33,173 bases of DNA from Verrucomicrobiales bacterium (GTDB lineage: Bacteria; Verrucomicrobiota; Verrucomicrobiia; Limisphaerales; UBA9464): positions 1 through 33,173 of the forward strand of contig SYMJ01000235.1 in NCBI GenBank assembly GCA_005805505.1, written 5' to 3'. The notes below the pieces were generated by a model. That model searched no databases. It worked only from the letters and a program-made list of their open reading frames with translations, and was not told the DNA's origin. Made by a program: the position numbers and the translations under genes. Position 1 is the stretch's first letter. Each line of letters opens with the position of its first letter. Shown piece after piece: positions 1 to 33,173 of this stretch.

Positions 1-540
1 CTCATGAGCCAGGCGTTGCGCAAGCTCACCGCCATCCTCAGCAAGGCCAAGACCACCTGCCTTTTCACCAACCAATTGCGCGAGAAGGTGGGCGTGATGT
101 TCGGCAGCCCCGAGACCACCCCAGGCGGCAAAGCCCTGAAATTCTACGCCAGCGTCCGCATCGACATCCGACGCAAAGAGGCGATCAAAGACGGCTCAGG
201 CGCAACCATCGGCAACCATGTGAAGGTGAAGATCGTAAAGAATAAGGTCGCCCCCCCGTTTGCCGAGGCGGAGTTCGATATTCTCTTCAATCACGGCATC
301 GACAAGGAGGGCTCGCTCCTCGATGTGGCTCTCAGCGTCGGCACCGTTGATAAGAAGGGTGCATGGATTCAGTTCCAGGGTGAACTCATCGGTCAGGGCA
401 AGGATGCCGCCCGGAGGACGCTGGCTGAGAAGCCTGAATTGGCGAAAAAAATCCAAGAGGCAACCCTGGCCAAGCGCCTCGCCGAACTCACGGCCGCCAC
501 CGCTTCCAACGGTCCTGCAGCACCTGCGGCCAATCGCTAA
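1..540 (+). CDS. recA: RecA recombinase, C-terminal part (5' end outside window)
   Basis: This is the C-terminal half of RecA, the ATP-dependent strand-exchange protein of homologous recombination and inducer of the SOS response. The reading frame is open to the left edge, so the 5' end lies outside the window. The visible 179 residues contain the loop segment with [13 protein letters not shown], then the [12 protein letters not shown] strand typical of the RecA core, and the C-terminal domain with [17 protein letters not shown]. The usual strongly acidic C-terminal tail is absent: the protein ends in an Ala/Pro-rich stretch finishing [11 protein letters not shown] hairpin with a short T run follows 12 bp after the stop. 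The family assignment is secure; only the start is unknown. Confidence 0.97.
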
Positions 541-552
541 GTTCGACCCAAG

Positions 553-580
553 ACCCGCCCTGATACTTCGGGCGGGCTTT
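553..580 (+). terminator. Rho-independent-like terminator of recA
   Basis: A GC-rich inverted repeat (acccgccc at 553-560, loop tgatactt, gggcgggct at 570-578) is followed by only three Ts. It sits directly after the recA stop codon and also lies just past the 3' end of the convergent rnc gene, so it may act for both strands. The T tract is short, so efficiency is uncertain. Confidence 0.65.
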
Positions 581-609
581 GCACACTCCTTCGAAGGATT
601 GAAGAGGGC

Positions 610-1326
610 TTAAGGGCCCTCAGGAGCAGGTGTCGCGAGGGAGGCCTTGAGTTTCTGGAGCGCCATGAAAGCCGCGTTGCTTTCCGCCGCCTTCTTGCTG
701 CGACCCACCCCTCGAGCCAACTCGATGCCGCCGTGCAACACGGCGCACCGAAAGGTACGGTCATGATCTGGCCCTTCGGTATCGAGCAATTCGTAACGGG
801 GGGCCTCAGGCGAACTGGCCTGCAATTGCTCCTGAAGATCTCCCTTGGGATTGTCGAGGTTGGGCAATTCCACCATCTCGGTTCCTCCCTCGCGGATGAG
901 GTCCATCAACCTCTGGCGAGCGGCCTCGAACCCGGCGTCTACATAGACCGCTCCAATGATCGCCTCGAAGGCATCGGCCAAGGTCGAACTACGGAATCTC
1001 CCACCGGTCGAATCTTCGCCGCGGCTGAGGATGACGTGCTTTCCCAACTCGAGACGTCGAGCCTGCCCGGCCAGCGATGTTCGATTGACTAACTGAGCCC
1101 GCGCCTGCGTGAGAGCGCCCTCACCCAATCCAGGAAACCGGTGATATAACTCCGAAGTGACGGCCAACTGAATCACCGCATCTCCCAAAAACTCCAACCG
1201 CTGATTGTGGTTCTGCCCCCCACCCTCCTCATGCGCCACGGACGGATGAGTCAAAGCCAGGGAAAGGAGCTTTAGATCGCGAAAACGGTGCCCCAGTGCG
1301 ACTTGGAGATCTTCGAGAGCAGACAT
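610..1326 (-). CDS. rnc: Ribonuclease III
   Basis: Double-strand-specific endoribonuclease used in rRNA and mRNA processing. From the chosen ATG the product has 238 residues, the usual length. The RNase III signature QRLEFLGDAV is at residues 42-51, with the metal-binding Glu45 and Asp49. The second acidic motif follows in DAFEAIIGAVYVDAG, and a double-stranded RNA binding domain occupies about residues 160-230. The frame stays open upstream to 1407, but that extension would run into the end of the neighbouring gene (stop at 1379), and the conserved N-terminus begins at MSALEDLQ, so 1326 is preferred. The gene lies 52 bp downstream of the gene at 1379-1978 and is probably cotranscribed with it. 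Confidence 0.96.
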   Translation of the reverse strand: MSALEDLQVALGHRFRDLKLLSLALTHPSVAHEEGGGQNHNQRLEFLGDAVIQLAVTSELYHRFPGLGEGALTQARAQLVNRTSLAGQARRLELGKHVILSRGEDSTGGRFRSSTLADAFEAIIGAVYVDAGFEAARQRLMDLIREGGTEMVELPNLDNPKGDLQEQLQASSPEAPRYELLDTEGPDHDRTFRCAVLHGGIELARGVGRSKKAAESNAAFMALQKLKASLATPAPEGP

Positions 1327-1378
1327 GGGAATCGTTGAATGAACTGCAGGCGGAACCTCAAACGTGCTGTCAGCCAGC

Positions 1379-1978
1379 TCAGACCGGAGCCAGTGACGGA
1401 ATCTCACTCGGCGCGTTGAAGGGTTCTTCGGTGGGCTCCGCAGGCAAGAGTGCGATCACTGGAGCGTCGTCTGGCAGTCCGTGCTCCAAAAGATTGGCCA
1501 CATCACACTGCACGGCCGCCAATTGGTTCAATTGGAGATCGGGATCGACAATGGTGAACAAGTCGCCCGACTTCGGATGTTCATACACAAAGATTCGGCG
1601 ACCATTGTCCCGGGACTGCCCCTTGACCTTCAAGATGCGCTTGCGCTCCAGCATCACCGCCAAGATGTAGGCTACGGCCGCATGCCGCTCCTCGCGCCGT
1701 TCGAGAAGCTTCCTCAGCAGCGACTCGGCGTCATCCTTGCGGATGGCATCCGGAGGCACCGGAGGCGGGGCCTCATACACACCCTTCCAATGGGAGACCA
1801 AGTTGACCTTGGCGAGCAGTTCCGCGGCTGATTCCTTGAAGGCATCCACGCAGAGGTCCATCCGTTCAAAGCCCGCTTTCGTATCAAGAAGCAGGGTGTG
1901 ATAGGTCTCACCGTCATGGAACTGCCGCCCGGATAGCCTGCAGGCGTGGGCCCGCGACTGGATATGCCATTCAATCAT
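1379..1978 (-). CDS. Uncharacterised protein upstream of rnc
   Basis: A 199-residue protein that I do not recognise. There is no signal peptide or membrane segment. The middle is rich in charged helices (about residues 78-115, with RKDDAESLLRKLLERREERH). It is followed by a strand-rich segment with IFVYEHPKSGDLFTIVDPDL, and the last 25 residues are Pro/Ala/Glu-rich and probably disordered. It is the first gene of an apparent two-gene unit with rnc (52 bp gap), so a role linked to RNA metabolism is possible but is inference from position only. The start ATG at 1978 gives MIEWHIQSRAHAC; no earlier in-frame start is favoured. Confidence 0.8.
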   Translation of the reverse strand: MIEWHIQSRAHACRLSGRQFHDGETYHTLLLDTKAGFERMDLCVDAFKESAAELLAKVNLVSHWKGVYEAPPPVPPDAIRKDDAESLLRKLLERREERHAAVAYILAVMLERKRILKVKGQSRDNGRRIFVYEHPKSGDLFTIVDPDLQLNQLAAVQCDVANLLEHGLPDDAPVIALLPAEPTEEPFNAPSEIPSLAPV

Positions 1979-2141
1979 CGAATCAAGTGCCCAAGTATCG
2001 GGGGTCCCCTCTACGGTGCAACAGGCTTTTGCACCCGGTGCCTAAACCTGACAGTGTCCGAAGAAAACAACCCCAAGAGATCGACGGAAACCCCGATTTT
2101 CAGAACAACCTCTACTGCCCACTTCAAGCCACAGAGGGCTC

Positions 2142-3926
2142 TCAAAGGCGAGCAACCAACAATTGCTCCTGAAAGACCATTTCCTTGGGAAGGTGTGTGT
2201 AGAGCTTCATGAACAACTCGTCCGTCGATAGCAAATCCCGGCGCCATTCCTCAGGGTCCATGCGCTGCAACTGGGCGAATCGCTCCCGAGTGAATCCCTC
2301 GAGGCCTTCCGTATCAAAATCTTCATAGCGCGGAACCCATCCCAGCGCGGTCTCGGCCGCTCCGGTTGTGCCGGCGCATCGATCCAAGATCCACTTCAGG
2401 ACGCGCATATTCTCTCCGAATCCCGGCCAAAGGAATTGCCCCGCCTCATCCTTGCGAAACCAGTTCACGTGAAAAATTCGGGGCGGCTCGGTCAGTTTCT
2501 TGCGCATGTCCAGCCAATGCCGGAAGTACCGCCCCATATTGTAGCCGCAGAAGGGCAGCATAGCCATTGGGTCGCGTCGCACCTGCCCGACGGTGCCGGC
2601 CGCCGCCGCGGTCATCTCACTGCCCATCGTGGCCCCCAGAAAAACCCCGTGGCTCCAGTTGAACGCCTCGAAGACCAGAGGCACGACGTTCGCACGACGC
2701 CCTCCAAAGATGATGGCGGAGATCGGCACCCCCTGAGGATCGAGTGCTTCGGGAGCCATGGCCGGATTGTTGGTGGCCGGCGCTGTGAACCGCGAATTGG
2801 GGTGAGCCGCTTTCTCTTTGGAGGCCGGAGTCCAAGGATTGCCCTTCCAGTCCAGACACTCGGCCGGAGGCGGGTCATCGTGGCCTTCCCACCAAACTGT
2901 CCCGTCCGGCTTGAGCGCCACGTTGGTATAGATCGTATCACGCGCGATGGTCACCATCGCATTGGGATTGGTCTTGGCATTGGTGCCCGGCGCCACCCCG
3001 AAGTAGCCCGCCTCGGGATTAATGGCCCACAAACGTCCGTCCGAACCCGGCCGCATCCACGCGATATCATCGCCCACGGTCCCTATCTTCCAGCCCTGAA
3101 ACCGTTCAGGAGGAATCATCATGGCAAAGTTCGTCTTGCCGCAGGCGCTCGGGAAGGCTGCTGCGACGTAGCGCCGTTCACCCTCGGGAGACTCCACTGA
3201 CAGGATCAACATGTGCTCCGCCAACCACCCCTGCCGCCGCCCCAGGTAAGACCCAATGCGCAAGGCTAAGCATTTTTTGCCCAGCAACACATTACCCCCG
3301 TAGCCCGAGCCCACCGAGATGATCTCATTGGTCTCGGGAAAGTGGCAGATGAAACGCCGATCGGGATGGCCGTCGAGGAGGCAATGAAGGCCCCGATTGA
3401 AGTGATTCGACTGCCCGAGATGATCCACCGCGATGCGACCCATCCGAGTCATGATCCTCATGTTGAGCACCACGTAGAGGGAGTCGGTCAACTCGATGCC
3501 AATCTGAGCCAATGGGGATCCTGGCGGTCCCATCAAGTAGGGCACCACATAGAGCGTGCGCCCCTTCATACCGCCGCGCGCCAACTCTAAAATTTTCTCA
3601 CGCATGGACGCGGGATCGGCCCAATTGTTTGTGGGCCCGGCATCCTCGGCCAACTCGGTACAAATGAAGGTTTGGTGTTCGACCCGTGCCACATCGTTGG
3701 AGTTGGACCGGTGATAGTAGCAACCCGGCATCTTGTCCTGATTTAGCAGAACCAACACTCCCTCGCGTACCGCCTCGGCATAGAGGAAATCCTTTTCAGC
3801 CTCAGACCCGTCACACCAGAACACCGAGTCGGGCTGCGTGAGAGCCACTGTGGCGGTTACCCATTCCTGCAAGGCAGGATGGGCGATGGGCTGGGTGCCG
3901 TGGGGCGGCGTTTGGGTGCTGCTCAC
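2142..3926 (-). CDS. pckG: Phosphoenolpyruvate carboxykinase (GTP)
   Basis: Cytosolic enzyme that interconverts oxaloacetate plus GTP with phosphoenolpyruvate, GDP and CO2 (EC 4.1.1.32), the committing step of gluconeogenesis. The product has 594 residues, the normal length for the GTP-dependent family. The P-loop [13 protein letters not shown] is at residues 258-270 and the metal-binding kinase-2 motif VGDDIAW at 284-290. The [10 protein letters not shown] segment (203-212) and the Arg/Asn-rich nucleotide site HVNWFRKD near the C-terminus are present. It is monocistronic: the neighbour upstream is divergent and the rnc pair downstream is separated by about 160 bp. GTP-type rather than ATP-type PEPCK is seen in several PVC-group and actinobacterial genomes. 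Confidence 0.97.
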
Positions 3927-4387
3927 TACGTCACCCTACGCCGGTCCTTGCCCGAGGCACTCCGAATCTTGTCGCCCGAAGAACTCATCTTGGCCGCGCC
4001 TGCCTTGAGCCCGGCCCCGGCAATTAGCGCCGAGAGAAGCGTCGGTGAAGTACCTCCAGTGAACGCCGACAATCCTCACGTGATCCCAGCACAATGTAGA
4101 ACCGGAACGATCGATCGCCCGGGCGCAACGGGACGTCAGAAGTCAGACGGAAGACCCAATTCGGCATCGCAAAAAATCGCGTCTGCGAAGCCCAAAAACC
4201 CGGTAAATAATAGTATTAGCAGAATCGCCACGGCCGATCGGCAAACGCTCAGAAACGGTCGGCAAAATCTCATCTGTTCCAGGAGAGTGTTGATCTGGAC
4301 CTTTGTTGTGGAGAGGAACTTTCCGGCCCTAAAATCGGGTGTATCTTTTGACCCGCCCACCTCACCACTCTAAACCATCCATGAACT
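3927..4387. other. Gene-free divergent spacer between pckG and the LOG-family gene
   Basis: This 461-bp stretch separates two divergently transcribed genes, so promoters for both should lie here. I could not identify a convincing -35/-10 pair, operator palindrome, tRNA or riboswitch by eye. The open frames that cross it are extensions of shadows of pckG and lack protein-like composition. The section around 4190-4330 is more AT-rich than the flanks and is the likeliest promoter area. Confidence 0.4.
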
Positions 4388-5122
4388 GTGGATGAACCTA
4401 AAAACACCATGCCCCAGCACGAAATCCGATTTCTCGAAGGCCCCCGTTCCCGGTGGGACAATTTTAAGTTCGTCGTCGATATCGCCTTGGAATTTATTCG
4501 GGGCTTCCGGGCGCTGCACTTTTCGGGGCCTTGTGTGGCCGTGTTTGGTTCGGCGCGGTTCACCGAGTCCAATCCCTATTATGGAACAACGCGGCAACTC
4601 TCCGCGGAGATCGCCAAACTGGGCTTCACCATCATGACCGGAGGCGGGCCCGGGCTGATGGAAGCCGCCAATCGGGGGGCTCGTGATGTGGGGGGCCGCT
4701 CGGTGGGTTGCAATATCGTGCTACCCATGGAGCAACATCCCAACCCTTACCTGGATAAGTGGGTCAATATCCGCTACTTCTTCGTCCGGAAGACGCTCCT
4801 CATCAAATACTCCTACGCCTTTGTCATCGTTCCCGGAGGGTTCGGCACGCTCGATGAACTCTTCGAGGCCATGACCCTGATCCAGACCGGGAAAATCAAG
4901 GACTTTCCGGTCATCATCTTCGGGCGCGAGTTTCACCAAGAACTCTTGGAGCACATCGAAAAAATGCGACACTTCAAGACCATCTCCGAAACGGATCTCC
5001 AAATGTTCTTGGTGACCGATTCCATCGATGAGGCGGTGGCGTTGATTCGCAAGACCATCCAGAAGTACGGACTCACGCGAGCCCAACGTAAACCGAGTCG
5101 CCTCCTGGGTGAGCGCTGGTAG
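4388..5122 (+). CDS. LOG-family (TIGR00730) nucleotide-binding protein
   Basis: Rossmann-fold protein of the LOG/'lysine decarboxylase-like' family. Characterised members hydrolyse nucleoside 5'-monophosphates to base and ribose 5-phosphate, and plant LOG activates cytokinins. From GTG at 4388 the product has 244 residues. The two diagnostic motifs are GGGPGLMEAANRG at 85-97 and PGGFGTLDELFE at 149-160, which together form the nucleotide/phosphoribose site. An ATG at 4409 (MPQHEIRF) is an equally plausible start giving 237 residues; neither start has a clear Shine-Dalgarno. The N-terminal extension before the Rossmann core (about 45 residues) is typical of the longer bacterial subgroup. The gene stands alone, so its substrate is not indicated by context. 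Confidence 0.9.
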   Translation: MDEPKNTMPQHEIRFLEGPRSRWDNFKFVVDIALEFIRGFRALHFSGPCVAVFGSARFTESNPYYGTTRQLSAEIAKLGFTIMTGGGPGLMEAANRGARDVGGRSVGCNIVLPMEQHPNPYLDKWVNIRYFFVRKTLLIKYSYAFVIVPGGFGTLDELFEAMTLIQTGKIKDFPVIIFGREFHQELLEHIEKMRHFKTISETDLQMFLVTDSIDEAVALIRKTIQKYGLTRAQRKPSRLLGERW

Positions 5123-5262
5123 GTATTGACCAGGTCGGTCTTGGAGGCTGTCTCGAGAAGGGGCTCATCCGGTAAGCGGTCCGAGCTTGCATCTCCGTGT
5201 TCACGAACTCGACGGTCGGGGTTCTCTCTGCAAAAAGGCACCCAGACCAGCCCCGTCGGAGA

Positions 5263-5282
5263 GTGCGCCCTGCCGGGCGCAC
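5263..5282. other. Second hairpin beyond the terminator
   Basis: A perfect 8-bp GC stem (gtgcgccc / gggcgcac) with a 4-base loop lies immediately beyond the T tract of the 5284-5318 terminator on the minus strand. It could be a back-up transcription stop or an mRNA 3'-end stabiliser. It does not belong to a coding region. Confidence 0.5.
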
Positions 5283-5283
5283 T

Positions 5284-5318
5284 AAAAAAAGAGGGGCCGA
5301 AGCGAACTTCGGCCCCTC
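5284..5318 (-). terminator. Strong rho-independent terminator of the giant secreted-protein gene
   Basis: A perfect 12-bp stem (gaggggccgaag at 5291-5302, cttcggcccctc at 5307-5318) has the stable tetraloop cgaa. On the minus strand it is followed by seven Ts. It begins 21 bp after the stop codon of the minus-strand gene ending at 5339, which is the classic arrangement. Confidence 0.93.
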
Positions 5319-5338
5319 CGTGAATCAGACGCGACCGC

Positions 5339-8300
5339 TTACTTGCGGATGCGCGCGAACTGGGCGGCCTGGTTGGCCGGCACCGTCAGCGGGCTCACTG
5401 CGCCCGCGACATCGGTCCAAGGACCGCTGAGCGAGTTGGCCGACTGGAGGACACCAGCGCCCGTCCAGGTAATGGTGACCGTGCCGTCGGCGTTGGCCTT
5501 GATGCCAGTGAAGCGAGGGCCATCGCCGCCGCCCGAAGCCGTACCATGCAAAGCAATCTCGGCGACTTGCATCGAATTCGCCTTGGCGGCGTCCACGACG
5601 GTCGGGAAGACCAACTTGTAACTGGTATAGGACTTGGTGTTGGAGAACGCCAGCGTGGTGGTGTTGAACCGCGTCGGGTTGGCAGCCAGCGATCCCGAGG
5701 CGACAGCCTCGAAGACGGTGCCATCGTTGGATCCGAGGATCTGCCAGGTGGCCGGATCACGCTCAGGAGCGTCATTCGCGGTCGTGATGGTGATCGCGGA
5801 GATGACCGAGGCGCCCGCCTTCGGGGTCACCGTGAAGCCGGTGTTCAGCTTGTCGAAGTTCAGATACTTCGTGTTGGTAGCTCCGTCGATGACCTTCGGA
5901 GCAGCCTCGCCGGCCGGATGTTTACTGGAGCTCGGAACGATGGTGTCGTCCTTGCTAAGCACGTTGCCCGCGAGGGCCGGAGTGAACAGTAGGAAGTCGA
6001 AGTCACCGTTCGAGGCGTTGTAACGCACCGTCTGCTGACCACTGAGCTTGACCGAGGCCAGGCTGCCGTCGGCATTGCGCATCGGCACCAGAGCATTGTT
6101 GCCCCAACCGCCGGTGGACGGCGACTCGAAGCTGCCCACCACCGTGGGGCTGCCGCCAGCGATCGTGGCGAACTGACCCTTCATGCGGGTGGCGCTGGCA
6201 GCACCGTCACCGTGGGAGAGACCCGCGTAGACGTTGTAGTCACCCGCCGGGAAGGTGCGGGTGTACTGGTACCACTGGCCGTTACCGATCCAACCCATCT
6301 TGAAGTTGACGTCAAGCTCACCCACGCCGCGGTCGCGGTCGCCGGTGCGGTCCATGGGAACCTGAGGGTCTTCACCGATACGGTAGAGGGGCGAAGCGCC
6401 TTCATTGCCGCGGGTGTAATCCTTGTTGTTGCCGGCCGATTGGCCCGCGAGGGCGCCGCCCCTATAGGGCATCAGGCTGGTCGCGGCCGGGGCCACGCCG
6501 TTGTTGTCGAAGTCTTCAGCCTCGATCGCGAAGACCGGGGTGCGGATGTTGGCCACACCGAAGGTCCAGGAGACGGTGCGATCGATGATCGTGAGGTTGA
6601 CTGTGTGGGTCGAGCCGCCCGCCCAGCCACCGGCCGGAGCGGCGACAGTGACGGTGGCAACACCGTCCACGGTGACCACGGTCGCGGTCGCAGCAGCGCC
6701 GTCCACCTTGACGGAGACGTTGGCGGTGCTGAGGGCCGGGCCGGTGCCTTGGGACACCACCGCGGTGATGGCAGCATCGGTACCAGCACGGAACGGAGCG
6801 GCGCTCGAAGCGCGACCGGTGCGGGCCGGAGCGAAGGACTTGACGAAGGGAACGCCCTTGCTGCTCAGCGGGTACTGATAGGCCTTAATGCCGCCGTCGG
6901 CGTTGATGAGATTGCCGCTCAGGACGTCACCGGTGACAGGGTCGAATTGACGGGCGCCGAACTCGACGTTCGCGCCGCCGCCGCCCTCGTACCAAACGAG
7001 GCGGGCCGGATACAGACCGTCCTTCTCCACGTTGAAGAAGAAGGTGGTGCCGGAGCCGATGCCGCCGCCGTTGCCGCGACCGCCGGAGAACTCGCCAGCC
7101 ACAACCGGGAAGGTGAATGCCTCACCCGGGTTGCCGAAGTCGAGGCGGAAGCCGTCGTCGCTGTTGACGTTGAAGGCATAGAAACCGGCCTTCAGGTCAA
7201 GGACCGTGAGGATCTCTTGAGCGAAGTTGTCGGTGCTGCCGGTGGTGCCCGGGATGCCCGGGACGCCCGGATCATCGGGGAAGTAGCCGCTGGAGGCTGC
7301 ATCCTGGTTGTAGTTGATGACGCCGGTCTCAACGTAGTAGCCGTTGGCTCCGAAGAGACTCAGGTCGGCCACGTTCTTGGTGCCGATCAGGCCAGCGATG
7401 TGGGTCAGACCCCGATAGGTGTCATTGCCCATGCTCTCGCCGTTTTCCTGCTGGACGGTCTTCACGAGGAAGCCCTTGTTGGCAGTGTTCACGGCGGAGG
7501 CCGGCAGCGCGAGGCTGCCCGGCACGTTGGCGGCGTTGAGGATGCCGAAGGTGTTGGTCGCATCATACTTCTGGGCACCGGCCGTGAAGCGGACAACCAC
7601 CGTGTGACTGCCCGGAGCGAAGTTCGCCGAAGGCTTGTATGTGTAGGTGGTCACGCCACCGGCAGAGGCCTTGGTCGGGGTGACCGCAGCGCCGTCCACG
7701 AGGAGGGCGAAGGAGGCCTGATCCGCAGCGGTGCTACCATCGGCCACCGACACCACGACGGGAACCGTCGGAACGTAGTTTCCGCCGGATCCGCGGAACG
7801 GGTGGATGAAGGACACGGCCGCCGGGGTGGCGCCGCTGGCGGCGCGGAACGCCTTCACAGCATCGGCCGCGGAGTCGTTGATGAGGAAGCGAGCCGAGGG
7901 GTTCGGGGCCACGCGCTGGGCGGACCACTCGAGGTTGGCCCCGCCGCCGCCCTCGAACCACACGGTACGGAACGGATAGGCACCGGCCGTCGGAACGAAC
8001 ACGGTCGCATTGACGTCGCTAGCGCCCTTACCGACATCGGCTTGGCTGACAATCAACGAGTCGAGTACTTCCTTGTTGTTGCCACCGACGGTGGTACGGA
8101 AGCCGTCATCGCTGTTGAAGGTCAGAGTATAAACGCCGGCCGTCGGGAACTGCAGGTAGGTGGTGATTTCCGCAGCGATGTTGTCGGTGTAGAGGTCGCC
8201 GTTGGCCTGGAACTCAGTAGCGCTAGGAACACCCGGGATTGCGTTGTCGGCGATCTGGCGTTCCACGGCACCGACGGTGGAGGAGAAGGCACCATTCTGA

Positions 8301-9790
8301 CCCGGGGTCGCATCCGAACCGGAGGTCGGCTGGCTGTAGTTGATGACACCGGTCTCGGCGAACATGCCACCAGTAAAACCGGTCAAGTCGGCCACGTTGT
8401 CACCACGCAGACCGAGGAGTTGCTGCTCGGCGCGGGCGATGGTGTTGGGCTGGTCACGACGGGCGGTCTGATGGGTGCGGACATTGAAACCCTTCTTGGA
8501 GGTGTCCACGCTCGTGACGGCGAGGCTTGCCGGGATGGTCACGTAGGAACCCACGACGAACTCGCGGGTGGCGCTCACGGTGCGGCCGAGCGTGTCCTTG
8601 ATGCTGACTTCGACCTTGTTGGTCGAACCAGAGGCCAAGGGAGCGGCGGCGTCACCGTAAACGATGGTGGAGGTGATGCCATCCTTGGCGACGGCCACCT
8701 TCGAAGAGATGTCGGTGCCGTTCAGCTTGACGGAGAGGCCTGTGGTCACGGCGATGGCCAAACCAGAGTCCACCGTGGTGATGGAGAAGCCGATCGGGCT
8801 GCCGGTCGCGCCACCGATGATGACATCATTGGCCGGGATGGTCTCCAGGCGGATGTTGTCAACATGGTGCGCTTCCCAAGCGCCACCAGTACGGCCGCCG
8901 AAAACGAGGCGACCCGGGGCCGGAGTGAAGGAGCTAGCCAGACCGCCGACCGGGGTCAATTCGACACCTTTCCAGAAAACCTTAACCTTACCTTCTTCGG
9001 TCAACACGGCCTTGAACTTTTCCCACTTCAGGTTCTTCATCCACAAGCCCCAGGTCGGGTCATCGAAGCCAACCTGAGCCACGTTGGAGTCATTGCCAGC
9101 CGTACCGTCGGCGTTGAGATCATCGGTGGTGTTCAGGGCGCCGGTTTGCATCGAGGATGCATAGTTCGCGTCGGTCGTCGCCAAGTTGCGGAAGGGAACT
9201 TCATCGTAGGTGCCGCCGGGCCAGACATTGCCGGGGCGCAGGGGCACCGGGAGCTGAGTGAGCAACTGACCTTCAACGCGGATGCTAATGCCTACGACGT
9301 CGGTGATGCCGCCCGGATGGTTACCGGATTGCCAGGTGTCGAAACCGATGCCCAGACCGGTCAAGGAACCTTCCTCGGGGAGGTTGGTTTCACCTTCGGT
9401 GCCGGCGTACGGGGAACCATCGGTGGCCAGGGGATCGCTGGCGCGGATGTAGTTGAGCGAGAAGCCGTCCGCGGGTCGGGCCGTGCCACCACCAATGCGG
9501 AGGTCGCACTCGAAGGTGAAGGCCTTGACGACGAGACCCTTGTCGAGGTCGTCGAACACCACGGTGGCGCGCTGGCCGCCCTTGGCGTCGGTGATGGACA
9601 GATACCCATCGGTGGCGCCGCCAGTGGCACCGCCGCTGGCGCGATATTCTGCCGCGGCCGCGCCCACTTCTTTGAAGGGGAGCTCCGAGGCAGTGTTGAA
9701 GTTAACCACGTTGGTGGCGGCATACGCCGAGCTACAGACCAGCCCGGCTGCCGTCATCCATCGCAGCAGATTTTTGTGTTTTTGACTCAT
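5339..9790 (-). CDS. Giant secreted multidomain (lectin/PA14/CBM6/discoidin-like) protein
   Basis: Predicted exported or surface protein of 1483 residues, probably binding carbohydrate. The start is set at the ATG that opens a signal peptide, MSQKHKNLLRW then a hydrophobic core, cleaved near SAYA-AT at residue 24; the frame runs on upstream without protein-like content. By eye the order is: a jelly-roll lectin/LamG-like domain (about 25-320), an Ig-like segment (320-430), a PA14-like module (470-620), an Ig-like segment, a second PA14-like module (770-945), another Ig-like segment, a CBM6-like module starting FAIEAEDFDNNG (1084-1268), a discoidin/F5-8C-like module (1280-1415) with TWQILGSNDGT, and a short C-terminal module ending FARIRK. 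No catalytic domain was recognised. Domain names are pattern-based inference. A strong terminator follows. Confidence 0.88.
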   Translation of the reverse strand: MSQKHKNLLRWMTAAGLVCSSAYAATNVVNFNTASELPFKEVGAAAAEYRASGGATGGATDGYLSITDAKGGQRATVVFDDLDKGLVVKAFTFECDLRIGGGTARPADGFSLNYIRASDPLATDGSPYAGTEGETNLPEEGSLTGLGIGFDTWQSGNHPGGITDVVGISIRVEGQLLTQLPVPLRPGNVWPGGTYDEVPFRNLATTDANYASSMQTGALNTTDDLNADGTAGNDSNVAQVGFDDPTWGLWMKNLKWEKFKAVLTEEGKVKVFWKGVELTPVGGLASSFTPAPGRLVFGGRTGGAWEAHHVDNIRLETIPANDVIIGGATGSPIGFSITTVDSGLAIAVTTGLSVKLNGTDISSKVAVAKDGITSTIVYGDAAAPLASGSTNKVEVSIKDTLGRTVSATREFVVGSYVTIPASLAVTSVDTSKKGFNVRTHQTARRDQPNTIARAEQQLLGLRGDNVADLTGFTGGMFAETGVINYSQPTSGSDATPGQNGAFSSTVGAVERQIADNAIPGVPSATEFQANGDLYTDNIAAEITTYLQFPTAGVYTLTFNSDDGFRTTVGGNNKEVLDSLIVSQADVGKGASDVNATVFVPTAGAYPFRTVWFEGGGGANLEWSAQRVAPNPSARFLINDSAADAVKAFRAASGATPAAVSFIHPFRGSGGNYVPTVPVVVSVADGSTAADQASFALLVDGAAVTPTKASAGGVTTYTYKPSANFAPGSHTVVVRFTAGAQKYDATNTFGILNAANVPGSLALPASAVNTANKGFLVKTVQQENGESMGNDTYRGLTHIAGLIGTKNVADLSLFGANGYYVETGVINYNQDAASSGYFPDDPGVPGIPGTTGSTDNFAQEILTVLDLKAGFYAFNVNSDDGFRLDFGNPGEAFTFPVVAGEFSGGRGNGGGIGSGTTFFFNVEKDGLYPARLVWYEGGGGANVEFGARQFDPVTGDVLSGNLINADGGIKAYQYPLSSKGVPFVKSFAPARTGRASSAAPFRAGTDAAITAVVSQGTGPALSTANVSVKVDGAAATATVVTVDGVATVTVAAPAGGWAGGSTHTVNLTIIDRTVSWTFGVANIRTPVFAIEAEDFDNNGVAPAATSLMPYRGGALAGQSAGNNKDYTRGNEGASPLYRIGEDPQVPMDRTGDRDRGVGELDVNFKMGWIGNGQWYQYTRTFPAGDYNVYAGLSHGDGAASATRMKGQFATIAGGSPTVVGSFESPSTGGWGNNALVPMRNADGSLASVKLSGQQTVRYNASNGDFDFLLFTPALAGNVLSKDDTIVPSSSKHPAGEAAPKVIDGATNTKYLNFDKLNTGFTVTPKAGASVISAITITTANDAPERDPATWQILGSNDGTVFEAVASGSLAANPTRFNTTTLAFSNTKSYTSYKLVFPTVVDAAKANSMQVAEIALHGTASGGGDGPRFTGIKANADGTVTITWTGAGVLQSANSLSGPWTDVAGAVSPLTVPANQAAQFARIRK

Positions 9791-10054
9791 AGGACTCGTA
9801 TTTTTCAGACGACACTTAGCGACGGACAAGGGTTTCGAAACTTTTACAAGTTCGAGATATTTGCCGACGACAACGCGCAGTCGAGTTTGGGTGACCCGCG
9901 ATCGATACACCTCGTTTGTAACGCCGGCAACCGCTTTTTTTAGTGAACAGCAAGGCCACAAGGAGGAACTCCTTTCACCTTCATTTAAAATTTCCCACAG
10001 AGTTGGTTCTTTTTGAAAGGAGGGACGATCTCCCGGCGAAGAAGAGGGGAGACC

Positions 10055-10798
10055 ATGATGTCAAACCCCTCTTCCTCCCTCAGGCTCGCTGCCAAAACCC
10101 AAATCATCGGACTGCTCTGTTTGGCTCAGAGTCTGTCCGGGCAAATCCTCATATCCCATTGGGATTTTAATTCTGGATCGCTGAACCCGCAGTCCGGGCT
10201 GGGAGAGGCTCGTTTGGTCGGAGGAACCGCTTCAACCTTTGCAGCCGGTTATGAGAGCGAACCCGCTGGAGCGTGGAATATTAAGAGTTTCCCAGCCCAG
10301 GGAACCCTCCCGGGGACCGCAGGGGTTCAATTCAACCTGTCCACCGCGGGGTATTCTTCTGTCGGGCTCTCGTTTCAAATCCGACACAGCAACACCTCGG
10401 CCAACTCCGAACGCGTACTCTGGTCCATCGATGGCCAACAGTTTACCGAGGCCACTCGCTTCAACCTCGCCCCGGCCAGCACAGGAACCGGTGAAACCTG
10501 GTACCAACGGTCGGTGGATTTGCCCTTGGCAGCAGCCAATCAAGCCAACTTGTCGGTCCGCATCGTCTCGGATTTCGATCTGGGGACCGAGGGGCGCTAT
10601 TTGGCTTCCCGACTGGGCTCCAGCTATTCCACCAGCGGCACCTGGCGTTTCGATAATGTTAACTTCTCCGCAGTCCCGGAACCCGAGGAGTACGCAGCAC
10701 TGAGTGCGCTCACTTTGGTGGGATTTGGGTTGTGGCGGCGGCGGTTTGCAGCAAACCGAGGCCCCTTGGCTACCACAGAAACGAGTGAGTTTCGGTAA
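10055..10798 (+). CDS. PEP-CTERM sorting-domain protein
   Basis: Secreted protein of 247 residues of unknown ligand, probably delivered to the envelope by an exosortase. The start at 10055 follows a purine-rich gaggggaga; upstream in-frame starts lack this. A signal peptide covers about residues 1-29 (hydrophobic QIIGLLCLAQSLSGQ). The body is a beta-rich, jelly-roll-like domain opening HWDFNSGSLNPQSG. The PEP-CTERM signal starts at residue 207: VPEPEEYA, a hydrophobic stretch ALSALTLVGFGLW, then RRR at 228-230. A 17-residue hydrophilic tail follows the Arg cluster, longer than usual. No exosortase gene is in this window. Its 3' end overlaps the convergent gene at 10770-11210 by 29 bp. Confidence 0.87.
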   Translation: MMSNPSSSLRLAAKTQIIGLLCLAQSLSGQILISHWDFNSGSLNPQSGLGEARLVGGTASTFAAGYESEPAGAWNIKSFPAQGTLPGTAGVQFNLSTAGYSSVGLSFQIRHSNTSANSERVLWSIDGQQFTEATRFNLAPASTGTGETWYQRSVDLPLAAANQANLSVRIVSDFDLGTEGRYLASRLGSSYSTSGTWRFDNVNFSAVPEPEEYAALSALTLVGFGLWRRRFAANRGPLATTETSEFR

Positions 10799-11210
10799 CC
10801 GGATGCGTGTTATCTAACAATACGGCTTTCCATGCAGTCACAGTTCCCAACCGAGCCGACTGTTTGGAGTCGAGGATCACCCGAGACCATCGACGTCCGA
10901 GAAACCCCCGTTTCACTTCCATCTCCACTGTTTCAACAGATCCCGACTCGGTGCCCCGCAGTTCCATCCGGAGGCGCAGCGGACCGGATAATTGACCAGA
11001 AACCTTCCAAAGCACCTCAAACTGCATCCCAGCCCGCTTTTCGGGATGATTCCGAAGCAACTCCTGATAGGCATCCCGCTCGTACAAGCTGGGAGAGAGG
11101 GTGTGACGGCCTTGAAAATCGACAAAATGCGGCAGCACTTTGATTACCTTGCCCTCGGCACCCAACAGCACACCGGCTGATAGCCCCAGCGCAAACAACA
11201 GTGGTTTCAT
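10770..11210 (-). CDS. Small secreted protein of unknown function
   Basis: A 146-residue protein with an N-terminal signal peptide (MKPLLFALGLSAGVLLGAEG). No catalytic motif was recognised. The mature part looks like a compact beta-sandwich and contains HTLSPSLYERDAYQELLR near its start. Its ATG at 11210 directly abuts the TGA (11213-11211) of the upstream secreted-protein gene, so the two are very likely translated from one mRNA and translationally coupled. The last 29 bp overlap the 3' end of the PEP-CTERM gene on the other strand. Confidence 0.82.
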   Translation of the reverse strand: MKPLLFALGLSAGVLLGAEGKVIKVLPHFVDFQGRHTLSPSLYERDAYQELLRNHPEKRAGMQFEVLWKVSGQLSGPLRLRMELRGTESGSVETVEMEVKRGFLGRRWSRVILDSKQSARLGTVTAWKAVLLDNTHPVTETHSFLW

Positions 11211-12368
11211 TCAGAAAGGACCGCGTTGCGGGAAAGAAAGGACCGCCGGACGCGGCGTAAAGCTAGGCACAGATCGGAGCGCCGAGGAGGCATCTGAAGC
11301 CGGTGCGGTGAAGAGCGAACGCGCCGAACTCTCAAAACTGCGAGCTCCACCTCCGTTGCCAAAGGATCCAAACCCGCCATCGCTGGCCGAGGGCGACACA
11401 CCTCCACCCGATTTTGAGAAGATCCCTGCATCGGGTGTCGAGATAGGAGAACCCGGCGCAACGGTCGGATCAAAACGGCGACTAGGATCGCCATCAATGC
11501 CACCGGCCGGAGCCACGGGATTACCCAGCGGGTTGGCCGCCGCCGGATTGGCAAAACCCGAACCCGCACCTGTACCAGGGCCCGTCGAGCCTGCGAAGCC
11601 ATCTGCCCCAGATCCACCGATCCCCGCCCCGGACCGGGCAGACGGAGAATTGAACGAAAAAGTCCCACCAGCAGAAGATTCGGACTTTGATCCGCTGAAC
11701 CACGTCCGGTGATCGGCTTCAGGCGAGAGAATTTCCGAGATGGATCGGGACGGCACCGAATCGGTCAACGTCCCGTCACCTCGGAGCGATTCTGAATTGG
11801 CATTCCTAACCGAACTCCCCACAGAACGATCGGCATCGTCCGCCAGCGTTGACGCCTTACGAGGTTTGGACGGTTCGTCGGACCCGCCATCATCGAAATC
11901 GGTCTTCTGGGACGCATCGTTGCGGGAACGGCGGGAACGGCCGCGTTCCCGGCTAAAATTGGGAACTTCATCGGTCTCGGCCTTTTTGCCCGACTCGATT
12001 TGATCGGACTTTTCGACCTCCCGGGGCTTCACCGAGCCCGGTTCGGCCAGCCAGTTCTTCTTGCGATCGTATTCATCCATCAAGCGCTGCTGCGCCTTAG
12101 GATCCATATTGGGAATGGCGGTGGACGGAGTGGGCAAGGACACATCAATGGCCCCTCCCAGCGAATTGCCGGCACGAAACACGTCGAACTGACGGTTGCG
12201 CAGAAGCTTGTTCATGGTGCCCACACGTTCAGCCTCCGACTGAAGTCGGTATCCGGCACCTTCTTCAGGCCGTAAGGCTCCGGAGGTTTGCGCCTTGTCG
12301 CCCGCCATGATCGGCAACAAGGCCAACCCTACGACGCCGAGCATAATCGATACTCTGCCGCGGTTCAT
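11211..12368 (-). CDS. Secreted low-complexity protein of unknown function
   Basis: A 385-residue protein that begins with a signal-like helix (MNRGRVSIMLGVVGLALLPIMAG). Residues 30-110 look folded and include NKLLRNRQFDVF. From about 110 to 210 the sequence is highly charged (Lys, Glu, Asp, Ser) and contains SRERGRSRRSRND. From about 230 onwards it is Gly/Ser/Ala/Pro-rich (GSGADGFAGSTGPGTGAGSG) and is probably disordered. No family was recognised. Its stop codon abuts the start of the 146-residue secreted protein. It starts 50 bp after the KDPGal aldolase gene on the same strand with no visible terminator between, so read-through from the sugar-acid operon is possible. Confidence 0.8.
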   Translation of the reverse strand: MNRGRVSIMLGVVGLALLPIMAGDKAQTSGALRPEEGAGYRLQSEAERVGTMNKLLRNRQFDVFRAGNSLGGAIDVSLPTPSTAIPNMDPKAQQRLMDEYDRKKNWLAEPGSVKPREVEKSDQIESGKKAETDEVPNFSRERGRSRRSRNDASQKTDFDDGGSDEPSKPRKASTLADDADRSVGSSVRNANSESLRGDGTLTDSVPSRSISEILSPEADHRTWFSGSKSESSAGGTFSFNSPSARSGAGIGGSGADGFAGSTGPGTGAGSGFANPAAANPLGNPVAPAGGIDGDPSRRFDPTVAPGSPISTPDAGIFSKSGGGVSPSASDGGFGSFGNGGGARSFESSARSLFTAPASDASSALRSVPSFTPRPAVLSFPQRGPF

Positions 12369-12418
12369 GACCTATAGATAAGGCCGAGACCCGGGATGCG
12401 TCAAAGGCCATTGCTAAC

Positions 12419-13108
12419 CTATCCCCGGGCGACCGTGGAACCTATCGCCGGACCTGATCCCCCTCCGGAGCGGGCACTCAGATACGCCTCGCGAAACTGG
12501 GAAGCCCGCACGCGAAACCAATCCCAATTGCCGGCGGCCACCTGACGGGAGTCGAACAAGGGGCTTCCGATGCCGAAGGCATCGGCTCCGGCGTCGCAAA
12601 AGGCGGCCAGAGTCTCGACCGTGACCCCACCGGTGGGCATCAGCGGAATTTCCGGGAATGGAGCCTTCACGGCCCGGAGGTGATTCGGTCCCAACTGGTC
12701 TGCCGGGAACACCTTCACCATCGTAGCCCCGAGGCTCCAGGCGGTGAAGATTTCGGTCGGAGTCATCGCTCCCGGAAAAATTGGAACACCCAAATCAACA
12801 CAGGCGCGAATAACCTCCGGCAACACCACGGGGGTAACGATGAAACTCGCCCCCGCGTCCAGAGCCAGCTTGAGACCCTCCATCGAAGTGACCGTCCCGG
12901 CACCCACATTGCCGCGGTCACCCAACAAATCTCGGGTGAGGCGGATTAGGTCGGCCGCCCCGGGACTGTTCAAGGTAACCTCCAGGTTAACCAGACCCCC
13001 GGCCATCACCGCAGGAACCAACTGCTCGACTTGAGCTCGGGGAAAGAAACGGAGGATGCCAACAATGGGCATCGAACGGAACAACGTGTCATTGAAGGGC
13101 GTGCTCAT
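12419..13108 (-). CDS. dgoA: 2-dehydro-3-deoxy-6-phosphogalactonate / KDPG-type aldolase
   Basis: Class I aldolase that cleaves 2-dehydro-3-deoxy-6-phosphogalactonate (or the gluconate epimer) to pyruvate and glyceraldehyde 3-phosphate. The 229-residue product has the family motifs: NLEVTLNSP with catalytic Glu43, GAGTV at 69-73, FPGAMTPTE at 111-119, and the Schiff-base Lys132 in VKVFPA. The LNSP sequence after the Glu resembles E. coli DgoA (PLNSP) rather than Eda, where an Arg stands at the Asn position. Together with the adjacent dgoK this favours the galactonate substrate. It lies 33 bp downstream of dgoK in the same operon. Dual KDPG/KDPGal activity cannot be excluded. Confidence 0.92.
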   Translation of the reverse strand: MSTPFNDTLFRSMPIVGILRFFPRAQVEQLVPAVMAGGLVNLEVTLNSPGAADLIRLTRDLLGDRGNVGAGTVTSMEGLKLALDAGASFIVTPVVLPEVIRACVDLGVPIFPGAMTPTEIFTAWSLGATMVKVFPADQLGPNHLRAVKAPFPEIPLMPTGGVTVETLAAFCDAGADAFGIGSPLFDSRQVAAGNWDWFRVRASQFREAYLSARSGGGSGPAIGSTVARG

Positions 13109-13141
13109 TGAAAACGCGGAAGACTCTTTTTTGGAGGCGCT

Positions 13142-14056
13142 TCACTGGCCGGGGGCCAATCGGCGCCAGATCCGACGCTGCCCCATTTCGGCCAGTCCGT
13201 CGACTTCGATGGCATTCCAGCGCGGGCTCAATCCGCATTCAGTAGCGGCCATCGTGTAGGCCTCTCGCAACGCCTCTCCCGCTGCCAGAATGATGGGCGA
13301 CTTCCCTGCCTCAAGCGAACGCACCTCCGACCCGATCAACAGTCCGCTGAGGAAGGAGCGGTTGGAGGCCCCGGAGCAGCCCCGGAGCACCTGGCGGGTC
13401 CTCACCTGAAACAAGTTTGCGGCAAGCCCGGCCCGAGCCGACGCCGCCACACCTTCCCTGAAGCCATCCCAGTCCATCGCTCCCTCTGGCTCGCCGACCG
13501 ATGCAAGATCCATAGAATGCCGAAGCATACTTTGTGTGCGCAGCATCTCGAAGAGTTCCCCGGTCATGAAGGTCGTGATCGCGGTGAGAGCGCCCGATTC
13601 GAGATGGAGGTGTTTTGAATGAGTTCCAGGCAACACCAGCGTGGCCCGAAGTGGAAGGAGGTCGCAGACGTGTTCGGCCCAACCCAGTGCCTGGGTTTCT
13701 TCACCGCGCATCATGTCGTTCTGCCCGCGAACCCCTGAAATCAAATACACACCCGGCTCAACCCACTGACCCAGCACGCTCGAACCCTCCAGAGAAAACG
13801 GCAGGAGGGCATACGGCAACTCGCGCCAGCCAATGCTCGAACTGGCCATCCCAGAAACCATCACCGGCAGCCCCACCGGTGCACCTAAGCGCAACAGTGC
13901 TGCCTGAAGCGCCTCGCGAAACGCCAAAGCCCGATCTCCGCCGCGAGCCGCTAAACGTGCTGCACCGTCCTCCGAAGCAACCTCACGAAGCCCCTCCGGG
14001 CCATGCCACCGGAGGCGAAGTCGCGAAGTTCCCCAGTCACAGGCGATAAAATTCAT
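13142..14056 (-). CDS. dgoK: 2-dehydro-3-deoxygalactonokinase
   Basis: Sugar kinase of the De Ley-Doudoroff pathway that phosphorylates 2-keto-3-deoxygalactonate at C6, using ATP. From the ATG at 14056 the product has 304 residues, close to the usual 290-300. Family motifs match E. coli DgoK in order: ACDWGTSRLR at the N-terminus (actin/hexokinase-fold phosphate loop), QNDMMRGEETQ, LPGTHSKH, TFMTGELFEML and SFLSGLLIGSEV. This start overlaps the stop codon of the upstream lactonase gene in the arrangement ATGA, indicating translational coupling; a longer frame starting at 14152 would overlap that gene heavily and lacks homology. The aldolase follows 33 bp downstream. Confidence 0.94.
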   Translation of the reverse strand: MNFIACDWGTSRLRLRWHGPEGLREVASEDGAARLAARGGDRALAFREALQAALLRLGAPVGLPVMVSGMASSSIGWRELPYALLPFSLEGSSVLGQWVEPGVYLISGVRGQNDMMRGEETQALGWAEHVCDLLPLRATLVLPGTHSKHLHLESGALTAITTFMTGELFEMLRTQSMLRHSMDLASVGEPEGAMDWDGFREGVAASARAGLAANLFQVRTRQVLRGCSGASNRSFLSGLLIGSEVRSLEAGKSPIILAAGEALREAYTMAATECGLSPRWNAIEVDGLAEMGQRRIWRRLAPGQ

Positions 14057-14955
14057 TGCGCTGACTTCCATCGGCTCCATTCCAAACCCGGGCGATCGAC
14101 CCGGAAGCTCACCAGTCGTTTCTCGTGCGCCTCGGTCACATAGACGGTGCAACCGTCGGCCCCCCCGAAGCAGAGATTGCTCGGATTTGGCCCAAGCACG
14201 TCGATCTCCCGAAGAATCTCAGCGTTAGGAGAGAGCTTCACAACGGTACCCTTCCCGTGGCGGGTCGCATACAAGTTGCCATCGACATCACACCGCATGC
14301 CGTCGAAGCCATGGTCCGGAAACTCCTTGAAGAGACGTCGATGTTCCAGCGAACCGTCGCTACGGATATTAAAGACCCAGATGCGCCGCTGAATGCTTTC
14401 GTTGACGTACAACCGCTTTCCGTCCGGGCTGACTTCGATGCCGTTGGTCGTGCCCATTCCTTCGGCCTCCCGGTGGGCCTTGCCATCCGTATCGATCCGC
14501 CACAACTGACCGGTGCTGTCCTTCCAGTTCGGATCGCTGGCGTACAAGGTTCCGTTGGCGGCGATGGCTAGATCGTTGGGCTGATTCATCCGACCCTCGT
14601 GAACCACTTGCACCACTTCCCGAGTGACTGGGTCGATCCGATGAATCTTGTGAGCGGTATAGTCGGCGACATACATCCGACCGGAACGATCGAAGCGGAT
14701 GCCATTGCCGGCACTTCCCTCGGGCAAGGCGACGAAGCGTTCGGCGCGTCCGTCTGGAGTCACCCGTACGATATTTCTCGGATCGCCAAATCCGACACAA
14801 AACACAAAACCCTTGCGGTCACAGGCCGGGCCTTCGATGCCGCGGGTGAAACCTTCCGAAGAGAAGGGTTTGGCCAACCACAGCGTCTCGGCAGAGGTCG
14901 AGAGAACCCACTGCAATGCGATCACTCCGAGCGCACAAAACCTACGGGAAATCAT
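14053..14955 (-). CDS. Exported SMP-30/gluconolactonase-like lactonase
   Basis: Six-bladed beta-propeller hydrolase of the SMP-30/gluconolactonase family, predicted to open a sugar lactone to its acid. The 300-residue product starts with a signal peptide (MISRRFCALGVIALQWVLSTSAE), so it should act in the periplasm or outside. Propeller repeats carry the family residues: GPACDRKGFVF, GNGIRFDRSGRMYVAD, QPNDLAIAANGTLYASD, TNGIEVSPDGKRLYVNE and GFDGMRCDVDGNLYAT; the Asn and Asp of the third and fourth repeats are the expected metal ligands. It is the first gene of the operon with dgoK and dgoA, which suggests a galactono-lactone substrate. No galactonate dehydratase or transporter is visible here, so the pathway is incomplete in this window. 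Confidence 0.88.
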   Translation of the reverse strand: MISRRFCALGVIALQWVLSTSAETLWLAKPFSSEGFTRGIEGPACDRKGFVFCVGFGDPRNIVRVTPDGRAERFVALPEGSAGNGIRFDRSGRMYVADYTAHKIHRIDPVTREVVQVVHEGRMNQPNDLAIAANGTLYASDPNWKDSTGQLWRIDTDGKAHREAEGMGTTNGIEVSPDGKRLYVNESIQRRIWVFNIRSDGSLEHRRLFKEFPDHGFDGMRCDVDGNLYATRHGKGTVVKLSPNAEILREIDVLGPNPSNLCFGGADGCTVYVTEAHEKRLVSFRVDRPGLEWSRWKSAQ

Positions 14956-15032
14956 GGCTCTACGATGGCTGAGTGTTTTTCAAAATACCAGCAACCGCGT
15001 GAGGGGATGGCTGCCGAGAACCGTGTCTCTAC

Positions 15033-15064
15033 AAAAAGGGGGATGGATTGCTCCACCCCCCTTT
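15033..15064 (-). terminator. Terminator of the 1002-residue secreted-protein gene
   Basis: Read on the minus strand, a GGGGGG/TGGA stem with loop gcaa and one bulge on each side is followed by five Ts. It begins about 21 bp after the stop codon at 15085, the same geometry as the terminator of the other giant gene. Confidence 0.85.
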
Positions 15065-15084
15065 CCTGCGAACTAAACCCTTCT

Positions 15085-18000
15085 TCAGCGCTTAATGGCG
15101 CGGAGGAATCGGGCGGAATCGGTACCTAGAGGCAGTGTGATCGGAGTGTTTACTCCCGACTGCAACACCCACGGACCGTTGAGGCTCGGAGCGACCTCGA
15201 GGACGAATCCGGCCGGCAGCGGTTGCGGATTGGAGGTGATCGTGAGCTGACCATTAACCAAGGCCACCGAGATGCGCGGAGCCGTGGTGACCGGACCGCC
15301 CACCGGCGGGGTCGGATCATCCTTCGGAGCCGGGTGCGAGATGACCGTGTAGAAGTTGACTTCCTTGGTGGAATTGGCTCCTTGATCCGGCTTGTTCTGC
15401 AAGTTGATCTCACCCTTAGCAGCCACGAGGATTTGCTGGGTTGTCATGGCGACACTCATGCCGACCGAGCGGATACCACCCACCGGCGAAGTGTTGACGA
15501 AGGGCAGGAAGCTCGGCGTGAGCGGCTTGACCGTCTTGGTGGCCGCCTCGAATTCAAACACACGGGCAGCCACCTGCTGGGCTTCATAACCGTCGGGCTT
15601 GGAAACCCAGGCAACCGTGAAGCGACCCAGACCGTCAGCGGCAACCACCGCGCGATCGGCATCGGCTCGGAAACCGCCCTCGCTCACATCGGCCAAGGCC
15701 GCGAGCGTGCGAGTGGTTCCATCCCAAATGGCCACGCGGATGGCCGAAGAGCCCACAACCCGACCCACGAGGAACACCCACGGTTGATTGATGTGGCCAC
15801 CCAGGCGGGTGCCATCTCCGCGACCCGCGTCGAAGTTCTCACCCGAGGCCGTCTGGGCCACCGGTTCGCCCTGAAGTGCGCCGGCATTGTTGTAGAAATA
15901 GAACTTGCCCGCGACGCGCACGGCAAAACCACCTTTAAAGGCGGCCACGTTGGCCCAGAGATCGCCGTCGGCGACCTTGAAGGCTTCCTTTACTACCTTG
16001 CCATCGGCCGAGAAAATGGTCGCGGTGGCGCAATTGCCGTCGGTGCGCAATTGGTTCGAACGGTCTTCGACCACGGACACGAAGTTGCCGTCACTGAGAC
16101 ACACCACATCGCCACCGAAGCGGGAGATTTGGTTGCCCGGAGCCGTGCCGGATGCGCGGCGGCCGTTGGCCGAATCCTGTGCCTTGCTCAGAGCGGTTTG
16201 TGTGAGCGCGGTCGGATCGAGCTTGAAGGTCTGCACCGTCCCGTAGCGACCATCACCCAGGCGATCGAAGCCACCGGTGAAGCGATTGTCGCTGTTGAAC
16301 CCTTCCACCACGTGCGGAGAGGCCTCGATACCCGTAATGAAGTTCACGGCACCCGGACGAGCATCACCCGCAACACGGCCCGGATTACCATTTTGCCGAG
16401 AAGCATTGATTGCCCCCTTGAACGGAACACCGGCGTCGTTGAAGGACGCTTCACCCAGCTTCATGGCTCCGCCGTTGGCTGGCTGCATCGCCACCACATA
16501 ACGCTGCTCAGTAGTGCTGCCATCGGCAAAAGTGTTGCCCTCAATGAGGAACGTGGAGGTGCCCACCACGGAAGCAAACGGCTCCCAGTTGCCCAGCGCA
16601 TCCGCCGCCGGAACGATCATCGCGGTGTCAGAGACGATGCGCTTGAGACCGGCCGACTCGATGCTGCCCGGACGCACCGGAATCACGAATTGGCGCAGCG
16701 CCACGACGCGCTTATCGGGATCACCGCTATTACGACTCTCCCAAACCACGGCGATGGAATCGTTGCGGAAGGCCACACGCGGATTCTTAGATTCCAAGGT
16801 CTCCGGAGCCGGAAGCTCCTTCTCGCTGACATAGAATGTCTTGCCCAAGGCCTTGCCCGTGGCGTCAAACACACGGCCCAGGATGATCCGGCCATTGCCG
16901 ACCGCACCGGCCGTGTCGGCGAAAACCACCGCAACGCGTCCGAGGGAATCAATACCCACATCGCAGCGTCCCGGAGCCAAGAGCTCCATGTCATCAGCCA
17001 CCGTCTTGCTCCAACGCAGCGTGCCATTGGCATTGAGGACCGTGAGCCAGACGTGGTTTTTGCCGGCGTCATCTTTACCAACGGCCACCGAAGCGTAGGC
17101 ATCATTGCCGTTGCCATGGAAACCCACGCCGTCACCGCGTCCGCCATTGCCGGCGATCGGATTGCCCGAGACCGCGGCCAGATTGATATTGGTTGAAACC
17201 GCCGTGCCCGCATTGTCGAACAACCGGACCCGGCCCGCGCCGTTGTCTGAAAAACGCACCGCAAATCCGCTCTTGGTGACACCGGACCCATGCCACATTT
17301 CAGCCTTGGTGGCAGTAGCGCTGGCCAACTGGGTGGCCTTGATCTCCTTGCCGGTCTTGTCCACCACGCGAACGGTCACGTGATTGGCCGCGGCCTCGCC
17401 CTTGTAAAGGGTGACCAAATCATCGCCCTGACGGCTTTCACCAATCACGACCACATTGCCTGTAGAGAGGAACTCCCAATCGCCGATGCGAATGTCTCCC
17501 GGACGGGCGCCGTATTCGACAGGGACACCATTCACGATACCCACCGGAATGCCCGCGTCGGTCAACAACTGCACCGCGGGCCAATCGCCAGCACCTTGAT
17601 AGCCCGCAAACTCCAACACCTCGAGGCCGAGATCGAAGGCCGTCGAGCCCATGCCCAAACCATCACCGAAGAGGTTGGACTTAATCTTGGGTCCCCAACC
17701 CGTGCGGCCAGAGATCGCGCTCCCGTCCTTGCGGAAGTAGGAAAGGAAACGCGAGGTGAGCGTTTGTCCGACAAAAGCGGGATCCACCGAAGTGATGGTC
17801 GCCTCGGCTGTAACCGGCTTGCTGTCGCGGTCAAACAAAGTCCAAACCGCTTCCAAATCGGCCAGGTCAGAACCGTCATCCTCCCACCCGACCATCACGT
17901 TGCCATTCCGGCCAATGGCCACACCGAGGCTCTCAGTGCTGCCATTGTTGAGAATGTCGGAGGTGTTGACATACACAGTCTCGCCCACCGGGCTGACACC

Positions 18001-18093
18001 GTTGTCTTCTGGCTTAGTTGGAAGCGCTTGGCCGTAAACCTGACCGGCCAGCAGGGCGGCGGTCAGGAATGGTAGTGATTTGGAGGGTTTCAT
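15085..18093 (-). CDS. Large secreted protein of unknown function with shared C-terminal module
   Basis: A predicted exported protein of 1002 residues. The start is the ATG at 18093 that opens a signal peptide (MKPSKSLPFLTAALLAGQVYG); the frame continues upstream but without protein-like sequence. The mature part consists of repeated strand-rich units of the kind GRNGNVMVGWEDDGSDLA, DSLGRVAVVFADTAGA and GLGRFTVAWVSKPDG, roughly 60-120 residues apart, which suggests a large beta-propeller or similar repeat fold. No enzyme family was recognised. The last 55 residues (LTITSNPQ ... SLNGPWVLQSG ... RFLRAIKR) resemble the C-terminus of the 1483-residue protein at 5339-9790, so both may use the same surface-targeting route. 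A terminator follows directly; the gene is monocistronic. Confidence 0.86.
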   Translation of the reverse strand: MKPSKSLPFLTAALLAGQVYGQALPTKPEDNGVSPVGETVYVNTSDILNNGSTESLGVAIGRNGNVMVGWEDDGSDLADLEAVWTLFDRDSKPVTAEATITSVDPAFVGQTLTSRFLSYFRKDGSAISGRTGWGPKIKSNLFGDGLGMGSTAFDLGLEVLEFAGYQGAGDWPAVQLLTDAGIPVGIVNGVPVEYGARPGDIRIGDWEFLSTGNVVVIGESRQGDDLVTLYKGEAAANHVTVRVVDKTGKEIKATQLASATATKAEMWHGSGVTKSGFAVRFSDNGAGRVRLFDNAGTAVSTNINLAAVSGNPIAGNGGRGDGVGFHGNGNDAYASVAVGKDDAGKNHVWLTVLNANGTLRWSKTVADDMELLAPGRCDVGIDSLGRVAVVFADTAGAVGNGRIILGRVFDATGKALGKTFYVSEKELPAPETLESKNPRVAFRNDSIAVVWESRNSGDPDKRVVALRQFVIPVRPGSIESAGLKRIVSDTAMIVPAADALGNWEPFASVVGTSTFLIEGNTFADGSTTEQRYVVAMQPANGGAMKLGEASFNDAGVPFKGAINASRQNGNPGRVAGDARPGAVNFITGIEASPHVVEGFNSDNRFTGGFDRLGDGRYGTVQTFKLDPTALTQTALSKAQDSANGRRASGTAPGNQISRFGGDVVCLSDGNFVSVVEDRSNQLRTDGNCATATIFSADGKVVKEAFKVADGDLWANVAAFKGGFAVRVAGKFYFYNNAGALQGEPVAQTASGENFDAGRGDGTRLGGHINQPWVFLVGRVVGSSAIRVAIWDGTTRTLAALADVSEGGFRADADRAVVAADGLGRFTVAWVSKPDGYEAQQVAARVFEFEAATKTVKPLTPSFLPFVNTSPVGGIRSVGMSVAMTTQQILVAAKGEINLQNKPDQGANSTKEVNFYTVISHPAPKDDPTPPVGGPVTTAPRISVALVNGQLTITSNPQPLPAGFVLEVAPSLNGPWVLQSGVNTPITLPLGTDSARFLRAIKR

Positions 18094-18383
18094 TAGCAGA
18101 TGACGTAGTGCGTTGATGACACCCCTGGCACGAGACCAGCACCCAGCAGAGCCTTGGAGCGAGTGCGCCAAAGGGGGATGGGTTGTCTGGAGACCTCCCG
18201 GGGAATTAGAACGATTGCTACGCCGACCTCGGATTGCCCGCAACTGTTTTCAGGATTTTTCCAAAAAAACGTCAAAACCCAATAAACCATGCAGTTTTAG
18301 CCTGATTTAAAGCAACCCAGTCCAGGCTCCGACGATCTAGGTCTAGGCCCCGGAGATGCAATCCACTGCTCCAACACGGGGGC

Positions 18384-18719
18384 CTACTTGGCAGTCGACC
18401 GCCCCACCCGCTTCATGATCTCCACGTAGAAGACCGGCGTCAGGAAGAGCCCGAAGACCGTGACTCCGATCATGCCTGAGAATACCGCAACCCCCATGGC
18501 CTGCCGCATCTCAGCGCCCGCTCCGGAGGAAATCACCAAGGGATACACCCCCGCGATGAAGGCAATGGACGTCATCAAGATCGGCCGCAGGCGCAGCTTG
18601 CAAGCCTCGAGCGCGGCCGAGACAGGGTCTTGTCCCTCCCGCTATTTCTCCCGCTGTTTCTCCCAAGCATACTCCACGATGAAAAAGGCGTTCTCACAAA
18701 CCAGACCGCTCCTGCCTCC
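18384..18719 (-). pseudogene. 3' remnant of an RND (AcrB/HAE1-type) efflux transporter
   Basis: Only about 110 residues of the roughly 1050-residue inner-membrane RND pump remain. The minus-strand frame reads GLVCENAFFIVEYAWEKQREK, then an in-frame TAG (18644-18642), then REGQDPVSAALEACKLRLRP and, from 18578, MMTSIAFIAGVYPLVISSGAGAEMRQAMGVA through GVTVFGLFLTPVFYVEI to a natural-looking C-terminus. These match the last transmembrane helices of HAE1-type RND proteins. Two lesions are visible: the nonsense codon, probably CAG to TAG inside a 12-bp tandem duplication, and loss of all sequence upstream of about 18719. The usual Lys of the (V/A)KNA motif is also Glu. No adaptor or outer-membrane partner genes are nearby. 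Confidence 0.85.
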
Positions 18720-18874
18720 GATGACCGCGTCGGTTGGATCCAAAGAAGCTGCATCCGATAACCAGGCGACGCAGCCCCTCCTGTTATTGAAGCAAATCGA
18801 GCCAACGAAAATAAACTCTGTTCTCGAGGTTTCCAAGCCCTCGGAAGCACCACTTTTACCTCTGGAAGAAGGTC

Positions 18875-19699
18875 TCACTTAGATTTCACTGAATCGAGCC
18901 ACGCCTTGAGTTCGACTGGGTGATCGGTTTGCACCCCATCGACCCCCAGACCCAGAAACTTCTCCCAATAGCCCGGCCGCTCGTCGGGACGCTGAATATC
19001 TGGCCACACTCGAATGCCTAAATCTCGGCACCAATCCACGAACTCCCGAGACGGCGCCAGATCCACTACCTCAGGGCGATATTGGGAAACAAAGTGCCGC
19101 AGTGCTTCCTCATCACGCAGCGCCTCAGCTGGAGGGCTCAGGATCATTCGGACACCGGGCAACGCCTTGCGCCACCGCACCGCACCACCCGGAGAGTCAT
19201 ACACCCAGACTTTCGACTCCATCCCCGCCTGTTTCAAGATGCGCACCACATCGGCCGGATCCCCCGCCTTAAAATCCAAGTAAACCTGGATCCGACCTCG
19301 GCACGCCTCCAGCGCTTCCTGAAGGCGCGGAATACGAGAGGAGGCAATATTGGTCCGAGCCTTGTCCGCCACCTTCAGCGCCGACAACTCCGCCCAAGTC
19401 TTCTCAGAAACCCGACCCTTGCCATCGGTCATCCGGTCGACTGTGGCATCGTGCATGAGCAAGTACTGCCCATCACTGGAACGACGCACATCCATCTCGA
19501 CCAAATCCGCGCCTGCCTGGATTGCGCCTTCGATGGACTCGAGGGTGTTTTCGTGATTTCGGACATGTTCCCCGCGATGGGCTACCACCATCCACCGCAG
19601 AGCCCCGGGCAACGAATTGGCCGGCCGATCGGCCGCCCAAGCCATTGCAGCCAAAGCCACCCCAAGAATCCCCCATCCAAATATCCCACCCCGTTTCAT
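18875..19699 (-). CDS. Exported glycerophosphodiester phosphodiesterase
   Basis: Metal-dependent TIM-barrel hydrolase that splits glycerophosphodiesters into an alcohol and glycerol 3-phosphate, a way of recovering carbon and phosphate from phospholipid head groups. From ATG at 19699 the product has 274 residues with a signal peptide (MKRGGIFGWGILGVALAAMAWAAD), so it should work outside the cytoplasm. The GDPD signature is intact: His41-Arg42-Gly, Glu50-Asn-Thr, Glu68-x-Asp70 and His83-Asp84. The C-terminal part contains GVDGVQTDHP, the usual end of the barrel. The frame stays open upstream to 19981 but that extension is Gly/Arg-rich and follows no family pattern, so the shorter start is preferred. 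Neighbours do not suggest an operon. Confidence 0.93.
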   Translation of the reverse strand: MKRGGIFGWGILGVALAAMAWAADRPANSLPGALRWMVVAHRGEHVRNHENTLESIEGAIQAGADLVEMDVRRSSDGQYLLMHDATVDRMTDGKGRVSEKTWAELSALKVADKARTNIASSRIPRLQEALEACRGRIQVYLDFKAGDPADVVRILKQAGMESKVWVYDSPGGAVRWRKALPGVRMILSPPAEALRDEEALRHFVSQYRPEVVDLAPSREFVDWCRDLGIRVWPDIQRPDERPGYWEKFLGLGVDGVQTDHPVELKAWLDSVKSK

Positions 19700-20163
19700 T
19701 GAAAAAAACCCTGACTCACTCCCACTTCCAAGCCCAGCCAGAACCCACCTGCCCCATCCTCCGCACCCACCAGCAAAGCCCTCACAACCGACACCCATTG
19801 ATCCGCCGGATCGCCGCAATGAGACTGGGCCTGCTGAACACAAAGCGGCAGCGGGACCGGGCCGGAGCGAGCATTGGAACGTCGACACCCTGATCCCCAT
19901 CGCGCGGCCGCGCGAAAGCCGAGCCTGTCCCCACGTTCCCTGCGAGCGCAGGACCGTTCCCGCGGAGCCTACGCCCAGCAACGCACCAAAAAACCACCCC
20001 CCTTCGGAGCCAACTTCTCATTACTAGAAATAATTGAGAGTGGCCCCTTTTGTGTAAATAAGTGGGACCGACCCCGCATGCTACCACCGCAATTCGATCG
20101 CGCCCCCAGTTGACGGGACGCTTTCCTATTCCAAGATGAATCCATAGCCTGTCACTGATCATT
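19700..20163. other. Gene-free divergent spacer
   Basis: This 464-bp stretch lies between the divergent GDPD gene and the DUF1549/DUF1553 gene. It is C-rich from 19700 to 20010 and more AT-rich from 20020 to 20070 (ttactagaaataattgagag), which is the probable promoter area for the plus-strand trio. I found no tRNA, repeat or convincing promoter hexamers, and no protein-like frame. Confidence 0.4.
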
Positions 20164-22332
20164 ATGAAGCCCGGTTTAGCCTATTGTCTTGGTTGGCTGT
20201 TGGCCTTAGCGGCCATGGCTGCGGGCACAGCAGGCGAGCCCGAGACCCGGTACCTCCGGGAGGTCAAACCTCTGCTGACCCGGCACTGCGTCAGTTGCCA
20301 CGGAGCCGAACATCCCAAAGCCCACCTCCGCCTAGATACCGCCGCCGGTGCTCGGAAAGGGGGCGAATCCGGACCCGCAGTCCGCCCTGGAAAACCCGCC
20401 GAAAGCCTCCTCGTTCAGGCACTGGAAGGTTCCCACAGCGACATCGAACGGATGCCCTACCACAGGCCTCCGCTTCACCCCCCCGAAATCGAGACACTCC
20501 GCCGTTGGATCGCCGACGGAGTCGCCGCCCCAACCCAAGAAGTCCCAGGCGTCTTCGTTCACTGGTCCTTCATTCCACCCCAACGCCCCCCAACGCCCCG
20601 AACCGCCGCCACACACCATCCGATCGACGCCTTCATTCGCGACACCTTGCAACGCCTCCGCGTTCGACCCTCGGCCCCGGCCGACTCCGCCACCTGGTTG
20701 CGCCGGGTCCATCTCGATCTCATTGGCCTGCCCCCCCAACCCGAGGTCGCCGCCCGGTTTGTCACCACCGACAGCCCAACCGAACGCGACCGCATCCTCG
20801 AACACCTGCTCGCCTCACCGCATCACGGAGAACGCTGGGGCCGCTGGTGGCTCGACGTCGCCCGATATGCCGACTCTAACGGATACAGCGTCGATGCCCC
20901 TCGATCCATTTGGCCTTACCGCGATGGCGTCGTCGCTGCTTTCAACGCCGATCAACCCTTCGATCAATTCCTCATCGAGCAACTCGCCGGAGACCTCCTG
21001 CCCCAGGCCACCGTGGCTCAGCGCGCAGCCACCGGCTTCCACCGCAACACCCAGATCAACCAAGAAGGCGGTATCGATCCGGAACAATTCCGCATCGAAT
21101 CGATCTTCGACCGAGTCGCCACCACCGGTTCGGCCCTGCTCGGCCTGAGCGTCGGCTGCGCCCAGTGTCATGACCACAAATTCGACCCCATTTCCCACCG
21201 CGACTACTACGGCCTGTTTGCCTTTTTCAACAATCAGGACGAACCCACCCTCGAAATCGAAGGACTTCCCTCCGGCATCAGCGAACCCAAAGCAAAGTCT
21301 CCGGGATGGGCCACCACGTTGGTCTTGAGCGAACGCACCCAACCGCGCGAAACCCAACGCTTCATCCAGGGAGATTTTACCCGCCCCGCCGAACCAGTGC
21401 TGCCCGCGACACCAAAAGTCCTGCCGCCCCTGCCTCCGAAGAATGGCCGGTACCAGCGCCTCGACCTCGCCCGATGGCTCGTGTCACCCAATCATCCCCT
21501 CACTGCCCGCGTGCTCGTTAACCGAGTGTGGCAGCAATACTTCGGGCGCGGCCTCGTGGAGACGGAGAACGACTTCGGGACCCAAGGCACCCCGCCCACC
21601 CATCCAGAACTGCTCGACTGGCTGGCCGTTGAGTTCCAGGAATCCGGCTGGAGCCTCAAGCACTTGCACCGATGTATCGTGAAGTCGGAGACCTACGGGC
21701 AGTCATCCATCGCACGGCCTGACCTGCGCGAAATCGACCCCCTCAACCGGTGGCTGGCGCGGCAAAACCGCCTCCGCCTCGACGCCGAAATTATCCGCGA
21801 CGTGGCACTGGCCGCCTCCGGTCAACTCGACCGCTCTCTGGGAGGCTCCCCGGTGCAACCTCCGCAACCCGCCGGCCTCGGCGCCTTCACACAAAGCAAC
21901 CGCGACTGGATGGCGAGCAGCGGCGGGCAACGAGTCCGACGCGCGCTCTACACCCGGATCCAGCGAGCGACGCTGCATCCCGCCCTAGCCGTCTTCGACG
22001 CACCGGACACCTTCACCACGTGCACCCGCCGACTGCGGAGCAACACCCCGTTGCAGGCGCTGACATTGCTCAATGACACCCAGTTCCACGAACTGGCCCT
22101 GCACATCGCCCGTCAAATGGCTTCCACACAGGGAACAGATGCCGATCGGATCGCCGGCGGGTTCCTCCGATGCACCGCACGGCACCCAGCGCCCGCGGAA
22201 TCACAGCGACTGCTGCGCCTGCTCCGCGAAGAGCGGTCGGCCGGCGGATCCAACGGAGCCCCACCTGAGGGCGGCTGGCTGGCCGTGGCCCGCGTGTTGC
22301 TCAACCTCGACGAAACCATCACCCGGGAGTGA
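20164..22332 (+). CDS. Diheme PSCyt1/DUF1549/DUF1553 protein
   Basis: Exported PVC-group protein of 722 residues. After a signal peptide (about 1-24) comes a planctomycete cytochrome c domain with the heme motif Cys42-Val-Ser-Cys45-His46. Then comes DUF1549 (PSCyt2), with HHGERWGRWWLDVARYADSNGY and a second CxxCH at Cys332-Ala-Gln-Cys335-His336 followed by DHKFDP. DUF1553 (PSD1) follows, with LTARVLVNRVWQQYFGRGLV, NDFGTQGTPPTHPELLDWLA and SNTPLQALTLLND. All expected domains are present, at the short end of the family's length range. The biochemical role of this abundant family is not established; the heme motifs imply electron transfer. It overlaps or nearly abuts the next gene (a GTG start inside its TGA), so the pair is cotranscribed. 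Confidence 0.94.
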   Translation: MKPGLAYCLGWLLALAAMAAGTAGEPETRYLREVKPLLTRHCVSCHGAEHPKAHLRLDTAAGARKGGESGPAVRPGKPAESLLVQALEGSHSDIERMPYHRPPLHPPEIETLRRWIADGVAAPTQEVPGVFVHWSFIPPQRPPTPRTAATHHPIDAFIRDTLQRLRVRPSAPADSATWLRRVHLDLIGLPPQPEVAARFVTTDSPTERDRILEHLLASPHHGERWGRWWLDVARYADSNGYSVDAPRSIWPYRDGVVAAFNADQPFDQFLIEQLAGDLLPQATVAQRAATGFHRNTQINQEGGIDPEQFRIESIFDRVATTGSALLGLSVGCAQCHDHKFDPISHRDYYGLFAFFNNQDEPTLEIEGLPSGISEPKAKSPGWATTLVLSERTQPRETQRFIQGDFTRPAEPVLPATPKVLPPLPPKNGRYQRLDLARWLVSPNHPLTARVLVNRVWQQYFGRGLVETENDFGTQGTPPTHPELLDWLAVEFQESGWSLKHLHRCIVKSETYGQSSIARPDLREIDPLNRWLARQNRLRLDAEIIRDVALAASGQLDRSLGGSPVQPPQPAGLGAFTQSNRDWMASSGGQRVRRALYTRIQRATLHPALAVFDAPDTFTTCTRRLRSNTPLQALTLLNDTQFHELALHIARQMASTQGTDADRIAGGFLRCTARHPAPAESQRLLRLLREERSAGGSNGAPPEGGWLAVARVLLNLDETITRE

Positions 22333-23834
22333 CCCAACCCGTTGCCGCCATGGATAACCACCCCCTCCCTCAATCGCTGCAAGACCTGACCCGAAGGCAC
22401 TTCTTCGGACGTTGCGCCATGGGCTTGGGCAACCTGGCACTGGCCTCGATGCTGGCCGAAGGGCAAACCGGCCCAACTTCAGGCTCAACTTCAGGCCCAA
22501 CTTCCGCGCCGGCCGCAGCGGAATCGCTCAAGACCCCGGCCACGCATCACCCGGCCCGCGCCAAGAGCATCATTTACTTGTTCATGGCCGGTGGCCCTAG
22601 CCAACTCGAACTCTTCGATGCCAAACCGCGGCTCAACCAACTCAGCGGTCAACCCATTCCCAACTCGTTTCTGGAAGGCAAACGCTTCGCCTTCATGGAC
22701 TCGTCCTTCAAGAACAAGTCCACCTTGCTTGGGTCCAAGCGCACCTTCCGCCAATTCGGACAATCCGGAGCTAGCGTCAGTGATTTGCTGCCGTACACCG
22801 CTGGCATCGTCGACGACATCGCCCTGGTGAAAAGCTGCGCCACCAACCTGTTCAACCACGCCCCGGCCAAGCTCTTCATGAACACCGGCAGCGGACAGTT
22901 CGGCCGGCCGAGCATGGGATCGTGGGTGACCTACGGGATCGGCAGCGAATCGCGCGACCTTCCTGGATTTGTCGTGCTTCAAAGCGGGCCGCGCGGGCCG
23001 CGAGGTGGGGCTGTCAATTGGTCCAGCGGATTCTTACCCACCAGCCATCAAGGGGTTCCGCTGCGGGGCTCGGGCGATCCCATTCTGAATTTGAGCCGAC
23101 CTCCCGGAATTAGCGCCCAATCGCAGCGTCGAACCCTCGATGCCCTCGGCGACCTGAACCTCCGCCGAGCCTCCGAAACTGGCGACCCAGAGATCGCCAC
23201 CCGCATTGCCAGCTACGAGATGGCCTACCGCATGCAATCCAGCGCGCCCGAACTGACCGACCTTCAGGGCGAGACCGATGCCACGCTGGCGCTTTATGGC
23301 TGCACCCGCGACACCCCCAGTTTCGCCCGCAACTGCCTGTTGGCCCGCCGACTCGTCGAACGCGGCGTTCGGTTCGTGCAGCTCTACCACACCAACTGGG
23401 ATTCCCACGGCGGCCCCGGCGAAACCCTCGAGAACGACCTCGCGAAGGTTGCTCACCAGGTGGACCAAGGCTGCGCGGCCTTGATTAAGGACCTAAAATC
23501 CCGTGGCCTGCTCGAGGATGTGCTGGTCGTTTGGGGCGGCGAATTCGGTCGTACCCCCATGGGCGAAACCCGTGAGAAGACCGGACGCAACCACCACATC
23601 GATGCCTTCACCATGTGGTTTGCCGGCGCGGGCATCCGGGCCGGGCAAGTTCTGGGCGAGACCGATGAACTGGGTTTCAACCCCGTGGTCGACCGCGCCC
23701 ATGTGCATGACATTCACGCCACTCTGCTCCACCTGCTCGGATTGGATCACCAACGCCTGACGTTTCGATTCCAAGGCCGCGACTTCCGGCTCACCGACAT
23801 CCATGGACAACTGCTGCACAAGCTTCTGGCGTGA
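22329..23834 (+). CDS. Tat-exported DUF1501 protein
   Basis: DUF1501 protein of the alkaline-phosphatase/sulfatase-like superfamily, 501 residues from GTG at 22329 or 494 from ATG at 22350. The GTG overlaps the upstream stop as GTGA; the ATG (MDNHPLPQSL) is a credible alternative. A twin-arginine signal is visible (TRRHFFGR with Arg22-Arg23, then a hydrophobic stretch), so the folded protein is exported. Family motifs are FMAGGPSQLELFD, GPRGPRGGAVNWSSGFLP, VWGGEFGRTPMG with GRNHH, and VHDIHATLLHLLGLDH; the conserved Asp/His residues suggest metal binding. A Gly-Pro-Thr-Ser linker (about 48-59) is encoded by three 12-bp tandem repeats. DUF1501 genes habitually sit next to DUF1549/DUF1553 genes, as here; the reaction is unknown. 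Confidence 0.93.
   Translation: MTQPVAAMDNHPLPQSLQDLTRRHFFGRCAMGLGNLALASMLAEGQTGPTSGSTSGPTSAPAAAESLKTPATHHPARAKSIIYLFMAGGPSQLELFDAKPRLNQLSGQPIPNSFLEGKRFAFMDSSFKNKSTLLGSKRTFRQFGQSGASVSDLLPYTAGIVDDIALVKSCATNLFNHAPAKLFMNTGSGQFGRPSMGSWVTYGIGSESRDLPGFVVLQSGPRGPRGGAVNWSSGFLPTSHQGVPLRGSGDPILNLSRPPGISAQSQRRTLDALGDLNLRRASETGDPEIATRIASYEMAYRMQSSAPELTDLQGETDATLALYGCTRDTPSFARNCLLARRLVERGVRFVQLYHTNWDSHGGPGETLENDLAKVAHQVDQGCAALIKDLKSRGLLEDVLVVWGGEFGRTPMGETREKTGRNHHIDAFTMWFAGAGIRAGQVLGETDELGFNPVVDRAHVHDIHATLLHLLGLDHQRLTFRFQGRDFRLTDIHGQLLHKLLA
22470..22505 (+). repeat. Three tandem 12-bp repeats inside the DUF1501 gene
   Basis: Units ggcccaacttca, ggctcaacttca and ggcccaacttcc follow each other without spacing and encode GPTS-GSTS-GPTS in the linker after the Tat signal. 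The length keeps the reading frame, so copy number could vary without harm. Confidence 0.9.
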
Positions 23835-23891
23835 GCCAGAGTTTAAATTTCCCTCGGCTCCTGGATCGACTATTTCCAACTCAGACACTGC

Positions 23892-26800
23892 ATGAATCCC
23901 CTGCGTCAATTGCTGCCCTTGTTGGTCGCCGCCGTGCCTCTGGCCGCTGCCATTGAAGAACTGCGTCCCAAGAGCGACTTAACCCCTCTGCCCTACCAAC
24001 AAACCCCGCATCCGATGCCCAACTATCTGGCGGGTCAGCGCTGGGGCATCGAGGGCGAAAAAATCACCCGAATGCAGGAACCCTTGGCACCCGCCAAATC
24101 CGCCGAACGGATCGTTCTGCGTTCGGGTTTCCAAGCAGAACTATGGGCGGCCGAGCCCCTCCTCCTGAAACCCATCAGCATGGCGTTTGACGGACGCGGA
24201 CGGCTGTGGATCGCCGAGACGGTCGATTATCCGAATGAATTGCAGAAACCCGGCGAAGGACGCGACCGGATCAAAATCTGCGAAGACACCGACGGCGATG
24301 GCAAGGCAGACAAGTTCACCCTCTTCGCCGACAAGCTCTCAATTCCGACAGGCCTCTGCCACGCCAACGGTGGACTGATCGTGATCGAGGGCGGGCAGAC
24401 GCTCTTCTTGCGTGACACCAACGGCGACGATCAGGCCGACGAACGCACGGTGCTCTTCAAGGGGTGGAACATGGGCGACACCCATGCCACGGCGAGCAAC
24501 ATCCGCTACGGGCACGACAACTGGGTCTGGGGCGTGGTCGGCTACAGCGGGTTCGACGGCGAGGTGGGCGGCAAGCGCGTCAAATTTGGCATGGGCGTTT
24601 TCCGCTTCAGGCCCGACGGATCGGCCCTTGAGTTCGTCCGCTCCAGCAACAACAACACCTGGGGTCTGGGCTTGTCCGAAGAAGGCTACGTGTTTGGCTC
24701 CACGGCCAATGGCAATGCCGCGTGGTACATGCCCATCCCCAACCGATACTATGAGGCGGTCAACGGTTGGTCGGCGGCCCGCATGGAATCCATCGCCGAC
24801 AATCAACTCTACCACCCCATCGCCCAGAACGTCCGCCAAGTAGACTGGCACGGCAAATACACCGCGGGCGCCGGCTCAGCCTTATATACCGCCCGAAGCT
24901 TCCCCAAGGACTACTGGAATCAGGTCTCCTTTGTCACCGAGCCGACGGGCCACCTCATCGGGCAATTCCGTTTTCAGGGATCCGGGGCCGACTTCAAGGC
25001 GATCAACGAAAAGAACTTCCTGGCGAACGACGACGAATGGTTCTCGCCCATCATGGCCGAGGTGGGGCCGGACGGTGCTCTGTGGGTGCTCGATTGGTAT
25101 AACTTCATTATCCAGCACAACCCCGTGCCCAACGGGTTCAAGAACGGCAAGGGCAACGCCTATGAGACTCCGTTGCGTGACAAGATCCACGGCCGAATTT
25201 ACCGGGTTACCCACCGCGACGGCCAGACCGCTCCGAAGGTCAACCTGTCGGGCCGAGACAGCACTCGTTGGCTGGAGGCTCTGGGATCGCCCGTCATGGA
25301 GGTTCGCCTTCAGGCCCAACGCCGGTTGGTCGAAACGCAAGACCGCTCCCTCGTACCGGAATTAGTACGGATGACCTCGAACACCACGGTGGATGAGTTG
25401 AACCTGAACCCGCGGGTGCTCCACGCGCTCTGGACCTTGCACGGGCTAGGCGCATCGGACGCCGTGTCTCTGTCCGTCCTGCGCCACGCCTCACCCGCCG
25501 TGCGTCGGGCCGCGGTCATGACACTTCCTGCCGACGGATGGACCGCCGCCGATTGGAAACAACTTCTCGTCTCAGAAACCGACGCCCAAGTCCGTCTGAC
25601 AGCGCTCCTGACGGTCGCCGACCGGGGCAACACCGCTTCGATCTTTCCGTTGATCGAAGCCTTCCAAAACGCGCAGAACACCACCGATCCCTGGCTCAAG
25701 GACGCCCTCACTGCAGCAGGAACCCAGCACCATCAAGCCTTCCTAACTTCTTCCCTCTCGGTGGCCCCAACAACCTCCGGTGCACTGGAGGTACTTCGCA
25801 CCGTGGCGCGCCATCACGCGGCCACTGAACCCAATGCCCTGAGGTTAGCACTGGCTGCTGCGGGCGCCCCTCCCACCGTCTCCGCCGCCATCCTGGAAGG
25901 ATTGACCGCCGGATGGCCCGCCCAACGCATCCCGGCGCTCACGCCCAGTACCATCGCCCAAATTCAGGCCGCCGTGGCCAAGGCCCCCGACGCAGGCAAG
26001 GTGGCTTTGGTGCAACTCACCACGCAGTGGGGACGGAGCGACCTTCTCGCCCCCCAGATTCCCGCAATCTCCGAACGGCTGGTCCAGGCTCTTTCACAAG
26101 GCACCGCCACGGATTCCGACCGGATCGAGGCCGCCCGTCGCCTGGTCGCCATCAACGACTCTAAGGCCTCGGTCACGGCAATCTTGGGCCAGATTCATGT
26201 GCTCAGCACCCCAGGCCTGGCCAACGGGTTGATCGGAACGCTGGCTGCCTCGCGGATTGCCGAAACCTCCCCGGCGGTCTTGGCTCATTGGACAGAGCTT
26301 TCACCCACCATGCGCCGTAACGCCACCGCCCTGCTGCTGCGGCGCAAGGAATGGGCCCTGGGACTCCTGGGCACGGTGGAAGCCGGCACCTTGCTGGCTG
26401 GCGACCTCAGCCGAGATCATTGGAGCCAGCTCAGCGGCCATTCCGACGCATCGGTGTCGGCCAAGGCTCGATCCCTGCAGAAGGCCGGTTCACCGAAGTC
26501 TTCGGCGGCCATGGAGACGTTGATCACCCAACTCCAGCCGGTGGCCCTCAAAGCGGGCAAAGCGGACCACGGCCGGGAGGTTTTTGAGAAAAACTGCATC
26601 GCCTGCCACGTGCTCGATGGCAAGGGCGGCCGCATCGGGCCGGAGTTAACCGGAATCGGAGTCCGACCAAAGACCGAAATTCTCACCGAGATTCTCGATC
26701 CGAACCGCTCGGTCGAGGCCAACTACAAGCTGTGGACCCTCACCCAGAAGGACGGTGAAAGCCTGTCCGGGCGACTCGACGCCGAAACGACCACCTCGGT

Positions 26801-26966
26801 GGAGATCCTCGATACCACCGGAACCAAGCACGTCATCCAGCGCAGCACCATTGCCAAGCTCGAATCATCCGGGCAGTCCATCATGCCGGGTGGCTTCGAA
26901 CAGTTGCCGACTCTAGACCTGACCGATTTGCTGGAATATCTGGCCACGGCCGGGGCCAAACACTGA
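23892..26966 (+). CDS. PVC-type membrane-bound dehydrogenase with HEAT repeats and C-terminal heme motif
   Basis: Exported protein of 1024 residues. A signal peptide (about 1-20) precedes an N-terminal beta-propeller of the Pirellula/Verrucomicrobium dehydrogenase type (TIGR02604-like, about 75-430), with GFQAELWAAEPLLLKPISM, FDGRGRLWIAETVDYPNE, EDTDGDGKADKFTLFAD and GPDGALWVLDWYN. The middle (about 450-860) is helical and HEAT-like. The C-terminus is a TIGR02603-type heme domain with Cys902-Ile-Ala-Cys905-His906 and GRIGPELTGIG, ending with EILDPNRSVEANYK. Sugar or alcohol oxidation is a common assumption for the family but is not proven. It lies 57 bp after the DUF1501 gene on the same strand, so the three heme/hydrolase proteins probably form one transcription unit ending at the hairpin at 27037. 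Confidence 0.93.
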   Translation: MNPLRQLLPLLVAAVPLAAAIEELRPKSDLTPLPYQQTPHPMPNYLAGQRWGIEGEKITRMQEPLAPAKSAERIVLRSGFQAELWAAEPLLLKPISMAFDGRGRLWIAETVDYPNELQKPGEGRDRIKICEDTDGDGKADKFTLFADKLSIPTGLCHANGGLIVIEGGQTLFLRDTNGDDQADERTVLFKGWNMGDTHATASNIRYGHDNWVWGVVGYSGFDGEVGGKRVKFGMGVFRFRPDGSALEFVRSSNNNTWGLGLSEEGYVFGSTANGNAAWYMPIPNRYYEAVNGWSAARMESIADNQLYHPIAQNVRQVDWHGKYTAGAGSALYTARSFPKDYWNQVSFVTEPTGHLIGQFRFQGSGADFKAINEKNFLANDDEWFSPIMAEVGPDGALWVLDWYNFIIQHNPVPNGFKNGKGNAYETPLRDKIHGRIYRVTHRDGQTAPKVNLSGRDSTRWLEALGSPVMEVRLQAQRRLVETQDRSLVPELVRMTSNTTVDELNLNPRVLHALWTLHGLGASDAVSLSVLRHASPAVRRAAVMTLPADGWTAADWKQLLVSETDAQVRLTALLTVADRGNTASIFPLIEAFQNAQNTTDPWLKDALTAAGTQHHQAFLTSSLSVAPTTSGALEVLRTVARHHAATEPNALRLALAAAGAPPTVSAAILEGLTAGWPAQRIPALTPSTIAQIQAAVAKAPDAGKVALVQLTTQWGRSDLLAPQIPAISERLVQALSQGTATDSDRIEAARRLVAINDSKASVTAILGQIHVLSTPGLANGLIGTLAASRIAETSPAVLAHWTELSPTMRRNATALLLRRKEWALGLLGTVEAGTLLAGDLSRDHWSQLSGHSDASVSAKARSLQKAGSPKSSAAMETLITQLQPVALKAGKADHGREVFEKNCIACHVLDGKGGRIGPELTGIGVRPKTEILTEILDPNRSVEANYKLWTLTQKDGESLSGRLDAETTTSVEILDTTGTKHVIQRSTIAKLESSGQSIMPGGFEQLPTLDLTDLLEYLATAGAKH

Positions 26967-27001
26967 GCCATCCCTCGAAAACTCGCTCGACGGGCAAACA
27001 G

Positions 27002-27030
27002 GGCCTCAAAAGGGGCCTCAAAAGGGGCCT
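27002..27030. repeat. 12-bp tandem repeat (2.4 copies)
   Basis: The unit ggcctcaaaagg occurs twice in full (27002-27013 and 27014-27025) and once in part, in the spacer between the dehydrogenase gene and its terminator. No function is evident. Confidence 0.85.
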
Positions 27031-27036
27031 GACAAC

Positions 27037-27069
27037 AAAAACGGCTCCCGGATAACGGGAGCCGTTTTT
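27037..27069. terminator. Bidirectional rho-independent terminator
   Basis: A perfect stem (aaaaacggctcccg / cgggagccgttttt) with loop gataa has a T run on either strand. It serves the plus-strand dehydrogenase unit ending at 26966 and the minus-strand rpmB ending at 27115. A second, weaker hairpin (gcctg/caggc, 27099-27112) with a T run some 9 bases away may also help rpmB termination. Confidence 0.95.
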
Positions 27070-27114
27070 CGTTGGCCCGGGATAAAAAACCCGAGCGTGC
27101 CTGAAAGCAGGCGG

Positions 27115-27384
27115 TTACTTAGCTGCGACGTCGGCCTTCTTCCAAGTGCGACGCGGAGCCTTGGTCACCATGCCGGCCTTCAAAGCCTTCACGGAGACTC
27201 GCATGTAGCGAACCTCTCCACTGGGCAAGAGCGCCTTAACGCGCTGCAAGTTCGGGTAGAACTTGCGCTTAGTGATCGCGGTGACGTGGGTACCGATACC
27301 ACCTTTTTTCTTGGCCTTACCCGAGCGCCAGATGTGATTGCCTTTCACCGGGCGGCGACCCGTCAGCGGACAAATGCGTGCCAT
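27115..27384 (-). CDS. rpmB: 50S ribosomal protein L28
   Basis: Structural protein of the large ribosomal subunit, 89 residues. The N-terminus MARICPLTGRRPVKGNHIWRS is the conserved L28 pattern; KRKFYPNLQRVK and VRVSVKALKAG-like segments (RVSVKALKAGM) follow. Only one cysteine (Cys5) is present, so this is the non-zinc form. The gene is monocistronic, convergent with the dehydrogenase unit, and ends near a bidirectional terminator. The ATG at 27384 has no clear Shine-Dalgarno upstream. Confidence 0.97.
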   Translation of the reverse strand: MARICPLTGRRPVKGNHIWRSGKAKKKGGIGTHVTAITKRKFYPNLQRVKALLPSGEVRYMRVSVKALKAGMVTKAPRRTWKKADVAAK

Positions 27385-28166
27385 AATCGAAGGATTCTTA
27401 AATTAAAGGAGCAGATGACCTACCAGCCCGAGGAGCCTTGGTGCAAGCAGCATTTTCGGATACCTGAGCACTGACCCAATAATTTCAAGTCGTTTTGAAC
27501 CAATAAACCGGTGTCCTAAAGAGCCCTCAAGGGCCTCTGAGCCGGAGTAATTTCTGTTGGATCGATCCGACGGAGCAGTCTTGAACCGTAATGATTCATG
27601 GGGAGGAAATTAATGGCGTGGCTGATTCTCTGAAAGCGCCAACGTCTGCGGTGCCGGACCGCTCGGAGATCGGTCCCTACCTCGGAAGTCTTCGGGCTAC
27701 ATCCGGGGGGTTTACCATAAACCCAGCCTTGCCTGGGCACCTCCGAGGTAAGGCGATTTCTCTGAAAGCGCCACGTCCACAGACATGGACCACCGCAGAG
27801 CCGGACCGCCGCAGACACGGACCGCTCGGAGATCGGTCCCTACCTCGGAAGTCTTCGGGCTACATCCGGGGTGTTTACCATAAACTCAGCCTTGCCTGGG
27901 CACCTCCGAGGTAAGGCGATTTCTCTGAAAGCGCCACGTCCACAGACATGGACCACCGCAGAGCCGGACCGCCGCAGAGCCGGACCGCTCGGAGATCGGT
28001 CCCTACCTCGGAAGTCTTCGGACTACATCCACGGTCGTAACACAGGGTCGTACCACAGCCTTAGCCAGCACGACCGATCCCACTCAAAATCGTTTCGGCT
28101 TAAAATGGCCCGGGGGGGAGGCAACTTGAAAGCGACAGCAGCGAGCCCGAGGGTTATGGTATCACC
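27385..28166. other. Long gene-free spacer carrying a repeat array
   Basis: This 782-bp stretch lies between rpmB and the S41-like gene, which are divergent. Its middle is occupied by three copies of a 163-bp repeat (described separately). The first 120 bp should contain the rpmB promoter and the last 130 bp the promoter of the plus-strand gene; no clear hexamers were found. Open frames of about 100 codons here arise from the repeats and read across repeat copies, so they are not considered genes. Confidence 0.6.
27627..28030. repeat. Three-copy 163-bp intergenic direct repeat rich in hairpins
   Basis: Copy A spans 27627-27758 (lacks about 31 bp), copy B 27759-27921 (full, 163 bp), and copy C 27922-28030 (ends early). 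The core ggaccgctcggagatcggtcc starts at 27656, 27819 and 27982, exactly 163 bp apart each time. Copies differ at very few positions. Each unit holds several inverted repeats: ggaccg/cggtcc; tacctcgga/tccgaggta about 64 bp apart; gtcca/tggac; and, at the unit junction, ggcg-a-tttc-tct-gaaa-g-cgcc. Copy C contains an extra internal duplication of cgcagagccggaccgc. There is no transposase frame and no target-site duplication that I can see. Confidence 0.93.
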
Positions 28167-29213
28167 ATGCGTGAGACCCTGCGGTGGATTGAAGTCCTGG
28201 CGCTGTTTCTGGCGCTCTTTTTGTCACCAAGACTCCAGGGCGATACGCCGTCCTCGACGACGCGCCTGCCGGAGTTGATCCAAGTGCTTCGAACCCACCT
28301 CGACCTAGGCTCGGCGGAGTTCGAGGCCCAAGCCTCTCAGGCGTTGATCGAGCGATTCGGTGCACGACCGGTGCAAGGAATCTCGACCGCCGGATCCACA
28401 AACAGTCCAGCCCAGGATCTGATCGCCCGGCAGGAGCGACTCGACGGAGGCATTCTTTACCTCCGAATGAGCCGGGTAGACTTGGGATTGCCCGCGGCAC
28501 TCCGGGCTGCTTTGAATGACAAAACTTGGAACACCAACGCCTCCGGTCTGGTCCTGGACCTCCGGTTTGCTTCGGGCGACTCCCTTCCGGCTGCTGGCGA
28601 GACCGCCAGCCTCTTCTCGGACCGAACCGAGGCTCTCCTCCACTGGGGAAGCAATTCGATTCCCGGCTCGGGCGCCCAGCGCCTCTGGAGCCTCCCCATG
28701 GCCGTCTTGGTCAACCACCGGACCGAAGGGGCAGCCGAAGCGTTGGCAGCCGTATTGAGGCAAGAGACCGGAAGCCCTCTAATCGGACAGGCCACCGCCG
28801 GACGGCATGGAGTCTTCCGTGAAGTCGGCCTTGGAGACGGCACCCGCCTTCAGGTACCGGTAGGGCGCATCCGACTGGGCGATGGATCGCCCTTGGTTGC
28901 GGGGCCTATCCCGCCGGACATTCGGATCCTGATCCCGGAAAACACCGAACGTGGATTCGTCAAAAACCCCACCGCGGCCCTCAAACCCAACGGAACCAAC
29001 GGTATGAGTGGTTCCATGGGTTCCGCACCCCTTTCACGACGGAAAGTCACTGAAGCCGATCTGGTTCGCGCGCAACGGAGTGAAGCCAACGACTCAACAA
29101 CCGAGACCCACACAGTCGAAAAGGCCGCGGTGCCCATCCGGTTGGCGGATCCTGTCTTGGCCCGAGCGACGGACCTGGTCCGCGGGTTGACCGCCTTTCA
29201 GAAGGCTCGTTGA
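28167..29213 (+). CDS. S41-peptidase-like protein, probably catalytically inactive
   Basis: Predicted exported protein of 348 residues with an N-terminal hydrophobic signal (WIEVLALFLALFLSPRLQG). The region 90-260 resembles the core of S41 C-terminal processing peptidases: ILYLRMSRVD, SGLVLDLRFASGDS (the usual GLILDLR strand), PMAVLVNHRTEGAAEALAAVL and SPLIGQATAGRHGVF. In active enzymes the NxxTAS-A-xE motif has the nucleophile Ser and the later TxGKG has the general-base Lys, 25 residues apart. Here these places hold Gly188 and Arg213, with the spacing kept. No PDZ domain is obvious. The C-terminal 90 residues are low in hydrophobics and unlike the family. A pseudoprotease with a binding or scaffold role is inferred. 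The gene starts just downstream of the repeat array. Confidence 0.7.
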   Translation: MRETLRWIEVLALFLALFLSPRLQGDTPSSTTRLPELIQVLRTHLDLGSAEFEAQASQALIERFGARPVQGISTAGSTNSPAQDLIARQERLDGGILYLRMSRVDLGLPAALRAALNDKTWNTNASGLVLDLRFASGDSLPAAGETASLFSDRTEALLHWGSNSIPGSGAQRLWSLPMAVLVNHRTEGAAEALAAVLRQETGSPLIGQATAGRHGVFREVGLGDGTRLQVPVGRIRLGDGSPLVAGPIPPDIRILIPENTERGFVKNPTAALKPNGTNGMSGSMGSAPLSRRKVTEADLVRAQRSEANDSTTETHTVEKAAVPIRLADPVLARATDLVRGLTAFQKAR

Positions 29214-29225
29214 AACAGGCTTCCG

Positions 29226-29255
29226 GCTTACGGGCGCAAGGCTTACGGGCGCAAG
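29226..29255. repeat. 15-bp tandem duplication
   Basis: The sequence gcttacgggcgcaag occurs twice back to back in the short spacer between the convergent S41-like and CoA-ligase genes. The spacer has no clear terminator hairpin. Confidence 0.88.
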
Positions 29256-29276
29256 GCCCGACTCGGACCCACTTAT

Positions 29277-30548
29277 TCAGGGCCGGGCCGGCAAGACTTT
29301 CCAGCGCCGGGCCTTCAACTCGAACCGGGGCAGAGATCCGGCGGAGACTGCGGTCACAGACATCCGCAACGCCAACGCCTGTTGAAGGCGGTCGGCCAGA
29401 TCGCGACAAACCGACTCCGAGGCCTCAGCTTCGATAGACACCGCCGCCAGATCGCCCGTCTGGTCCACCGTCACCTGGTACTCTCCCACCGAATCCAAGG
29501 ATCGTACGACCGCCTCCACGGCTGAGGGATAGAGATTCACACCGCGGACGACCACCATGTCGTCCACCCGCCCCAAAATTCCACCCTCGAACGTCCACCG
29601 CCCCCGCCATTGTCGCGGGCAGACCCAATCTCCGGTCCGGTAGCGGATGAGAGGCGAACCCACCCGCTTCAAGGTCGTCAGCACCAACTCACCGCGCGTC
29701 CCCTCGGACACCGGAAGCAACGTCTGAGGATCCACAATCTCGGCAAAGAACTGGGAATCGAGCAGCAGCAGGCTTCTCGGCCGTTCGGCTGATTCATAAG
29801 TCACCGGGCCCGTCTCGGTCATCCCGTGGTGGTCGAACACTTGGGCACCGGGCCAAGCAGCTTCGATACGCGAACGAACAGTCGCCTGACTCCCCCCCGG
29901 CTCGCCGGCCACGATGATCCGCCGTACCCGACACGGACTTAAATCAATGCCTTCGGCGCGGGCCGTCTCGGCCAAGTGCAACGCGTAAGTCGGCGTGCAG
30001 CACATCACGGTAAAGCCTTGTTCCATCAAGACTCTCAAGCGGAGCACAGAACTCATTCCGCCCCCCGATACTGAGAGCACACCCAGGCGCTGGGCCGCCT
30101 CGAAGGCCAACCAAAAACCAAGGAAAGGCCCAAAACTAAAAGGGAAGAACGCTCGGTCGCTCGGACCCACCCCGGCCTGCCTCAACACCTCCACCCAACC
30201 GTCGGTCATGGCCGACCAACTCTCCGGGGTGTCCAACCACCGCATGGGAGCTCCGTGGGTCCCGCTGGTTTGGTGGCAGCGCGTGTAAGCGGTGACCGGA
30301 AAGGTGAGGTTGGACCCGTAGGGCGGAAAGGCCGCCTGATCGGCCACCAGTTCGGCCTTGGTCGTTAGCGGAAAGCGCGTTCGAAAATCTTCCAACGACG
30401 AAGGCAAGGCCGAACACCCCACAGATGCGTACTTACGCCCATAAAAGGGGTTGGTGGGAAAAACTGCCCCCAGCAGGGATCGAATCGCATCCAACGGGGG
30501 TATTCCCACCAAGGCGGCCCCAGTGGACAATTGTCCGGTATCGCTCAC
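29277..30548 (-). CDS. Phenylacetate-CoA ligase-like adenylate-forming enzyme (PaaK family)
   Basis: Acyl/aryl-CoA ligase of the ANL superfamily, 423 residues, the length of PaaK. It should activate a carboxylic acid with ATP and transfer it to CoA. Motifs in order are the phosphate loop QTSGTHGAP (93-101), CCTPTYALHL, IIVAGEPGG, the DHHGMTETGP acid/aromatic-binding motif, RYRTGDW with the ribose-binding Asp, GRVDDMVVVRGVNLYPS at the hinge, and the C-terminal FELKARRW with the probable adenylation Lys. No other phenylacetate-degradation genes are near, so the substrate is unknown; many PVC genomes have such solitary PaaK homologues, sometimes in polyketide or cell-wall contexts. The 5' end lies 44 bp from the 3' end of the membrane-protein gene on the same strand. 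Confidence 0.92.
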   Translation of the reverse strand: MSDTGQLSTGAALVGIPPLDAIRSLLGAVFPTNPFYGRKYASVGCSALPSSLEDFRTRFPLTTKAELVADQAAFPPYGSNLTFPVTAYTRCHQTSGTHGAPMRWLDTPESWSAMTDGWVEVLRQAGVGPSDRAFFPFSFGPFLGFWLAFEAAQRLGVLSVSGGGMSSVLRLRVLMEQGFTVMCCTPTYALHLAETARAEGIDLSPCRVRRIIVAGEPGGSQATVRSRIEAAWPGAQVFDHHGMTETGPVTYESAERPRSLLLLDSQFFAEIVDPQTLLPVSEGTRGELVLTTLKRVGSPLIRYRTGDWVCPRQWRGRWTFEGGILGRVDDMVVVRGVNLYPSAVEAVVRSLDSVGEYQVTVDQTGDLAAVSIEAEASESVCRDLADRLQQALALRMSVTAVSAGSLPRFELKARRWKVLPARP

Positions 30549-30592
30549 GTGCTTGGGTTCTCAGCCACGAGGGGGCGCTGGATGAACCGTAT

Positions 30593-31195
30593 TTAATGAG
30601 CGTTGGTAGATCCGCCCGCGGGAATAGCGGGAGAGATAACACCGGCTGCCGGCTTGGCCGGACCCCCTGTGTTCGACGGCGCGTACTTGGCCACCATGAA
30701 CGCACCGGTCGCCGCCAGAACGCAGCCCAGAAGGAACGGCAGCGGAAGGGTCTTAATGCCTCCCTGCGGCGGATGCAGCAGCATGGCGACCAGCGTGTTG
30801 ATGACCGGAGCCCCACCGAAGACGATAGGCATCACCGCCGCAGCTGCGGCCCCCTTATAAATGGGCGCAGCGGCCCCCAGCGCGAGCACCAAGGTGAATG
30901 CACCCACGGCACCGGTGACACCCGCGATCAGGCTCCATTGAATACCCATCGGGGTGAGGCTCCAATCCGAACCACGAACCTTCAGCAAGACCGCCGAGGC
31001 GACGCCAATAATAGCATAGGCGATGCAGACAAACAGGAAGGCCTTCAGACCCGCATGCGGGGTTTCGGACCCCATCGGCATATAGCCGCGACCCTTGTGC
31101 AGGATCACTCCGTACACACCCCAAGAGAGCACCGTCAGGAGTGCGAAAATCAGCCACGTATTACCAGGACCAGCCGCCGCAGGAGCAGGATTCAT
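30593..31195 (-). CDS. Five-helix inner-membrane protein (EamA/DMT-like half)
   Basis: A 200-residue integral membrane protein. Five hydrophobic segments are visible: WLIFALLTVLSWGVYGVIL, AFLFVCIAYAIIGVASAVLL, SLIAGVTGAVGAFTLVLALG, AVMPIVFGGAPVINTLVAML and PFLLGCVLAATGAFMVA. The SWGVYG in the first helix and the GAFTLVLALGAAAPIYKGAAA pattern resemble half of an EamA/drug-metabolite transporter, but the match is not strong enough to name a substrate. The C-terminal 30 residues are Pro/Gly/Ala-rich. It is divergent from argB (97-bp spacer) and lies 44 bp upstream of the CoA-ligase gene, so the two minus-strand genes may be cotranscribed. Confidence 0.82.
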   Translation of the reverse strand: MNPAPAAAGPGNTWLIFALLTVLSWGVYGVILHKGRGYMPMGSETPHAGLKAFLFVCIAYAIIGVASAVLLKVRGSDWSLTPMGIQWSLIAGVTGAVGAFTLVLALGAAAPIYKGAAAAAVMPIVFGGAPVINTLVAMLLHPPQGGIKTLPLPFLLGCVLAATGAFMVAKYAPSNTGGPAKPAAGVISPAIPAGGSTNAH

Positions 31196-31291
31196 TATTC
31201 GAAGATCCTACGCGCAGCTGCTGCAAACGGCAACAAGTCCGGTATCCGACAGGTGACACGAAGGGGTGTCTCCCCGCACCATCCGGGCCCG

Positions 31292-32170
31292 ATGCAAGAA
31301 TTGATCTCCAAGGCAGCGGCCTTGTTGGAAGCCCTGCCCTACATCCAACGCTTCTCCGGACAGACCTTCGTGGTGAAGTACGGTGGCAGTTTCATGGACT
31401 CGCCCGATCCGTCCATCCGCAACGGCGTCGCCCGAGACATCGTATTTCTAGAAGCGGTAGAGATTAACCCAGTGGTCGTCCACGGAGGTGGCAAAGCCAT
31501 CACCCGAGCCATGGAAGCCGCAGGCTTGAAGGCCCACTTCATCCAGGGACAACGCGTCACCGACGCCGCGACCGTCGAAGTGGTGGACCAGGTCTTATCT
31601 CGGGAAATCAACCCCGAGGTGGTGAAGACCCTTCAGTCACTGGGTGGTGTGGCCCGAGGGTTTGCCGGGACCGACATCTTCACCTGCAAAAAACTCTGGC
31701 TTCAAGATGCCGCCGGGAACCCGGTGGATATAGGCTTCGTCGGAGAAGTCACTGCCGTGAACACTGAGCCCTTGATGGACTGCATCCGACAGGGAATCAC
31801 CCCGGTCATTAGTCCCACCGCCCTCGGCGAAGACGGACATGTCTACAACTGCAACGCCGACGTCGCCGCCGCCATGGCCGCCATCGCCCTCAAAGCATGC
31901 CGGTTAGTCTTCATGTCGGACGTCCCGGGCTTGATGCGCGACCCGAAGGATCCCGCCACCGTCATCCCGCACCTATCGATCTCCGAAGTTCCCGCCCTCA
32001 AGGCCGCCGGCGTAGTCGACAAAGGCATGATCCCTAAGGTGGACAGCGCGGTTTCGGCGCTAAAATCCGGTATCGAAAAAGTCTCCTTCGTGGACGGCCG
32101 CGTGCCGCATTCTGTCTTGCTAGAGATCTTCACCGACGCCGGCGTGGGCACCGAAGTGGTGCTGCTGTAA
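31292..32170 (+). CDS. argB: Acetylglutamate kinase
   Basis: Second enzyme of arginine synthesis; phosphorylates N-acetyl-L-glutamate with ATP (EC 2.7.2.8). From ATG at 31292 the product has 292 residues. The amino-acid-kinase motifs are VVKYGG (27-32), VVVHGGGKAI (61-70), GQRVTD (86-91), YNCNADVAA, FMSDVPGLM and GMIPKVDSA. An N-terminal helix (MQELISKAAALLEALPYIQR) precedes the core, and the length and KGMIPK motif match the hexameric, arginine-inhibited type rather than the shorter E. coli form, so feedback control is likely. The frame is open far upstream but that part is antisense to the membrane-protein gene and is not family sequence. No other arg genes are adjacent. Confidence 0.96.
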   Translation: MQELISKAAALLEALPYIQRFSGQTFVVKYGGSFMDSPDPSIRNGVARDIVFLEAVEINPVVVHGGGKAITRAMEAAGLKAHFIQGQRVTDAATVEVVDQVLSREINPEVVKTLQSLGGVARGFAGTDIFTCKKLWLQDAAGNPVDIGFVGEVTAVNTEPLMDCIRQGITPVISPTALGEDGHVYNCNADVAAAMAAIALKACRLVFMSDVPGLMRDPKDPATVIPHLSISEVPALKAAGVVDKGMIPKVDSAVSALKSGIEKVSFVDGRVPHSVLLEIFTDAGVGTEVVLL

Positions 32171-32182
32171 TTGGGCGATTTC

Positions 32183-33173
32183 TCAAGCACTGCACGGAGC
32201 GAGAATCGCATCGCTCATGCCGTGGATGATTTTTTTATCGGCCGGATTGAGCGTCGCTAAGATGCCTCCGAGTTTCGGACGGGCCTGATCCCCATCGCCA
32301 GACACGAAGTAATACGGGCACAGGCGGGCACGGACTGGCTGGCGAGTGACCTCGCCCGTATCGAGGTCCAAAGCCTCGGCCTCCAGCAGTCGCGGTTTGT
32401 GGTACTGCTGCAACAAGTAGGGCGACCCGGGCCAAGCCCCGAGAGCCCGATCTACCGCCGAACCCCATTCACCGGCGCTCAAATCGGACCCCAGATAAAC
32501 GCCCCGAGAGCCCCAGGCCTGCGGACTGAACCCAGAGATCTTTAACACCAGCGCCCGATCTCGCTGGGATAGCCCCTTCAGCTGAGACCACTCGGTGATT
32601 TCTAACCCGGGATAAGCGCCATGGGGCGGCAGCGGCATGGGATCGAGCAACCAACTGCGCGGCACGATCTTCAGCAGCCGGAGGTAAAATCCCTCCCCCA
32701 ATTCCTGCCGCCAGAACTCCCTCAGGTTTCGATTCCACAACAGGGCAAAGAGCAGCTTCTCCTCGAAAATGGGCCTCGGCGGCGGCGTCAGCCGGATACG
32801 CTTTTCCAAAGCCTTCTGAATCAACGCGCCCGATCCCTGCACCTGAGGTAAATCGAACAACTCGAAGAAGCGGTACACCGCCTCACCATCGGCCGGTGCA
32901 TCAAAATCCCCTCCGTGCACCTGGAAACGGCCCGATCCCAACTGTGCAGCCAGCCAAGCCATTTCCGGGCGATAAGACGCAGCCTCCTCGGACACCACGA
33001 TATGAACCTTCGAGGCCTCCCCAAAAATGGACGCGAATCCGTCCTGCATACCAGAGCCGCCCCCAATGACCGCATCACCCAGAGCCGCGTAAGTTTGGTT
33101 CAGCCACTGAGTCAAACCGATCCCCCCAGGCACCGAATCCAACTCGGAGATGATGAACCCCTCCTCGGTGAGC
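32183..33173 (-). CDS. ATP-grasp-like protein, C-terminal part (5' end outside window)
   Basis: The frame is open to the right edge (reading LTEEGFIISELDSVPGG), so the 5' end is missing; at least 330 residues are visible. The segment ELDSVPGGIGLTQWLNQTY resembles the E-x-N/PGG site of ATP-grasp-type ligases. Later VLKISGF, AWGSRGVYLG, a Trp-rich strand and PYLLQQYHKPRLL have the spacing of the ATP-grasp nucleotide-binding half (VLK, GG-x-GV, QxY). I do not recognise a specific family, and an ATP-dependent carboxylate ligase role is only inferred. It is convergent with argB, with a 12-bp gap between the stop codons and no obvious hairpin there. Confidence 0.65.
   Translation of the reverse strand, partial: LTEEGFIISELDSVPGGIGLTQWLNQTYAALGDAVIGGGSGMQDGFASIFGEASKVHIVVSEEAASYRPEMAWLAAQLGSGRFQVHGGDFDAPADGEAVYRFFELFDLPQVQGSGALIQKALEKRIRLTPPPRPIFEEKLLFALLWNRNLREFWRQELGEGFYLRLLKIVPRSWLLDPMPLPPHGAYPGLEITEWSQLKGLSQRDRALVLKISGFSPQAWGSRGVYLGSDLSAGEWGSAVDRALGAWPGSPYLLQQYHKPRLLEAEALDLDTGEVTRQPVRARLCPYYFVSGDGDQARPKLGGILATLNPADKKIIHGMSDAILAPCSA

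Follow-up and report, generated by a model that had tools for sequence, protein, structure and literature searches.

The window, i.e. the whole stretch of DNA of 33,173 nt that was analysed, contains a tandem array located between two open reading frames. On its left side lies an ORF of 89 aa (27115-27384, minus strand), which reads like ribosomal protein L28 and may encode it, and on its right side lies a Peptidase_S41 gene (28167-29213, plus strand), so that the array is located upstream of both. TRF placed a BIME-like array at 27655-28030 (2.3 copies, 97% matches) whose units recur exactly every 163 bp, as was also seen by repeat search and copy comparison. The period and the very few differences between the copies had been claimed in the original prediction and were both borne out: 4 of 163 bases are different between copy 1 (27655-27817) and copy 2 (27818-27980), and 1 of 50 bases in the partial third copy (27981-28030). 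To speak of three near-identical copies was slightly overstated, as two units are complete and the third is present only in part. Additionally, the right half of a B hairpin (described below) is present 5′ of these at the left edge of the array (27626-27640, plus strand; copy comparison and repeat search). A CRISPR array, for which the unit had been judged too long, was ruled out, given that the whole 163-bp unit is repeated with its spacer included instead of carrying unique spacers. The tRNA search of the window gave no match.

Within the period, a unit of 117 bp was delimited, in which hairpin A, CTAC, a spacer, a tag and hairpin B follow each other. On the minus strand hairpin A reads GTAG-GGACCGATC-TCC-GAGCGGTCC, and the common form of hairpin B reads GTAG-GGCGATTTC-TCC-GAAAGCGCC on the plus strand. 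The two hairpins are inverted with respect to each other, and each consists of a 9-bp stem with one A-G mismatch, a 3-base loop and a GTAG-type tag in front. Hairpin A is present in three exact copies at 27656-27680, 27819-27843 and 27982-28006 (all on the minus strand), each with the exact tag GTAG followed by GGACCGATCTCCGAGCGGTCC. Hairpin B is present at 27748-27772 and 27911-27935 (both on the plus strand; reading of the array and copy comparison) with the degenerate tag GTAA followed by GGCGATTTCTCTGAAAGCGCC and with the loop TCT. The tags of A and B point inward and are located within complementary ends of the spacer, which form a third, central stem. In unit 2, on which the folds were made and in which they include both A copy 2 and B copy 2, the left arm with the CTAC tag of A (27838-27852; inverted-repeat search and folds) pairs with the right arm with the tag of B (27902-27916; inverted-repeat search). 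The single-strand DNA fold of this unit had a z-score of -3.3 on either strand. Of the at least four inverted repeats per unit that had been predicted, two short hairpins and one long central stem were recovered; smaller helices within the unit appear in the predicted single-strand folds, and whether four are reached depends on how these are counted. A and B look like inverted relatives because the unit matches itself on the other strand: when the unit at 2314-2430 of locus L078 was compared with its own complement, 140 bits were obtained for the plus strand and 54 bits for the minus strand.

The unit proved to be dispersed when its own and related genomes were searched, as had been proposed together with the original prediction. 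In its own genome (G000; 3.62 Mb in 247 contigs, 79.6% complete) one unit gave at least 83 matches on 37 contigs, with 40 of 64 first-look candidates scored, and the tagged hairpin A was found with up to three mismatches at 58 places, compared to none for the reversed pattern; by these counts chance is excluded. Among 41 arrays of G000 that were read, some hold full units or tandem runs, and others have only one of the two hairpins, either A or B. Most of these arrays (35 of 41) are located outside open frames of at least 250 aa, and the remaining 6 inside a long open frame. A covariance model was built from 19 of 23 units, the four units with longer spacers (L043, L079 and two of L080) being excluded from the alignment. 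Of the 19 genus genomes, 11 contained the full A-B unit according to this model, and seven of these had at least 33 copies. Under strict filters it was detected in none of 40 genomes of other genera, where, as in the genus, 62 candidates were scored per genome and the zeros may hide weak copies. Thus, the repeat is peculiar to the lineage, as had been suggested, with regard to the full unit, whereas the hairpin design is met with elsewhere in the phylum. The exact hairpin was found in at least 112 stretches of named genomes, and the 80 matches listed are mostly from MAGs labelled Verrucomicrobia. It was also seen in MAGs labelled Neomarinimicrobiota, Akkermansia muciniphila and Opitutaceae (L197, L198 and L243), which are probably cases of mislabelling or misbinning. 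No exact match was obtained in the viral contig collection.

The anatomy of the unit was compared with known repeats. In excerpts of Di Nocera 2013 (PMC3733652), GTAG REPs are described as short palindromes with an unpaired GTAG at one end (GTRG or GTGG in some families), dimers with inward tags are termed TT type and have spacers with complementary ends, and O. terrae (Verrucomicrobia) is reported as highly enriched in GTAG repeats. The repeats of the window agree with this description in several respects. The palindrome is short and present in many copies, which by the open-frame proxy are mostly intergenic; it carries an unpaired GTAG or GTRG at its 5′ foot; and in the terms of these excerpts the A-B unit is a TT dimer whose spacer has complementary ends. 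As compared to the text of these excerpts, the family is distinguished by a full A-B unit seen only in one genus and by the apex ATCTCCGAG. For the tags of A, own-genome copies were selected by the 21-base palindrome only (up to five changes), since part of the earlier loci had been fetched by a pattern including the tag. CTAC followed 49 of 70 A hairpins selected in this way, a count in which some bias remains because the loci were fetched with the whole unit. Conservation per base in own-genome copies was 0.79-0.91 for the A tag and 0.86-0.99 for stem and loop; the bases after the tag had 0.93, then 0.73 and 0.44, and later spacer bases reached up to 0.87. The tags of B were GTAG in 18, GTGG in 14 and GTAA in 6 of 51 cases, i.e. 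GTAG or GTGG in 32 of 51. Assignment to the CGTC REPs was rejected: the 5′ foot of the palindrome bears GTAG-type tags, and an ACGTC tract is located only 3′ of B.

The combination of a REP and an inverted REP with a linker in tandem copies corresponds to a BIME. Excerpts on the BIME and REPtron of E. coli (Corneloup 2021, PMC8266576) describe imperfect palindromes with an irregular stem and a GTAG tag, arranged as REP and iREP with linker and in tandem. The A/B family shares these features and resembles the REPtron described there in that a RAYT gene adjoins REPs. It differs from the E. coli BIME of that source in stem sequence and host phylum and from the REPtron in that the RAYT was not found in the window's own assembly.

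The RAYT gene in question is located on contig C68 of G010, a genome of the same genus, in which the window locus is present with 91% identity and three exact A hairpins. This gene encodes a protein of 166 aa (L358, 1459-1956) and is bracketed by the exact tagged hairpin of the window, GTAGGGACCGATCTCCGAGCGGTCC, at 1292 and 1956; its TAG stop codon falls in the GTAG tag of the latter, and further copies of A and B are present around it. The absence of a transposase noted in the original prediction is therefore true locally, but not for the genus. The protein matched the NCBIfam model NF047646 with 85.8 bits (cut-off 80) and E. coli TnpA-REP (PDB 4er8) with an E-value of 6.7e-6 over the HUH and Tyr regions, in which the catalytic residues are presumably located; no Pfam match was obtained at 0.001. 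In excerpts of Nunvar 2010 (PMC2817692), RAYT units are described that have REPs on either side of the gene, with a REP located at its stop codon, and the REPs are dimorphic. The RAYT of G010 is like these units with its own REP on both sides and at the stop codon and with dimorphic REPs. It is unlike the inverted REPs described there in that the two A copies closest to it point the same way and the inverted B copies are located further out. By analogy to TnpA-REP, an enzyme of this type would be the one that moves the A/B repeats.

The gene was found by a search of the genus with a profile of the RAYTs of L346 and L348 (see below) and one RAYT of G000. This search gave 60 matches, of which 30 loci were scanned (reversed control: none), and A/B hairpins were present only at L358; the six strong matches (E-value 1e-23 or better) were all read with the same result. 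Accordingly, in the 30 of 60 matches scanned no cognate RAYT was found in G000 or in 17 other genomes of the genus. It may have been lost from the window's own genome or may have failed to assemble, which cannot be told apart because the assemblies are incomplete and some contigs end in arrays. When the L358 protein was compared by tblastn with the collected loci, 22 loci were matched, and A/B hairpins were seen only in L358, L346 and L348. The latter two are from distant genomes. In G098 (contig C59, L346) a small RAYT ORF (1390-1872) is flanked by a hairpin with another stem, and in G308 (contig C69, L348), in one of 8 fetched repeat loci, a small RAYT ORF (458-961) is flanked by hairpins with other stems, an A-like GTAGGGCTCGATCTCCGAGCGAGCC and a B-like GTAGGGCGACTTCTCCGAAGGCGCC being present on each side. 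Both encoded proteins matched NF047646 (85.2 and 82.0 bits, respectively, cut-off 80). Among distant RAYT loci, of which 30 of 46 matches were scanned in 12 genomes chosen as carrying the hairpin, two-sided hairpins of the same loop type were found at L346 only, and L341 and L347 had one unconvincing hairpin match each.

With Pfam PF01797 (Y1_Tnp), 10-12 matches were obtained in G000, and 18 of the 19 genus genomes were hit, but no PF01797 RAYT was located beside A/B hairpins in the loci L051-L074 and L103-L170 (L063 is a repeat locus). Before L358 was found, six RAYT seeds compared with the ORFs of 200 partly overlapping A/B loci also gave no RAYT. A RAYT subfamily that would track the abundance of the repeat was considered and rejected, since the same subfamily is present (75 and 77% identical) in G016 and G018, respectively, which are free of the repeat. 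Other RAYTs of the genus bear different GTAG hairpins (L356/L357/L359, L361, L362 and L363), which fits one REP per RAYT. One such GTAG REP, GTAGGCCGCGTGCCCTCACGCGGC, is located around a RAYT in L356 (G000, contig C74; positions 128, 222 and 922) and also in L357 and L359; together with the RAYT in G000, G004 and G002 it is a separate REPtron of the genus. Further GTAG hairpin families, e.g. GTAGGCCGGGTCCCCTGACCCGGC and GTAGGGATGGTGTCTCACCGTCC, were seen in L037, L040, L076, L359 and L361. A larger RAYT-like subfamily (L072, L073 and genus relatives) shares an upstream GTGACAGGTTCATTGTTGTTGAC-like motif, and many fragments of it are located at contig ends.

Several other repeats were met in the genus. 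A dispersed repeat of about 270 bp (L066 5684-5958; L038, L037, L063 and L039) is 84-87% identical between loci and located near a REP array in L038, L037 and L063. A very abundant and partly palindromic dispersed repeat (L039 and L050; query 802-877) had dozens of listed matches in five genus genomes. Moreover, positions 19845-20076 of the window match L066 3199-3418 with 72% identity, and this region of L066 also matches L003, L050 and L039 and thus represents another dispersed repeat.

The hairpin was furthermore followed across the phylum, which is Verrucomicrobia by the labels of the named matches. With up to two mismatches the tagged hairpin was found in 24 of 387 phylum genomes, G000 included (reversed control: none). 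Among the 46 matches listed outside G000 (23 genomes), exactly one compensated stem pair accounts for the difference in 28, and 2 have an altered tag. The A of the A-G mismatch is replaced in 16 of them, in 15 cases by C pairing with G, so that the mismatch is common and not a rule. A relaxed pattern, GTAGG-N5-ATCTCCGAG-N5-C, has five free pairs and keeps tag, apex and outer pair constant; it thus tests the stem only, conservation of tag and apex being fixed by design. It matched in 33 of 387 genomes, and the reversed control hit 2. In the 80 matches listed outside G000 (32 genomes, at most ten per genome) all five free pairs are Watson-Crick pairs in 58 cases, four in 7 and three or fewer in 15. 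These matches comprise 30 distinct arm pairs, 13 of which are fully paired, and the mean number of free pairs formed was 3.67, compared to a mean of 2.10 and a maximum of 2.77 in 2000 shuffles. Hence, the stem is conserved as a stem while its sequence varies, and across the phylum the palindrome is kept by compensatory change, as in GTAG REPs. Within the genus compensatory changes are few and covariation is weak.

A structured RNA was among the original suggestions; it would be a regulatory or small RNA whose fold is under selection and whose spread is incidental. It has points in its favour: the RNA fold of 27627-28030 had a z-score of -3.9, the central stem alternates between U-G (10 of 19 units) and U-A (9 of 19), and 35 of 41 arrays are located outside long open frames. 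Transcripts of the array would fold, but no specific support for such a function was obtained, and Rfam gave no match in the window at the gathering score. In the genus, the degree of conservation of loop and mismatch is similar to that of the stem (copies selected with up to 5 changes in 21), several arrays contain A alone or B alone, the hairpins flank RAYT genes, and relatives differ in their presence at the same sites. Taken together, an RNA function as the reason for the repeat is very unlikely.

These differences between relatives were read at three loci. At the window locus the intergenic region is short and devoid of the array in G006, G015, G002, G018 and G011. The stretch missing from the orthologous region of G006, by gain or loss, corresponds to approximately 27564-28103 with the edges set by eye (right edge by blastn: 28115). 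At L044 the array is present in G000, G010 and G017, while G004 has 8 bp compared to 219 bp in G000 between flanks that are about 96% identical, and G014 and G006 are also without the array. At L016 G004 and G006 have 5 bp compared to 321 bp in G000, while in G010 a shorter version is present that contains B but not A. The stretch missing at each polymorphic site exceeds the length of the unit. Sites with and without the array are thus present among relatives, which may reflect either gain or loss of it. Intergenic DNA that occurs without the unit in relatives would also be expected for a MITE-like element that has terminal inverted repeats and depends on a conventional DDE transposase for its movement, and the unit is dyad symmetric over roughly 30 bp per end, as judged by eye. 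However, no target duplication was seen by eye at L044 and L016, as expected for a Y1 enzyme, and in the listed clusters no gene family recurs beside the arrays apart from generic families and reading frames that belong to the repeat. As single hairpins occur alone and the hairpin brackets a RAYT, which belongs to another enzyme class, an element of the MITE kind is highly improbable.

The length of the array varies separately. In G004 the window locus is 294 bp shorter and carries a single A hairpin where three are present in the window. The distance from the half-B at 27626 to the second B at 27921 is 295 bp, so recombination between B copies would explain the version in G004, and the tandem length would then change separately from dispersal. 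The recent expansion or gene conversion that had been suggested is plausible for this reason. Simple local tandem duplication with neither function nor mobility, to which the near identity of the 163-bp copies and the differing array length between species might point, would account for the last step only and is hardly credible as the whole explanation, which is refuted by matches spread over 37 contigs of G000 and by the unit in 11 of 19 genus genomes. A unit confined to this locus and lacking conserved folding, which was to speak against the original prediction, was found on neither count, since the own genome holds at least 83 matches and the stem covaries.

The array is very probably a BIME of GTAG-type REPs that was mobilised by a RAYT recognising the hairpin and amplified in tandem in a second step. 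It would be a tandem run in which each unit carries the inverted and related hairpins A and B with a structured spacer. The RAYT (a Y1 HUH single-strand transposase, TnpA-REP) would bind the folded single-stranded hairpin via tag and apex and, by analogy to the TnpA-REP described in excerpts of PMC8266576, would cut and join it, seeding copies in intergenic DNA. Tandem amplification is probably a later step by recombination or slippage of adjacent copies. The family is dispersed through the genome and was most likely spread by a small hairpin-recognising transposase, the RAYT found in a related species; the REP-like element and the non-autonomous mobile repeat named as alternatives in the original prediction are both supported and are the same thing here. 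Against this reading stand the degenerate tag of B, the lower conservation of the A tag compared to its hairpin, spacer bases that reach 0.87, the A-G mismatch that is not universal, the weak covariation within the genus, the 6 of 41 arrays inside a long open frame and the cognate RAYT that was not found, in the loci scanned, in G000 or 17 other genus genomes; moreover, the presence of other RAYTs is unrelated to the abundance of the repeat. Rather tentatively, an old RAYT-REP lineage of the phylum may be considered, whose enzyme would depend for recognition mostly on the GTAG tag and on the apex, TC-TCC-GA, below which an A-G mismatch is frequent, so that the stems would drift freely by compensatory change. 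In repeat-rich species without the gene, the repeats would persist or be moved by the enzyme of another RAYT.

The element is of an ordinary kind, and the family is new as far as the searches reach; in a literature search by subject no paper on the A/B repeat family was found. It adds a REP family from uncultured bacteria and, with it, the gene by which the family is probably mobilised. The arrays may help to explain why contigs of these assemblies end in them. With a similar tag and apex and variable stems in several lineages, the family represents a natural stem-mutation experiment, and the enzyme-hairpin pairs of G010, G098 and G308 make it testable which parts of its hairpin a RAYT recognises.
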